NCBI GenBank assembly: GCA_028277845.1
Contig: JANQFL010000004.1
Span: 1-64,000 of the forward strand
Source of the DNA: Sneathiellales bacterium
GTDB taxonomy: Bacteria > Pseudomonadota > Alphaproteobacteria > JANQFL01
DNA length: 64,000 nt
Reading direction: 5' to 3'
Numbering within the stretch: the first letter of the stretch is position 1; each line of letters begins with the position of its first letter. Below, piece after piece: positions 1 to 64,000 of the stretch. A program made the translations under genes and the position numbers. The notes under the pieces are model-generated. The model was given only the letters and a program-made list of their open reading frames with translations. It was not told the DNA's origin and ran no database searches.

Positions 1-421
1 AGAACCACTCCAGGGTGAAGTTGACATAGCCGCGGGTCCGCAGCACCGCGATCAGGGCGTAGGTGCGGATCAGCAGGTTGGTCCAGAACGGCAGGATGAC
101 CAGCAGCAGCAGAACCGACTTCCAGCGGTCCGGCGCGAACGAGATGGCCAGGGCGACGGGGAAGCCGACGATCAGGCAGAACAGGGTGGTCAGGCCGGAA
201 ATCCACAGGGACTTCCACAAGATGGCCAGATAAAGCGGCTCGAGGGCGCGCAGGTAATTGTCGAGCGTGCCGGTGAACTCGATTTCAATCAGGCCGCGCT
301 TCTCGCCCAGGCTGAAACCGAAGACCAGGGCCAGCGGCACAAGGAAGAACACCAGCAGCCACAACGACGGCGGAACCATAAAGATCCAGAACAGCAGGGG
401 GTTCCGTCGCGCAGTATCCAT
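1..421 (-). CDS. Spermidine/putrescine-type ABC transporter permease (PotB-like), truncated by the window edge
   Basis: Reverse-strand translation MDTARRNPLLFWIFMVPPSLWLLVFFLVPLALVFGFSLGEKRG...LPFWTNLLIRTYALIAVLRTRG is typical of PotB-family permeases; next to a PotD-like gene. Confidence 0.85.
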   Translation of the reverse strand, partial: MDTARRNPLLFWIFMVPPSLWLLVFFLVPLALVFGFSLGEKRGLIEIEFTGTLDNYLRALEPLYLAILWKSLWISGLTTLFCLIVGFPVALAISFAPDRWKSVLLLLVILPFWTNLLIRTYALIAVLRTRGYVNFTLEWF

Positions 422-519
422 GGCCGGCCGGGTGCTGATTTACGTCATCGCAGGGAGTCTAGACTTCGAACGGCGGGCGGTCGAGCCATCCGCGACCGCC
501 CGCCTAATCCGAATGCCGG

Positions 520-1599
520 TCAGGCCGACAGCATGCGGGTCCAGGCTTCGTCGCGCTGGCGCGAGACGTCTTCACCCAAATAGATCGCCGATTCGCAGCG
601 GCTCAAGGTTTCATCGGTCGGGAAGATGGCCGGGTTCTGGCTGTATTCCGGTTTCATCTTGGCCCGCGCAGCCTCGTTCGGTGTGGCGTATTGAATGAAG
701 TCGGCGATTTCGGCGCCCGCGTCGGCATCGAGGATGAAGTTGATGAATTTGTGCGCGTTGTCCGGATGCGGCGCGCCGGTGGGAATGCACAGTGTGTCCT
801 GCCACACCAGGCCGCCTTCCTTGGGCACGACGTAGGAAATGTCGTCGTCCTCGGCCATGATCTGCAGGATGTCGCCGTTCCACTCGACGGCCAGATCGAC
901 CTCGCCCGACAGCAACAGGTCCTGGCCATTGTCTTCTGCAATGACCTTGATGTGCTTCTTCTGCTTGGTCAGCAGCGCTTCCGCCGCCTTCAACTTGGCT
1001 GGGTCCGTCTCGTTCAGGGAATGGCCGAGATATTTCAGCGCTACGCCGAGCATGGTGGAGGATTCGCTCAGCAGCGCGACGCGGCCGGAATACTTGTCGG
1101 AATCGAATACCCACTTCCAACTGTCGGGCACGCCGTCGACCTTGGACTTGCGGTAGCCGATGCCGATGGTGCCCCACATATAGGGCATGCTGTATTTTCG
1201 GCCGGGATCGAACGCACCGTCCTGGAAGGCCTTGGAAATATTCGTCTTGAAGTTGGGAATCTTGGAATGATCGAGCGGCTGCAGCATCTTGGCCGTGATC
1301 ATGCGTTCCACATAATCGTTGGTCGGCACGATCAGGTCGTAGCCGGGATTGCCTTCCTTCAGCTTGGCGAACAGTTCGTCATTGTCGGCGAACAGGTCCA
1401 TCTTGACGGTGATGCCCGAGGCTTTCTTGAAATCGCTCAGGGTGTTTTCGCCGATATAGGTGTCCCAGTTGTAGAAATTCAGTTTCGCTTCCTCGGCGCT
1501 CCAACCCAGTTTGGGGGCAATGGCGATGCCGGCGGCCGCGGCGCCGGTGCCGGCCAGGAACGAACGGCGGGACAGGCGGTTGTTGGGGAAATTCGTCAT
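520..1599 (-). CDS. Polyamine-type extracellular solute-binding protein (PotD/PotF-like) with Tat-like signal
   Basis: RRSFLAGTGAAAAG signal; LNFYNWDTYIGENTLSDFKKASGITVKMDLFADNDELFAKL typical of PotD family. Confidence 0.9.
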   Translation of the reverse strand: MTNFPNNRLSRRSFLAGTGAAAAGIAIAPKLGWSAEEAKLNFYNWDTYIGENTLSDFKKASGITVKMDLFADNDELFAKLKEGNPGYDLIVPTNDYVERMITAKMLQPLDHSKIPNFKTNISKAFQDGAFDPGRKYSMPYMWGTIGIGYRKSKVDGVPDSWKWVFDSDKYSGRVALLSESSTMLGVALKYLGHSLNETDPAKLKAAEALLTKQKKHIKVIAEDNGQDLLLSGEVDLAVEWNGDILQIMAEDDDISYVVPKEGGLVWQDTLCIPTGAPHPDNAHKFINFILDADAGAEIADFIQYATPNEAARAKMKPEYSQNPAIFPTDETLSRCESAIYLGEDVSRQRDEAWTRMLSA

Positions 1600-1709
1600 G
1601 TGTTGACCTCCTCTGTTCGGCGATACCGATTGTTTCGGCTTATTCGCTCAATCACATTGTGCTCAGTTTACCCCGTTTTGCCGGGAAAACCGTTCAAAAT
1701 CCGCGCAAT

Positions 1710-3053
1710 CTAGACGTTCAGCAGCAGGTTCTCCCGCTCCCACGAACTGATCACGCGGTTGTAAAGTTCGTACTCCAGGTTCTTCACTTCGTTGAGCGCC
1801 GTAACGAACGGGTCGCCCAGCAATTCCTTCAGCGGCTTCGCCCGGTTCAACTTGTACAGCGCATCCCACAGATGGCGCGGCAGGGTGAACGCCAGGCGGT
1901 AGGCACTGCCTTCGATGGGATCCGTCGGTTTGAGCTTCTTCATCATGCCGAGATAGCCGCACGCCAGCGTCGCGGCGATGGCCAGGTAGGGGTTGGCGTC
2001 CGCCCCGGCGACCCGGTTCTCGACCCGGCGCGATTGGCCGTCGGACACCGGCACGCGCAGCCCCACCGTGCGGTTGTCGCGGCCCCAATGCACGTTGATC
2101 GGCGCGTCCAGGTCGGGCACCAGGCGGCGGTAGGAATTGACGTTCGGCGCCAGCAGCGGCATCGCCGCCGGGATGAAGCGCTGCAGGCCGGCGATGTAGT
2201 TGAGGAACCGCCGCGTGTCCTTGCCGTCCTTGGTGGCGAACAGATTGCGGCCGGTCTTGGTGTCGATGACCGATTGGTGAATGTGCATGGACGAGCCCGG
2301 CTCGTACTGGTGCGGCTTGGCCATGAAGGTGGCGTAGATTTTGTGTTTCAGCGCCGCCTGCCGCACGGTGCGCTTGAACAGAAAGACCTGGTCGGCCAGT
2401 TCCATCGGGTCGCCGTGATTGAAGTTGATCTCCATCTGCGCGGCGCCGGCCTCGTGGGTCAGGGTGTCGATGTCGATGTTCTGGGCTTCGCAGTAGTCGT
2501 AGATATCCTCGACCACCGGATCGAATTCGTTGGCGGCTTCGATGCCGTAGGCCTGGCGGCCGGATTCCTGGCGGCCCGACAGGCCGATGGGGGGTTCGAG
2601 CGGATAATCGGGATCGGTGTTGGTCTTGACCAGGAAAAACTCCAGTTCCGGGGCGACCACCGGTTTCCAGCCCTTGTCCTCATAGAGGTCGAGAACCCGG
2701 CGCAGCACGTTGCGGGTGGCGAAGGTCACCGGTTCGCCCTCCATGTAGATGGCGTCGCAGATGACCTGGGCCGTCGGTTCCTCGTACCAGGGCACCGGGC
2801 GGATGGTGGAGACGTCGGGTTCCAGGACGATGTCCAGGTTGGCCGGATTGACGGCGTCGGACGGCAGGGGGAAGTCGCCGGTGACGGCCTGGACGAAAAC
2901 GCCTTCGGGCAGGCGCAGATTGCGCTCCTCGACTCCCTTAAGAAACTTGGATGACGGCAGGATCTTGCCCCGGGCGATGCCGGACATGTCCGGCACCACG
3001 CATTCGACCTCGTCTATGTTGCGTTCCCTGATCCATTCTGCCAGGTCGGTCAT
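1710..3053 (-). CDS. Glutamine synthetase family protein (gamma-glutamylputrescine synthetase-like)
   Basis: 447 aa; GS catalytic motifs (PELEFFL, GAAQMEINFNHGD, PHQYEPGSSMHIHQS, PNVNSYRRL); polyamine transporter context. Confidence 0.88.
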   Translation of the reverse strand: MTDLAEWIRERNIDEVECVVPDMSGIARGKILPSSKFLKGVEERNLRLPEGVFVQAVTGDFPLPSDAVNPANLDIVLEPDVSTIRPVPWYEEPTAQVICDAIYMEGEPVTFATRNVLRRVLDLYEDKGWKPVVAPELEFFLVKTNTDPDYPLEPPIGLSGRQESGRQAYGIEAANEFDPVVEDIYDYCEAQNIDIDTLTHEAGAAQMEINFNHGDPMELADQVFLFKRTVRQAALKHKIYATFMAKPHQYEPGSSMHIHQSVIDTKTGRNLFATKDGKDTRRFLNYIAGLQRFIPAAMPLLAPNVNSYRRLVPDLDAPINVHWGRDNRTVGLRVPVSDGQSRRVENRVAGADANPYLAIAATLACGYLGMMKKLKPTDPIEGSAYRLAFTLPRHLWDALYKLNRAKPLKELLGDPFVTALNEVKNLEYELYNRVISSWERENLLLNV

Positions 3054-3149
3054 AACCCCTGCCCCGGGCCCGGCGGGGACCCGTATGATGACGTCCGGTC
3101 AGATTGTACTTTTTTTCGAAAAAGTTCAATTTCCTTTTTATGCGTATGC

Positions 3150-3536
3150 CTATTTCCGTTGCCAGTTGCCCGACGGATCCTGATACCAGGTCCCGGGCGG
3201 CGCTTCCTTCAGGATATACGGCGTATAGAGCTGCCCCACCTGATCCGCCGGCACGCCCTGCTCGTTGGCGCGTTTCTGGTAGATCGCCCGGCGCTGTCCG
3301 TTGACCTTGTCGACTAGAGCCCGCGCGTCCGACGAAGCACCCGAATCCCGGAGAACCAGCAATCCGTTGTTGGCCTCGCCGATGACGCCCGCGGCACGCA
3401 ACGAATCCAACTGGTCAGCGCCGGCGGGCGACGCCAGCAGAACCAACGGCAACACGGCCAGTGCCAGCGACAATCGCCGGCCATTGGCGGCAAATTTCGC
3501 GAGAAAACCCATGACCCTTCCCTTACGTGTCTTCAT
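3150..3536 (-). CDS. ydbL: YdbL-like DUF1318 periplasmic protein
   Basis: LDSLRAAGVIGEANNGLLVLRDSGASSDARALVDKVNGQRRAIYQKRANEQGVPADQVGQLYTPYILKEAPPGTWYQDPSGNW; downstream of ynbE/ydbH-like genes. Confidence 0.8.
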   Translation of the reverse strand: MKTRKGRVMGFLAKFAANGRRLSLALAVLPLVLLASPAGADQLDSLRAAGVIGEANNGLLVLRDSGASSDARALVDKVNGQRRAIYQKRANEQGVPADQVGQLYTPYILKEAPPGTWYQDPSGNWQRK

Positions 3537-3559
3537 GTCGATCCCTTCGCGGCCCGGCA

Positions 3560-3778
3560 TCAGAAAATATCCGGGTTGGACTCGATGTCCTTGGCCGCGT
3601 TTTCTTCCAGTTTCACGCGGACCTCGGCATCGAGCTTGATGTTGAGATTGATGGTGATTGGCTCCTTGGGCGTCTCCACCTTGACGGTCGGCTGACACGC
3701 GGCAGCCAGAACCAGGACCGCGGCGGCAGCCACAGCGGAGAATGGGAGACTTCGGTCGATCGGGACCCTGGGCCGCAT
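3560..3778 (-). CDS. ynbE: YnbE-like lipoprotein
   Basis: Short lipoprotein-like ORF (AAACQPTVKVETPKEPITINLNIKLDAEVRVKLEENAAKDIE) between ydbH- and ydbL-like genes. Confidence 0.8.
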   Translation of the reverse strand: MRPRVPIDRSLPFSAVAAAAVLVLAAACQPTVKVETPKEPITINLNIKLDAEVRVKLEENAAKDIESNPDIF

Positions 3779-3865
3779 GGGACCTCCTTCGTTTCGGGGC
3801 GCGGATGAGGGCCATGCTGCGTGATCGGCGGGTATGGTGCAAGAAAAAGACACGCCATCGAAAAC

Positions 3866-6811
3866 CTACCGTCCGGTCCCGCGGCGGATGATTTCGTCGG
3901 ACAAGGTCAAACCTTGACGCAAAGCCAACAGGACACGGTCGAGATTGCCCTCCAGGTTGATGTTGAAGCGGAAAGGATGTCCGTCCATCACGGCAGGATT
4001 ATGGCCGAGCAGCGAAAGCCCGATTTTGGTACTGCCGTCCTCGGCCTTGTCCACCTTGGCGCTGAGGTCCTGATAGCGGAAGTCCTCGAGCGCCTGCAGC
4101 ATCAGTTCGACCGCCTGCCCGCCCTGTCTGAGCGCCGCCGTTGCCGCATCCGAGCGAAACCGGATGACGCCCGGTTCTATGGCACCCAATGCCCCATCGT
4201 CGACCCGCCACCCCCGGGCGCCCGCCACCACCGGCAAAGCACCGGATACGGTGCCTTCCACCTGCAGCCCCTCCACCGGCGCCAGGGCGAACAGTTGCGC
4301 CAGATCGATATCGGCGAGCTGCAATGTCAACGCCTGGGCCGGCCGGGCGGGATCGAGAATGGTCCGGCCCAAAGTCACCTGGCCGCCCGCCACGGCGACG
4401 CCCGCCCTTTCCAGCACCAGCACCATGGGCGTGGTGCCCGGCACGTGGAAACGGATTTCACCTTCGGTCAACGGGATGGCCGGATCGAGAGAGGCCAGGC
4501 GCAGTGTCTGCCCTTCCGGCAGGCGCAACGGAAACAGGCTGTCGGCGACGATCCGGCCGGAGACATCCTTCAACGGCACACCGGAGACGACCGCCGAGAC
4601 ATTCCGGATATCGACCCATCCGTCGCCGGAAGGTTGACCGCCGACGAGGTCGAGACGGCCGCCCGCTTCCACCGTTCCGGACACCTCGCGTACCATATGA
4701 AGAAACGGAAAAAGCTTATCTATTTCAGATGATTGCGGACCGAACTTGAGTGCCTCCAACTGAAACGTGCCGGCTATGTCACCGTCGGCGTTGCGTCGTC
4801 CGAGATAGCCGACGTGCAGGGTCTTCCAGGCGTCCCGCGCATCGACGCGAATGCCGCCGTCCTCGGTCAACTTAGCCGTCACGTTGAGCGGCGCCACGAA
4901 GGCCGGTTCCCGCAAGTCCGTCAGGACGCCGACGGTCAATTCGGCCTTGCGCGGCCACCCGTGTTCGATCCCAACGGCATCGAATTTGACCGCGTTGGCC
5001 CGCACCAGGTTTTCCGGTGACACGGCGGCGCCGACGGTTCCGTTGATGTCGATGGCGTTGCCGGGCCCGCTGTTCTTCACCCGGACGACAACGTTTTCCA
5101 GCCCGACCGTGCCATTGCCCTTGAGATCCAGCGTCAGTTTGGCCACTTCGACCGCGCCGGAAAACACCGGTACCTTGCTCCCGCCGAACGCCATGGCATT
5201 GCTCACAGTCGCGGATACCGGCTGTTTCGCATCCACCTGTTCGGTACGCACCGACTGCACCGTGATTTGGCCGGGATCGGTCATGACCGCGGACCACTGG
5301 CCGTTGGCCCCCGCGGTCACAAGACCTGCCGTACGCCCCGAAAGGCCATGCGCCTCGCCCCATTTCCCGCGAACCGTCGCCAGGCGCCAGGTGGTGTCGA
5401 CCGTGCCGGATACGCCGGTGCCGTCCAAAACACCGTCGACCGTCGCATCCATCGCGGCACCTCCGCCGACGATACTGAGTGGTCCGGCAATCATCGCTTG
5501 TTCGGATGATTCGGCGGGCACCTGCACCGTGACCGGGTTTCCGTCCACACCTAAAGAAAGGGATACAACCTTCTGAAAAATGGGCGATATTTCCGACGGA
5601 AGACCGGCAACAAGTTTGTCGGAGGCACGTCCGGTTATTGTGCTGCCCGGATCGATTTCGATGTCGATTTCACCTGCGGCGATCCTGGCCTTTGTCCGGA
5701 GTTCCGCCCGCCCGTCCATCAATGCATCAGGCACGGAAATACCGGTCAACTCGACGGCGCCTTCGGCAATCAGATCAAGGGACCGGAGCCACTGGTCCGG
5801 CGGTTTCGCGAAGTCGAACGCCTGTGAACTGCCCTGAATGGAGAGCACGCCTTTGGCGCGGCTCCACGACACTGGTGCCGCCAGTGCTTGCCACGGTCCC
5901 TCGGTGCCGAGCTCCAGTGAAATCCGGCCGTCGAAATCCGGCGCGTGGCGATAGCCCCGGACAGTCAGTGCCAGGTCGGCGAAAAATCCCGGCAAGGCAT
6001 GCTCGCCGGTCGCTGTTTTAAACGTGATTTCAGCATCTTGCGGCGAAACATTGACGACCGACTGCCAGCCGCCGAAGACCTGCTCACCGCGCCGGGTCTC
6101 GGAGGCACGCAGGGTACCGGACATGCGACGCAATCCATCATCCGCCAAGACCGCATCCAATTGCCCCGACACGCCACCAAACGCCATGTCTTCGAATGAC
6201 AGGTCACCCCGGTCAATAATCAGTCCGGCTTTGGTGATGCCGTCGGCATCCACCGTCACCGCCGCCTCGCCTTGCACACTTCCATAGGGAGACCGGGCAG
6301 CCATCGTTGCCGACGCCACCAATGATCCCGATTGTTCCCCCAACACGTCACCGTCGAACGCGACGCGGACTTCGCCGGCCGGCGTGCGGGCGATCACCTG
6401 GCCATCACGAATGTGTATCGGCGGCACGGTTCCGCCCTGCCCGGCTTCCCGCCGGTCCACGAGAACATGCAAATCGCCCAATGGCGGCCCGTCTCCGGTG
6501 GCGTTGACCCGGAGCACCAGACCCTCGATGTCCGCCTCCACCAGGCCTTCGGCGAGGGCGTCCCAGAGGTCAAAACGGACATCGAGTGTGCGAATAGCCA
6601 ATTCATCATGGCCGCCCAGACGGATATCCCGCAAAACCAGCCGATCCGTGGCGACGGTCTCGACCGTCAGCTCGGCCTGCGCCACGCCCCGGTCCGCCAG
6701 AACTTGCTGAACGACATATGCGACAAGGGCATGGCGGCCCAGCCAGCCGATTCCTGCAGCCATGCCGGCCAACAGCGCCAATCCGGCCGCAATCCAGATC
6801 AATTTCCGCAT
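3866..6811 (-). CDS. ydbH: YdbH-family (AsmA/TamB-like) intermembrane bridge protein
   Basis: 981 aa, N-terminal TM helix, beta-rich repetitive body, C-terminal ALRQGLTLSDEIIRRGTGR; synteny with ynbE and ydbL. Confidence 0.8.
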   Translation of the reverse strand: MRKLIWIAAGLALLAGMAAGIGWLGRHALVAYVVQQVLADRGVAQAELTVETVATDRLVLRDIRLGGHDELAIRTLDVRFDLWDALAEGLVEADIEGLVLRVNATGDGPPLGDLHVLVDRREAGQGGTVPPIHIRDGQVIARTPAGEVRVAFDGDVLGEQSGSLVASATMAARSPYGSVQGEAAVTVDADGITKAGLIIDRGDLSFEDMAFGGVSGQLDAVLADDGLRRMSGTLRASETRRGEQVFGGWQSVVNVSPQDAEITFKTATGEHALPGFFADLALTVRGYRHAPDFDGRISLELGTEGPWQALAAPVSWSRAKGVLSIQGSSQAFDFAKPPDQWLRSLDLIAEGAVELTGISVPDALMDGRAELRTKARIAAGEIDIEIDPGSTITGRASDKLVAGLPSEISPIFQKVVSLSLGVDGNPVTVQVPAESSEQAMIAGPLSIVGGGAAMDATVDGVLDGTGVSGTVDTTWRLATVRGKWGEAHGLSGRTAGLVTAGANGQWSAVMTDPGQITVQSVRTEQVDAKQPVSATVSNAMAFGGSKVPVFSGAVEVAKLTLDLKGNGTVGLENVVVRVKNSGPGNAIDINGTVGAAVSPENLVRANAVKFDAVGIEHGWPRKAELTVGVLTDLREPAFVAPLNVTAKLTEDGGIRVDARDAWKTLHVGYLGRRNADGDIAGTFQLEALKFGPQSSEIDKLFPFLHMVREVSGTVEAGGRLDLVGGQPSGDGWVDIRNVSAVVSGVPLKDVSGRIVADSLFPLRLPEGQTLRLASLDPAIPLTEGEIRFHVPGTTPMVLVLERAGVAVAGGQVTLGRTILDPARPAQALTLQLADIDLAQLFALAPVEGLQVEGTVSGALPVVAGARGWRVDDGALGAIEPGVIRFRSDAATAALRQGGQAVELMLQALEDFRYQDLSAKVDKAEDGSTKIGLSLLGHNPAVMDGHPFRFNINLEGNLDRVLLALRQGLTLSDEIIRRGTGR

Positions 6812-6922
6812 AGGCTGGTTTCCGGCGACTCCCAGGACCGCACTTTTACTGCGGAACAGTATCCATCACGGGCGGTGTTGCCTATATGATTACGCAACCA
6901 CTACGCGGAAGGTGCAGGAATC

Positions 6923-7741
6923 ATGTCGCAGGCAACGGCCACGCAGTCCAATCCGGCTCCGGGTTTCGTCAAACATCCGGGCTATTCCATCAAACTGGAG
7001 CCCTGCGCCAAGCGGGTGCGGGTTTTCTTGGGCGACGAATGCATCGCGGAGTCGACGGCCACCCTGCTCATGTGCGAGGGGCGCTATGTGCCGATTTACT
7101 ATTTCCCGCGCGACGATGTCCGCATGGACCTGCTCAAACGCACGGACCACCACACCTATTGCCCGTTCAAGGGCGAGGCGTCCTATTGGACCGTAAACGC
7201 CGGCGGCAAAAGCGCCGAAAACGCCGTGTGGGGCTACAACACGCCCTATGACGAGATGGCGGCCCTCAAGGACTACGTCGCGTTCTATTGGGACCGCATG
7301 GACGCCTGGTTCGAAGAGGACGAGGAGGTGTTCGTGCATGCCCGCGACCCGTTCAAGCGCATTGATGTCGTCCTGAGCCACCGTCCGGTGCGGGTCCTGC
7401 ACGGCGGAAAAACGCTGGCGGAAACCAGCGATGCCCTGTTCCTGTTCGAAACCGGCCTGCCGACGCGCTATTACATCCCGCGCGCGGACGTGAATATGAA
7501 CCTGTTGATCGGGTCCAATACGGTCACCCGGTGTCCGTACAAGGGCGAAACCACGCATTTTTCGGCCGACATCGACGGCGAACACACCCCGGACATCGCC
7601 TGGAGCTACCCCGAACCGATCGCGGAAGTCCACGGCATCGCCGGGTACATCTGCTTCTATAACGAACGGGTCGATGCCATCGAGGTCGACGGGGAAGCCA
7701 TTCCAAAAGTCGAAACGCCTTGGTCCCAGCCCAAAAAATGA
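6923..7741 (+). CDS. Protein with two DUF427 domains
   Basis: Two repeats of the DUF427 pattern (VRVFLGDECIAES...YYFPRDDV.....YCPFKGEASYW and VRVLHGGKTLAETS...YYIPRADV....RCPYKGETTHF). Confidence 0.85.
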   Translation: MSQATATQSNPAPGFVKHPGYSIKLEPCAKRVRVFLGDECIAESTATLLMCEGRYVPIYYFPRDDVRMDLLKRTDHHTYCPFKGEASYWTVNAGGKSAENAVWGYNTPYDEMAALKDYVAFYWDRMDAWFEEDEEVFVHARDPFKRIDVVLSHRPVRVLHGGKTLAETSDALFLFETGLPTRYYIPRADVNMNLLIGSNTVTRCPYKGETTHFSADIDGEHTPDIAWSYPEPIAEVHGIAGYICFYNERVDAIEVDGEAIPKVETPWSQPKK

Positions 7742-8400
7742 GCGATCAATCGGAAGTGACCGGAGCCGTCGTTCTCGAAACCTGGCGGTATACGGCTCCG
7801 GCCGCCAGGACCGCTGTGGTCATTCCCGACGGCTGCCGGGACGTGATCGTCCGGCGGGATTCGGGACGGGAACCGGTCTGGTTCATTTCGGAACTGCAGC
7901 AGACGACCAAACGGGTGACGTTGCCTGCGGGCACGACCCTGGAGGGGTATCGTCTCGCCCCGGGGGCGGTTATCGATGAGACTCGGTTGCAGGTCGCTTT
8001 GACCGACGTTGATCTCGAATCGGATATGGTGGTCGACCGGATCGTTTCTTGTGTCGCCCGCAAACCGGCCGTTTCCGAAGCCTTGGCCTGCCTGGGGTCC
8101 GGCGCGAGCTCCGTCGCGGATTGTGCGCTTCGGCTTGGGGTGAGCGTGAGAACGTTGCAGCGTACCGTCAAGGCGTTGACGTCCCGGCCACCGGGTTTCT
8201 GGCTGCAACTCGCCCGGGTCCGGCGTGCCGCCAGAACGGTCACGGACTCACCCTCCCTGGCGGAGCACGCCGATCTGCATGGTTTCTCCGATCAGGCGCA
8301 CATGACCCGTGAATTCCGCCGCTGGCTCGGTATAACTCCCCGTCAGATCCGGCAGGATACCGTTATGCCCATCCAGTTGGCCGCGCCCGGGTATTACTGA
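7738..8400 (+). CDS. AraC-family helix-turn-helix transcriptional regulator
   Basis: C-terminal AraC HTH (VSVRTLQRTVKALTSRPPGFWLQLARVRRA...HGFSDQAHMTREFRRWLGITPRQIRQ); ATG overlaps the preceding stop. Confidence 0.85.
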   Translation: MSDQSEVTGAVVLETWRYTAPAARTAVVIPDGCRDVIVRRDSGREPVWFISELQQTTKRVTLPAGTTLEGYRLAPGAVIDETRLQVALTDVDLESDMVVDRIVSCVARKPAVSEALACLGSGASSVADCALRLGVSVRTLQRTVKALTSRPPGFWLQLARVRRAARTVTDSPSLAEHADLHGFSDQAHMTREFRRWLGITPRQIRQDTVMPIQLAAPGYY

Positions 8401-8780
8401 GTGGCGACGGGTGTGCAAAGTTCGATCAGAAACCCGTTCCCGTCGCTGACATAAGCCGTGGTCTGCCCCCAGGGCTCGTCCCGTGTGTCCTGTATCAACG
8501 TGGCGCCGGCGTCCAGCGCCCTGGCCAACGCGCCGGCGACGTCATCGGTTTCAAAGGCGATCTCGAAAACAGGCACATGCGCATCCGGCGTACCTGGTGA
8601 TTTGCCCAGATCGGTCATCAGCTTGCGGGATGAAAACGATATGACGGTTTCGCCGGTGTCCAGTTCCCCGTAATCGCCGCTTTCATGCAACATGCGTGTT
8701 TCCAGGCCAAACGCGCGGCCGAAAAAAGCCAAAGAGTCGGCGACATTCTCGACATAGAGGATGGTGTACTTGAACTTCAT
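8394..8780 (-). CDS. VOC/glyoxalase-fold protein
   Basis: MKFKYTILYVENVADSLAFFGRAFGLETRMLHESGDYGELDTG... typical VOC fold. Confidence 0.85.
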   Translation of the reverse strand: MKFKYTILYVENVADSLAFFGRAFGLETRMLHESGDYGELDTGETVISFSSRKLMTDLGKSPGTPDAHVPVFEIAFETDDVAGALARALDAGATLIQDTRDEPWGQTTAYVSDGNGFLIELCTPVATQ

Positions 8781-8869
8781 AGTGACTTACCCGTTGCTTG
8801 AAATTGCTGGAACGACTGTGTGCCGGAGAAGCGATTCCGTCTTGAATATTTGCGACACGCTCCAGTGGC

Positions 8870-9547
8870 TTACGAAGCGGGACGCCTGGTCAGCCGCCGC
8901 AGCCCCAACGCCACGAACACCGCCACCGCTGCAAGGATCGGCAGCCAGAACCACCGGTCATCCATGGTCCAAAGCGTCAGGCCGCTGAACAGGCACCAGA
9001 ACAATGGGATGACAAGAAGGAACGGGCGTGCTCTGCCGTGCGCGGCGAGCAGCAGTCCCAGGGTCACGATGGCCGTTGGATCAGGGGCAATGCCGAAGAC
9101 TTCCGCGCTGGTCCAGGGCCGTCCCGTCAAAAACGGGAGCAACGGATAGAACATGAGGCCGGCGACCGCGAGCAATAGTCCGATCCAACCGGCGACGCCG
9201 CGCCGCTGGATCGTCAGACCGCCGGGCGGGAACGCCGTGACGAGAATCCCGAACGCCTGAAGGGCGAAGGCCGGGGCCAGGTAGACGATCAGCCAATTGA
9301 TGGCGGCGTAACGGTTCCACAGGAACGACCAGGCGACGAAGACCCAGAGCGACGCAAGAAGAACGCCGATCCATCTCCCTTGCTGCGGCTGTCGCAGGAT
9401 TAAAAGCACCATCGCCAGCCCGGCGGCAACCGTCAGAATATGCAGCGGCCACAGGGCCTCGTTGTGCAGCTCGAACGTGCGCCAATAGGTCCGTGGCGAG
9501 AACAGCAGAAAGTCTTCAGGCCGATAGGTCCACCAATCCGACATCAT
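8870..9547 (-). CDS. DUF6064-like multi-pass membrane protein
   Basis: Hydrophobic, YRPEDFLLFSPRTYWRTFELHNEALWPLHI N-terminus. Confidence 0.65.
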   Translation of the reverse strand: MMSDWWTYRPEDFLLFSPRTYWRTFELHNEALWPLHILTVAAGLAMVLLILRQPQQGRWIGVLLASLWVFVAWSFLWNRYAAINWLIVYLAPAFALQAFGILVTAFPPGGLTIQRRGVAGWIGLLLAVAGLMFYPLLPFLTGRPWTSAEVFGIAPDPTAIVTLGLLLAAHGRARPFLLVIPLFWCLFSGLTLWTMDDRWFWLPILAAVAVFVALGLRRLTRRPAS

Positions 9548-10470
9548 AGATCGTGGACATAGGACGCCATGCGTTCACGCATTTTGGCGTCGGGGAACAC
9601 GCCGGACGCGGCCGCCACGTTCTCGCGGACATGATCTACGCGGGTGGTCGCCGGAATGGCAACAGTGACGGCCGGATGGGAAAGTATGAACTTCAGGACA
9701 AGCTGCGCCCAACTGCCGGCGCCGATGACCTGCGCCCACGCGGGCAGCGGCTCCCTTTCCAGCCGCTGCGTCAACGCCCCGCGCCGGAACGGCCGATTGA
9801 CGATCACGGCGATGCCCCGCTCGGCGGCGAGCGGCAGGAGCCGATTTTCGGCCTCCCGGTCGACAACATTGTAGGTGAACTGGACGAAATCGAGCGGGTG
9901 GGCGCGCATGATTCGCTCGAAAAGATCGTGCCGGCGGCCGTGCGAGGTGGTGATACCGACATAGCGGACCTGCCCCGACGCCTTCATTTCGAACAAGGTT
10001 TGCAGATGCGCTTCCCAGGACACGAGATTGTGGACCTGGACGAGGTCGAACCGCTCCACCCCCCAATAGCCGCGCGACCGTTCGATCTGTTTGAGCCCGT
10101 CCGAAGCCGAGGAGGTCCAGACCTTGTCGGCGGAGAATACTTTGCCCTGCCCGCCCAGTTTTTCGAGGCCATAGCCGATGACGGGCTGGGACGAGCCGTA
10201 CATGGGTGAGGAATCGATCATACGTCCGCCGGCTTGGAAAAACGCGTCGATGACGTCCGCGCATTCGTCCCGGCGCACCGGGTCATTGCCGACATTGAAA
10301 GTAATCCATGAGCCCAAACCGACGGCGGGGATGCGTTCCCCGGACGACGGGATCGGCCGCGTCAAAGGCGCGGCGGATTGACCGAACGCGGCCGGCGGCA
10401 GGATCGACGCCGCTGCGGCCCCGGCGGCCGCGGCCTGTACGAACGTTCGGCGGCTCATCGTCATGGGCAT
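9544..10470 (-). CDS. Aldo/keto reductase with Tat-like signal
   Basis: SRRTFVQAAAAGAAAASILPPAAFG signal; AKR motifs GERIPAVGLGSW, MIDSSPMYGSSQPVIGYGL. Confidence 0.85.
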   Translation of the reverse strand: MPMTMSRRTFVQAAAAGAAAASILPPAAFGQSAAPLTRPIPSSGERIPAVGLGSWITFNVGNDPVRRDECADVIDAFFQAGGRMIDSSPMYGSSQPVIGYGLEKLGGQGKVFSADKVWTSSASDGLKQIERSRGYWGVERFDLVQVHNLVSWEAHLQTLFEMKASGQVRYVGITTSHGRRHDLFERIMRAHPLDFVQFTYNVVDREAENRLLPLAAERGIAVIVNRPFRRGALTQRLEREPLPAWAQVIGAGSWAQLVLKFILSHPAVTVAIPATTRVDHVRENVAAASGVFPDAKMRERMASYVHDL

Positions 10471-10679
10471 CTCCGCTGCACGGGTGGATAGTTACACCGG
10501 AAATGATAACGCGATAAGGGGCCGAGAATTCTACTGGACATAAAGAAATGATTTAAGCTTAAAATAATTTTGTAATCCGCCGTGAAAGTACAGGCGGACA
10601 GGCGTATAACAGTATGAAAGCCGGGCCAAATCGCCGGACCGGCGCAACATCGTGAACCGCCCGGGGAGGCATTGACGGC

Positions 10680-12782
10680 ATGACGCTGAAAATCGGCATC
10701 GACGTGGGCGGTACGTTCACGGACTTTCTGGTCACCCGCGAGGGCGCCGACCCGCAGATCTTCAAGACCCTGTCGACGCCGAAAGACCCGTCCATCGGCG
10801 TCATCAACGGCTTGCGCGACATCGCCGATAGCATGGATCCGCCGCAGACGCTGGAAGAACTGGTAGCGGGCGTGGACACCATCGTGCACGGTACGACGGT
10901 GACCACCAACGCGACCCTGACCAGCAACGGCGCCAAGTCGGGCCTGATTACCACCGACGGCGTGCGTGACGCCCTGGAAATGCGCCGCGGCATCCGCGAG
11001 GAGCAGTACAACAACCGCTACACCAACGTGACGCCGCTGGTGCCGCGTTACCTGCGCCAGGGGGTCAAGGGCCGGCTGGACCGCAACGGTACGGAAGTCG
11101 AACCCCTCAACCTGGACGACGTGCGCAAGGCCATCGAAATCTTCAAGGCCGAGGACGTGCAGGCGGTTTCCATCTGCTTCATGAACGCCTTCGCCAACGC
11201 CGATCATGAACAGCAGGCGGCCGAACTGGTGCGGGCGGAATTGCCGGACGCCTACCTGACCGTCTCTACAGACCTGTTGCCGTCGATCCGGTTCTACGAC
11301 CGGGTCAGCACCACGGCGCTGAATTCCTATGTCGGCCCCATTCTCAGCCATTACCTCGACCAGTTGATGGGCCGTCTCGGTGAGATCGGCTTCAACGGCA
11401 TCCTGCTGATCATGCAGTCCAACGGCGGCGTCATGTCGCCGGAAATCGCCCGCGAGAACGCTGCCCTGACCCTGCTGTCCGGCCCCGCCGCCGGTCCAGG
11501 TGCAGGATTGGTCTATGCCCGCGCCCATGATCAGGAGAAGTGCATCGTCGTCGACATGGGCGGCACCAGCTTCGAGGCCGCCCTGGTGGTCAACAGCCCG
11601 ATCATGGTGAACGAGGGCGACATCGCCCGCCACCGCCTGGCATTGCCCATGCTGGGCATTCACACCATCGGCGCGGGCGGCGGCAGTATCGGCTGGATCG
11701 ACGAAGGCGGCCTGCTGCGCATGGGCCCGCAAAGCGCCGGCGCCGATCCGGGGCCGGTGAGCTACCAGAAGGGCGGCACCCTGCCCGCCTGCACCGACGC
11801 CGACGTGGTGCTGGGGTACCTCAATCCCGACTTCTTCGCCGGCGGCAAGATGCAGTTGGACGTCGAGGCCGCCCGCAAGGCCATCGAGGAACACGTGGCC
11901 AAGCCGCTGGGCATGAGCATCGAGGAAGCCGCCGCCGGCATGTACCGGGTGGTGTGCAACAACATGGCCCAGGGCGTGCGCGAGATCACCATCAAGCGCG
12001 GTTTCGATCCACGCGAGTTCCCCATGGTGGTGGCCGGCGGCGCCGGTCCCATCCATAGCTGCCTGATCTGCGACGAACTGGATATCCCGTTCCAGATCGT
12101 GCCGCGGGAATCCTCCATCCTGTGTGCCGTCGGCATGCTGATGAGCGACCTGAAGCACGACTTCGTGCGTACCTTCGTCGCCCGCTTCGACGACATGGAC
12201 TGGCCCAGGCTGCAGGCGCTGATCGAGGACATGCGGTCGGAAGGCGAAAAGCTGCTGATCGAGGAACGCATCGGCGAGGACCGGCGCGAATACTTCATCA
12301 AGCTCGATTGCCGTTACCAGAAGCAGTACCACGAGGTGTCGTTCGTGGTGCCGTCGGAGGCCGTGGCCAACGGCGACGGCGACACCATCGCCGGGCTGTT
12401 CCATGCCGAGCACAATCGTTTGTACGGCTATTCGCTGGAAGACCAGGGCACGCCGATCGAGATCATCAACGTGCGGGTCCAGGCCGTGGGCACCACCGAC
12501 AAGCCGGTCTACGCTGAGGAAGAGCACGCCGGGCCCGACCCGTCCGCCGCCCAGAAGGGCGAACGGTCGGTGTACATCCCCGAACGCAAGGACTTCGCCG
12601 TCGTGCCGGTATATGATGGCCACGCCCTGAAACGGGGCAACCGTATCACCGGACCGGCCATGATCGAGGAAGTCACGACGGCCATTTTCGTCAGCGAATC
12701 CTTCGACTGCGTCGTCGACAAGTTCGGATCCTTCGCCCTGTTCCGTAAAGACCGGGAAGACCTGGTCGCCGGGGCGCTCTAG
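10680..12782 (+). CDS. Hydantoinase/oxoprolinase family subunit A (HyuA-like)
   Basis: MTLKIGIDVGGTFTDFLV...IVHGTTVTTNATL...VDMGGTSFEAALV, 700 aa. Confidence 0.92.
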   Translation: MTLKIGIDVGGTFTDFLVTREGADPQIFKTLSTPKDPSIGVINGLRDIADSMDPPQTLEELVAGVDTIVHGTTVTTNATLTSNGAKSGLITTDGVRDALEMRRGIREEQYNNRYTNVTPLVPRYLRQGVKGRLDRNGTEVEPLNLDDVRKAIEIFKAEDVQAVSICFMNAFANADHEQQAAELVRAELPDAYLTVSTDLLPSIRFYDRVSTTALNSYVGPILSHYLDQLMGRLGEIGFNGILLIMQSNGGVMSPEIARENAALTLLSGPAAGPGAGLVYARAHDQEKCIVVDMGGTSFEAALVVNSPIMVNEGDIARHRLALPMLGIHTIGAGGGSIGWIDEGGLLRMGPQSAGADPGPVSYQKGGTLPACTDADVVLGYLNPDFFAGGKMQLDVEAARKAIEEHVAKPLGMSIEEAAAGMYRVVCNNMAQGVREITIKRGFDPREFPMVVAGGAGPIHSCLICDELDIPFQIVPRESSILCAVGMLMSDLKHDFVRTFVARFDDMDWPRLQALIEDMRSEGEKLLIEERIGEDRREYFIKLDCRYQKQYHEVSFVVPSEAVANGDGDTIAGLFHAEHNRLYGYSLEDQGTPIEIINVRVQAVGTTDKPVYAEEEHAGPDPSAAQKGERSVYIPERKDFAVVPVYDGHALKRGNRITGPAMIEEVTTAIFVSESFDCVVDKFGSFALFRKDREDLVAGAL

Positions 12783-12803
12783 GCAGGTACCAGGAGACAC
12801 ACA

Positions 12804-14495
12804 ATGAGCGATATCGATCCCATTCTGCTGTCCGTCTACGCCCGGGCGTTCCGGTCCATCACCGACGAGATGAGCGTGTCGCTGCAACAGACGGCGCGTT
12901 CGCCGATCCTGTGCGAGGCCAAGGACTTCGTCACCGGCATCTATGACGGTGAAGGCAATATGCTGGAGCAGACCGAGAACCTGCCCATCCTGGCCTTTTC
13001 GCTGGCCCCTGTGTGCAAGTACATCCTGGAGTATTTCGGCGACGACATTCACCCGGGCGACGTCATCTTCCACAACGACGTCTTCAGCATGGGCAACCAG
13101 AACAACGACGTCGCGGTCTACAAACCGATCTTCTTCGAGGACAAGCTGGTCGCCTGGTCGGCGGCCAAGGGCCACCAGGCCGACATCGGCGGCGCCGTAC
13201 AGGGCGGCTACAACCCCAACGCCGTCGAGGTGTGGCAGGAAGCGCTGCGTATCCCGCCGGTCAAGGTCTACGAGAAGGGCAAGCTGCGCAAGGACGTCTG
13301 GGACCTGATTTTCGCCAACATCCGCCTCGACATCGTGCAGGAGGACATGCGGGCCGAGATCGGGTCGTGCACGGTCGGCGAACGGCGCATCATCGCGCTG
13401 TTGGAGAAATACGGCCTCGACAGTTTCGAACGCCATAAGGAGGCCCTGTTCGACGCCACCCGCAAGATGATGGAGGCGGAGATCGCCACCATCCCCAACG
13501 GCGTCTACGAAGGTTCGGCGCCGGTCTATTACGACGGCCGGCACGAGGGCTCGAAGTTCACCATCCGGGTCAAGATCACCGTCGAGGACAATCATGTCAC
13601 CTTCGACTACAGCGATACGGACGCCGAGACCAACGGCTTCGTCAACGGCACCTACACATCATCGGCCTCGGCGACGCTGCTGACCTTCCTGCAGATGGTC
13701 AATCCGGACATCCCCCACAACGAGGGCATGATCCATCCCATCGACATCGTCATTCCCGAGGGCACCATCCTCAACGCCAGCTATCCCAAGGCGACGACAT
13801 ACGGCAACCACCTCTGCCCCAACAACGCCGATGCCATCATCCGGGCCCTGGCACCGGTCATTCCCGACCGCATCACGGCGGGCTGGAACCAGCTTCTGTG
13901 TTCCCTCAGCACCGGGCAGGACGACGCCAAGAACGACAAGTACGTCGATATCTTCTTCATGGGCATGAAGGGCGGTTCGGGCGCCATGAAGGGCACCGAC
14001 GGCTATGACCACATCGGCATGATCGATGCCTCGGGCGGCGTGCTCGATCAGGACTACGAAATGTTCGAGCAGCAGACCCCGCACCGGCTGATCAAGCACG
14101 AACTGCTGTGCGATTCCGCCGGCGCCGGTGAGTGGCGCGGCGGCCTGGGGGTCGAGACCGTATTCGAAGTGGGCTCGGAGGACACCCAGGTGGTGACCTT
14201 CGGCGACGGCGACTTCGAACCGGCGTTCGGCCTCAACGGCGGCGGCGAAGGCACGCTGAACATCATCAAGATGACCTACCCCGACGGATCGGAAGTGGTG
14301 CCGAAGAACAAGGACCTGATCCTGGAAGTGCCCAAGGGCACAATTTATTATCAACAGGCCGGCGGTGGTGGTGGGTACGGCGACCCCAAGGCCCGGCCGC
14401 GCGACCTGGTCGCCGCCGAAGTGCGCAACGGCGTCATCTCCGCCGACGTGGCCAAGTCGGTCTATGGATTGGACAAGGTCGAGGCGGCCGACTGA
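12804..14495 (+). CDS. Hydantoinase/oxoprolinase family subunit B (HyuB-like)
   Basis: 563 aa; HNDVFSMGNQNNDVAVYKPIFFEDKLVAWSAAKGHQADIGG; downstream of HyuA. Confidence 0.92.
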   Translation: MSDIDPILLSVYARAFRSITDEMSVSLQQTARSPILCEAKDFVTGIYDGEGNMLEQTENLPILAFSLAPVCKYILEYFGDDIHPGDVIFHNDVFSMGNQNNDVAVYKPIFFEDKLVAWSAAKGHQADIGGAVQGGYNPNAVEVWQEALRIPPVKVYEKGKLRKDVWDLIFANIRLDIVQEDMRAEIGSCTVGERRIIALLEKYGLDSFERHKEALFDATRKMMEAEIATIPNGVYEGSAPVYYDGRHEGSKFTIRVKITVEDNHVTFDYSDTDAETNGFVNGTYTSSASATLLTFLQMVNPDIPHNEGMIHPIDIVIPEGTILNASYPKATTYGNHLCPNNADAIIRALAPVIPDRITAGWNQLLCSLSTGQDDAKNDKYVDIFFMGMKGGSGAMKGTDGYDHIGMIDASGGVLDQDYEMFEQQTPHRLIKHELLCDSAGAGEWRGGLGVETVFEVGSEDTQVVTFGDGDFEPAFGLNGGGEGTLNIIKMTYPDGSEVVPKNKDLILEVPKGTIYYQQAGGGGGYGDPKARPRDLVAAEVRNGVISADVAKSVYGLDKVEAAD

Positions 14496-15637
14496 TGGAC
14501 TTCGATCTCAACGAAGAACAGAAGACCATCCAGGAGACCTTCGCCCGGTTCAGCGACGAACGCATCGCGCCCCAGGCCGAGGCCATCGACGAGTCCCACG
14601 ACTTCCCGCGCGAGCTGTTTCAGGAACTGGCCGACCTCGGGTTTTTCGGCCTGCGCTATCCAGAAGACATGGGCGGCTCCGAGGCCAACCTGCTGACGTT
14701 CTGCCTGGCCATCGGCGAAATCGCCCGGGGCTCTCTCTCCCTCGCGGCCTGCGTCTCCATGCAGTCGCTCATGGGCACCCATTTCGTGCACGCGCTCGGC
14801 AACGACGACATGCACGAGCGCCTGTTCAAGCCGGCCCTGCTTGGGCAGAAGGTCGGCGCCATCTGCATGACCGAACCCAATGCCGGCAGCGATCTCGGCG
14901 GCATTTCGACGGCGGCCGAGCGCACGAATGACGGTTATGTGATGAACGGCCAGAAGATGTGGGTGACGTCGGCGCCCCAGGCCGACTTCTTCACCGTGTT
15001 CGCCAAGGCCGGCGATCCGGGCGAGGAGAAGAAACTGACCATCTTCCTGGTCGAGAAGGATTTCCCCGGCGTCAAGGTGGGCAAACCGATCGAGAAGATG
15101 GGCGTGTGGGGCCTGCCGACGTCGGAACTGGCGTTCGAAGACTGCAAGATCCCGGAAACCCACCGGCTGTGCGCATACGGTGAAGGCGAGAAGCATCTGC
15201 GCAAAATCCTGGCGGAGATCCGCATCATGACCGGCGCCCTGGCCATCGGGGTCGGCCGCGCCGCTCTCGCCTACAGCATTCAGTACGCCGCCGAGCGGGT
15301 GCAGTTCGGCCGCGCCATCAACCGCTACCAGGCGATCCAGATGAAGCTGGCCGAAATGGGCACCGACCTGGAAGCCGCGACCCAGCTGGTGCACTACGCC
15401 GCCTGGCTCAAGGACAACGACCGACCGCACCACAAACAGGCGGCCATGGCCAAGCTGTTCGCCTCGGAAGCCGCGGCGGAGATCTGCGACAAGGCGGCCC
15501 GGGTGCTGGCCTCCTACGGCTTCGCCATGGAGTATCCGGTGCAGCGCTATCTGCGTGACATCCGCTTCACCCTGATCGGTGGCGGGACCAGCGATATCCT
15601 CAAACTGATCATTGCCAAGGAGCTGTCGACGGCATGA
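14495..15637 (+). CDS. Acyl-CoA dehydrogenase
   Basis: MDFDLNEEQKTIQETFARFSDERIAPQAEAID...AICMTEPNAGSDLGG...VQFGRAINRYQAIQMKLAEM. Confidence 0.93.
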   Translation: MDFDLNEEQKTIQETFARFSDERIAPQAEAIDESHDFPRELFQELADLGFFGLRYPEDMGGSEANLLTFCLAIGEIARGSLSLAACVSMQSLMGTHFVHALGNDDMHERLFKPALLGQKVGAICMTEPNAGSDLGGISTAAERTNDGYVMNGQKMWVTSAPQADFFTVFAKAGDPGEEKKLTIFLVEKDFPGVKVGKPIEKMGVWGLPTSELAFEDCKIPETHRLCAYGEGEKHLRKILAEIRIMTGALAIGVGRAALAYSIQYAAERVQFGRAINRYQAIQMKLAEMGTDLEAATQLVHYAAWLKDNDRPHHKQAAMAKLFASEAAAEICDKAARVLASYGFAMEYPVQRYLRDIRFTLIGGGTSDILKLIIAKELSTA

Positions 15638-15837
15638 CCTGGTTCGGGTCACATTTGGCTGAAAAGTGGGACTTTTTATTTGCTGTAAAGCCTGTCATGA
15701 CGGCAATATCAGGTCTGGAAGCGATGTCTGCGGACCGCTCGAAATTGACACGCCGGCCACGGGTCCCCGTCCACACGGGACCGGGCGGCGGATTACCGCG
15801 CAAAACTGTTGTTAGTGGGTGTTAAACGGACACGGGA

Positions 15838-16236
15838 TTGAACGTGGGACGGAAAATCAAAGTATTGATCGCCAAACCGGGTCTTGACGGCCACGATGTC
15901 GGCGCCAAGGTTGTTGTCAGAGCCCTGGCGGATGCCGGCTTCGAGGTGCTTTATACCGGCCTGCATCAGACACCGGAGACCATCGCCGCCGAGGCCCGCG
16001 ACGAGGACGTGGACGTGATCGGCCTGTCGATCCTGTCGGGTTCGCACATTCCGCTGTGCCGCAAGCTGAAGGAACTGCTGGCGGGCGACGGGCTGGACGA
16101 AAAGCTGTGGATCGTCGGCGGCAACATTCCGGCCCAGGACCGCGAGGCGCTGAACGAGATCGGCGTCGATGGCGTGTTCCCGACCGGCACCGATCTGGAC
16201 GAGATCGCCAACTTCATCCGGGAGAAAGTCGCATGA
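15838..16236 (+). CDS. Cobalamin-binding small subunit of an acyl-CoA mutase (TTG or GTG start)
   Basis: [41 protein letters not shown]12-binding DxHxxG motif (DGHDVG); followed by the large subunit. Confidence 0.9.
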
Positions 16237-17867
16237 CGGCCGAAACCGCGAAAAAACCGGCACCGGAGGCCGACGAGAACCGCGTCGTCAACGAATCCGG
16301 CATCGAGATCAAAACCCTCTATACCGCCAAGGACGTGGTCGAATCGGGCGGCGTCGACGCCAGCCTGCCGGGCAAGCCGCCGTTCACCCGCGGCATCCAC
16401 GGCGAGATGTACCGCAAGCGGCCCTGGACCATGCGCCAGTACACCGGTTTCGCCAACGCCGCCGACACCAACGAACGCTTCCACTACCTCATCCGCAACG
16501 GCCAGACCGGCCTCAACGTGGCCTTCGACCTGGCGACCCAGTGCGGCTACGACTCGGACGCGCCCGAGGCGCTCGGCGAAGTGGGCCGTGTCGGCATGGC
16601 CGTCGATACGCTGAAGGATTTCGAGATCGCCTTCGACGGCATCGACCTGGACAAGATCACGGTGTCGCTGACCATCAACGGCTCCGCCGCCATCCTCATC
16701 GCCATGTATCTGGCCATGGCCGAGAAGCGGGGCTACGACACCAAGTCGCTCCGCGGCACCGCGCAGAACGACATCCTCAAGGAATTCATCGGCCGCGGCA
16801 CCTGGATCTATCCGGTCGACGCCTCCATGAAGCTGGTCGCCGACACCATCGAGTACTGCGCCCACAACGCGCCGAAATACAGCCCGGTCAGCGTCTGCGG
16901 CTATCACATCCGCGAATCCGGCGCCTCGCCGGCCGAGGAAATGGCGTATGCCTTCTGCATCGCCAAGGCCTACATGGACGACGTGCTCAAGCGCGGTCTT
17001 GACGTCGACGAGTTCGCCGGGCGGCTGTCGTTCAACTTCAACATCTTCGGCAACCTGTTCGAGCAGGTCGCCAAGTTCCGGGCGGCAAGACGGCTCTGGG
17101 GCAAGATCGTGCTGGAGGAATACGGCGCGACCAATCCGAAGTCGGGTTGGATGCGCATGATCGCCGGCGGCGGCGGTTTCGGCCTGACCATCCAGCAGCC
17201 GGAAAACAACATCATGCGCGGCGCCTATTACGCCCTGGTGGCCGCCCTGTCGGGCGCGCAGACCATGGCGCTGTGCTGCTACGACGAGGCCTATACGATC
17301 CCGACGCCCAAGGCGCAGAAGCTCTCGCTGCGCACCATGCAGCTGCTGATCGAGGAGATCGGCCTGACCGACACGGTCGATCCCCTGGGCGGGTCCTATT
17401 ACATCGAGACCCTGACCAACCAGATGGAGCAGAAGATGATCGACATCATGGCCCAGGTGGACCGTGAGGGCGGCATCGTGAAATCCGTGTCGGAGGGCCG
17501 CATCCAGTCGCATGTCTCGCAGCAGGCCTACGAGCACCAGCGCGACATCCAGTCCGGCGCGTTTCCCAAGGTCGGCGTCAACCGCTATGTGGACGAGGAC
17601 GACGGCGAGGAGCAGCACGACGTCGAGCTGCATCCCTACGACGAGGCAGGCGCCCAGGCCCAGGTCGACGCGCTGCACAAGGTCAAGGCGGAGCGCGACG
17701 AGGCTGCCGTGCAGGCGGCGCTGGCCAAGCTGCGCGAGGATGCCCAGGCCGACCGCAACGTCATGCCGGCGCTGATGGAGGCCGTAAAGGCCTACGCCAC
17801 CGTCGGCGAAATGAGCGACACCATGGTCGAGGTCTTCGGCCGCTATCAGGAACCGATCCGGTTCTGA
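16233..17867 (+). CDS. Methylmalonyl-CoA-mutase-family large (substrate-binding) subunit
   Basis: [88 protein letters not shown]; overlaps upstream ORF by ATGA. Confidence 0.88.
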
Positions 17868-17895
17868 TCAGAAGTTGGGGGCAGACTTGACTGCG

Positions 17896-18777
17896 ATGGA
17901 AAGCATTACGCAACCGGGTATCGAGGCCTACGAGGCGCCCGCCAGCATCGCCGACGCGGTGCAGGTCCTGGCCCGCGGCGACGTCACCGTGCTCGCCGGC
18001 GGCACCGACCTGACGGTCCAGGTCGACGCCGGCCGCATCACCTATGGCAAGACGCTGATGAACATCCGGCGCATCGCCGAACTGCAGGGCGTCAGCGAAG
18101 CCGGCGGCCGCATCTCCATCGGCGCCCTGACCACGGTGACCAACATCCTCGACGACGACGCCCTGGCCCAGTCGGTGCCGGTGCTGCGCGCCACCGCCGA
18201 CCGTTTCGCCAGCATGCAGATCCGCAACGCCGCGACCATCGGCGGCAATCTGGTCAACGCCTCCCCCGCCGGCGACATGATCGTGCCGCTGCTGCTGCTC
18301 GACGCCGACGTCGAGCTGGCGTCGTGGCGGGACGGCGCCGTGTCGACGCGCTCGGTGGCGTTGAAGGACTTCTTCACCGGCCCTGGCAAGACCGTGCGGG
18401 CCGACAACGAACTGCTGACCAGGGTCACCTTCGCCAAACCGGCGGCGGGCTTCGCCGCCCGCTTCGAGAAGTCGGGCCCGCGCCCGGCGCTGGAGATTTC
18501 CACCGTCTCCGCCGGCGTCGCCGGCACGCTGGAGAACGGCGTGCTGAGCAACGTCCGGGTCGTGCTGGGCGCCGTGGCACCGACGCCGCTGCGGGCGGCC
18601 AAGGCCGAAGCGGCGCTCGAGGGCAAGACGCTGGACGGCGACACCATCGCCGCGGGTGCAGCGGCGGCATGCGACGACTGCACCCCGATCGACGACGTCC
18701 GGGCCTCGGCCTGGTACCGCCACCACCTGGTTCGCGTATTCATGGAAAGGCTGCTGACCGATGTCGCTGAAAACTGA
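17896..18777 (+). CDS. FAD-binding subunit of a xanthine dehydrogenase/CO-dehydrogenase-type molybdenum hydroxylase
   Basis: VLAGGTDLTVQVDAGR...RNAATIGGNLVNASPAGDMIVPLL. Confidence 0.92.
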   Translation: MESITQPGIEAYEAPASIADAVQVLARGDVTVLAGGTDLTVQVDAGRITYGKTLMNIRRIAELQGVSEAGGRISIGALTTVTNILDDDALAQSVPVLRATADRFASMQIRNAATIGGNLVNASPAGDMIVPLLLLDADVELASWRDGAVSTRSVALKDFFTGPGKTVRADNELLTRVTFAKPAAGFAARFEKSGPRPALEISTVSAGVAGTLENGVLSNVRVVLGAVAPTPLRAAKAEAALEGKTLDGDTIAAGAAAACDDCTPIDDVRASAWYRHHLVRVFMERLLTDVAEN

Positions 18778-19246
18778 GGTTTCATTCACGCTCAACGGCC
18801 GTGCCGTACAAGTAACCGTGCCGGTGGATATGAACGTGCTGACCATGCTGCGCGACGAGCTCAACATGACCGGCACCAAATATGCCTGCGGCGAGGGCGA
18901 ATGCGGTGCCTGCACGGTCGACGTGGACGGCGAGACCATCAACTCGTGCCTGATGTACGCCGTCGACTGCGAGGGCCGCGCCATCACGACGATCGAAGGT
19001 CTGCGCACGGCGGACGGGCTCGACCCCATGCAGAAGGCCTTCGTCGACCACGGCGCCATCCAGTGCGGCTTCTGCATGCCCGGCATGATCATGCAGGCCA
19101 AGCACCTGGTGGCCAAGAACCCGAACATGACCGACGACGACCTGCGGCGCGGACTGGAAGGCAATGTCTGCCGCTGCACCGGGTATTACAAAGTCTTCGA
19201 TGCCGTGAAGGACGTCGTCCGTGGCACCGCCGAAGCGGCCGAATAG
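18761..19246 (+). CDS. 2Fe-2S subunit of the molybdenum hydroxylase
   Basis: CGEGECGACTVDVDG and CGFCMPGMIM...GLEGNVCRCTGY motifs. Confidence 0.95.
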   Translation: MSLKTEVSFTLNGRAVQVTVPVDMNVLTMLRDELNMTGTKYACGEGECGACTVDVDGETINSCLMYAVDCEGRAITTIEGLRTADGLDPMQKAFVDHGAIQCGFCMPGMIMQAKHLVAKNPNMTDDDLRRGLEGNVCRCTGYYKVFDAVKDVVRGTAEAAE

Positions 19247-19280
19247 AAACTAGAGCCGCCTGCATTCTTAAGGATCAGAC

Positions 19281-21605
19281 ATGACGACCGTGATCGAAAA
19301 AGACAGCATTATCGGCAAGCGCATTCCCAAACCGGACGCGCCCGACAAGGCCGTCGGCCGCACCCGCTACATCAACGACATGGAACTGCCGTTGATGCTG
19401 ATCGGCAAGATCCTGCACACCGACCGGGTGCACGCGACCATCAAGTCCATCGATGTGTCGGCCGCCCGCGCCCTGCCCGGGGTGCACGCCGTTCTGACCG
19501 CCGACGACGTGCCGGAGAGCCTGAAGTTCGGCATCGCCCGCGACAACATCCCGCTCAAGGGCGGCAAGGTGCGCTGCACCCGAGACGAGATCGCCGCCGT
19601 GGCGGCGGAGACCGAGGACATCGCCGACCAGGCGCTGAAGCTGATCAAGGTGGAGTACGAGGACCTGCCCGGCCTGTTCGACGTGCACGAGGCGCTCGAG
19701 GACGACGCGCCGCAGATCCACGACGACCGCCCCGGCAACAAGGGCCTGGCCTACAGCCACCACAGCGGCGACCTGGCGGCGGCGGAAGCCGAGTCCGACA
19801 TCATCCTCGAAAACACCTTCAAGGTGCACTACGTCACCCACTGCTGCATGGGGACGAGTGCCGTCCTGGCCGACTTCGACGCCGACGGCAAGCTGACCAT
19901 CTATTCCCAGACCCAGTATCCCTACAATTTCAAGATGGACCTGGCGCCGGCCCTGAACATCCATCCCGGCGACATCCGCGTCATCCAGCCGCCGGTGGGC
20001 GGCGCCTTCGGGTCGAAGCTGGACGTCTATCCGTTCGAGCCGATCTGCGTGCTGCTGGCCCGGGCGACGCAACGGCCGGTCAAACTGGTGTTCAGCCGCG
20101 AGGAGGAATTCATCAACGCGCCGACCCGCCAGCCGGTGGAAATCCATCTGCGCAGCGGCGTCAAGAAAGACGGCACGATGACGTTCCGCCACGTCAACAG
20201 CCTGTTGAACAACGGCGCCTACACGTCGTGGGGCGCGACCACGCCCTACGTCATGATGCGGACGTTTTCGTCCCACTTCCGCCTTCAGGCGATCAGCTAC
20301 GACGCCCAGGCGGTCTACACCAACAATCCCTATGCCGGTTCGTTCCGTGGCTACGGCAACGTGCAGGCGACCTACTGCACCTCGATCCACGCCGACATGA
20401 TGGCCGAGGCCGTGGGCATGGACCCGATCAGCTTCGGTATCAAGAACGCCCAGGACGAAGGCGAAGTGACGCCCCAGGGCGCGGTGTTGAACGACTGCGT
20501 GTTCGCCGAGCTGCTGAAGATCGCCGGCGAGAAGACCGACTTCGTCAACAAGATGAAGACATACGCCGCCGAGCGCGACAAGCCCGGCCGCATCAAGCGC
20601 GGCATCGGTATCGCCTCGTCGATCCACAACGCCGGCGGCGCCAAGATCCACAAGTCGGACGGCTGCGGCACCATCCTCAAGCTGGACGACTACGCCCGCG
20701 CCACCATCATCACCGGCGCCTCGGAAATCGGCCAGGGCATCGACGCGGTGCTGTGCCAGATCATCTCCGAGGAACTGGGCATCCCGGTCAAGGACGTCAC
20801 GGTGGTCAACAACGACTCGGCCATCGGTCCGTGGGACGTGGGCGTGCACGCCAGCCGCACCACCTTCATTGCCGGCAATTCCGCCCAACGGGCGGCGCGC
20901 CGGGCGAAGGAGCAGATCCTCAACTACGCCGCGTCGCGCGCCAATGTGGGCGCCGGCGAGCTGGATCTGCGCGGCGGTCATGTGGTGCAGTCGAAGGACG
21001 GTGTCTCCGTCGCCAAACTCGACAAAGTGCTGCGCGAGATGCACTTCAAGGAAGACAGCGAACTGGTGATGACCACCGACTATTACGAGCCGCCGAGCGA
21101 GCCGGAAGGCGAGAACCATGTCGGCGACATGTCGGCCGCCTACTCCCACGCCGTGCACGTGGTGGAAGCGGAAATCGACACCGAGACCGGCGTCATCACG
21201 GTGGAGAAGATCACCTCGGTGCAGGACGTCGGCCGCATCGTCAACGAGATGGGCCTGGAGGCCCAGATCGAAGGCGGCATCATCATGGGTCTGGGTTACG
21301 CGCTCAGCGAGGAACTGCAGATCGAAGACGGCTATGTCCGCAATCCCAACTTCCGCGACTACAAAGTGATGACGGCACCGGAAATCCCGGAGATGGAACT
21401 GCATTTCGTCGAAAGCCAGTCGTCCACCGGTCCGTTGGGCGCCAAGGGTATCGCCGAGCTGCCGACCATCGTCATCGCGCCGGCGGTGGCCAACGCGCTC
21501 TACAACGCCACGGGCATCCGCATCTTCAATCCGCCGCTGACGCCGGAGAAGGTCGCCCGCGCCATCTGGGAGCGCGACCAGGGCCATGCTCAGGCCGCTG
21601 AATAA
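19281..21605 (+). CDS. Molybdopterin-binding subunit of the xanthine dehydrogenase-type enzyme
   Basis: 774 aa; PVGGAFGSKLD, FRGYGNVQATY, TGASEIGQGIDAVLCQI. Confidence 0.93.
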   Translation: MTTVIEKDSIIGKRIPKPDAPDKAVGRTRYINDMELPLMLIGKILHTDRVHATIKSIDVSAARALPGVHAVLTADDVPESLKFGIARDNIPLKGGKVRCTRDEIAAVAAETEDIADQALKLIKVEYEDLPGLFDVHEALEDDAPQIHDDRPGNKGLAYSHHSGDLAAAEAESDIILENTFKVHYVTHCCMGTSAVLADFDADGKLTIYSQTQYPYNFKMDLAPALNIHPGDIRVIQPPVGGAFGSKLDVYPFEPICVLLARATQRPVKLVFSREEEFINAPTRQPVEIHLRSGVKKDGTMTFRHVNSLLNNGAYTSWGATTPYVMMRTFSSHFRLQAISYDAQAVYTNNPYAGSFRGYGNVQATYCTSIHADMMAEAVGMDPISFGIKNAQDEGEVTPQGAVLNDCVFAELLKIAGEKTDFVNKMKTYAAERDKPGRIKRGIGIASSIHNAGGAKIHKSDGCGTILKLDDYARATIITGASEIGQGIDAVLCQIISEELGIPVKDVTVVNNDSAIGPWDVGVHASRTTFIAGNSAQRAARRAKEQILNYAASRANVGAGELDLRGGHVVQSKDGVSVAKLDKVLREMHFKEDSELVMTTDYYEPPSEPEGENHVGDMSAAYSHAVHVVEAEIDTETGVITVEKITSVQDVGRIVNEMGLEAQIEGGIIMGLGYALSEELQIEDGYVRNPNFRDYKVMTAPEIPEMELHFVESQSSTGPLGAKGIAELPTIVIAPAVANALYNATGIRIFNPPLTPEKVARAIWERDQGHAQAAE

Positions 21606-21638
21606 CGAACGCCGAACTGAAGAAGGAACCGCCGCCTT

Positions 21639-22832
21639 ATGAAGAAACGCACCGTCCTGTCGATGGAACAGGCTTTGTCGCTCACCTATGCGACCTTGCG
21701 TTTCGTTCATTTGGGCTGGCGGGTCATCAAGCTGGAGGCGACGCCGGGCCGGCCCGGCGACCTGCCGGGCGATCCCAACCGCTATATCGGTTCCGTCATC
21801 GCGGACGACGACCGGCGCTCCTACTTCATCGCGCCCAATGTCGGCAAGGAAGCGGTCTCGCTCAACCTGAAAAGCGAAGAAGGCCGGGAAGCGGTCAAGC
21901 GCATCATCCGCGAACTGGACGTCGACGTCTTCTGCTGCAACACCCTGCCCGGCCGCTATGAACAGCTGGGCATCGATTACGACACGTTGAAATCGGTCAA
22001 GCCGGACATCATCTGGGCCGGCATTTCGGCCATGGGGCCGGAATACCCCAACACGCCCGGCTACGACCCAGCCATCCAGGCCATGGCAGGCTACATGGAG
22101 GTGACCGGCGAGGAAGACGGTCCGCCAACGCTTTCCGGTATTCCCATGATCGACCTGAAAGCCGGCGACGAAGTGTTCGCCGGTGTGTGCCTGGCCTTGG
22201 CCGAACGGGCGGAGAGCGGCCAGGGCACCCGCATCGACGTCTCCATGCTGCAGGCGGCGTCCTCGTGGCTGATCACTACCCTGCCGCTCCTGGACATGGA
22301 CTGCGGGCCGGAGGAAATTACCCGCTGGGGCAACGCGCACCGTAAGTTTATTCCGACCAACGTCTATCCGGCCAAGGACGGCTTCGTCTACGTCGCCATC
22401 GGCAACGACGTGCAGTGGCAGCGCCTGACCGCCATTCCCAAGTTCGCCGCCGTGGCCCGCGAAAGCCGCAACACCAATGCCGGACGCTACGAGGACCGGG
22501 ACGCTATCTACAAGGAAATCGGCGCGGCGTCGGCGCTCTATTCGGTGGCCGAACTGATGCATGACTTCGCCGAGGCGAAAATTCCCCACGCGCCGATCAA
22601 CGACGTGCCGCAGGTGCGCGATCTGGCCGCTTTGAACACGCGTCTCACCAAAACACGGATGCCCGACGGCCAGGAAATCCGCATGCAGCCCATGGCCGTC
22701 GATTTGGATGACGCGGCGAAAGCCTATTCATTCCCGCCGAAATACAACGAACACACCCATAAAATCCTGCAGGAAGCGGGATATTCCCAGGAGGAATGCG
22801 CCGGTATGAAGGAGGGCGGCATCATCCCCTAA
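21639..22832 (+). CDS. CoA transferase, class III (CaiB/BaiF family)
   Basis: [16 protein letters not shown]...[44 protein letters not shown]. Confidence 0.9.
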
Positions 22833-22884
22833 GACGGCGCAGCGTCCTGCGGACAAGGTTGGCGACCACTACGAAGGAGCGTGC

Positions 22885-25800
22885 ATGACGCGCAACGACG
22901 TTGGTCTCGACGACAAATACACGGCCCGGGAAGGCACCGTCTTCCTGACCGGCCTGCAGGCATTGGTGCGCCTGCCCATGGCCCAGCGCCGCCGCGACCT
23001 GGCCGCCGGCCTTAATACGGCGGGCTATGTGTCCGGCTATCGCGGCTCCCCGATCGGCCGCTACGACATGGAGTTGTGGCGGGCCGAAGCCTTCCTCAAG
23101 GACCACCACATCCACTTCCAGCCCGGCGTCAACGAGGACCTGGCCGCGACGGCGGCGTGGGGGACGCAGCAGGTGAATTTGCTGCCGGGCGCCAAGTACG
23201 ACGGCGTGTTCTCCATGTGGTACGGCAAGGCGCCGGGCGTCGACCGGTCGGGCGATGCCTTCAAGCACGCCATGATGGCCGGGACGTCCGAGCACGGCGG
23301 CGTCATCGCCATGGCCGCCGACGACCATATGGCGTCGTCCTCCGCGGTCGCCCACGGCAGCGAATACGCCTTCGTCGACGCCATGATGCCGGTGCTCAAT
23401 CCCTCGGGTATCGACGACTTCATCCCCTTCGGACTTTACGGCATCGCCCTGTCGCGTTTCAGCGGCGCCTGGGTCGGCTTCAAGGTGGTCGCCGACACAA
23501 TCGAAAGTTCCGGCACGGTCGATCTGGCATGTGAAACCATGCCCATCGCCGTACCCGAAGCGGAGACCCTGCCGGACGGCGGTCTCAACATCCGGCTGAT
23601 GGATCAGATTCCCGTCGGCGAGCAGCGCCTGTTCGACAAGGTCGAAGCGGCCAAGGCCTTCGCCCGGGTCAATCCGCTCAATCGGGTCGTGCTGGACAGC
23701 CCGCGCCCGAAGCTGGGCATCGCGGCCACCGGGAAGGCTTATTTGGATTTGCGCGAGGCCTTGCGTCTGTTGGGTATCGACAACCGGCGGGCCGCCGACC
23801 TTGGCCTGCGCATCTACAAGATCGGCATGATCTGGCCGTTGGAACCGGACGGTGCGATCCGCTTCGCCGACGGCCTGGACGAAATCCTGGTCATCGAGGA
23901 AAAGCGGCCGCTGGTGGAAAACCAGTTCAAGGAGTTGCTGTACAACCGGTCCGGGCCCAAGCCGCGCGTGACCGGCAAATCCGACGAAACCGGTCGGGCC
24001 TTGCTGCCGCCCCACGGCGGCTTCAGCCCCGAAATGCTGGCCCGCATTCTCGCCGTGCGCATCGGAATCGTGGCCGATGCCCCGGACATCACGGCCCAGG
24101 CTGCTCGGTTCGTGCCGGCGGAACAGCCGGCGGGACGTCCGGATCCTGCAACCAACCGCATGCCCCACTACTGCCCGGGCTGCCCGCACAACACCTCGAC
24201 CCGCGTCCCCGACGGCAGCACGGCCATTGCCGGCGTCGGCTGCCACACCATGGCGGCCTGGCTCAATCCGGATACCAAGACCTATACCCAGATGGGCGGC
24301 GAGGGCGTGACCTGGGTCGGCCGGGCGCCGTTCACCGACATGCCGCACGTATTCCAGAACCTGGGCGACGGCACCTACTTTCATTCCGGCCTGATGGGTA
24401 TCCGCGCCGCCATCGCGGCCAAAGTCAACATCACGTACAAGCTGCTGTACAACGACGCCGTCGCCATGACAGGTGGTCAGCCGACCGACGGTACCCTGAC
24501 CGTGCCCGATCTGACGCGGCAAATCGAATCGGAAGGCGTCACACGCATTGCCGTGGTCAGCGACGATCCGGACAAGTATCCGGTCGGCGCCCGCTTCGCA
24601 TCCGGCGTCACGTTCCATCACCGCGACGACCTTGACGCCGTGCAGCGGGAGTTGCGCGAAATCCCCGGCGTCTCGGTGCTGGTTTACGACCAGACATGCG
24701 CCGCCGAAAAACGCCGGCGGCGCAAGCGCGGCAAGATGGACGACCCGGCCCGCTATGTGTTCATCAACGAAGCGGTCTGCGAAGGCTGCGGGGATTGCGG
24801 CGTCGCCTCCAACTGCCTGGCCGTGGTGCCGGTGGAAACACCGTTCGGCCGCAAACGCGCCATCGACCAGTATGTCTGCAACAAGGACTATTCGTGCCTC
24901 AAGGGCTTCTGCCCGGCGCTGGTCACCGTGGAAGGCGGCGCGGTGAGACGGCCGGAGCTGAAGGACGTGGCCGGCAATGACGATCTGCCGCTGCCCCCAC
25001 CCGTCACCGAGGATGCCCCCTACTCCATTCTTGTCGCCGGCGTCGGCGGTACGGGCGTGGTCACCATCGGCGCCCTGCTCGGCATGGCGGCCCACTTGGA
25101 CGGCAAGGCGTCGACCATCCTCGACATGACCGGACTGTCGCAAAAGGGCGGTGCCGTCTACACCCATATCCGCCTCGCGGGCCGGCGCGAGCAATTGCAC
25201 TCGCCGCGGATCGCCGCGCAGGATGCCGATTTGCTGCTCGCCTGCGACCTGCTGGCCGGCGCCGCGCCCATGGCCCTGGAAAAGCTGCGGGCCGGACGCA
25301 GCGTCGCCGTGGTCAACGACCACAAGACCCTGACAGGCGCATTCGTCAACGACCCCAACTGTGATTTTGCCTCCGCCGGCGTTCGTTCCAGGATCATCAC
25401 GGCAGCGGGCGAAGCGGACAACGTGCACAGCCTGGACGCCGTGCGCATCGCCGCCCGGTTGGTGGGCGATTCCATGGCTTCGAACGTGTTTCTGCTCGGC
25501 TATGCCTTCCAACTGGGCAAGGTACCGGTCAGCGCCGACGCCATCGAACGGGCGATCCGGTTGAACGGTGTCGCCGTCGATCTCAATCTGAATGCCTTCC
25601 GGCTGGGACGGCGTGCGGTCCAAGACCCGCAACACATCGACGAGCAATTAAGCGCCGAGTCGCCGTCTCGACCGCCGGCAACCCTGGCGGAGATGACGGA
25701 ATTCCTGACCGGTTATCAGGATGCCGCCTATGCCGCGAGGCTTCCGGCGCTGATGGACACCGTGTCCAAGGCCGAACAGGACAAGGCACCCGGCCGTTCA

Positions 25801-26325
25801 GGCCTGGCCGATGCCGTTGCACGGGCCTATTTCAAGCTGCTGACCTACAAGGACGAATATGAAGTGGCCCGGCTGCATGCCGATCCGGCGTTCAAGGACC
25901 GGCTCGCCCGGCAGTTCAGCGGCGACTACACGGTCCGCTATCACCTGGCACCACCGTTCCTGAACCGCTCGGGCTCGGACGGCCTTCCCCGCAAGCGGGA
26001 CTACGGTCCCTGGATGGAAACCCTGTTCAGCGCGCTGGCCAAGATGAAGGGGCTGCGTCGCGGACCGCTCGACCCGTTCGGCCGTACCGAAGAACGCCGC
26101 GCCGAACGCCAATTGATCACCGAGTACGAGCGGTTGGTCGGCGACCTGCTGTCCGGCCTGACCCACGACAATCATGCCCTGGCGGTCGAGATCGCCGAAC
26201 TGCCACTGGCGATCCGCGGTTTCGGTCACGTGAAGGACAAGGCCGTGGCCGGTTACAGGCAACGGCTGGATGAACTGGCGGTGCAGTACCGCGCACCATC
26301 CGCCAAGGCCGACGCCGCCGAGTGA
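22885..26325 (+). CDS. Indolepyruvate ferredoxin oxidoreductase family protein (fused, 1146 aa)
   Basis: AREGTVFLTGLQALVRLPMAQRRRDLAAGLNTAGYVSGYRGSPIGRYD; NEAVCEGCGDCGVASNC cluster; C-terminal gamma domain GVGGTGVVTIGALLG. Confidence 0.93.
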   Translation: MTRNDVGLDDKYTAREGTVFLTGLQALVRLPMAQRRRDLAAGLNTAGYVSGYRGSPIGRYDMELWRAEAFLKDHHIHFQPGVNEDLAATAAWGTQQVNLLPGAKYDGVFSMWYGKAPGVDRSGDAFKHAMMAGTSEHGGVIAMAADDHMASSSAVAHGSEYAFVDAMMPVLNPSGIDDFIPFGLYGIALSRFSGAWVGFKVVADTIESSGTVDLACETMPIAVPEAETLPDGGLNIRLMDQIPVGEQRLFDKVEAAKAFARVNPLNRVVLDSPRPKLGIAATGKAYLDLREALRLLGIDNRRAADLGLRIYKIGMIWPLEPDGAIRFADGLDEILVIEEKRPLVENQFKELLYNRSGPKPRVTGKSDETGRALLPPHGGFSPEMLARILAVRIGIVADAPDITAQAARFVPAEQPAGRPDPATNRMPHYCPGCPHNTSTRVPDGSTAIAGVGCHTMAAWLNPDTKTYTQMGGEGVTWVGRAPFTDMPHVFQNLGDGTYFHSGLMGIRAAIAAKVNITYKLLYNDAVAMTGGQPTDGTLTVPDLTRQIESEGVTRIAVVSDDPDKYPVGARFASGVTFHHRDDLDAVQRELREIPGVSVLVYDQTCAAEKRRRRKRGKMDDPARYVFINEAVCEGCGDCGVASNCLAVVPVETPFGRKRAIDQYVCNKDYSCLKGFCPALVTVEGGAVRRPELKDVAGNDDLPLPPPVTEDAPYSILVAGVGGTGVVTIGALLGMAAHLDGKASTILDMTGLSQKGGAVYTHIRLAGRREQLHSPRIAAQDADLLLACDLLAGAAPMALEKLRAGRSVAVVNDHKTLTGAFVNDPNCDFASAGVRSRIITAAGEADNVHSLDAVRIAARLVGDSMASNVFLLGYAFQLGKVPVSADAIERAIRLNGVAVDLNLNAFRLGRRAVQDPQHIDEQLSAESPSRPPATLAEMTEFLTGYQDAAYAARLPALMDTVSKAEQDKAPGRSGLADAVARAYFKLLTYKDEYEVARLHADPAFKDRLARQFSGDYTVRYHLAPPFLNRSGSDGLPRKRDYGPWMETLFSALAKMKGLRRGPLDPFGRTEERRAERQLITEYERLVGDLLSGLTHDNHALAVEIAELPLAIRGFGHVKDKAVAGYRQRLDELAVQYRAPSAKADAAE

Positions 26326-27705
26326 TCAAGCCGCCGCCGCGTCGCCTGTCGGCCGGATACGTTCCGCGGGCAGCGAGAACGTGACCTTGGTGCCGTAGCC
26401 CTCGGCGCTTTCCAGTTTCAGACCGCCGCCGTGCAATTCGCTCAACGATTTGGACAGCGGCAGACCCAGGCCGGTGCCTTCGTGCTCGCGGTTGTAGGAC
26501 CCGTCGATCTGGCTGAACGGTGCCATGGCCAAGGGGATTTCCTCGGGCTTCATGCCGACACCCGTATCGCGCACGACCACGTTCATACCGCCATTGTCGT
26601 CACGCTTGACGGACACGGCGACCTCGCCGCCTTCCGGCGTGAACTTGACGGCGTTGGACAACAGGTTGAGAAGTATCTGCTTCACCTTGCGTTCGTCCGC
26701 CCAAAGGAACGGCAGGCTCTCCTCGGTTTCGACCTTCACTTCCACGCCCTGGCGCGCGGCGCGGTCCTCGACCATGCGGACGCATTGGTTGATGGCGTTG
26801 GGAATGTCGACATCTTCTTCGTACAGCTCGAGTTGGCCGGATTCGATTTTCGCCAGGTCAAGAATGTCATTAATGATGTCCAGCAGATGACGGCCGCTGG
26901 CTTCGATGTCCTTGGCGCAGTCGACGTATTTCTGCTCGCCGAACTTGCCGTAGATCTGGTTGCCGATGATTTCCGAGAATCCGAGGATCGCGTTCAAGGG
27001 CGTGCGCAGTTCGTGGCTCATGTTGGCCAGGAACTCCGACTTGGTGCGGTTGGCGTGTTCCGCCCGGCGCACCAAGTGCGTATTGGACACCCGCAATTTG
27101 ACCGCCTCCACGAAGGCTAGGTAACCGTTGCGCACCGACACCATGACAATACCCATATAGGCCAGCAGGAAGGTGGCGATGAAGACGCCGACCGAACTTT
27201 CCATGGTAATCGTACGGACAAGAACCGGGCCGATCACGGCAAGAACGTAGGCCCCGGCCGCCGCAGGCAAGGGTTGCAGAATTGTCACCGGGCCGGCCGT
27301 GACGGCGGCGACGATGGCGACCAGCAGGACCTGATGGGTCACCGACTGGAGCGGCATGGCGACACAGGCGAAAGCCCCCCAAAGGCCACCGATCAGGACC
27401 GACCACAATATCGCCCGGGTCAACACCTTGTCCCGCACACTGTTGGGTCGTGCCCGGTCGCGGTTCCGCCACCATGTCCGCAATTGCAGTATGGTCGTCG
27501 TGGCGAAGACACACCCCCAGACGAGCAGCATCTCCGCGCCCACCTCATTCCAAAGAAAGACTGCCGTGATCAGGTAAAACAGCAGATTGGAACCCGCCAC
27601 CACAGGGGAAAACCGTACGATCGACGCGATACGCTCCACGTCGGCCTCGCGCCGCAGTTCCGCCTGCAGGGGCTTGGACAGCCAAAGTGAATGCCAATTG
27701 GCCAT
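26326..27705 (-). CDS. Membrane sensor histidine kinase
   Basis: Multiple TM helices then SEFLANMSHELRTPLNAILGFSEI (H box), N, G1 (VVRDTGVGMKPEEI), G2 (GTGLGLPLSKSLSELHGG). Confidence 0.92.
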   Translation of the reverse strand: MANWHSLWLSKPLQAELRREADVERIASIVRFSPVVAGSNLLFYLITAVFLWNEVGAEMLLVWGCVFATTTILQLRTWWRNRDRARPNSVRDKVLTRAILWSVLIGGLWGAFACVAMPLQSVTHQVLLVAIVAAVTAGPVTILQPLPAAAGAYVLAVIGPVLVRTITMESSVGVFIATFLLAYMGIVMVSVRNGYLAFVEAVKLRVSNTHLVRRAEHANRTKSEFLANMSHELRTPLNAILGFSEIIGNQIYGKFGEQKYVDCAKDIEASGRHLLDIINDILDLAKIESGQLELYEEDVDIPNAINQCVRMVEDRAARQGVEVKVETEESLPFLWADERKVKQILLNLLSNAVKFTPEGGEVAVSVKRDDNGGMNVVVRDTGVGMKPEEIPLAMAPFSQIDGSYNREHEGTGLGLPLSKSLSELHGGGLKLESAEGYGTKVTFSLPAERIRPTGDAAAA

Positions 27706-27863
27706 GGATGATCGTCTTGTTCGAAATATCGTTATTCGGTGCGCCGATACCTAATTGCGCACAGGGCCTTTAACATCTCGTAAACGCGCGCATAACTCGA
27801 AAGTCGTAAAACCTCAAATTATGTGGCGACAATGGCGTCGGAACCGGGTGCGATACGCAAATT

Positions 27864-28667
27864 TCAAGATTCCGGCTGCCGCAGCCGGTCGAGGCGCAGC
27901 CGGTGGCGGCCGTCGGTGAGCCGCGCGGCGCCGGCCAGAACGGCGCCCACCGTGCCCAGGCTGGTGCCGCCGGCGATCAGGCACATGACCAGGATCTGGT
28001 ACTTCACCGCCTCGACCGGGTCGGCGCCGGCCAGGATCTGGCCGGTCATCATGCCGGGCAGCGCCACCAGGCCGGTGGCCGACATGGCGTTGATGGTCGG
28101 CATCATGCCCGTGCGGAGGGCGCCGCGCACGGTGGTCTGCATGGCCGTGCGGCGGTCGGCGCCGAGCATCAGCCGCGCCTCCACCGCCGCCCGGTCGCGC
28201 ACCAGGTTGGAGGTCAGGGTATCCAGGCCCAGGCTGATGCCGGTCATGGTATTGCCCAGCACCATGCCGAGAAGCGGCAGGGCGTAGCGCGGGTGGTACC
28301 AGGGTTCGGCGGCGATCTGGGTGGTCAGGGCGAAGATCATGACGATGGTCGAGGCGACCAGGATGCTGGCGCCGCCCAGGCCGTAGGCCCAGAAGCCCGA
28401 TAGACGTCTATGCTGCCGCGCCATCACCTCGCGCGCCGCGAAGCCAACCATGACGGCGGCGACCAGGGTGGTCCACAAGGGCGAAACCAGGGCGAACAAA
28501 GTCTTGAGCACCAGGCCGACCAGCAGCAACTGGGCCACCATGCGCACGGTGGCGATGGTCAGTTGCTTTTCCAGGTTCAGCCGCAGCGCCAGCGACAAGA
28601 TACCGTTGATCACCACCAGCACGGCGGCCAGGGCCAGGTCGAGGTAGGTCAGCGCGATGTAGCTCAT
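27864..28667 (-). CDS. fetB: FetB-like ABC permease
   Basis: MSYIALTYLDLALAAVLVVINGILSLALRLNLEKQLTIATVRMVAQLLLVGLVLK; adjacent FetA-like ATPase. Confidence 0.8.
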   Translation of the reverse strand: MSYIALTYLDLALAAVLVVINGILSLALRLNLEKQLTIATVRMVAQLLLVGLVLKTLFALVSPLWTTLVAAVMVGFAAREVMARQHRRLSGFWAYGLGGASILVASTIVMIFALTTQIAAEPWYHPRYALPLLGMVLGNTMTGISLGLDTLTSNLVRDRAAVEARLMLGADRRTAMQTTVRGALRTGMMPTINAMSATGLVALPGMMTGQILAGADPVEAVKYQILVMCLIAGGTSLGTVGAVLAGAARLTDGRHRLRLDRLRQPES

Positions 28668-29260
28668 ACGTCCCCCTCCGTCACCTGTCCCTTGTCCACG
28701 TTCAGGCACCGTTTGGACAAACGCCTGGCCTGGGCGCCGTCGTGGGTGACCCACAGCAGGCTGACACCTTCGGCCAGGCGTTCGCGCAGGATCGTCTCGG
28801 CAGCATCGCGCGAGGTCTCGTCGAGCGCCGCCGTCGGCTCGTCGAGCAGCAGCACCCTGGGATCACGTTCCAGCGCCCGCACCAGGGCAAGCCGCTGGCG
28901 TTCGCCGGTGGACAGCCGGGCGACCGGGGCCGTGCCCATGTCGGTGGGCAAACCGAGACGGGTGACCAGCGGCGCGTTGGCCGGCCAATCGCTGAAGTGT
29001 TCGGCCACCGTGTCGGCCCACCAGGCCGGTTCGGCGGGCACGTAGCCGACCAGCGTTCGCCATGCCGGTGCCGGCATCCGGTCACGGTTTTGTTCGTCGA
29101 GGGACACCGAGCCGCCGTTGGGATCGAGGTCGGCGATGGCGCGCAGCAACAGGGTCTTGCCGCTGCCCGACGGGCCGCGCACGGTCAGACACGAGCCTGA
29201 CGCGACGTCAAACGACACCGGCGACAATCCCGGCCTGACAAGATCGCGGACACGCAACAT
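28664..29260 (-). CDS. fetA: FetA-like ABC ATPase
   Basis: Walker A GPSGSGKT, signature LSTGERQRLALVRAL, Walker B VLLLDEPTAALD; overlaps fetB by ATGA. Confidence 0.82.
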   Translation of the reverse strand: MLRVRDLVRPGLSPVSFDVASGSCLTVRGPSGSGKTLLLRAIADLDPNGGSVSLDEQNRDRMPAPAWRTLVGYVPAEPAWWADTVAEHFSDWPANAPLVTRLGLPTDMGTAPVARLSTGERQRLALVRALERDPRVLLLDEPTAALDETSRDAAETILRERLAEGVSLLWVTHDGAQARRLSKRCLNVDKGQVTEGDV

Positions 29261-29363
29261 GGCGGCACCATAGCCGCTGCCGTGCGGCGTGGCCATCGGT
29301 CGAACAATGGTGTTAGCATTGCCGAAAACATCTCTGGGGAGGGACGACAGTGGGAGCAATGCA

Positions 29364-29801
29364 ATGAGCGCCCTGGACGACAGTCAATGGGCGCTGCTGA
29401 TGGCGGTGGCGGCGCGGGTGACGCCGGAAACCGCCGGCCTCGACGACACCGGTAAGCGCGACTTCAAGGGCCTGATCGACACGGCGCTGGGCCAGCGGCC
29501 GGCGGCCGTGCAGAAGCAGTTCGGCACGCTGCTCAAAATCGTGCGTCTCGCCCCGGTGTTCCGTTACGGCAAACCGTTCGACAAGCTTTCGCCCCAGCAA
29601 CAGGACGCCGTGCTGGCCTGGTTTCAGGACGCGCCGGTGACCCTGCTGCGCAAAGGTACCTGGGGCCTCAAGGCCATGGTGTTCATGGGCTATTACGGCC
29701 GCCCGGAAGCGGCGGCGCAGGTGCATTGGACGCCGGAATTCGACGGCAACACCGAACTGGCCCGGCGCCACAACGAACGCATTGCGGGAGGCGCCTCATG
29801 A
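29364..29801 (+). CDS. Small protein, probable accessory subunit of the downstream GMC oxidoreductase (gluconate 2-dehydrogenase subunit 3-like)
   Basis: Overlaps GMC ORF by ATGA; small helical protein in the usual accessory-subunit position. Confidence 0.5.
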   Translation: MSALDDSQWALLMAVAARVTPETAGLDDTGKRDFKGLIDTALGQRPAAVQKQFGTLLKIVRLAPVFRYGKPFDKLSPQQQDAVLAWFQDAPVTLLRKGTWGLKAMVFMGYYGRPEAAAQVHWTPEFDGNTELARRHNERIAGGAS

Positions 29802-31330
29802 AGACCCGCAAGGACTACGACATCATCATCATCGGCTCGGGCGCCGGCGGCGGCACGGTGGCCAAGGAACTCTCGTCCATGTGCGCCGACGGCCTGCGCA
29901 TCGCCGTGCTGGAACAGGGCCCGCGCCTGCGCGAGGACGAATACACCGGCCGCGAATCCGAGATGGCCCAGAAGCTGTACGTCGACAACGGCGGCATGAT
30001 GACGTCCGACGGCACCATGACCCTGGCCATGGGACGCCTGCTGGGCGGCTCGACGGTGGTCTACACCGGCACGTCGATCCTGCTGCCCGAACACGTGGCC
30101 GAGCGCTGGGCCGTGCCGGGCCTCGACTGGGCCGACCTGGTCGGGCGCTCGAAGAAATACATGGGCGAGAACAACGTGCACCTGCAGGAACCGGAGAAGA
30201 TCAACGACAACAACCGGCTGTTCCACGAAGGCTGCCAGGAGCTCGGATACGCCTGCGAACAGTTCCCCATCAACGTCAAGGGCTGCAAGGGCTCGGGGCT
30301 GTGCAATCTCGGCTGCCCCAACGCCGCCAAGCAGGGCACGCTCAGGGTGCAGCTGCCCGCCGCGGCGGCGAACGGGGTGGAACTGATCACCAACTGCCGG
30401 GTGGAGCGCATCGACGGCAAGACCCTGCACGCTCGCATCGAGAACCGCGACTTCGGCGAACCGTCGGCCTGGGCACCGGGCGACTACACCATTACCGCCA
30501 AGGCCATCGTCGTCTCGTCGGGTTCGGTCGGCTCCCCCGCCCTCTTGTTTCGTTCGGGCTTCGGCGACAGGCTGCCCATGCTCGGACGCTACTTCACCGC
30601 CCACCCGGCGCTGATCCTGGTCGGCCAGCACGCCGGCCCGATCACCAACTACCAGGGCCACCCCAAGAGCTATTTCTGCGACGAGTACATGGAGTCGGAG
30701 CGCTACCTGCTCGAGACCTGCATGTACTTCCCCTTCGTCACGGCCAAGAGCCTGTCGGGCTTCGGCCCGGAACACTCGGCGTTGATGGCCGACATGCGGC
30801 GCCTGCAGATGATCCTGGTGCTGGCCATGGACCCGGCCGAGAAGGACAACCGGATCGAGGTGGACAATGACGGCAACCCCGTCGTGCACTACGCCTTCCA
30901 CGACACGACCATTAATGCACTCGTGCACAGCCAGCGCACGTCGACGCGCATCTTCTTCGCCGCCGGGGCCGAGCGGGTGCACGCGCCGTCGGCCGACCGG
31001 TTCTTCATCGAGGCGCACGAGGCCAACCGGATCGACGACATCATCACCCGCGACAATTTCAAGCTCGGCAAGATCTCCATCGCCAGCGCCCATTTGATGG
31101 GCGGCTGCCGCATGGGCGGGGACACGGCCAAATCGGTCACCGACGCCTGGGGCCGGGTGCACGGCGAACCGGGGCTGTACGTCGCCGACGCCAGCCTGTT
31201 CCCGCAATGCTCGGAGGTGAACCCCTACCTCACCATCATGGGCCTGGCCGACCGGGTGGCGCAGCAGGTGCGCGAAGACTATGCGGAATTGGCGGCAGTG
31301 GCCAATACAGCTCAGGAGTCGGCGGCATGA
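29798..31330 (+). CDS. GMC-family FAD oxidoreductase
   Basis: KDYDIIIIGSGAGGGTVAKELS Rossmann motif; C-terminal SAHLMGGCRMGGDTAKSVTDAWGRVHGEPGLYVADASLFPQCSEVNPYLTIMGLADRVA. Confidence 0.92.
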   Translation: MKTRKDYDIIIIGSGAGGGTVAKELSSMCADGLRIAVLEQGPRLREDEYTGRESEMAQKLYVDNGGMMTSDGTMTLAMGRLLGGSTVVYTGTSILLPEHVAERWAVPGLDWADLVGRSKKYMGENNVHLQEPEKINDNNRLFHEGCQELGYACEQFPINVKGCKGSGLCNLGCPNAAKQGTLRVQLPAAAANGVELITNCRVERIDGKTLHARIENRDFGEPSAWAPGDYTITAKAIVVSSGSVGSPALLFRSGFGDRLPMLGRYFTAHPALILVGQHAGPITNYQGHPKSYFCDEYMESERYLLETCMYFPFVTAKSLSGFGPEHSALMADMRRLQMILVLAMDPAEKDNRIEVDNDGNPVVHYAFHDTTINALVHSQRTSTRIFFAAGAERVHAPSADRFFIEAHEANRIDDIITRDNFKLGKISIASAHLMGGCRMGGDTAKSVTDAWGRVHGEPGLYVADASLFPQCSEVNPYLTIMGLADRVAQQVREDYAELAAVANTAQESAA

Positions 31331-33066
31331 AGAAGCGCGGCGCGGACGTGGTGGTCAAGGCGCTGGAGGACGAAGGCGCCAGGTACGCCTTTGGCATTCC
31401 CGGCACCCACAACATCGAACTGTACGACTCCATCGACCAGGCCGGCACCATCGAGACCGTCCTGGTGACCGACGAGCAGGCCGCCTCGTTCATGGCCGAC
31501 GCCGTGTCGCGCTCGTCGGATTCCGTGGGCGTACTCAACGTGGTGCCTGGCGCCGGTATTAGTCATGCCCTCTCCGGCATCGCCGAGGCGTACATGGACA
31601 ACGTGCCCATGGTGGTGCTGGCCTCGGGCATCCGCGACGACACCGGCAAGGCGTTCCAACTGCACGACATCGACCAGCTCGCCCTGCTGGCGCCCGTCAC
31701 CAAGGCCCAGCTCAAGGTCCAGGCGCCCGGCGACATCTACCCCACCGTGCGCCAGGCGTTCGCGCTGGCCCGCGAGGGCGCCCCCGGCCCGGTCGCCGTC
31801 GAGGTGCCGGCCAACTATTACATCCTGACCCAGAACATTCCCGAGCTGACCTATGAGGCTCCCGCCGGTGGCCCCACGCCGCCCGACCCGGCCCAGGTGG
31901 CCGAGGCCGCAAGAATGCTGACCGAGGCCAGGAACCCGGCCATCTACGTCGGCAACGGGGCGCGCGGCGCCTCCGAGCGCTTACAACAAGTGGCGGAAAC
32001 GTTGGCCGCGCCGGTCACCACCACCATCCAGGGCAAGGGCGTGATGCCCGAAAGCCATCCCCTGTTTCTATGGAACGGCTTCGGCCGCGCCGCGCCGCCG
32101 TTCGTGCGCAAGGCCATGGACCGCTGCGACGCCCTGTTGGCCATCGGCTGCCGCTTCGGCGAGGTGGCGACGGCGTCGTACGGCTTCGAGACGCCCGAGA
32201 ACCTGATCCACGTCGACATCGACCCGAGCGTGTTCGACCGCAACTACAAATCCCGCCTCGCCGTCGAATCCGACGCCGGCCTGTTCCTGACGGCGCTACT
32301 GGAGCACCTGGGCTCTTTGGATTCTGGGGGCCGCGACTCATCGACGCTCGCATCCGAAATCGCCGCCGGGCACGCCGCCCTCGCCGCCGACCGGGCCGGC
32401 CAGAAATCGGGCGAGCGGGTGCGCCCCGCCGCCCTGTTCGCCGCCCTGCAGAAACACGCCGGGGCGGACGCCATCTTCACCGCCGACAGCGGCAACTCCA
32501 CCTTCCTGGCCATGGAGCATTTACGGCTCGACGCGCCCGGCCGTTTCCTCGCTCCGGTGGACTACTCCTGCATGGGCTATTCGGTGCCGGCGGCGCTCGG
32601 CGCCAAGATCGCCAACCCGTCAAAGGACGTCATCGCCCTGGCCGGCGACGGCGCGCTTCTGATGACCGGGCTGGAACTCCTGACGGGCGCGGCCTACGGC
32701 GCGGCACCGGCTGTGTTCGTGCTGCGCGACGGCGAACTGGCGCAAATCGCCCAGTTCCAGAAGATCACCATGAACAAGAAGGTCAACACCGATCTGCCCG
32801 GCTACTCGGTGGAGGCCTTCGCCACCGCCGCCAACTGCGACTTCCTGCGGCTAGACTCAGATGCCGACTGCGACACCGTCGTCGCCGAGGCGTTGAAGCG
32901 CACCCGCGACGGCGGGCCGCCGATCATGATCGACGTCGCCATCGACTATTCCTACAAGACCTTCTTCACCAAAGGCGCCGTGACGACGAACTTCTGGCGG
33001 CTGCCGTGGAACGACCGGTTGAAGTTGTTGGGAAGAGCGGTGGGACGGAGGATTGTGCCAGGGTGA
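31327..33066 (+). CDS. Thiamine-pyrophosphate-dependent enzyme (acetolactate synthase/benzoylformate decarboxylase-like)
   Basis: GIPGTHNIELYDSI, TDEQAASFMADAVSR, TPP motif GDGALLMTGLELLTGAAYGAAPAVFVLRDGE; overlaps GMC stop. Confidence 0.9.
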   Translation: MKKRGADVVVKALEDEGARYAFGIPGTHNIELYDSIDQAGTIETVLVTDEQAASFMADAVSRSSDSVGVLNVVPGAGISHALSGIAEAYMDNVPMVVLASGIRDDTGKAFQLHDIDQLALLAPVTKAQLKVQAPGDIYPTVRQAFALAREGAPGPVAVEVPANYYILTQNIPELTYEAPAGGPTPPDPAQVAEAARMLTEARNPAIYVGNGARGASERLQQVAETLAAPVTTTIQGKGVMPESHPLFLWNGFGRAAPPFVRKAMDRCDALLAIGCRFGEVATASYGFETPENLIHVDIDPSVFDRNYKSRLAVESDAGLFLTALLEHLGSLDSGGRDSSTLASEIAAGHAALAADRAGQKSGERVRPAALFAALQKHAGADAIFTADSGNSTFLAMEHLRLDAPGRFLAPVDYSCMGYSVPAALGAKIANPSKDVIALAGDGALLMTGLELLTGAAYGAAPAVFVLRDGELAQIAQFQKITMNKKVNTDLPGYSVEAFATAANCDFLRLDSDADCDTVVAEALKRTRDGGPPIMIDVAIDYSYKTFFTKGAVTTNFWRLPWNDRLKLLGRAVGRRIVPG

Positions 33067-33090
33067 ATTAGCGCGGAAACTTGCAGTACC

Positions 33091-34146
33091 TTACTCACTC
33101 TGACCAACAATTTGATTGGCCAATTCTAGGCTTTTTTCTTGCAAGATTTTTTGTTGATTGTCCGCATTTGTTAGAGAGATAAGCAAGTTTGCTGTTGCAC
33201 GAAGTGTATTACGAAGTTGTTCCAATCTCACATCGTATGTGTCAGCTCCAGAAACGTCGACGTTATCAAAAACTGCGGTGACACGGCCGATCCAACGTTT
33301 ATCAATTTCGCTACCTTCGGTCACCAAGGTTTCAAAATCTTTGAAACCAATGACATCGAACATTCTCGGTCCTTTGTCCATTTCTCGAAGCATCAAATCT
33401 CCTAGACCCACTTGCCAGTCTCTGTAGATCCAAGCTTCTCGATAAGACAAGCACTGCACCGCTCTTGCGACAGTTTCGTTGACGACTTCTTCACCAGGTG
33501 GATTGACTTTTAGTTCGTTGGAAACCTTATTCGCAAGTTCGAGGCAGAGATTTCTCTGGCTATCCTTTGATAGCTCGCTAGCCACTATCACCTGTCCCGC
33601 ATGCAGTTCTCTGCTCAAAATCTGATCTACTACAATGCCAATGCGTATCAGTTCAGACTCATTATTGTTGGTGTTCAAATCCCAAAGCTGCATCAGCCCT
33701 ACTAACCGTCTACCTTCGACATGTGCCCCATCGGCTAAAGCCGATTCGAGATCGCTTATCGCGCTTCTAATCGTCGCGATATCTTCGCTTTTTGTTGCTT
33801 TTAAAAATGACAATTCCCGACGAAATGCACGAATCCAACCAAGGAGTGTTAGAATCCTGTAGAACGTACTTAACCGCTTATACTCGGCAAACTTTGACGA
33901 ATGTGCGTCAACCTGAAGATACGCACCCCGACCTTCACCGTTTATCACTTCATTTAGGCGCCACAATAGACTTGTTGCGCTTGAAGCAAGTGGATCAGAA
34001 TACTTGTGAAATATCTCTTGTGCCGTTTCGGTTTTTTCTGCGCGACGCTCCCAAATCTTCATACCTACATCACGCACAATTATGCCGACGACCGCCACGA
34101 CAGCGGCCACTAATGCGGCTTGCAGTTGGGGTGACAAAGTAGTCAT
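33091..34146 (-). CDS. Orphan protein with one N-terminal TM segment and a cytosolic helical domain, function unknown
   Basis: MTTLSPQLQAALVAAVVAVVGIIVRDVGMKIWERRAEKTETAQEIFHKYSDPLASSATSLLWRLNEVI; visibly AT-rich compared with flanks; no family recognised. Confidence 0.7.
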   Translation of the reverse strand: MTTLSPQLQAALVAAVVAVVGIIVRDVGMKIWERRAEKTETAQEIFHKYSDPLASSATSLLWRLNEVINGEGRGAYLQVDAHSSKFAEYKRLSTFYRILTLLGWIRAFRRELSFLKATKSEDIATIRSAISDLESALADGAHVEGRRLVGLMQLWDLNTNNNESELIRIGIVVDQILSRELHAGQVIVASELSKDSQRNLCLELANKVSNELKVNPPGEEVVNETVARAVQCLSYREAWIYRDWQVGLGDLMLREMDKGPRMFDVIGFKDFETLVTEGSEIDKRWIGRVTAVFDNVDVSGADTYDVRLEQLRNTLRATANLLISLTNADNQQKILQEKSLELANQIVGQSE

Positions 34147-34242
34147 TGGTGACTAACAATTTGAAGCGCTCTCTGCGCGAATAGGTAGACTCTATCTTTA
34201 GTTACGCAGTGAGCAACTAATTCTTTTTTTGGTTACAATGGA

Positions 34243-34470
34243 CACTGCGATCTCGTGCGGCTTGACGCCAAGAGCGACGCCGTCGTCGCCGAGGCCCTCA
34301 AACGCACCCGCGAAGGCGGCCCGCCGATCATGATCGACGTCGCCATCGACTATTCCTACAAGACCTTCTTCACCAAGGGCGCCGTGACGACGAACTTCTG
34401 GCGGTTGCCGTGGAATGACCGGCTGAAGTTGTTGGGACGCGCGGTGGGGCGGAGGATTGTGCCGGGGTGA
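34243..34470 (+). pseudogene. Truncated, diverged second copy of the 3' end of the TPP-enzyme gene
   Basis: CDLVRLDAKSDAVVAEALKRTREGGPPIMIDVAIDYSYKTFFTKGAVTTNFWRLPWNDRLKLLGRAVGRRIVPG nearly identical to the C-terminus at about 32838-33066, with nucleotide differences and a 2-codon indel; no 5' part of the gene. Confidence 0.92.
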
Positions 34471-34537
34471 CCCTATATCGGCATTCAATTAAGCAAATAG
34501 GGCCGCAAACACTATTCTGATCAGGAGCCGATTCAAA

Positions 34538-35593
34538 TCAAATACCCGGCCGGGCTGGGATATCTTGCACAGCGTTTTTTGCGAAATCACTTAAGAGCGC
34601 CAATTTACTTCGAACGTAAGCGTTTTCGGGTTCAACGCTCCTCCAGAAATTTAACTTGCCAATAACCCTGTCAACATACACGGGATCGAATATACCTTCG
34701 CGCTCTGACTGATTTAGAACGCCGTTACGTTCAATAAAGTACACCTCTTGTCTGATCTTACGGCGTGTTGGCCGAGGTAGTTTTAGACTCCCCGATCCTA
34801 TCGATATTCCTGTAACTATCCGACGACCGCCACCACGAATCAGGCGGGTTTTACTTTCATTGATAGCGAAACCTTCGTTCTCAATAATGGCGCCCACATG
34901 GGACAAAAACTTGATGGCAATCTTGTCCCCTGAAAATGTTAAATCATCTGCATATCGTGAGTAATTCAACCCAAATTGGTTGGCTAACCCTGCCAATCGC
35001 AAGTCCAATGGAGTAGCTACAATGTTGCTAATTACTGGGCTAGCGGCACCACCCTGTGGCAATGAATTCCTCAAACTACACAAAGTACCTAAGTAATAAC
35101 TGACGCGCGGCGTGTAACCGATAAATCGAAAAATAGCTACAACTCGAGGCAGAGCTATGCTGGGAAAGAAATTTCTGATATCGAGCTTCAGAATACAGCT
35201 TTTGCCTAAGTGTTCTCTTGCATTCGTAATAACAGACTTTTCTGGTGCAAATCCGTGCGCATATTCACTAATTCGCACTGAACCTAGTATGTTGTTCGCA
35301 ATCCATCGCTGTAACTCAAGCATAAATGGATAAGGCGCATCTATTGTTCGTTCTCCACCGTTTGATTTAGGTATGGTGAAAGTGCGATAAAATTTTTCAG
35401 GCTTAATAACTGCTTGAGTCAAAATTTCTTTTTGAACACCCAGTATTTCACTTAGATGATCAAGTTCAAAGACAACTGGAACTCCCCTATTATCTAAACG
35501 CTCAATGTAAGAAACATATGCGTTCACCCATTTTTCAGAACGCACATTTTCTTGGATATTGTGTATCCATTCTGCTTTTTCATTCAAATCCAT
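34538..35593 (-). CDS. Retron-type reverse transcriptase
   Basis: MDLNEKAEWIHN start; RT motifs plus retron hallmarks: NAREH (NAxxH, region X), YADD catalytic motif, IVTGISI (VTG, region Y); LPQGGAASPVISN. Confidence 0.92.
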   Translation of the reverse strand: MDLNEKAEWIHNIQENVRSEKWVNAYVSYIERLDNRGVPVVFELDHLSEILGVQKEILTQAVIKPEKFYRTFTIPKSNGGERTIDAPYPFMLELQRWIANNILGSVRISEYAHGFAPEKSVITNAREHLGKSCILKLDIRNFFPSIALPRVVAIFRFIGYTPRVSYYLGTLCSLRNSLPQGGAASPVISNIVATPLDLRLAGLANQFGLNYSRYADDLTFSGDKIAIKFLSHVGAIIENEGFAINESKTRLIRGGGRRIVTGISIGSGSLKLPRPTRRKIRQEVYFIERNGVLNQSEREGIFDPVYVDRVIGKLNFWRSVEPENAYVRSKLALLSDFAKNAVQDIPARPGI

Positions 35594-35610
35594 AAAAAAG
35601 GAAGGCGCCA

Positions 35611-35780
35611 GAGAATACTGTCTAGTCAACTTGTTCTTGCACAATCGCAGGAGTGCTAAGCGACAGCGAATTGTGCGACAACTTGTCAAAGTTGTCGGCG
35701 TGAGCCCTCAAGGTTCATGCCGATAGGTTAAAACTGGCCTTATCCACACGAGGCGAATACACCTCATCGTGCTATTCTCC
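35611..35780 (-). ncRNA. Candidate retron msr-msd noncoding RNA
   Basis: Terminal a1/a2 inverted repeat GGAGAAUA/UAUUCUC(U) at 35773-35780 and 35611-35617; UAGC just after a1; stem-loops at 35745-35771, 35676-35697 and 35639-35676; ends 17 nt upstream of RT ATG. Confidence 0.75.
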
Positions 35781-36143
35781 GACGCCAAGTTTCTCCTTCT
35801 TACCAATTTCTACTAAAAGTCTTCTATCAACTTGTTTGAAAGACGGAAGATAAGCGGTCATTTCTCGGTCTGTTTTGTCCAAGAAATCCTCAGGTATTTC
35901 GCGCCACGGTTTTTGTCGTCGGAATATCTGATGCCTAAATAAGTAAATCGTTTGCTTGGCATTGTCTTCTAGAGACAAGTATTGTTCATCTACTTTAATA
36001 ATGTTCAAATTCTTTAGTTTTACAATAGATGAATAAACTTGCGCGGGTGACAGCAAATATTTTTCATGGAACTCGTAAATGCTGCAACGTCCATATTGCA
36101 ACAAATCGACAACTATGATTTTTTCTTCGCTCGAGAACTCCAC
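35772..36143 (-). CDS. Winged-helix-like accessory protein of the retron system
   Basis: EFSSEEKIIVVDLLQYGRCSIYEFHEKYLLSPAQVYSSIVKLKNLNIIKVDEQYLSLEDNAKQTIYLF reads as a wHTH; between PRTase ORF and ncRNA. Confidence 0.7.
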   Translation of the reverse strand: MEFSSEEKIIVVDLLQYGRCSIYEFHEKYLLSPAQVYSSIVKLKNLNIIKVDEQYLSLEDNAKQTIYLFRHQIFRRQKPWREIPEDFLDKTDREMTAYLPSFKQVDRRLLVEIGKKEKLGVGE

Positions 36144-36146
36144 AAT

Positions 36147-37013
36147 TCATAACCTATTGAATAGTGTTTTTCTTTCAGACTTATCCACCAACCATTTCCA
36201 CCAGAATACAGGAAATACATTGTTCGGTATGGTACCGAATTCGTGACCAAATAAACTCTCTGAATGCCTATACCCAAAAGATGGCATTGTTTTCCTTCCA
36301 TTCTTTGCTAGCAAAGTACTTTCTAATCGCAACATTTTTTTATTTGCATCATCTAATTCACTTCCAACATAGTAATCTTGGATACCTTTTTTCAGCCAAA
36401 TTAATGAGTAGAAGCCCGCTAAATTGGCGACTGTACCTTTAGAGAACTCCATTGCCGCGATACACAGAAGGAATATTTTGATATTTGGTTTGTTAAGCTT
36501 GCCCATTGATTTAATGCAAGATGCAAGCACTTTGTTTGCTTGATTGCCAGTGCCAACAAAGTCATCAACCAAAACAATATTATCTCCATCATTAGCTGAA
36601 TGAATTGCCTTAAAAGCAGAATTGAAAAAATGCCTTTCGCTCCATCCCTGCAATCCAGCAAAATGCTTTTTCAAAGCTTGCGCGATTAGTTGTGAGCTAT
36701 CTGCATCGTCGTCGTTGTGCAATGCAGCGATCAATGTTCGATCAGGTTGAAGCTTCCATTCATCAACAACGATGGTAGTCATTGCGCCTAAACAATTATC
36801 GAACTCACCTGGCTCAATGTATGTAAACCGATGAAGTAGCTGTGTTATTAACCGCTGCTCATCGAAATCTTCGCAAAGGCTCCAAAGACACTCAAGTGCT
36901 TCATACTTGAGCGCCAGCCAAGGCTGCGCTTGCATTAAATGAAATAGCTCTTTGAACTCGTCAGGACTGAGCTTTTGGCGAGAACGTGGGATGATTTTCT
37001 TGTCTTCATCCAC
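36147..37013 (-). CDS. Phosphoribosyltransferase-like candidate effector of the retron system
   Basis: NIVLVDDFVGTGNQANKVLAS matches the PRPP-binding loop pattern (hydrophobic4-DD-xx-GTG); co-oriented and 3 bp from the wHTH gene. Confidence 0.75.
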   Translation of the reverse strand: MDEDKKIIPRSRQKLSPDEFKELFHLMQAQPWLALKYEALECLWSLCEDFDEQRLITQLLHRFTYIEPGEFDNCLGAMTTIVVDEWKLQPDRTLIAALHNDDDADSSQLIAQALKKHFAGLQGWSERHFFNSAFKAIHSANDGDNIVLVDDFVGTGNQANKVLASCIKSMGKLNKPNIKIFLLCIAAMEFSKGTVANLAGFYSLIWLKKGIQDYYVGSELDDANKKMLRLESTLLAKNGRKTMPSFGYRHSESLFGHEFGTIPNNVFPVFWWKWLVDKSERKTLFNRL

Positions 37014-37125
37014 TTAGGCTGCACCCCCAATCACTGAATTTGTTGGCTATTAGACTATCTAATACAACCAAAAATTCAATAGATTTACGCTTACAAAGAC
37101 ACGCGCCTTCTCCTTACGGTTGTCA

Positions 37126-37163
37126 CAAAAAAACCGGCGCCCATAAGGCGCCAGCAGTTTTTG
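37126..37163 (-). terminator. Rho-independent terminator of the basic secreted protein gene, copy 1
   Basis: On minus strand CTGGCGCC TTAT GGGCGCCGG TTTTTTT. Confidence 0.85.
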
Positions 37164-37203
37164 GGAGGTTTGCTGTTGAGGTGTTGAGCTTCGTCTTTTC
37201 GGC

Positions 37204-38214
37204 TTACCAGAACTTCAGCTTCTTGGCGGCCTTGCCGATGCTCTTGCCGGCCTTGGCGACGGACTTGCTGATCTTCTTGACGGTCTTCTTCGGGGTGGAG
37301 ATGGCCTTGGCGATCTTGACCGTTGTCTTGCCGACGCTCTTCACACCGTTGACCGTGTTGTTCAGCATCTTCTTCGGGTTGGTCAGGGTCTTGCCGATCT
37401 CGACCGTCTTCTTGACCGTGTCCTTGCCCAGCTTGTAGACGGCCTTGTGGGCGTTCTTCGGGTCCTTCAGGGTGTTGACCGTCCACATCGCGGCGTCCAC
37501 GGCGTCCGGCAGGTCGGTGCCCAGGACCGTCTCGGCGGCCATCACGCCGACGCCGGCGGTCAGGGCTTTGTACTTCTTCACGGACTTGGCGGTCTTGGCG
37601 ACCTGGGTGGTGGTCCGGGCGTAACGAGCAGTCTTGACGCCTTTGCGGGCGTTGCGGGCGACCTTGCCGGCCTTCAGCGTGCGGGCGGGCGCCTTGGCGA
37701 CGATGCGCTTGGCCTGGGCCCGCTGGCCGGCCTTGATGGTGCGGGACGGCACCCGGGGCGTGGCCTTGGCCTGCAGGGTCTTGGTGACGGATGCTTTCTT
37801 GCGGGCGTGGCGGGCAACGTCGCCCTGGTGGCGCAGCGCGTCGCGGTTCTTGGCGATGGCGCGGGTGACCTGCTTGCCCTTGCGGGTCTGCATGCGGTTG
37901 TTCATGCGCACGTTCTGGGCCTTCTGGCCGCGCTTCAACGTCTGGATGGCGGTCGGCTGCTTGGCGAAGCCCTTGCTGAACTTGGTGAAGCTGGCGCGCG
38001 GCTTGGGGGCGCGGGTGGCGGTGCTGGTCTTCAGAATGCCGCGGGGGGCGGTGACGGTGCGGGTCGGCTGGGCGGCGGAGTAGCCGTTGCCGGCGACGCG
38101 GGGGGTACTGTCGAAGCTGACGCCCAGGCGCGGCGCGCCGGCGTTGGCGGAAGTCATTGCGACGGTGGTGGAGACGGTGACGATGGCGGCGGCGGTGATG
38201 AATTTCGTGAACAT
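37204..38214 (-). CDS. Signal-peptide-bearing, Lys/Ala-rich histone-H1-like basic protein, copy 1
   Basis: MFTKFITAAAIVTVSTTVAMTSANAG signal peptide; K/R-rich body (KKTVEIGKTLTNPKKMLNNTVNGVKSVGKTTVKIAKAISTPKKTVKKISKSVAKAGKSIGKAAKKLKFW). Confidence 0.8.
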   Translation of the reverse strand: MFTKFITAAAIVTVSTTVAMTSANAGAPRLGVSFDSTPRVAGNGYSAAQPTRTVTAPRGILKTSTATRAPKPRASFTKFSKGFAKQPTAIQTLKRGQKAQNVRMNNRMQTRKGKQVTRAIAKNRDALRHQGDVARHARKKASVTKTLQAKATPRVPSRTIKAGQRAQAKRIVAKAPARTLKAGKVARNARKGVKTARYARTTTQVAKTAKSVKKYKALTAGVGVMAAETVLGTDLPDAVDAAMWTVNTLKDPKNAHKAVYKLGKDTVKKTVEIGKTLTNPKKMLNNTVNGVKSVGKTTVKIAKAISTPKKTVKKISKSVAKAGKSIGKAAKKLKFW

Positions 38215-38425
38215 GGTGCTTTCCTCTCGGGTTCGGTGTTGTGCCGTTGTGTTGAGAGGATTGTGCCCAGACGGCCCGCCATCCGCCGTGGCAGGCAGCA
38301 CCGCAAGCCTGTGTTAATTGTCACAAATCGGGGTGGATTCGGTCGGAATCGGCGGAAAATGAGGGAAAATGGAGATTCACCACCCCGTAATTTCAGCGGC
38401 GTGCTAGCATTTTCGCCACCTATTC

Positions 38426-40054
38426 ATGAGGGGGGCGACGGACATGGTGGTACGAACGGCTGGAAAAAAGACGACCGGAAAATCGAGCAAAAAGAAAACC
38501 GCCGAGCAGCCCAGCATGCGCACCTGGCTGGCCACCCTCGAGGCGGCCGGGCAGTTGAGCACGGTCACGGCCAAGGTCGATTGGGACGAGGAGATCGGTG
38601 CCATCGCACGGGTCAATCTCAGCGTCGGCGGGCCGGCGCTGCTGTTCGAAAACATCAAGGATTACAAGAAGGGCCGCTGCACCCAGTTCATGACCTGCGG
38701 CGTCGGCGACCGGGCGAAGGTGGCGCTGATGCTCGGCCTGCCGGACGACACGCCGGACAAGACCATCGTCCGGCACCTCAAGGACACCTACCGCCAACCT
38801 ATCGAACCGGTGACGGTCGCGACCGGCCCGGTCAAGGACGTTATCCTGCGGGGCGACGACATCGACCTGTGGCAGTTTCCCTCGGTCAAGTGGCATGCCT
38901 CCGACGGCGGCCAGTACATGGACACGTTCTGCGGCGTGGTCACCCACGACCCGGTCACAGACCGGCCCAACATCGGACTCTATCGCGGCCAGGTGCTGGA
39001 CAAACGCAAGATCGGCAAGCTGCTGGTGCCGACCCAGGGCTGGGGTACCCACTTCGGCAAGCACCAGGACGCCGAGCGCCGCATGCCCGTCGCCATCGTG
39101 CACGGCTGGCACGACGCCATGCCGTTCTGCGCCGGCAGCCCGTTCCCCAAGCAGATCTGCGAGTGGGACATGATCGGCGCCATCGTCGGCCAGCCGGTCG
39201 AGCTGGTGGATTGCGAGACGGTGCCGCTGCAGGTCCCGGCGACGGCCGAGATCGTGGTCGAGGGCTGGATCGATCCCGACCCGGCGACCTACGAGATGGA
39301 GGGGCCGTTCGCCGACTATCCCGGGTATCTGGGCGGCAAGCCCTCGCCGAAACCGGTGGTGCAGGTGAGCTGCGTGACCCACCGCAGGAAACCGATCATG
39401 CGCGGTGCGCTGGAAGGCGCGCGGCCGGGGTTCCCGAGCGAGGATTCACCGCTGTGCGCCTATTCCTGGTCGGCCATCGCCTGGAACATGCTGGAGGACG
39501 CGGGCGTCGCCGGCGTCACCGACGTGTGGATGCCGCCGGTCTCCACCGGCACCAACATCGTCATCCAGGTGCGCAAGCGCTACCGCGGCCACGCCACCCA
39601 GATCGGCCACGCCCTGTGGGCCACCGCCGCCGGCCAGTGGTTCTTCAAGAACGTCATGGTGGTTGAGGAGGACATCGACATCCGCGACCGGGAGGCGCTG
39701 GACTGGGCCATGGCCTTCCGGGTCAATGCCAGGCGTGGCGACGTGCTGATCCACGGGCCGACCTACGGCTCGGTACTCGACCCCTCCACCCTGCCCGCCG
39801 ACCGCGACATCGCCAAGTACGGCACCGGCAAATGGCACCGGGTGCTGATCGACGCCACCCGCAGCTGGGAACACGAGCGCAACCCGGACTGGAACGGCAA
39901 CCGCTACCCGCCGCTCAACAAGATCGACCCCGTGCTGGAAGCCAAGGTGCGCAAGCGCTGGAAAAGCTACGGCATCGCGGCGGACTATCTGAGCGAGGAG
40001 AAACGCGAACTGCTGACCATGGCGGAATTGTCGAAACGTTTTTCCGAGGTCTGA
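38426..40054 (+). CDS. UbiD family decarboxylase
   Basis: RTWLATLEAAGQLSTVTAKVDWDEEIGAIARV...GPALLFENIKDYKKGRC...EGPFADYPGYLGGKP, 542 aa. Confidence 0.9.
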   Translation: MRGATDMVVRTAGKKTTGKSSKKKTAEQPSMRTWLATLEAAGQLSTVTAKVDWDEEIGAIARVNLSVGGPALLFENIKDYKKGRCTQFMTCGVGDRAKVALMLGLPDDTPDKTIVRHLKDTYRQPIEPVTVATGPVKDVILRGDDIDLWQFPSVKWHASDGGQYMDTFCGVVTHDPVTDRPNIGLYRGQVLDKRKIGKLLVPTQGWGTHFGKHQDAERRMPVAIVHGWHDAMPFCAGSPFPKQICEWDMIGAIVGQPVELVDCETVPLQVPATAEIVVEGWIDPDPATYEMEGPFADYPGYLGGKPSPKPVVQVSCVTHRRKPIMRGALEGARPGFPSEDSPLCAYSWSAIAWNMLEDAGVAGVTDVWMPPVSTGTNIVIQVRKRYRGHATQIGHALWATAAGQWFFKNVMVVEEDIDIRDREALDWAMAFRVNARRGDVLIHGPTYGSVLDPSTLPADRDIAKYGTGKWHRVLIDATRSWEHERNPDWNGNRYPPLNKIDPVLEAKVRKRWKSYGIAADYLSEEKRELLTMAELSKRFSEV

Positions 40055-40087
40055 TCCGAGCCGCGGCCTGGTACCCCATTCGGTAAC

Positions 40088-40123
40088 AAAAAAACCGGCG
40101 CCTGAGAGGCGCCGGCAGTTTTT
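40088..40123 (-). terminator. Rho-independent terminator of basic secreted protein gene, copy 2
   Basis: On minus strand CCGGCGCC TCTCA GGCGCCGG TTTTTTT. Confidence 0.87.
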
Positions 40124-40163
40124 GGGAGGTTTGCTTCGGTGAATTTTGTCGTGTCTTCTCCGC

Positions 40164-41192
40164 CTACCAGAACTTCAGCTTCATGGCGGCCTTGCCGATA
40201 CTCTTGCCGGCCTTGGAGATGGACTTGCCGATCTTCTTGGCGGTCTTCTTCGGGGTCGAGATGGCCTTGGCGATCTTGACCGTGGTCTTGCCGACGCTCT
40301 TCACGCCGTTGATGGTGTTCTTGGCCATCTTCTTCGGGTTGGTCAGGGTCTTGGCGATCTCGACGGTCTTCTTGGCGGTGTCCACACCCAGCTTGGCGAC
40401 CGCTTTGTGGGCGTTCTTCGGATCCTTCAGGGTGTTCACGGTCCACATCGCGGCGTCCACGGCGTCCGGCAGGTCGGTGCCCAGGACCGTCTCGGCAGCC
40501 ATCAGGCCAACGCCGCCGGTCAGGGCTTTGTACTTCTTCACGGACTTGGCGGTCTTGGCCGCGGACGCGGTGGTCTTGGCGTACTTGGCCGTGCGGGCGA
40601 CGCGGGTGGCCTTGCGGGAGTTGCGGGCAACCTTGCCGGCCTTCAGCGTGCGGGCGGGAGCCTTGGCGACGATGCGCTTGGCCTGGGCCCGCTGGCCGGC
40701 CTTGACGACGCGGGACGGAACCCGGGGGCTGACTTTGGGGCTGGCCTTGGCCTGCAGGGTCTTGGTGACCGAAACTTTCTTCCGGGCGTGGCGGGCGACG
40801 TCGCCCTGGTGGCGCAGCGCGTCACGGTTCTTGGCGATGGCGCGGGTCACTTGTTTGCCCTTGCGGGTCTGCATGCGGTTGTTCATGCGCACGTTCTGGG
40901 CCTTCTGGCCGCGCTTCAAGGTCTGGATGGCGGCCGGCTGCTTGGCGAAGCCCTTGCTGAACTTGTTGAAGCTGGCGCGGGGCTTGGGAGCGCGGGTCGT
41001 GGCGGTGCGGGTTTTCAGGATGCCGCGGGGGGTACCGACGGTGCGGGTCGGCTGGGCGGCGGAGTAACCGTTGCCGGCGGTACGCAGGCCGGTGTCGAAG
41101 CGGACGCCCAGCTTGGGGGCATCGGCCAGGGCTGCGGTGGCGGTGACGGTGACGGTGACGATGGCGGCGGCGGTGATGAATTTCGTGAACAT
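40164..41192 (-). CDS. Signal-peptide-bearing histone-H1-like basic protein, copy 2
   Basis: MFTKFITAAAIVTVTVTATAALADAPKLGVRFD...; long identical blocks shared with copy 1 (LKRGQKAQNVRMNNRMQTRKGKQVTRAIAKNRDALRHQGDVARHARKK; AAETVLGTDLPDAVDAAMWTVNTLKDPKNAHKAV). Confidence 0.8.
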   Translation of the reverse strand: MFTKFITAAAIVTVTVTATAALADAPKLGVRFDTGLRTAGNGYSAAQPTRTVGTPRGILKTRTATTRAPKPRASFNKFSKGFAKQPAAIQTLKRGQKAQNVRMNNRMQTRKGKQVTRAIAKNRDALRHQGDVARHARKKVSVTKTLQAKASPKVSPRVPSRVVKAGQRAQAKRIVAKAPARTLKAGKVARNSRKATRVARTAKYAKTTASAAKTAKSVKKYKALTGGVGLMAAETVLGTDLPDAVDAAMWTVNTLKDPKNAHKAVAKLGVDTAKKTVEIAKTLTNPKKMAKNTINGVKSVGKTTVKIAKAISTPKKTAKKIGKSISKAGKSIGKAAMKLKFW

Positions 41193-41445
41193 GGTGTTTC
41201 CTCTCGGGTTCGGTGTTGTGCCGTTCTGTTGAGAGGATTGTGCCCAAACCGCCCGCCCACCGCCGTGGCGGGCGGCACCCCGGGCCTGTGTTAATTGTCA
41301 CAAATGGGGGTAGATTCGGGGGAAATTGGCGGAAAACGGGGGAAAAAGGCAGGTTCGTCAGACCGTTTGTGGCCAGCAACCAAACGCCATGCCCGGGTCA
41401 AGCCCGGGCAAGACACTAGAGTTTCTTATCTAACCAATATGCCCG

Positions 41446-41850
41446 CTAATCTCCGTCGTGCCGGTGGTCGGTACCCGCTCCCCAGGTCATGACCAGCAGG
41501 CGGCCGGGTCGGCGCGCGAAGAACCTGTGCCAGCAGTTGCGCGGCACGATGGCGACCTGGCCGGGCTCCAGGCGGATGTCGGTGCGGTCGCCCTCGCCCG
41601 GTTCGGGGCCGTGCCAGCAGGTGACGTCGACGGTGGCCGAGACGCTGATGAACATCTCCTCGCCCGCCGGGTGCCGTTCCCAATGGTCCATGTCGCCGGT
41701 CACGTCGAAACCGGTCATCAGGCGTTCGCCGACGGTGCGCTTGCCGGCCATCAGGTCGGGCCAGAAATCCGCGGTCACCGGCACGGCGGTCATGGCGCCG
41801 CCGTCGTCGACGCTGATATAGGTCTCGGTCGGGTCGTGGGCGCCGCTCAT
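41446..41850 (-). CDS. Cupin-domain protein
   Basis: DHWERHPAGEEMFISVSATVDVTCWHG...LEPGQVAIVPRNCWHRFFARRPGRLLVMTWG. Confidence 0.85.
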   Translation of the reverse strand: MSGAHDPTETYISVDDGGAMTAVPVTADFWPDLMAGKRTVGERLMTGFDVTGDMDHWERHPAGEEMFISVSATVDVTCWHGPEPGEGDRTDIRLEPGQVAIVPRNCWHRFFARRPGRLLVMTWGAGTDHRHDGD

Positions 41851-41869
41851 GGTTCGGTTTCCTTGTTTC

Positions 41870-43417
41870 TCAGGGGCGCATGGGGAAGGCCACCGGCACG
41901 GCAGTGCGCAGGGGCGCGGCCAGGTTGGCGAATTCGCACAGCAATGGCCGTGTATCGCGCGGATCGATGATCTCCTCGACCAGGTACTTCTCGGCCGTGC
42001 GGAACGGCGAGCGCACTTGGTTGAGGCGCTGCTCGATATCGGCGCGCAGGGCCTCGGGGTCGTCGGCCGCGGCCAGGTCCGACTTGTAGGCTGCTTCCAA
42101 CCCACCCTCGATGGGCAGGGAGCCCCAGTCGCCGCTCGGCCAGGCGTAGCGGTAGTGAAACCGCGTGTGGTTGCTGTGGGCGGCGCCCGCGACACCGAAC
42201 GACTTGCGGATCAGCACCGAGCACCACGGCGTGCGTGCCTGGTAGACGGCGGCCAGCGCCCGGGCGCCGTGGCGGATGGTGGCCGCCTTCTCCGATGCCG
42301 TGCCGATGAGGAAACCGGGGCAGTCCACGAGATGCACGACGGGCAGGTGGAAGGTCTCGGCCATGTCGACGAAACGGGTCAGCTTGATCGACGAGTCCGC
42401 CGTCCAGGCGCCGCCGTAGATGAACGGGTCGGATGCGACGATGCCGACGGGCCAGCCGTCCAGCCGGGCCAAGCCGGTGATGACCGAGCGTCCGGCATGG
42501 CGGCCGACTTCGAAGAAGCTGCCGGCGTCGACCACGGATTCGATGATCGGCCGCATCTTGTAGACCTTGCGCCGGTCCTTGGGCACGGCGGCGACGAGGT
42601 TTTCGTCGCGGCGATTGACGTCGTCGTCGCAGGCCGCGCGTTCGGGTAGGTCGAAGGTCGAGTTGGGCAGGTAGCTCAGGAACCGCTTGGCCCGTGCGAA
42701 GGCCTCGGCCTCGTCGGCCACTTCGTCGTCGATGGCGCCGTTGCGGGTGTGGATGGAGGAGCCGCCCAGGCCTTCCTTGTCGACCTGCTCGCCGACGCCC
42801 GCCACCACCGGCGGACCGGCGACGAAGAGCTGGCTCTGGTCCTTGATCATGACGGAGTAATGACTGGTGACGGCTCTGGCCGCGCCCAGCCCGGCCACCG
42901 GCCCCATGGCCAGGGCGACCACCGGCACCGTCGCCATGTTGGCCACCACCCAGTCCCAGCCCGGGTTGGCCGGCACGTAGGTGTAACCTTCCATCTCCAA
43001 TGACTTGACCGAGCCGCCGCCGCCGGTGCCCTCGATCAGCCGGATCATGGGCAGGCGCAACTCGTTGGCCATGTGTTCGGCGTCGATCTGCTTCTGGTGG
43101 ATGGCCGCGTCGGCGGCGCCGCCGCGCACGGTAAAATCGTCGGCCGAGACCACGACGGTGCGGCCGTCGATGCGGCCGCGGCCATAGAGCAGGTTCGAAG
43201 GCGAGAAGCCGATCAGGTTGCCGTTCTCGTCGTATTCGGCGCGGCCGGCGATGGCGCCGAGCTCATGAAACGAGCCATCGTCCAGCAGCACATCCAGCCG
43301 CTCGCGCACGGTCTGGCGGCCGGCATCGTGCTGGCGCTTGATCTTCTCCGGCCCGCCCATCCCGTGCGCCAGGGCTTCGCGCCGGCGCAGGTCCTCGATC
43401 TCTTTTTCCCAGCTCAC
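41870..43417 (-). CDS. Biotin-dependent acyl-CoA carboxylase carboxyltransferase subunit
   Basis: RQTVRERLDVLLDDGSFHELGAIAG; VADDFTVRGGAADA-type motif; LIEGTGGGGSVKSLEMEGYTYV. Confidence 0.92.
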   Translation of the reverse strand: MSWEKEIEDLRRREALAHGMGGPEKIKRQHDAGRQTVRERLDVLLDDGSFHELGAIAGRAEYDENGNLIGFSPSNLLYGRGRIDGRTVVVSADDFTVRGGAADAAIHQKQIDAEHMANELRLPMIRLIEGTGGGGSVKSLEMEGYTYVPANPGWDWVVANMATVPVVALAMGPVAGLGAARAVTSHYSVMIKDQSQLFVAGPPVVAGVGEQVDKEGLGGSSIHTRNGAIDDEVADEAEAFARAKRFLSYLPNSTFDLPERAACDDDVNRRDENLVAAVPKDRRKVYKMRPIIESVVDAGSFFEVGRHAGRSVITGLARLDGWPVGIVASDPFIYGGAWTADSSIKLTRFVDMAETFHLPVVHLVDCPGFLIGTASEKAATIRHGARALAAVYQARTPWCSVLIRKSFGVAGAAHSNHTRFHYRYAWPSGDWGSLPIEGGLEAAYKSDLAAADDPEALRADIEQRLNQVRSPFRTAEKYLVEEIIDPRDTRPLLCEFANLAAPLRTAVPVAFPMRP

Positions 43418-43433
43418 AAATCACTCCAACGCG

Positions 43434-43856
43434 TTAATCACCGGCTTGCGGAACGTAGGCCACGGCCTTGATTTCTATCAGTAAATGGGGATGGGGCAGT
43501 TGATGCACGGCGACGGTCGTACGGGCCGGACCGGTGTAGTCGAAGAACCGGGCGTAGGCCTCGTTGTAGCCGCCGAAGTCGTTCATGTTGACCAGATAGG
43601 CGGAGATTTCGACCAGGTCCTCGAGCCCCGCACCGATGGAACCGAGGACCTCGCGGATGTTCTCCAGCACTGCGGTGGTCTGTACGGTGATGTCCAGCTT
43701 GGTGGTGCCCATCTCGTCGACCTCGGCGCCGGCGATGGAGTTGTCGGGCCGCCGCGATGAGGTGCCTGAGATGTAGACGTAATCGCCCGCCCGCTTGAGG
43801 TGGGGATACTTGCCTCTCGGCTTGGCCCTGCCCTCCAATACTTGTCCCGCCGTCAT
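43434..43856 (-). CDS. RidA/YjgF family protein
   Basis: [24 protein letters not shown]...[47 protein letters not shown]. Confidence 0.88.
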
Positions 43857-43921
43857 GACGCCCCTTCCCTTGTCCGTATCGTTATCCAGGGCGGCGATTG
43901 TACACGGGGAACGACCGACGT

Positions 43922-44893
43922 CTAGGCGGCGGGTCCGTCGAGGAAGGCCCGATAGAGACGGCCGGTGTCGGCCGGGCGGTCCAGCATGGGGACGTGGCCG
44001 CAGCCGGACAGTTCGTGCAGCCGGGCGCCGGGCAGCCGGTCGGCCAACACGCGGGCGCCGGTGATGTGGAAGATGCGGTCCTCGCGGCACCAAATGATCA
44101 GCGAAGGTATGTCGATGCCGGGCGCCAGGTCTTCGAGGCGCGGTGCCGCCGACCCGGCCACCTCCCGCCAGATGCGCCGGTTGTCTTCCGCCAGCGCCGC
44201 TTCCTCGGCTGCCCAGGTTTCGACCACCGGCGCCGGCATGAACGGGGTTTCGGGAAACAGCCAGGCCATGCGGGCGTGGAAGGCCTCGGGACTGGTGACG
44301 ACCAGCGGCGGCGTGTCGCCCCGCCGGATGGCCTGTTCCATGTCGCTGGCTTCGGGCGACGTGACGCCGACCGGGCTGCCGATCAGGGCCAGGCTGCGGA
44401 CACGGCCGGGCATGCGCTCGGCCAGCATGGCGGCCAACTGCCCGCCCATGGAATTGCCGGCCAGGTGAAACGGGCCGTCGGTCACCCGTTCGAGCCACGC
44501 CGCCAGCCGGTCGGCCTGATCCTCGTAATCATAGGCGCCGGCGCCCAGCACGGGATTGCCGCCGAACCCCGGCAGGTCGGGCGCGATGACGCGGTAGCCG
44601 TCCGTCAGCGCCCGGGTCATGTCGATCCAGTGTTCCTTGCGGGCGTAGATACCGTGCAGCAGCACCACCGCCGGTCCCTCCCCGCCTTCCAGATAGCGCA
44701 CCGGGCCGAAGTCCATCTCAACGGACTTGACCTCCAGCCCCGCCGAGGCACGCAGCCCGGCCAGCATCAGCGCCGACACGGGTTTCGGGAACAAAGTTCC
44801 GGCCGCCCAGGCCAGACCCGCCAGTATCGCCACCGCCAACAGCGCGCCGATTGTCCACCGGCGCCCGCGGCCCGTCCTCATTCCGTCACTCAC
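43922..44893 (-). CDS. Alpha/beta hydrolase
   Basis: [14 protein letters not shown]; nucleophile elbow [23 protein letters not shown]. Confidence 0.9.
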
Positions 44894-44921
44894 GACCCGA
44901 TCTCCTTGCTGAATTCGGCAG

Positions 44922-44939
44922 GTAGACTATTTCGTCTAC
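44922..44939. promoter_or_regulatory. Inverted repeat GTAGAC-N6-GTCTAC, probable TetR operator
   Basis: Perfect 6-bp arms in the divergent intergenic region between the hydrolase and tetR. Confidence 0.7.
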
Positions 44940-45017
44940 TACTGTGATAAATATCCGTCGCACGGATAAATGCAAGGTTTATTATTCAGGCGACAGCAAA
45001 CAGACGGACCGGTCTAC

Positions 45018-45581
45018 ATGCCCGCCCCCAAACGCGACCATCTGATCGCCACCGCGCAACGCCTCATCGCCCGGGAAGGGTTCAAGGGCGTCAGCGTCGA
45101 CCGCCTGCTGCAGGAAGCCGGCGTAGCCAAGATGACCCTGTACAAGGGGTTCAAGACGAAAGACGAGCTGATCCTCGAGGTCCTGCGCCGGCGGGATTCG
45201 GAACTGCGCGACTGGTTCATGCGGTCGGTGGAGAGCGCGTCCGACGATCCGCGCGAACGGCTGCTGGCCGGGTTCGATGCCCTGGAGGCCTGGGCGGCCC
45301 GGCCCGACTTCAACGGCTGCCTGTTCGTCAGCGCCCTGTCGGAATACGGCGACGACAGTGCGCCGGCCCACCGGGCGGCCCGCGAACACAAACGCCTGCT
45401 GCTGGACTATGTCGTCGGTCTATGCCGCGACGCCGGCCTGCCCGATCCGGAGACCACCGGCCGCGATCTGCGCCTGCTGATGGAAGGCGCGACGGTGGCC
45501 AGGCTAACGCTGGGACAGACCGACAGCTACCAGCGGGCCAAGGCCATGGCGAAGTCTTTGATCGATAAACAGAGGGTCTAG
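45018..45581 (+). CDS. TetR-family transcriptional regulator
   Basis: RDHLIATAQRLIAREGFKGVSVDRLLQEAGVAKMTLYKGFKTKDELILEVL. Confidence 0.92.
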   Translation: MPAPKRDHLIATAQRLIAREGFKGVSVDRLLQEAGVAKMTLYKGFKTKDELILEVLRRRDSELRDWFMRSVESASDDPRERLLAGFDALEAWAARPDFNGCLFVSALSEYGDDSAPAHRAAREHKRLLLDYVVGLCRDAGLPDPETTGRDLRLLMEGATVARLTLGQTDSYQRAKAMAKSLIDKQRV

Positions 45582-46774
45582 GCCGCGCGCTCCAGGATGA
45601 CGGCGGCGCCAAGACCCGAACCGGCGGGCACGGTGGCGCCGCCGCGCTTGAGGTCGCGTTGCTTCAGGGCGTTGGCCAGGTGTATGGCGATGCGCAGGCC
45701 CGACATGCCGACGGGATGGCCCAATCCGACCGAACCGCCGTCCACGTTCAGACGGTCCCGCGACCAGCCGCCCATGCGCTCGCAGGCCAGCAACTGCACG
45801 GCGAATCCTTCGTTGCATTCGATCAGATCGAGGTCGTCCACCTTCATCTCGGCTGAATCGAGCGCCGCGTTCATGGCGTCGACGCAGGAATAGCCCATGA
45901 AGTGAGGATCGCAGCCGACCATGGCCGTGCCCGGCATGACGATGCGGGCCAGCGGGTCGACGCCGAGGCGTTTCAGCTCGGCCTCGTTGCAAACGATCGC
46001 CGCGGCGGCGCCGTCGTTGATGCTGGCGGCATTTCCGGCGGTGATGACGCCGTCCTTCTGCACGGTGGGCAGGGACGCCAGGGTGTCGACGCTGATGTCG
46101 CGGCGTGGGTTTTCGTCCTTGTCGAAGGTAACCGTGCCCTTGCGCGTCGGAACCTGGATCGGCACGACCTCGTCATCCAGGCGGCCGCCGTCGATGGCGT
46201 CGAGGGCGCGGGTGTGGGAGACCACGGCGTAGGCGTCCATGTCCTCGCGCGAGACCTGGTCGTGCTTGGCGTGGTGCTCGGCCACGTCGACCATGTACCA
46301 GGGATCGTCCCACATCTTGGAACCGGCCAGGGTGCATTCGCGCAGGGTGTCGATGAATTCGCCGTGGCCCAATCGGTGGCCCCAACGCGAGCCCGGCACC
46401 ATGTGCGGCGCGTTGCTCATGGATTCGAGGCCGACGGCCATGACGCAGTCGACCTCGCCGAGCGCCACCTGCTGGGCGCCGAGGATCAGCGCCGCCATGG
46501 ACGAGCAGCACTGCATGTTGACGGTGAAGGCCGGCACCGGATGGGGCACGCCGATGCGTTCGGCGACGATGCGGGCGGGATTGGACTCGGTCATGTCCTG
46601 CAGCACCATGCCGCCGATGACGCGCTTGACGTCCGCCGGCTGCATGCCGTTGCGCTTGAGCAGGCCGTCCGCCACCTGGGTTGCGAACTCGGTCGCCCGC
46701 ATGGGCTGCAAGGAACCGCCGAAGCGCCCGATCGGGCTGCGCACGCCGTCCACCAGATAAGCCTGTCCAACCAT
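45578..46774 (-). CDS. Thiolase (acetyl-CoA acyltransferase)
   Basis: QCCSSMAALILGAQQVALGEVDCVMAVGLESMS; NAASINDGAAA; NVDGGSVGLGHPVGMSGLR. Confidence 0.93.
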   Translation of the reverse strand: MVGQAYLVDGVRSPIGRFGGSLQPMRATEFATQVADGLLKRNGMQPADVKRVIGGMVLQDMTESNPARIVAERIGVPHPVPAFTVNMQCCSSMAALILGAQQVALGEVDCVMAVGLESMSNAPHMVPGSRWGHRLGHGEFIDTLRECTLAGSKMWDDPWYMVDVAEHHAKHDQVSREDMDAYAVVSHTRALDAIDGGRLDDEVVPIQVPTRKGTVTFDKDENPRRDISVDTLASLPTVQKDGVITAGNAASINDGAAAAIVCNEAELKRLGVDPLARIVMPGTAMVGCDPHFMGYSCVDAMNAALDSAEMKVDDLDLIECNEGFAVQLLACERMGGWSRDRLNVDGGSVGLGHPVGMSGLRIAIHLANALKQRDLKRGGATVPAGSGLGAAVILERAA

Positions 46775-46798
46775 GAATGCGTCCTCCATCGGCATTTG

Positions 46799-46814
46799 CC
46801 TAACATACGTTAGG
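46799..46814. promoter_or_regulatory. Operator half of a pair: CCTAACATACGTTAGG
   Basis: Inverted repeat with one central mismatch; same motif as 46875-46892. Confidence 0.75.
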
Positions 46815-46874
46815 TGAAGATTTCGCCAATTTCCCTATGTTCTAAATTGACATTCGATTCAATCCATGTCAATT

Positions 46875-46892
46875 ACCTAACGATCGTTAGGT
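46875..46892. promoter_or_regulatory. Perfect 18-bp palindrome ACCTAACGATCGTTAGGT, probable TetR operator
   Basis: Perfect palindrome in the divergent thiolase/mutase promoter region. Confidence 0.8.
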
Positions 46893-46934
46893 GAATTTCC
46901 TCAAACGCCTGTAGGGAGGCAGCGGGAGACATCC

Positions 46935-48662
46935 ATGTTCGACGAACAAACCCTGGCACAATCGCAGGACCTGGGCGAAAAGCGGGACGCGGCGTACGAC
47001 AAGATTGTCGAGCGTTTCGGCAACAGCGCACCGCCCAGCGCCAAGGCCCCCAAGACCCATTCGGGGCTGCCGATCAAGACGGCGTATTTCCCCCACGACG
47101 TGAAGGATCTGAAATTCAGCCAGATCGGCGCGCCGGGGCAGTACCCGTTCACCCGCGGCAACCTGGCGGCGCAGTACCAGGTGATGAACTGGGCCAACCA
47201 GCCTGTGATCGGCTACGGCCTGCCGGAGAACACCCGCGAGCGCATGGACATGCTGGCGGCCCAGGGCATGATCGGCTATTTCGGCCAGAAGTTTTACAAC
47301 CTGGTCTACGACCTGGTGTCCCACGAAGGGCTCGATCCGGATCATCCGTCCTCGCGCGGCCGCATCGGCCAGTGCGGCATGGCGGTGTATTCGAAGGCCG
47401 ACATGGCGGCGCTGTTCGACGGCATGCCGCTGGACAAGATGAACGTCGTGCACATCACCTACTACCAGGTGCTGCCGGCGCTGGCGCAATACATCGCCCT
47501 GGCCGAGGATCAGGGGCTGAGCGCCGGCGACCTGCGCGGCAATTCCATGAACTGGTACCACCAGTCGGCCTATGTGGGCATGAGCGCCTTTCCGCCGGCC
47601 AACGGCCACAAACTGGCCGTCGAATTGATCCATTACTGCGCCAAGCACATGCCGCGCTGGAACACGACCAACTTCTTCGGCTACGGCGTCGAGGAAGCCG
47701 GCGGCACGGCGGTGCAGGAAATCGGCCTGATGCTGGCCTACGGCATCGACCTGGTGCGGTCCTGCGTCGAATCGGGCCTGAGCGCCGACGACGTGCTGCC
47801 GCGCTTCGGTTTCCAGATCGCCCAGGCCAACGATTTCTTCGAAGAGGTCTGCAAGATCCGGGCGCTGCGCCGCATCTGGGCCACCACCATGCACGAGAAA
47901 TTCGGCGCCGAGGACCCGCGCTCCATGCATGTGCGCATCCACACCCACACCTCGGGCGCCGTGCTGACGGCGCAGCAGCCCTTGGTCAACCTGATCCGCA
48001 CGACCCTGCATGCCTTCGGTGCCGCGCTGTCGGGCGTGCAGGCCATGGAGGTCTCGGCCTACGACGAAGCCCTGGCCATCCCGACGGAGGAATCGGCGAC
48101 ATTGGCTTTGCGCGTACAGCAGATCATCCAGGAGGAGACCAACATCACGTCGGTGTCCGACCCCCTGGCCGGCTCCTACTACGTCGAATCCCTGACCGAT
48201 CAGATCGCCAACGCGGCGCTGGAGTTCGTAGAGCGGGTCGAGGCCCAGGGCGGTTACATCGCCGCCCAACAAAGCGGCTGGATCCGCCGCGAGGTGGAGG
48301 AATCGGCGGAGAACTGGCGCGAGATGGTCAACAGCGGCGAGCGCAAGGTGGTCGGCATGAATTGTTACGAAACCGACGACGAGGCGCAGCAGCCGATCTT
48401 CAAGGTCGACAAGGAGGTCGAACGCATTGCCGTCGAGCGCATCCAGGCCCACCGGGCCGAACGCGACGCCGGGCGCTACGAGGCGGCCATGGCCGAATTC
48501 CGCAAGGCGGCGGAAGCCTTCGCCAAGAAGGACTATGCGGACCTGGGCGACGGCAGTCTGATGGAGACCGCCATCGAGGCGGCCCGAGCCGACGCCACCA
48601 CGGGCGAAATGATGGGCGTGTTGAAGGACGCCCTGGGTTGGAGGGCACCCCATGAATACTGA
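46935..48662 (+). CDS. Divergent methylmalonyl-CoA-mutase-superfamily large subunit
   Basis: 575 aa; DPDHPSSRGRIGQCGMAVYSKADMAALFDGMPLDKMNVVHITYYQVLPALAQYIALAEDQG; C-terminal VSDPLAGSYYVESLTDQI; followed by a B12 subunit. Confidence 0.85.
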   Translation: MFDEQTLAQSQDLGEKRDAAYDKIVERFGNSAPPSAKAPKTHSGLPIKTAYFPHDVKDLKFSQIGAPGQYPFTRGNLAAQYQVMNWANQPVIGYGLPENTRERMDMLAAQGMIGYFGQKFYNLVYDLVSHEGLDPDHPSSRGRIGQCGMAVYSKADMAALFDGMPLDKMNVVHITYYQVLPALAQYIALAEDQGLSAGDLRGNSMNWYHQSAYVGMSAFPPANGHKLAVELIHYCAKHMPRWNTTNFFGYGVEEAGGTAVQEIGLMLAYGIDLVRSCVESGLSADDVLPRFGFQIAQANDFFEEVCKIRALRRIWATTMHEKFGAEDPRSMHVRIHTHTSGAVLTAQQPLVNLIRTTLHAFGAALSGVQAMEVSAYDEALAIPTEESATLALRVQQIIQEETNITSVSDPLAGSYYVESLTDQIANAALEFVERVEAQGGYIAAQQSGWIRREVEESAENWREMVNSGERKVVGMNCYETDDEAQQPIFKVDKEVERIAVERIQAHRAERDAGRYEAAMAEFRKAAEAFAKKDYADLGDGSLMETAIEAARADATTGEMMGVLKDALGWRAPHEY

Positions 48663-49089
48663 GGTTCAAACCGGCGAACCCGCCCCGGTGATGATGGCCG
48701 ACGGCCGCCCCATCCGGGTGCTGCTGGCCAAGCCGACCCATGACTGCCACGACCGCGGCGTACGGCTGGTGGCGCGCAAGTTCCGCGACGCCGGCTTCGA
48801 GGTCATCTTCGCGAACTTCCTGATGGCCGACGAAGTGGTCACCACCGCCGTCGAGGAGGACGTCCAGGTGATCGGCGTCTCGTCGTCGTCGGGCGGCCAC
48901 ATGGCGGTGTTCGAGGATCTGATCGCCGGGCTCAGGGACAACGACCTGGACGACGTGCTGCTGCTCGGCGGCGGCGTCATCCCGGTCGACGACGAAAAGG
49001 AACTGAAGGACTGGGGCGTCAAGGCCATCTTCGGACCAGGCACCACGGCGGAAGACGCCATCGTCATGATCCACCAGCAGTTCATGTGA
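48652..49089 (+). CDS. Cobalamin-binding small subunit
   Basis: RVLLAKPTHDCHDRGVRLVARKFRDAGFEVIFANFLM: DxHxxG (DCHDRG); GVSSSSGGHMAV, LLLGGGVIP. Confidence 0.9.
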   Translation: MNTEVQTGEPAPVMMADGRPIRVLLAKPTHDCHDRGVRLVARKFRDAGFEVIFANFLMADEVVTTAVEEDVQVIGVSSSSGGHMAVFEDLIAGLRDNDLDDVLLLGGGVIPVDDEKELKDWGVKAIFGPGTTAEDAIVMIHQQFM

Positions 49090-49111
49090 CCGGCGCGGAG
49101 GGGGCAACGTC

Positions 49112-50047
49112 ATGACCGATAACACTGACACGTTCAAACGCGTGGCCATCCTCGGCGGTGGAGGCCTGATGGGTCACGGCATCGCCCTCGCCTGCCTGCA
49201 GGGCAGCGGCGCCGAAGTGGTTCTGATCTCCCGGCGCCAGGAGACGGTCGAACACGGTTTGGATCTGATCGCCAACGGTCCCTTCGGCCTCGGCCGCGCC
49301 GTCGAGCGCGGCAAGCTGACGGAAGACCAGGTCGCCGACATCAAGGGCCGCCTGTCCGGCACCACCGATTACGCCGAAGGACTGGCCGGCGCCGACCTGG
49401 TGTTCGAAACCATCCCGGAAGTGGTCGACCTGAAGCAGGACGCCCTGGCCGAGGCGGAAAAGCTGGTGTCGGATGACGCCATCTTCGCCTCCAATACCTC
49501 GTCGATCATGATTTCCGAATTGTCGGCCAAGCTGGAACGGCCGGGCCGGGTGGTCGGCACCCACTGGTTCTATCCGTCCAACGTCATGCCGCTGATCGAG
49601 GTGGGCCGCAGCGAACTTTCGGACCAGGACGCCATCGACAAGGTGGTCGGATATTTGAGCGCCATCGGCAAGAAGCCCGTGGTGGTCAAGGACGCGCCGG
49701 GCTTCTTCATGACCCGCTTCATCAACAACTACCTGGCCGAGGCCATCCGCCTGGTCGAACTGGGCATCTGTGGCCCGGCCGAGGTGGACGAGATGTGCAA
49801 GACCGGCCTGGGCTGGCCCATGGGCGTGTTCGAGCTGCTGGACGACACCGCCAGCTTCGATTCGTTCTACCACGCCCAGGAATATCTGTTCGAAACCTGC
49901 GGCGAGCGTTACGCCATCCCGCCGCTGGCCCGGAAGGTCTTTCTCGCCGGCTACCGCGGCAATCCCAAGCTGAAGCCCGGCAGCCGTGGCGGCTGGTACG
50001 ACTTCCTGGACGCCGAGCGGCCGCCCAAGCCGGCCAAGAAAAAGTAA
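49112..50047 (+). CDS. 3-hydroxyacyl-CoA dehydrogenase, NAD-binding type
   Basis: VAILGGGGLMGHGIALACLQGSGAEVVLISR; FASNTSSIMISELS; GTHWFYPSNVMPLIEV. Confidence 0.92.
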   Translation: MTDNTDTFKRVAILGGGGLMGHGIALACLQGSGAEVVLISRRQETVEHGLDLIANGPFGLGRAVERGKLTEDQVADIKGRLSGTTDYAEGLAGADLVFETIPEVVDLKQDALAEAEKLVSDDAIFASNTSSIMISELSAKLERPGRVVGTHWFYPSNVMPLIEVGRSELSDQDAIDKVVGYLSAIGKKPVVVKDAPGFFMTRFINNYLAEAIRLVELGICGPAEVDEMCKTGLGWPMGVFELLDDTASFDSFYHAQEYLFETCGERYAIPPLARKVFLAGYRGNPKLKPGSRGGWYDFLDAERPPKPAKKK

Positions 50048-50112
50048 CGGACGGGGGTTGCGCGACGCGGGCCGGCCCTTAGATTGGCGGCCCGGACAAC
50101 TGGGGAGCACCC

Positions 50113-50718
50113 ATGGCGCAGGCCGCACAGACGACGACCGACAAACCGCGCAACAAGCGGGCGCAATTGCTCGAGGCCGCGGCCGAGCATTTCGTGCGGC
50201 ACGGCTACGCCGCGTCGTCCATGCGCGACATTGCCGCCGGGGCCGGCATGCAGCCCGCCTCGATCTACTATCACTTTCCGTCCAAGGTCGATTTGCTGGT
50301 CGCCGTGCACGAGGAAGGCCTGCGCCGCATCACCCAGGCCACTGCCGGCGCCCTGATCGGTGTTTCCGGCCCTTGGACCCGGCTGGAAGCGGCTTGCATC
50401 GCGCATCTAACCGCCCTTCTTGAAGGTGGCGTCTTTTTTCAGGCGGTGATGCGAGAACCACCCGACGTCGCCGGTGAAGCACGGTCGCGCATTACCGAAA
50501 TGCGCGACGAGTACGAAGCCATCTTCGTCCGGCTGCTTGAAGACATCGACTTCCCCGTGGATACCGACCGGCATGATCTGCGATTGATGCTGCTGGGCGC
50601 TATGAATTGGTCGTTCACCTGGTATCGCTCCGGCCAGGAAGCACCGGAATCCATCGCCCGCAAGTTCGTTGCCTACTTGCGCGACGGTCTGGCCGCCCCC
50701 CTGTCCGGACGGGATTGA
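50113..50718 (+). CDS. TetR/AcrR-family transcriptional regulator
   Basis: RAQLLEAAAEHFVRHGYAASSMRDIAAGAGMQPASIYYHFPSKVDLLVAV. Confidence 0.93.
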   Translation: MAQAAQTTTDKPRNKRAQLLEAAAEHFVRHGYAASSMRDIAAGAGMQPASIYYHFPSKVDLLVAVHEEGLRRITQATAGALIGVSGPWTRLEAACIAHLTALLEGGVFFQAVMREPPDVAGEARSRITEMRDEYEAIFVRLLEDIDFPVDTDRHDLRLMLLGAMNWSFTWYRSGQEAPESIARKFVAYLRDGLAAPLSGRD

Positions 50719-50751
50719 TTTGTCGAATCGCGGGCAAGGAAATTGGTGCAA

Positions 50752-50787
50752 ACGAATGCGATTAAGGATAGTTTGAGTCGCATTCGT
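50752..50787. repeat. Inverted repeat ACGAATGCGA-N16-TCGCATTCGT
   Basis: Perfect 10-bp arms between tetR and the lipoprotein gene. Confidence 0.7.
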
Positions 50788-50891
50788 AGATTTGAATCAT
50801 TCACTTTTGTTCCGCGATGCACGGTCGTCGTGGACGGTTTAATTGAATTGCGGCCGCCGCGTGAAGCAGCCGCCAACGGGAGAGCAGTCTA

Positions 50892-51281
50892 ATGAAACGT
50901 CTGGCTATTGTGTCCGTCCTGGCCGCACTGATCGTCTCGGGTTGCGCCTGGCAGCGAGGCCGGGATGCCAGCAACGCTCAGGAGAAGTTGGTCGGCATGC
51001 CCAAGCATGAATTCGTGAACTGCGCCGGCGAACCCTGGACGCAGCAAAGTTTCGGCTCCAAGGAAATGCTGTTGTACATCGCCAAGAAGCGGTTCAAGGA
51101 CCCCGAGTCCGTACCTGATCAGGTCGTGGCCGCTGTCCGACCTGAAGTGGAAGGCAGCTATTGCGAGGCCCGGGTGACCATCACGGACGGCCGTGTGTCG
51201 GAGATCCGGTACAGCGGTCAAACCGGCGGTTTTCTGACCGAAGGCGAAGCCTGCGCCCCCATCATTCAGGGCTGCCTATAG
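50892..51281 (+). CDS. Small lipoprotein of unknown function
   Basis: MKRLAIVSVLAALIVSGCAWQ lipobox; SmpA-like KLVGMPKHEFVNCAGEPWTQ. Confidence 0.7.
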   Translation: MKRLAIVSVLAALIVSGCAWQRGRDASNAQEKLVGMPKHEFVNCAGEPWTQQSFGSKEMLLYIAKKRFKDPESVPDQVVAAVRPEVEGSYCEARVTITDGRVSEIRYSGQTGGFLTEGEACAPIIQGCL

Positions 51282-51323
51282 TCGCGACGTCCCGTCAATT
51301 CGGGTTTGACCACGGTTCGTGGT

Positions 51324-51356
51324 GTTAAGGTTAATTCTTCGTAAATTAACCTTAAC
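51324..51356. repeat. Inverted repeat GTTAAGGTTAAT-N9-ATTAACCTTAAC
   Basis: Perfect 12-bp arms in intergenic region. Confidence 0.8.
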
Positions 51357-51536
51357 CCGCTGATTTCAAAAGATTTTTATAAATCGATCGGCAACTTTCA
51401 CATTGCCGAGCCGGTTCGTTATGATTTAGGATTCGTTAACCCAGCCAAGTTGATCGGCCTGCATGCCTCGCCTGCCGATGGGAGACAGAAGCCTGCAAGG
51501 AGCTGTCTTCAATGTTCAGAACGGGAGCGACGAGTT

Positions 51537-52739
51537 ATGTCCATCATGCGCCGGGTTATTGCATCCATTCCCATAGTCCTTGTCGCAGCCGGCATGTCCG
51601 GACCGGCCCTTGCCGCCGTCGGTGGCGCGGCACCGACGGCCGGGTCGGAGGATCAGTCGCCTGTACCGGCTGAACTGGCCAAATTCCGTGACGCCCTCGA
51701 TGCCTACAAGCGCGGCGACTACCAAGCGTCGCTGTCCATGCTCACGCCGCTTGCCGAGAACGGCTACGAGAACGCGTCATTGCTGATTGGGCGCATGTTC
51801 GTGCTGGGGCATGGCGTCCCGGTCGACCCGTCCAAGGCGGCGCAGTGGATCCGCCGGGCCGCCGACGCCGGCAGCGCCATGGGTCAGTTCGCCATGGGCC
51901 AGCACTACCGCACCGGACGCGGCGTCGAGAAAGACATCACCATCGCTGCCGATTGGTACACGCGGGCCGCCAAACAGGGCATGGCGCAGGCGCAATACCA
52001 GTTGGGCGTCATGACATTGAAAGGCCAGGGCATCAAACAGAGCACGTCGGATGCCGCGCTGTGGCTCGAGCGCGCGGCCTATGGCGGCAACCTCAATGCC
52101 CAGGTGATGCTGGCAACCAACTACTTCACCGGTGCCGCGCTGCCGCGCGATGACGCGTTGGCGGTTAAATGGGCCTCCGTCGCCGCCGAACGGGGCGATG
52201 CGCGGGCGCAGTTCTATCTCGGAACGCTGACCGGCCTGGGCCGTGGCGTCGAGAAAAACAACACGACCGCCGCCAAATGGTACAAGGCGTCCGCCGAACA
52301 GGGGTTCGCCTCGGCGCAATACATGTACGGCTACTTTTTGCAGCACGGCCTCGGTATCGACCAGGATCCGTCGGAAGCGGCGTCCTGGTACCGCCAGGCC
52401 GCCGTGCAAGGCGACGAAGACGGCCAGTACATGCTGGGTCTGGCCTACCACGACGGCCGGGGCATCGAACAGGACGACCAGAAAGCCCGGATCTGGCTGC
52501 GTTTGGCCGCCGAACACGGCAACACCGACGCGCAATTTATCCTGGGCACGCTGCTACGCGACGGCAAGGGCGGCCCTGCCGATCCGGTCCAGGCCGGCAA
52601 GTGGCTGGGCCTGGCGGCCGAACGGGGACATGCGCAGGCCACCGAGGCCTACGACGTCGCCCGTTGGAGCTACAGCGACAGCGAGCGCGCGGAAATCGAA
52701 GCGTTACAACAAGCCTGGCGGATCAAACACAGCAATTAG
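51537..52739 (+). CDS. Exported Sel1-repeat (SEL1-like TPR) protein
   Basis: Signal peptide; tandem Sel1 repeats (A..WIRRAADAGSAMGQFAMGQHYRTGRGVEKD; A..WYTRAAKQGMAQAQYQLGVMTLKGQGI). Confidence 0.92.
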   Translation: MSIMRRVIASIPIVLVAAGMSGPALAAVGGAAPTAGSEDQSPVPAELAKFRDALDAYKRGDYQASLSMLTPLAENGYENASLLIGRMFVLGHGVPVDPSKAAQWIRRAADAGSAMGQFAMGQHYRTGRGVEKDITIAADWYTRAAKQGMAQAQYQLGVMTLKGQGIKQSTSDAALWLERAAYGGNLNAQVMLATNYFTGAALPRDDALAVKWASVAAERGDARAQFYLGTLTGLGRGVEKNNTTAAKWYKASAEQGFASAQYMYGYFLQHGLGIDQDPSEAASWYRQAAVQGDEDGQYMLGLAYHDGRGIEQDDQKARIWLRLAAEHGNTDAQFILGTLLRDGKGGPADPVQAGKWLGLAAERGHAQATEAYDVARWSYSDSERAEIEALQQAWRIKHSN

Positions 52740-52743
52740 GCCG

Positions 52744-53697
52744 TTAGATCAGAGGGTGGCTCGCCGCCATCAGGGCGCTCCGCAGCAGGACAGCGCCTAA
52801 CAGCAAAATTGCGACACCCCCGCCGACGGCAATGGCGTCGAACACCATCGCTCCGCGCCCGCTGCCGTTCGGTATCAAGGCCATGAATCGCGTCATGCCC
52901 TTGCGGGCGTAGACCGACAGTGTCGCCAGGCCGGATACGGTGATCGCCGTTCCCACCGACATAGCCAGAACGGCGGCGATACCGGCCCAATGCACGCCCA
53001 GAACATGCGCGAACAACAGCACCAGGATGGCGCCGGTGCACGGCCGCAGGCCGATGGACCCGATAACGGCCGCCAACGACGTCAAGGACACCGGCCGCTC
53101 CATATGCTCGGCCGACGGACCGTGGGCATGGCCACAGGACGCGCAGACGCCGTCGCCAACATGGTGATGGTGGTGACCATGGCGTCGGACCAAGCCGCGT
53201 AGCCCCGAATAGGCCAGCACCAGCCCGATCGTCGCCACCAGGGCGTAGCTGGCGATTTCCAGATGGCCGGAAACGGTACGCGCGTCGGCGAAGGTCAGCC
53301 CCAGCACGGCCACCGTCAGCTCGACGGCAATCACGGCCGTGGCCCCCTGCGCCAACGACGACAGAACCGACAGCATCAGGCCACGCCCTAGCCGGCTTTC
53401 GTGGGTGACCAGAAAGGTGGAAATCACCATCTTGCCGTGCCCGGGCCCGGCGGCATGAAAGACGCCGTAGAGGAAACTCAACCCGACCAGCGTCCAGGCC
53501 GCCCACGCGCCCTGGTCCTTGACGGCCCGAATGGCGGTGGACAGTTGCCGGTGCAGTTCACGTTGCAGGGCCTGAATTTCATGCACCCAACCGGGCGCCC
53601 AGGCCGGCGACAGGCTGACGGCCGCCACGCCAACGATCAGCGTCAGCAAAGCCAGGGTAGCCAGCGCCAACAGCGTTCTGTTGCCTTTTACCGTCAC
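52744..53697 (-). CDS. Nickel/cobalt efflux transporter (NicO/RcnA-like), GTG start
   Basis: Multi-TM; GVFHAAGPGHGKMVISTFLVTHES; HGHHHHHVGDG His loop; GLRPCTGAILVLLFA. Confidence 0.88.
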   Translation of the reverse strand: MTVKGNRTLLALATLALLTLIVGVAAVSLSPAWAPGWVHEIQALQRELHRQLSTAIRAVKDQGAWAAWTLVGLSFLYGVFHAAGPGHGKMVISTFLVTHESRLGRGLMLSVLSSLAQGATAVIAVELTVAVLGLTFADARTVSGHLEIASYALVATIGLVLAYSGLRGLVRRHGHHHHHVGDGVCASCGHAHGPSAEHMERPVSLTSLAAVIGSIGLRPCTGAILVLLFAHVLGVHWAGIAAVLAMSVGTAITVSGLATLSVYARKGMTRFMALIPNGSGRGAMVFDAIAVGGGVAILLLGAVLLRSALMAASHPLI

Positions 53698-53713
53698 TGG
53701 TATTCCAGGCAGG

Positions 53714-54355
53714 TCACGGACACCGGATATCGACCCATTCGGCGAACAGCTCGCCCAACGTGTCGCCGGCGGTTTCGTCCCGGTCGAGCGACGCCGCCAG
53801 GTTGACGGCATCTTCGCTGGGCGTCGGTTCCCGGACATCGGCCGTGCACCCCTGCCCCGCCAGCGCACCCAGACCGACTTCGGCGCCCTTGGCATAGACC
53901 ACTTCGATGTAATAGGTGGGATCGTAGACGGCGAATTGCATCCGCTCCGTCCTGGGATTCACCGGCTGTACCAACGGAACGACGAAGCGCATCCAGATAC
54001 GGTTTCCTCTGACTTCGGAGTCATAGTCGGTCACTTCGGCGAACGCGACCCGTTCACCACCGGCTCGCAGGTCCGTGAAATACCGGTATTCTTCGAGGTT
54101 CTTCAAGTTTTGGCCGGCTAGTTCGCGAAGCGCCTTGGCAATGTCCCGCACCGTCCCTTGCGCTGCCTGGTAGACGTACATGGAATAGAAATCGTCGAAC
54201 AACCATTCCTGTTCCACGGCCGTCACACGGCCCGCCGAATCGACGACCAGAGAGCTCCGCAAATCGATCCAGACATGGGGATGTGCCGAAACGGGTGCCT
54301 GGTTCGTGACCAGTCCCAGCACGGCAGCGGCGAGTCCGTAAAGCCAACGCTTCAT
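53714..54355 (-). CDS. DUF1007 family periplasmic protein
   Basis: APVSAHPHVWIDLRSSLVVDSAGRVTAVEQEWLFDDFYSMYV; paired with NicO transporter. Confidence 0.88.
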   Translation of the reverse strand: MKRWLYGLAAAVLGLVTNQAPVSAHPHVWIDLRSSLVVDSAGRVTAVEQEWLFDDFYSMYVYQAAQGTVRDIAKALRELAGQNLKNLEEYRYFTDLRAGGERVAFAEVTDYDSEVRGNRIWMRFVVPLVQPVNPRTERMQFAVYDPTYYIEVVYAKGAEVGLGALAGQGCTADVREPTPSEDAVNLAASLDRDETAGDTLGELFAEWVDIRCP

Positions 54356-54459
54356 AAATACCGGTGTCCTGCCAACGATCGTGAATAGTTCGTCCGTTCC
54401 TACCATATGACCACATAACAATCCGTGTACAATGATCATTTCGTGTATGGAGAATTCTG

Positions 54460-55233
54460 GTGGATTTGGGAATCGATGGAGAAGTCGCCCTGGTTCTGGG
54501 CGGCACACAGGGATTGGGACTTGCGTGCGCGCAAGCGTTGGGTGACGCCGGCTGCCGGGTCGTGATCAACGGCCGGGACGCCGGTAAGGGCGGACAGGCC
54601 GCCGAGGCCTTAGGTGCGGAATTCGTCGCCGGCGATCTCACGGACGCCGGGCAACGGGCACGCATTTATGCCGAGACGTGCGAGAGTGCAGGCAAACCAT
54701 CCATCCTGGTGACCAATGCCGGCGGATCGCCACCGGGCCCATTTGTCGAGAAGCAGCACGACGACTGGCTGGCCGCGCTGGAGCTCAACATGCTGGCGGC
54801 CATCGACATGACCCGCCGCGCCCTGCCCGCCATGACGGCACGGAAGTTCGGCCGCATCGTCAACATCACATCCTTCGCGGTACGGGAACCTTATCCCAAC
54901 ATGGCTCTGGCCAACGGCGTGCGCGCCGGCCTGACCGGCGCGATGTCGACGTTGGCCCGCGAAGTCATCGCCCAGGGAGTCACCGTCAACAATATCCTGC
55001 CCGGCCTGATGGACACGCCGGCGCTCGCCCGCGTGTATAAAGCCCAGTCGGAGCGCGAGGGCATCGGCGAGGACGACGCCAAGGCCCGCATGGCCACTTC
55101 GGTCCCGGCGCAGCGGCTGGGCGAAGCCGAGGATTTCGGACCGCTGTGCGCGTTTCTCTGTTCGCGGCACGCGTCCTATATCACCGCCCAGAACATCACA
55201 GTGGATGGCGGACTGGTGCGCGGTCTGCTATAA
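54460..55233 (+). CDS. SDR-family oxidoreductase (GTG start)
   Basis: VALVLGGTQGLGLACAQALGDAGCRVVINGR; C-terminal ITAQNITVDGGLVRGLL. Confidence 0.9.
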   Translation: MDLGIDGEVALVLGGTQGLGLACAQALGDAGCRVVINGRDAGKGGQAAEALGAEFVAGDLTDAGQRARIYAETCESAGKPSILVTNAGGSPPGPFVEKQHDDWLAALELNMLAAIDMTRRALPAMTARKFGRIVNITSFAVREPYPNMALANGVRAGLTGAMSTLAREVIAQGVTVNNILPGLMDTPALARVYKAQSEREGIGEDDAKARMATSVPAQRLGEAEDFGPLCAFLCSRHASYITAQNITVDGGLVRGLL

Positions 55234-55311
55234 GGCGGACCGCAATTACCGAACGTTCATTCGAAAAGAAGGCACGGCGCGTTTTGACCGTGCCCGGCCA
55301 CGGGGAAAACT

Positions 55312-56850
55312 ATGCTCACAGGCGACATGTTGCGGCGCTCGGCGCAGCGGTTTCCGGACAAACCGGCCATCATCTGGGGTGACAAGCAACTGACCTATGC
55401 CGGTCTGGACGCCGCAGCCAACAAGTTGGCGCATGCCCTGCTTTCGCTGGACCTGGAGCCGGGGTCCAAGATCGGCATCCTGTCACGCAACCGCATGGAA
55501 TACGGTATCGCCTTTTTCGGCGTCGCCAAGTCGGGCCATGTGCTGGTCAATGTCTCGGTGCTGTACGCACCCGAGGAACTGACCTTCGTACTCGACAAGG
55601 CCGATGTCGAGGTGCTGATTTTCGAGGATGTCTTCGCCGACAAGGTGGCCGTGGTACGCAATAGTTTGCCCGCCATCCGTACGTATATCGCGATGGGCAA
55701 CGCCGTTGACGGCGCGACGCCGTTTTACGATTTCATCGCCGGGCACAATGATACCCAACCGGATATCGACCTGGACGAGGATGATCCGTTCTGCATGACC
55801 TACACCGGCGGCACCACCGGCCGGCCCAAGGGCGTGCTGGCGAGCCACCGGGCCCGTACCGTCACCGCCCACACGGTCATGGTGGAAGAAGCCCTGGACG
55901 AGAACGACTTGGTCGCCGTGGTCACGCCCATGTTCCATGTCGCCGCCCTCAACATCATGTTCCAGCCCGCCGTTCTGGCGGGGGCGACGACCACGCTGCT
56001 CAGCGTCTGGAGCCCGCAGGGCTTCACCGAGATGGCCGAGCGCGACGGCGTCACCGCCGCGTTCATGGTGCCGACCCAGGCCAACATGCTGATCCAGGAC
56101 GACGGCTTCGACGCCGGCGCCTTGCGGACCTGGCGCAAGTTGAGTTTCGCCGGCGCGCCCATGCCCGACTGGGTGCAGCGTGGTCTACTTGAGAAGCTGC
56201 CGGAACTCAAACTGACCCAGATCTACGGCCAATCGGAGATGGGCGTCATCGCCGTATTGCGCCATTGGTACCTGCCGGAGAAACTCGGCGCCGTCGGCCG
56301 CCAGCCCTACAATGTCGACGTCGCCGTGGTGCGGCCGGACGGTACGCCGGTGGACGTGGGCGAGATCGGCGAAGTGGTGTCGCGCGGCGACAATCTGATG
56401 ACCGCCTACTACGACGAACCGGAACAAACCGAGGGCTTCTTCAAGCTGGGTGACGGCTGGGGCTGGTCGGGTGACCTGGCCACCATCGACGCGGACGGCT
56501 TCATCACCCTGGTCGACCGCTCCAAGGACATGATCATCTCGGGCGGCGAGAACGTCTATCCCAGCGAAATCGAGCGCGTGCTGTACGACCACGACGCAGT
56601 CGGCGAATGCGCCGTGTTCGGCATCCCCGACCCGAAATGGGGCGAGGTCCCGGCGGCTTATGTCTGCCTCAAGCCGGGCGCCAGCGTGAGCGAGGACGAA
56701 CTGGTCGATCATTGCGCCGCGCAACTGGCCCGCTTCAAGCGCCCGCGGCTGATCAAGTTCGTGGACGATTTCCCCAAGACGCCCATCGGCAAGATCCAGA
56801 AAACCGTTCTCAAGGAACCCTACTGGCAAGAGAGAGAGAAGAAGATATGA
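55312..56850 (+). CDS. AMP-binding acyl-CoA synthetase/ligase
   Basis: [61 protein letters not shown]. Confidence 0.93.
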
Positions 56851-57656
56851 GTTCCCGTTACGACGCCTACCAAGCCCTCAAGTTCGACTGGCCCGCCGAG
56901 CGGGTGCTGCGCGTCACACTGGACACACCCGGGCGCTTGAACGCCGTCAGCAAGGACATGCACGATGAACTGGGCGCGGTGTGGCGCGATATCGACATGG
57001 ACCCGGACGTCTCGGTCGTCATCCTGACCGGTGCCGGTGACGCTTTCTCGGCCGGTGGCGACCTGGAGATGGTCGAGCAAATGACCCAGGACTTCACCAC
57101 CCTGACCAAGGTGTGGAAGGAAGCCCGGGATCTCGTCTACAACGTCATCAACTGCTCCAAGCCCATCGTCTCGGCCATGCGCGGCCCCGCCGTCGGCGCC
57201 GGTCTGGTCGCAGGCCTCCTTTCGGATGTGTCCATCGCCGGGCGCAACGCGCGCATCATCGACGGCCACACCCGGCTGGGCGTCGCCGCCGGCGACCACT
57301 CGGTGATCATCTGGCCGCTCTTGTGCGGCATGGCCAAGGCCAAATACTACCTGCTGACCTGCGATCCGCTGTCGGGCGAGGAAGCCGAGCGCATCGGTCT
57401 CGTTTCCCTTTGCGTCGACGACGAGGAAGTCGAGGCGAAATCCATCGAAGTGGCCAAGAAACTGGCCGACGGCGCGCCGACGGCGATCCGTTTCACCAAG
57501 TATGCGCTGAACAACTGGCTGCGCATGATGGGCCCCAACTTCGACACCTCGCTGGCGCTCGAATTTATGGGCTTCAAGGGTCCGGAAGTGCAGGAAGGCC
57601 TGGCCTCCCTGCGCGAAAAACGCAAACCCGATTTCCCGAAAGATTCGCCGATCTGA
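56847..57656 (+). CDS. Enoyl-CoA hydratase/isomerase family protein
   Basis: [63 protein letters not shown]-type oxyanion hole. Confidence 0.92.
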
Positions 57657-57668
57657 TCAGATTGCCGA

Positions 57669-58352
57669 TTACGAGGGCGAGAACGCGTCCAGAAACGCGA
57701 CCTCGCCCTTTTTCGTGAAGGCGACGATGCGGGTGTCCGGTTCTCGTTTGGCCCAGCCCAACTGGTAGATACGGTCGAGCGTCGCCGTGCCGAGCGACCC
57801 GGCCAGGTGGCTACGCCGGGCGCTCCAGTCGAGGCAGGACTTGCACAACGGACGGCGCAGGCCGGTCAGGCCATCGACATCGATGCCGAAGTCGCTGAAG
57901 AAGCCATGCCCCGCGTCGGTCAGGTCGACGTCCTCGCCCCGTTCGGTTACCAGACCGTGGGCCAGCAGGCCGTCATACATGGCCACGCCCAGCTCGCCGG
58001 CCAGGTGGTTGTAACAGACCCGGGCCTTGCGCAGTGCCGGGTCGCGCGGACCGGTGCGGGTCCGGGTGTGGCCGCGTTTGGCCGCCATGCCCATCATAGT
58101 CTCCAGCAGCGCGCCCACTTCCTCACCGGCCAGGGTGAAGTAGCGGTGGCGGCCCTGCTTGCGCTGGTCGATCAGACCGCCGCCCGTCAGTTTCGACAAA
58201 TGCGCGCTGGCGGTCTGCAAGGTGATGCCAGCCTCGCCGGCCAGTTCGCTGGCGGTCAGTGCCTTGCCGCTCATCAGTGCCGTCAGCATGTTGGCCCGCG
58301 CCGGATCGCCGATCAGCGAACCGAGCAGGGCGATGTCTGGTCCTTCTTTCAT
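57669..58352 (-). CDS. ArsR-family transcriptional regulator
   Basis: [65 protein letters not shown]. Confidence 0.9.
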
Positions 58353-58374
58353 ACTTCGACCTTAAACGAAGTAT
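58351..58374. promoter_or_regulatory. ArsR operator ATACTTCG-N8-CGAAGTAT
   Basis: Perfect 8-bp arms overlapping the arsR start codon; near-identical copy at 62281-62304. Confidence 0.82.
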
Positions 58375-58424
58375 AATCGCAGCGCAATGTGGCAATGTGC
58401 GCCTCCCACCAACGGAGACGACAC

Positions 58425-58754
58425 ATGATCACCTGCTTCATCCGCTATCACATCGATCCGGCCAAGAAGGACCAGTTCGTGCAATATGCGCAGAACTGGG
58501 GCCAGGCCATTCCGCGTTGCGGCGGCGACCTGATCGGCTATTTCGCACCGCACGAAGGCTCCAGCACCCTGGCCTATGGTGTCTACAACATCGCAAACCT
58601 GGCCGAATACGAACGCTACCGCGCCCGCCTCGCCGCCGATCCCCTGGGCCGGGAGAACTACGCCTTTGCGCAGGAGAAAAGGTTTCTGCTGCGCGAGGAC
58701 AGGACGTTTCTCAAATTGGTATCCGCGTCCCATGGAGAACGGGAGAAACCGTAA
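58425..58754 (+). CDS. NIPSNAP-family protein
   Basis: MITCFIRYHIDPAKKDQFVQYAQNWGQAIPRCGGDLIGYFAPHEGSSTLAYGVYNI. Confidence 0.88.
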   Translation: MITCFIRYHIDPAKKDQFVQYAQNWGQAIPRCGGDLIGYFAPHEGSSTLAYGVYNIANLAEYERYRARLAADPLGRENYAFAQEKRFLLREDRTFLKLVSASHGEREKP

Positions 58755-58917
58755 GCCGGCATATAATTGGGCAATGCGGTGGACTCGGGTCACGCATTCG
58801 TGAAAAGATACCCAACGAGACTTATCCCCGGCTTTAAATCAACGGGGGCGTGTGTGGCCGGTCGTAGAACATTCAAGAGCCACGGGGTTTCGACACAAAG
58901 ACAGGGGAGACGACTAT

Positions 58918-59748
58918 ATGAAAAAGACACTGATGCTTTCCGCCGCCGCCCTGCTGCTGACCACCGGCATCGCCGGTGCGGCCCAATGCACCAACGACGT
59001 TTGGAAGAAGGTCATGAGCCGCGGCAAGCTGGTCGTCGGCGTCAAGGCCGACTACAAGCCGTGGGGCTTCCGCAGCGAATCCGGTGAACTGGTCGGCATG
59101 GAAATCGACATGGCCAAGGCCGCCGCGGACACCATGGGTGTCAGCGTCGAACTGGTGCCGGTGCAGTCCTCGAACCGCATGCAGTTCCTGGAACAGGGCA
59201 AGATCGACCTGATGATCGCGACCATGTCGGACCGCCCGGACCGGCGCAAGATCGTCGGCATCGTGCAGCCCAACTACTACACATCCGGCACCAACATCAT
59301 GTCGCCCAAGGCATTGAAACTGTCGAAGTGGGAAGATCTGCGCGGCAAGCCCGTCTGCGGCAAGCAGGGTGCCTTCTACAACAAGATCGTGTCGGAACGC
59401 TACGGCGCCAAGATCATCGCCTTCACCGGCAACGCCGAAGCCAAGCAGGCGTTGCGCGACAAGAAGTGCATCGCCTGGGTGTATGACGATTCCTCCATCG
59501 GTTCCGATCTTGCCTCCGGCCAATGGAACGACTTCGAAATGCCGCTCAATTCCGAGGACGACAATCCCTGGGGCCTGGCCGTGCCGCTGGCCGAACGCAA
59601 CTGTGTGTTCGGCAACTTCATGGCCGGCCTGAGCTATAACTGGCTGCAGAACGGCCAGCTGATCGAGTGGGAAAAGAAGTGGGGCATCAAAGCCACCGCC
59701 TTCCTCGCCAGCCAGAAACAACGCACCAGGGACTGGCTCGACAAGTAA
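58918..59748 (+). CDS. Polar amino-acid ABC transporter substrate-binding protein
   Basis: Signal peptide; GKLVVGVKADYKPWGFRSESGELVGMEIDMAKAAADTMG. Confidence 0.92.
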   Translation: MKKTLMLSAAALLLTTGIAGAAQCTNDVWKKVMSRGKLVVGVKADYKPWGFRSESGELVGMEIDMAKAAADTMGVSVELVPVQSSNRMQFLEQGKIDLMIATMSDRPDRRKIVGIVQPNYYTSGTNIMSPKALKLSKWEDLRGKPVCGKQGAFYNKIVSERYGAKIIAFTGNAEAKQALRDKKCIAWVYDDSSIGSDLASGQWNDFEMPLNSEDDNPWGLAVPLAERNCVFGNFMAGLSYNWLQNGQLIEWEKKWGIKATAFLASQKQRTRDWLDK

Positions 59749-59763
59749 GTCCATCGCACGGTC

Positions 59764-59790
59764 GGGGCGCTCCGGTTTCGGGGCGCCCTT
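59764..59790 (+). terminator. Intercistronic hairpin after the substrate-binding protein gene
   Basis: GGGCGC-TCCGGTTTCGGG-GCGCCC followed by a pyrimidine run. Confidence 0.6.
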
Positions 59791-59833
59791 CCCTTATGCG
59801 CTCGGCCGTTCCCTGTCAGGCACCTAACCCGGC

Positions 59834-60589
59834 ATGATCGACTTCATCCGCCAGCTGTTCCTCGACCTGTACGAGGTCGCGCCGCGCTGGAACTTCATCT
59901 TCTTCCACGACCCGGTACAGTGGGATCGCGTGGTCGAAGGGTTCTGGGTGACCATCCAGCTTTCGATCGCCTGTGTCGTATTCAGTGTGATCATCGGCAT
60001 CATCGGCGCCTGGCTGCAGGGTTCTCATAACCGGATCGTGCGCAATGTCGTCCAAGGCTACATCCAGTTCTTCCGCAACACGCCGCCGTTCGTGCAGTTG
60101 CTGTTTTTCTACTTCGCCCTGGGCCAGTTGACGCCGACCTACTCGCCCGACGGCTGGCTGGAAGTGCCGATCATTTCCAACGTGGGCTGGGCCATCATCT
60201 CACTCAGTTTTTTCGCCGGCGCCTTCAATGTGGAGATCTTCCGCGCCGGCATCGAGGCGGTGCCCGAATCGACTCAGGAGGCCTCGGAAGCCTTGGGCAT
60301 GTCGCGGCTGCAGACCTACGTCTATGTGGTTCTGCCGCTGGCCTTCCGGGTCAGCCTGCCGGCGCTCAACAACAACCTGGTCAATCTGGTCAAGACCACC
60401 ACCCAGGCCCTGGCCATCGCCGTGCCGGAGCTGCTGTACCAGTTCCTCGGCATCTGGAACGACTATCCCTCCGCGCTCTATCCGTCACTGACCATGGTGT
60501 TCGTCATCTACATCGCGCTCGTGGGCATCCTCGTCTATTCCATGCACCGTTGGGAGAAAGCCATGCGCATACCGGGGTACGGCACATGA
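59834..60589 (+). CDS. Amino-acid ABC transporter permease
   Basis: HisM-type permease: QGYIQFFRNTPPFVQLLFFYF; EASEALGMSRLQTYVYVVLPLAFR. Confidence 0.92.
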   Translation: MIDFIRQLFLDLYEVAPRWNFIFFHDPVQWDRVVEGFWVTIQLSIACVVFSVIIGIIGAWLQGSHNRIVRNVVQGYIQFFRNTPPFVQLLFFYFALGQLTPTYSPDGWLEVPIISNVGWAIISLSFFAGAFNVEIFRAGIEAVPESTQEASEALGMSRLQTYVYVVLPLAFRVSLPALNNNLVNLVKTTTQALAIAVPELLYQFLGIWNDYPSALYPSLTMVFVIYIALVGILVYSMHRWEKAMRIPGYGT

Positions 60590-61488
60590 ACGTGTTGACG
60601 CGCAAGGCCATCCCCGGCGTCACCGCGGCGCCCAGCACCGATCTGCCGGTCCTGCTGCCGCTGAACCGGGAAAAGGCCGCCGGCCCCGACGCCATGATGG
60701 TGAGCCGCTGGCTGGCCGCCATGCCGCTGCGCCTGCCCCTGGCCGTGCTGGCAGTGATGATGCTGTGGCCCCTCAGCGCCCACGCCGCCAAGTTTACCCA
60801 ACTCGATGCCTTCGAGACGCTGGGCCGCTGGATCTGGTTCCTGGTCAGCAGCGGTTTTCTGTTCAATATCCTGATCTCGTTCTTCGCCATGCTCATCGGC
60901 ACGGTCTTGGGCGCGGCGCTGGGCCTGGCGCAAATTTCCCTCAACCCGGTGATTCGCGGCCTGGCCAAGGTCATCACCCAGACCTTCCGCAATTCGCCGT
61001 GGCTGGTGCTGCTCTACATCGTGCTGCTGGCGTTCCCGTTCGAGATCGTCATCGGCGATTTCATCATTCCGGTCCCCGACTGGATGAAGGCGGTGATCGG
61101 CCTCAGCCTGCCGATCATGGCGAACATCTCCGAGATCGTCCGCGGCGCCGTGCTGTCGGTGCCGACGGCGCAGTGGGAGGCGTCGGAAGCCCTTGCCTTC
61201 TCGCGCACCCAGACTCTGTGGCAGATCATCCTGCCGCAGTGCTTCAAACGCATGATCCCGCCGTGGATGAACTGGTACGCCATCCTGACCATGGCGACGC
61301 CGCTGTGTTCGTTGCTGGGCGTCGAGGAACTGATCACGCTGTCGCGCCAGGCCATGGAATCGGCCGGCAACCAGCCCGAACTGCTGGTGCCGTTCTACGG
61401 CTTCGCCCTGGCGATCTTCTTCGCCTACTGCTACCCCATCGCGCGCCTGACCATCCGGCTCGAACGCAAGTTCGCCGTGAAGCTGTGA
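60586..61488 (+). CDS. Amino-acid ABC transporter permease
   Basis: ITQTFRNSPWLVLLYIVLLAFPF; EASEALAFSRTQTLWQIILPQCFKRMIPPWMNW. Confidence 0.92.
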   Translation: MNVLTRKAIPGVTAAPSTDLPVLLPLNREKAAGPDAMMVSRWLAAMPLRLPLAVLAVMMLWPLSAHAAKFTQLDAFETLGRWIWFLVSSGFLFNILISFFAMLIGTVLGAALGLAQISLNPVIRGLAKVITQTFRNSPWLVLLYIVLLAFPFEIVIGDFIIPVPDWMKAVIGLSLPIMANISEIVRGAVLSVPTAQWEASEALAFSRTQTLWQIILPQCFKRMIPPWMNWYAILTMATPLCSLLGVEELITLSRQAMESAGNQPELLVPFYGFALAIFFAYCYPIARLTIRLERKFAVKL

Positions 61489-61492
61489 GGAC

Positions 61493-62257
61493 ATGATTAT
61501 GACCGACGCCGCCACCTGGACCCCCGACCAGCCCATGGTCAGCGCCAAGGACGTGCACAAGTCCTTCGGCACCCTCGAGGTGCTCAAGGGCATTTCCATG
61601 GACGTGATGAAGGGCGAATGCATCTGCATCATCGGTCCGTCGGGATCGGGCAAGTCCACCTTCATCCGCTGCATCAACGGCCTCAACGACATCCAGGGTG
61701 GTTCCATCACCGTCGAGGGCCAGGAGGTCAACGACCCAAACCTGGACAAGCTGGCCCTGCGCAAGAAGGTCGGCATGGTGTTCCAGCAGTACAATCTGTT
61801 CCCCCACAAGACGGCGCTGCAGAACATCATGATGGCGCCGCTCAAGGTGCTGAAGCAGGACAAGGCGGAGGTCGAGGAACGGGCCCGGGGGCTGATCAGG
61901 AAGGTGCGGCTGGACGGCAAGGAAGACAGCTATCCCGGCGAACTGTCGGGCGGCCAGCAGCAGCGCGTCGCCATCGCCCGCTCGCTCGCCATGCATCCCG
62001 ACGTCATGCTGTTCGACGAAGTGACGGCGGCCCTCGATCCGGAAACCGTCAAGGAGGTGCTGGTCACCATCCGCGAGCTGGCCGATGAAGGCATGACCTG
62101 CATTCTGGTGACCCACGAGATGGGCTTCGCCCGCGAAGTGGCCAACCACATCTACTTCACCGACCGGGGCATCATCGTCGAGCACGGCCCGCCCGACGTC
62201 TTCTTCACCGAAGCCAGCGACCCACGCACCAAGGAATTCCTCAGCCAGATCCTGTAA
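61493..62257 (+). CDS. Amino-acid ABC transporter ATP-binding protein
   Basis: Walker A GPSGSGKST, LSGGQQQRVAIARSLA, VMLFDEVTAALDPE. Confidence 0.95.
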   Translation: MIMTDAATWTPDQPMVSAKDVHKSFGTLEVLKGISMDVMKGECICIIGPSGSGKSTFIRCINGLNDIQGGSITVEGQEVNDPNLDKLALRKKVGMVFQQYNLFPHKTALQNIMMAPLKVLKQDKAEVEERARGLIRKVRLDGKEDSYPGELSGGQQQRVAIARSLAMHPDVMLFDEVTAALDPETVKEVLVTIRELADEGMTCILVTHEMGFAREVANHIYFTDRGIIVEHGPPDVFFTEASDPRTKEFLSQIL

Positions 62258-62280
62258 CAGTCCAGCAAAACATTACGCGA

Positions 62281-62304
62281 ATACTTCGTTCTATGACGAA
62301 GCAT
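62281..62304. promoter_or_regulatory. Second ArsR-type operator ATACTTCG-N8-CGAAGCAT upstream of the EamA transporter
   Basis: 15 of 16 arm bases identical to the operator at 58351-58374, same 8-nt spacer. Confidence 0.75.
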
Positions 62305-62352
62305 CTGTGACGGCACCTGTGCGATCGTGCGTTCTCCTGTCGGAGACGTTTC

Positions 62353-63285
62353 ATGTTCACGCAGCGCCGCACCAATCTGGGCATCGAGTTGACCCTTCTC
62401 GCCGCCCTGGCCGCCTTGTGGGGGTCGTCCTATCTGTTGATCAAGATCGCCGTCGTCACCATCCCGCCGGTGACGCTGATCGCCGCCCGGGTGTTTATTG
62501 CGGCGTTGTTTTTGCTCGCCGTTTTGGCGTGGCGGGGCGAACGTCTGCCCGGAGACGGGCGGACATGGCGCCAACTGTTCGTTCAGGCGGCCCTGAACAG
62601 CATCGGGGCGTGGACCGTACTGGCCTGGGGGCAACAGTATGTCGACAGCGGCCTGGCCAGCGTTCTGAACTCCACCTCGCCGATTTTTGTCTTCTTCCTG
62701 ACCCTGTTCGTCACCCGTCACGAAAGCACCAATGTGTTCAAACTGTTCGGTGCGTGTCTGGGTTTGGTGGGCGTGACGCTGATTGTCGGCATCGACGCAC
62801 TGGCCGGCATCGGGCGGCAGGTCGCGGCCCAATTGGCCATATTGCTGGGCGCAACGCTCTATGCCGGGGCGGCCGTGTACGGCGAGCGCCTCACCCACTT
62901 GCCGCCGACCGTGACGGCGGCCGGTTCCATGATCTGGGCGGCCGCCTGTCTCGTACCGTTCAGCCTGCTTGTCGACCGTCCCTGGACACTCAGTCCTTCC
63001 GGCGCCGCGATCCTGGCGGCGGCCGTTCTGGCCGTGTTGTGTACCGGCGTGGCGTTGCTCCTCTATTTCCGGCTGGTGCGGACTTTGGGCTCCATGGGTG
63101 TCGCCAGTCAGAGCTATTTGCGGGCCGGTGTGGGAGTGCTTCTGGGCACCCTGGTTCTGGGCGAACAGATTACGCCCGCCGTCGGTCTGGGCTTGCTGCT
63201 GGCCGTTCTCGGCGTGGCTGCCATCAACGCGCCATACGGGTGGAAGCGAACCGCCGCACACCCCGGTAAACCGCAAAATTCTTGA
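62353..63285 (+). CDS. EamA/DMT-family transporter
   Basis: Ten-TM pattern; LLAALAALWGSSYLLIKIAVVTIPPVTLIAARVFIAALFLL. Confidence 0.9.
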   Translation: MFTQRRTNLGIELTLLAALAALWGSSYLLIKIAVVTIPPVTLIAARVFIAALFLLAVLAWRGERLPGDGRTWRQLFVQAALNSIGAWTVLAWGQQYVDSGLASVLNSTSPIFVFFLTLFVTRHESTNVFKLFGACLGLVGVTLIVGIDALAGIGRQVAAQLAILLGATLYAGAAVYGERLTHLPPTVTAAGSMIWAAACLVPFSLLVDRPWTLSPSGAAILAAAVLAVLCTGVALLLYFRLVRTLGSMGVASQSYLRAGVGVLLGTLVLGEQITPAVGLGLLLAVLGVAAINAPYGWKRTAAHPGKPQNS

Positions 63286-63310
63286 CTCTTGTTCCGCTCT
63301 GCCGATATTA

Positions 63311-63325
63311 GAACAAAATAGGAAC
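63311..63325. promoter_or_regulatory. LexA (SOS) box GAACN7GAAC (GTTCN7GTTC on the opposite strand)
   Basis: GAAC AAAATAG GAAC 23 bp upstream of imuA ATG; matches the alphaproteobacterial LexA direct repeat. Confidence 0.82.
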
Positions 63326-63347
63326 ATTGATCAGGAGACACGGTCCG

Positions 63348-64000
63348 ATGGCGGCTTCCGCCCCATCAAAAGCCTCCTTTCGCGTGCCTTCCCGGGCCAT
63401 CATCATGGAGGATCTGCGGCGCCGGATTTCCCGGCTCGACGGCACGCCCGTGGCCGCCCTGAGGGATCGTGTCCGGCCGCACGACGTCATGCCCTTCGGC
63501 GTCGACGCCATCGACCGGGCATTGCCCGGCGGCGGTTTGGCGTTGGGCGCGCTGCACGAGGTTCTGGCCGCCGATTACCGCGACCGGCCGGCGGCGCTTG
63601 GCCTGTGCACCACCTTGGCGGCTCGGCTGATGCAGCGGCGTCCGGGTCCCATGCTGTGGTGCCAGGCCGGCGACGGCGGCGACGCCTTGCAGCCCTACGC
63701 GCCGGGCCTCAGCGGCCTCGGCTTCGATCCGGACCGGGTCACCTTCCTCACCGCCGGCAACGAACAGGACATGCTGTGGGCCATGGAGGAAGCCGTGAGC
63801 TGCGCCGCCGTCGCCGGCGTGGTCGGCGTGCTCGACAAGGAACGGCACTACGGCTTCACCGCCAGCCGACGCCTGTCGCTACGGGCCAAGGAGAACGGCG
63901 TCACCCTACTGCTGGCCCGGCCCCATCGGGCCCCAGAGACAACAGGGGGTTCGACGGCGGTGGAAAGCCGCTGGCGCGTGGCGGCCCGGCCCAGCGCCAC
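63348..64000 (+). CDS. imuA: ImuA (SulA/RecA-like) protein of the translesion-synthesis mutasome, truncated by the window edge
   Basis: RVRPHDVMPFGVDAIDRALPGGGLALGALHEVLAADYRDRPAALGLCTTLAARLMQRRPGPMLWC is typical of ImuA; LexA box upstream. Confidence 0.85.
   Translation, partial: MAASAPSKASFRVPSRAIIMEDLRRRISRLDGTPVAALRDRVRPHDVMPFGVDAIDRALPGGGLALGALHEVLAADYRDRPAALGLCTTLAARLMQRRPGPMLWCQAGDGGDALQPYAPGLSGLGFDPDRVTFLTAGNEQDMLWAMEEAVSCAAVAGVVGVLDKERHYGFTASRRLSLRAKENGVTLLLARPHRAPETTGGSTAVESRWRVAARPSA

Follow-up and report, generated by a model that had tools for sequence, protein, structure and literature searches.

Retrons are bacterial anti-phage systems which make a small DNA of their own. In the 64,000-nt stretch of a Sneathiellales contig analysed here (hereafter the window), a gene for a wHTH protein and one for a retron reverse transcriptase (RT) are separated by a structured RNA about 183 nt long (35786-35604, minus strand), and the question raised by this locus is whether that RNA is the template of a retron and, if so, of which type, where it would be primed and which part of it would be copied. 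Judged from the sequence, the element is most probably the msr-msd template RNA of a type III-A retron, encoded in a PRTase-wHTH-ncRNA-RT operon, predicted to be primed at G35772 and to take part in silencing the effector; a probability of about 0.93 is given to this reading as a whole. Type III-A retrons are little studied, and the present one, an ordinary addition to those known, brings an alphaproteobacterial member with a well-supported ncRNA.

The assignment to type III-A has been made because the PRTase, wHTH and RT neighbours of the RNA match the PADLOC models of that type (Table 1): a RT of the III-A class, a PRTase effector and an accessory winged-helix protein are all present. The five best PADLOC models for the RT are all RT_III-A, Pfam places it in RVT_1, and the protein carries the retron motifs NAxxH (NAREH at 124) and VTG (at 260), together with YADD at 214. 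When compared by sequence with solved structures, its closest matches are retron RTs, Ec86 first (1e-43). The PRTase contains a PRPP-loop-like VDDFVGTG at residue 154 and has no notable relative among solved structures, and the wHTH gene starts 3 nt beyond the PRTase stop. As for the RNA, a folding energy of -69.4 kcal/mol was calculated for the complete element (z = -3.7 relative to shuffled sequences). No Rfam family exceeded its gathering score for it, and nothing relevant was found up to an E of 10 either; the sole weak match, the hilD 3'UTR (15.8 bits against the 74 needed), was put down to chance.

Table 1. Positions in the window of the retron genes and of the parts of the ncRNA
Feature	Position	Strand	Basis
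PRTase effector gene, 288 aa, GTG start	37013-36147	-	PADLOC PRTase_III-A 5.6e-81; Pfam PRTase-CE PF24390 5.4e-25
wHTH gene, 123 aa, GTG start	36143-35772	-	PADLOC WH_III-A 4.4e-12; ORF list
a1 arm, GGCGUCGGAGAAUA (= GGCGTCGGAGAATA)	35786-35773	-	14-bp stem with a2; covariation, 11 loci
Predicted priming (branching) G in UA/GC, third base of the wHTH stop	35772	-	UA/G in 11/11 loci; equal position in Ec86
msr hairpin 1, family-conserved loop region UGUAUUCG	35771-35745	-	Fold; pairing; compensatory changes
Linker GUUUUAACC, GUUAA-like motif in most homologues	35734-35726	-	Alignment
Hairpin A, CGGCATGAACC-TTGAG-GGCTCACGCCG	35722-35696	-	Fold
Hairpin B, GACAACUU-UGAC-AAGUUGUC	35696-35677	-	Fold
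Hairpin C, GCACAAU(U)CGC-N17-GCGAUUGUGC	35676-35639	-	Fold; msd stem of the preliminary description
21-nt tail between hairpin C and a2, expected start of reverse transcription	35638-35618	-	Analogy with Ec86 (PMC6868368)
a2 arm, UAUUCUCUGGCGCC (= TATTCTCTGGCGCC)	35617-35604	-	14-bp stem with a1; covariation, 11 loci
Possible cDNA (DNA part of the msDNA), about 110 nt, three hairpins closed by CTGTC/GATAG	35618-35727	+	Inferred from the complementary-strand fold
Retron RT gene, 351 aa	35593-34538	-	PADLOC RT_III-A PDLC02943 4e-131

The RNA adjoins the RT gene and ends in inverted repeats, a1 and a2, as a retron ncRNA does. These pair over 14 bp, including two G.U, with a score of 32.0 that exceeds all of 100 dinucleotide shuffles of the region (mean 20.8, maximum 28.5). 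The preliminary description, which had claimed a msr-msd ncRNA and whose quoted sequences and coordinates are all present, had recognised this stem at a length of 8 bp; once the full a2 is counted, 10 nt separate it from the RT ATG (35593), instead of the 17 nt given there.

Homologues were collected by RT_III-A searches of genome and plasmid collections, which returned loci from Rhizobium, Acinetobacter, a Hyphomicrobiales plasmid, Priestia and several further genomes. Those compared include Rhizobium leguminosarum pRlvC (L033), Hyphomicrobiales UR115 (L036) and Acinetobacter cumulans (L032), in all three of which a PRTase gene was seen, as well as L022, L037, L038, L040, L042 and L043. Their RTs are about 40% identical to that of the window or less (39-41% for the named plasmids). 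Relatives above 60% identity were absent from the genome contigs, plasmids, phages and about 1,345 genomes searched, and IMG/VR viral contigs held no relatives of the RT; in the genome collection searched, the window's genome is the sole member of its family and order.

Ten homologous loci carry a stem of 12-19 bp, each with its own sequence, at the same place between the wHTH and RT genes, interrupted by a mismatch in L022 and by a bulge in L036. Over pairs 3-12 of the eleven loci, the window included, cognate arms form standard pairs in 107 of 110 cells, against 48% pairing when arms of different loci are combined, a paired percentage that is biased upward because complementarity was what guided the search for the homologue arms (done by eye in L022 and L036). 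Each of these pairs takes three to six standard forms among the loci. A lack of a1/a2 covariation in homologues had been named beforehand as the finding that would speak against the ncRNA; when this was checked, the stem was found to covary over the eleven loci.

The two innermost pairs, by contrast with these varying ones, are invariant: UA ends every a1 and starts every a2, and a G follows a1 in 11 of 11 loci. The UAGC formerly placed directly after a1 has to be divided, UA belonging to a1 and only GC coming after it. The predicted priming G at the end of a1 stands in an AGC context (UA|GC, 35774-35771), which is the context of the priming G in retrons (PMC6868368). In hairpin 1, which comes next, 92.6% of the cells are paired, with compensatory changes at two pairs, and pairing falls to 46-59% when the partner is slid by 1-3 columns; in this short helix, neither the additional pair types nor the pairs changed on both sides exceeded the shuffle level. 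A covariance model of the msr half (56 positions, eight homologues, window left out) gave a single match in the 64 kb, at 35778-35722 on the minus strand (41.5 bits, E 1.5e-8), coinciding with the proposed msr. This match and the invariant UA|G are less affected by the way in which the arms were found. The RNA is therefore of the III-A kind as measured against other loci found with the RT_III-A model. Together with the type III-A gene neighbours, the covarying stem and hairpin 1, these results bear out the earlier claim of a msr-msd ncRNA.

The homologous loci share with the window the order of wHTH, ncRNA and RT and the plan of the msr, whereas the sequence of a1/a2, hairpins A-C and the spacing differ. 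In most of them the 5' part consists of a1, UA/G, hairpin 1 with a UGUANUCG-like loop and a GUUAA-like linker, and the 3' part of two or three head-to-tail hairpins (A, B, C) and then a2, preceded by an unpaired tail which, where it is clearest, measures about 17-21 nt. At RT identities of about 40% or below, hairpins A-C are not alignable column by column. The plan can be used for annotating other type III-A ncRNAs. In Bacteroides finegoldii (L034), an a1/a2-like stem and a GAGGTGTAGTCGCTTC msr-like hairpin lie upstream of a RT of the same class, with no adjoining gene annotated as PRTase or wHTH. More distant loci found with the RT_III-A model (L041, L025, L024 and L030) have a1/a2 stems of 12-13 bp and a different msr sequence, GCGTTCAGC or GGCGCG-GTGTGTATC, and perhaps represent another ncRNA subclass.

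The next point is which part of the RNA would be copied. The three internal hairpins listed in the preliminary description are present, but the list was incomplete, hairpin A having been missed; hairpin C, there taken as the msd stem, would lie in the msd, probably as one of three hairpins and not as its only one. Retron RTs begin near a2 and copy toward the msr (PMC6868368), and the tail expected to serve as starting point has counterparts of 17-21 nt in several homologues. Hairpin A has two A.C mismatches as RNA, which become G.T pairs of a continuous stem as cDNA. Across the eleven loci, the 46 nt that follow a1 give the better fold as RNA, and the remainder tends to do so as the complement; the contrast between sense and complement within loci reaches a paired p = 0.001, and the 3' part alone p = 0.06. 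Random 109-nt pieces of the contig vary with an s.d. of 7 kcal/mol, and 4% of them reach the single-locus value of the window. In Ec86, used as a control with known msd, the msr half behaves as predicted (+7.1) and the msd half is neutral (+1.0), so that sense-versus-antisense folding is suggestive only as a test of the copied half. A cDNA of about 110 nt with three hairpins is probably nearer the truth than one of hairpin C alone, short of proof because of the p = 0.06, the s.d. and the neutral msd of Ec86. A retron whose msd comprised just hairpin C and the tail, with A and B in the msr and a cDNA of about 60-80 nt, is considered unlikely: hairpin C is indeed the last stem ahead of a2, Ec86 copies one long stem and a 61-nt cDNA is also stable in folding, but the better pairing of hairpin A as cDNA and the contrast over the eleven loci, which is not decisive, favour the three-hairpin product.

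A second matter is the overlap of the RNA with the end of the wHTH gene. The last four wHTH sense codons (GGC GTC GGA GAA) and the UA of the UAG stop lie in a1, and the G of the stop is the predicted priming G; the overlap, formerly given as GGA GAA TAG, is thus real and larger than described, and it loses the distinctiveness ascribed to it, Ec86 carrying it too. Ec86 (Eco1, E. coli) is the founding, experimentally studied retron. It has the effector-ncRNA-RT order of the window and an a1 whose final UA is followed directly by the priming G; in E. coli strain C (L045), the effector CDS ends at 2013 and a1 occupies 2001-2012, so that the effector UAG stop is likewise made of the last two a1 bases and the priming G. 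Its effector is a nucleoside deoxyribosyltransferase-like protein, in contrast to the PRTase and wHTH of the window, and its msd is a single long stem, against the three hairpins proposed here. The locus L039, in which a wHTH stop (CCC-TAG) precedes a similar hairpin, was considered as an extra case of overlap and set aside, a convincing a2 not having been found. For the overlap, the invariant UA|G is the most economical explanation, since it provides a ready-made stop in one of three frames. It is very improbable that the overlap is regulatory, with ribosomes finishing wHTH melting a1, limiting the folding of the ncRNA and coupling the amounts of protein and msDNA: the stop falls exactly on the priming G in both the window retron and Ec86, and in L040 the wHTH frame runs beyond the priming G to a stop inside the msr, yet in most homologues the stop lies upstream of a1, ending 17-50 nt ahead of the priming G, so that the overlap is not conserved, and UA|G alone would supply it. 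Very improbable, too, is a strict form in which translation to the stop on the priming G would make the synthesis of wHTH (and, by coupling, of PRTase) and that of msDNA mutually exclusive on each transcript; were it true, Ec86 would work likewise. The coincidence of stop and priming G in the two retrons makes a small point about effector translation and ncRNA folding sharing one transcript. Finally, the structure might serve to attenuate or terminate transcription between wHTH and RT and have no part as a template, and TTCCTTTTTT does stand after the a2 arm, ahead of the RT ATG; but the enclosed structured region of 155 nt, the invariant UA|G and the adjoining retron RT are unlike terminators, and type III-A operons are known to give RT-DNA bands (PMC12548924), which leaves this extremely improbable.

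For the msr-msd template RNA, we infer the following course as the most likely one. The PRTase-wHTH-ncRNA-RT operon would be transcribed on the minus strand, and the pairing of the ncRNA ends would bring G35772 to face the end of the msd. From the 2'-OH of that G, the RT would then begin to copy the RNA's 3' half, and the predicted product is a branched RNA-DNA (msDNA or RT-DNA with a 2'-5' branch), whose DNA part would stay with the RT. By analogy with other retrons, the RT-msDNA complex would silence the effector (PRTase together with the wHTH protein), and disturbance of the complex by a phage would free the effector and stop the cell. Defence against phages by the window retron is in this sense putative.

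The nearest described systems are Retron-Bpu1 and Retron-Ppe1, both of type III-A, with which the window shares the effector and accessory genes, the RT class (by PADLOC models) and the presence of an ncRNA in the operon. They differ from it in host lineage and sequence; their ncRNA structures are published as figures. Type III-A operons with PRTase and WH have been described, with RT-DNA bands in the natural hosts of both retrons and, for Retron-Bpu1, in E. coli too (PMC12548924). Retron-Bpu1 gave no defence against the phage panel used, and transformation of E. coli with Retron-Ppe1 failed, which the authors read as toxicity (PMC12548924).

The retron looks acquired, because the stretch of about 33.07-37.1 kb has 36-54% GC within a contig of 65-70% GC. 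Next to it, an acetolactate-synthase-like TPP gene (31207-33066) has its 3'-terminal 207 nt present twice on the plus strand (32860-33066 and 34264-34470), the second copy being 91% identical and lying 1404 nt downstream; the two are separated by a low-GC ORF of 351 aa (33091-34146, minus strand), which is of unknown family. The duplication has the look of a footprint left by an island at its point of entry, the 3' end of the acetolactate-synthase-like gene. An inverted repeat, TATTAGA-TAG-TCTAATA (37064-37048), is placed 34 nt upstream of the PRTase start and could be an operator bound by the wHTH protein, or else a promoter element; this 7-bp repeat has no counterpart in L032, L033 or L035. 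Further upstream, two lysine/alanine-rich paralogous genes (37204-38301 and 40164-41192, minus strand) flank a UbiD-family gene (38426-40054), and their regions (37122-38372 and 40083-41349) share blocks of 75-93% identity, a terminator-like hairpin included.
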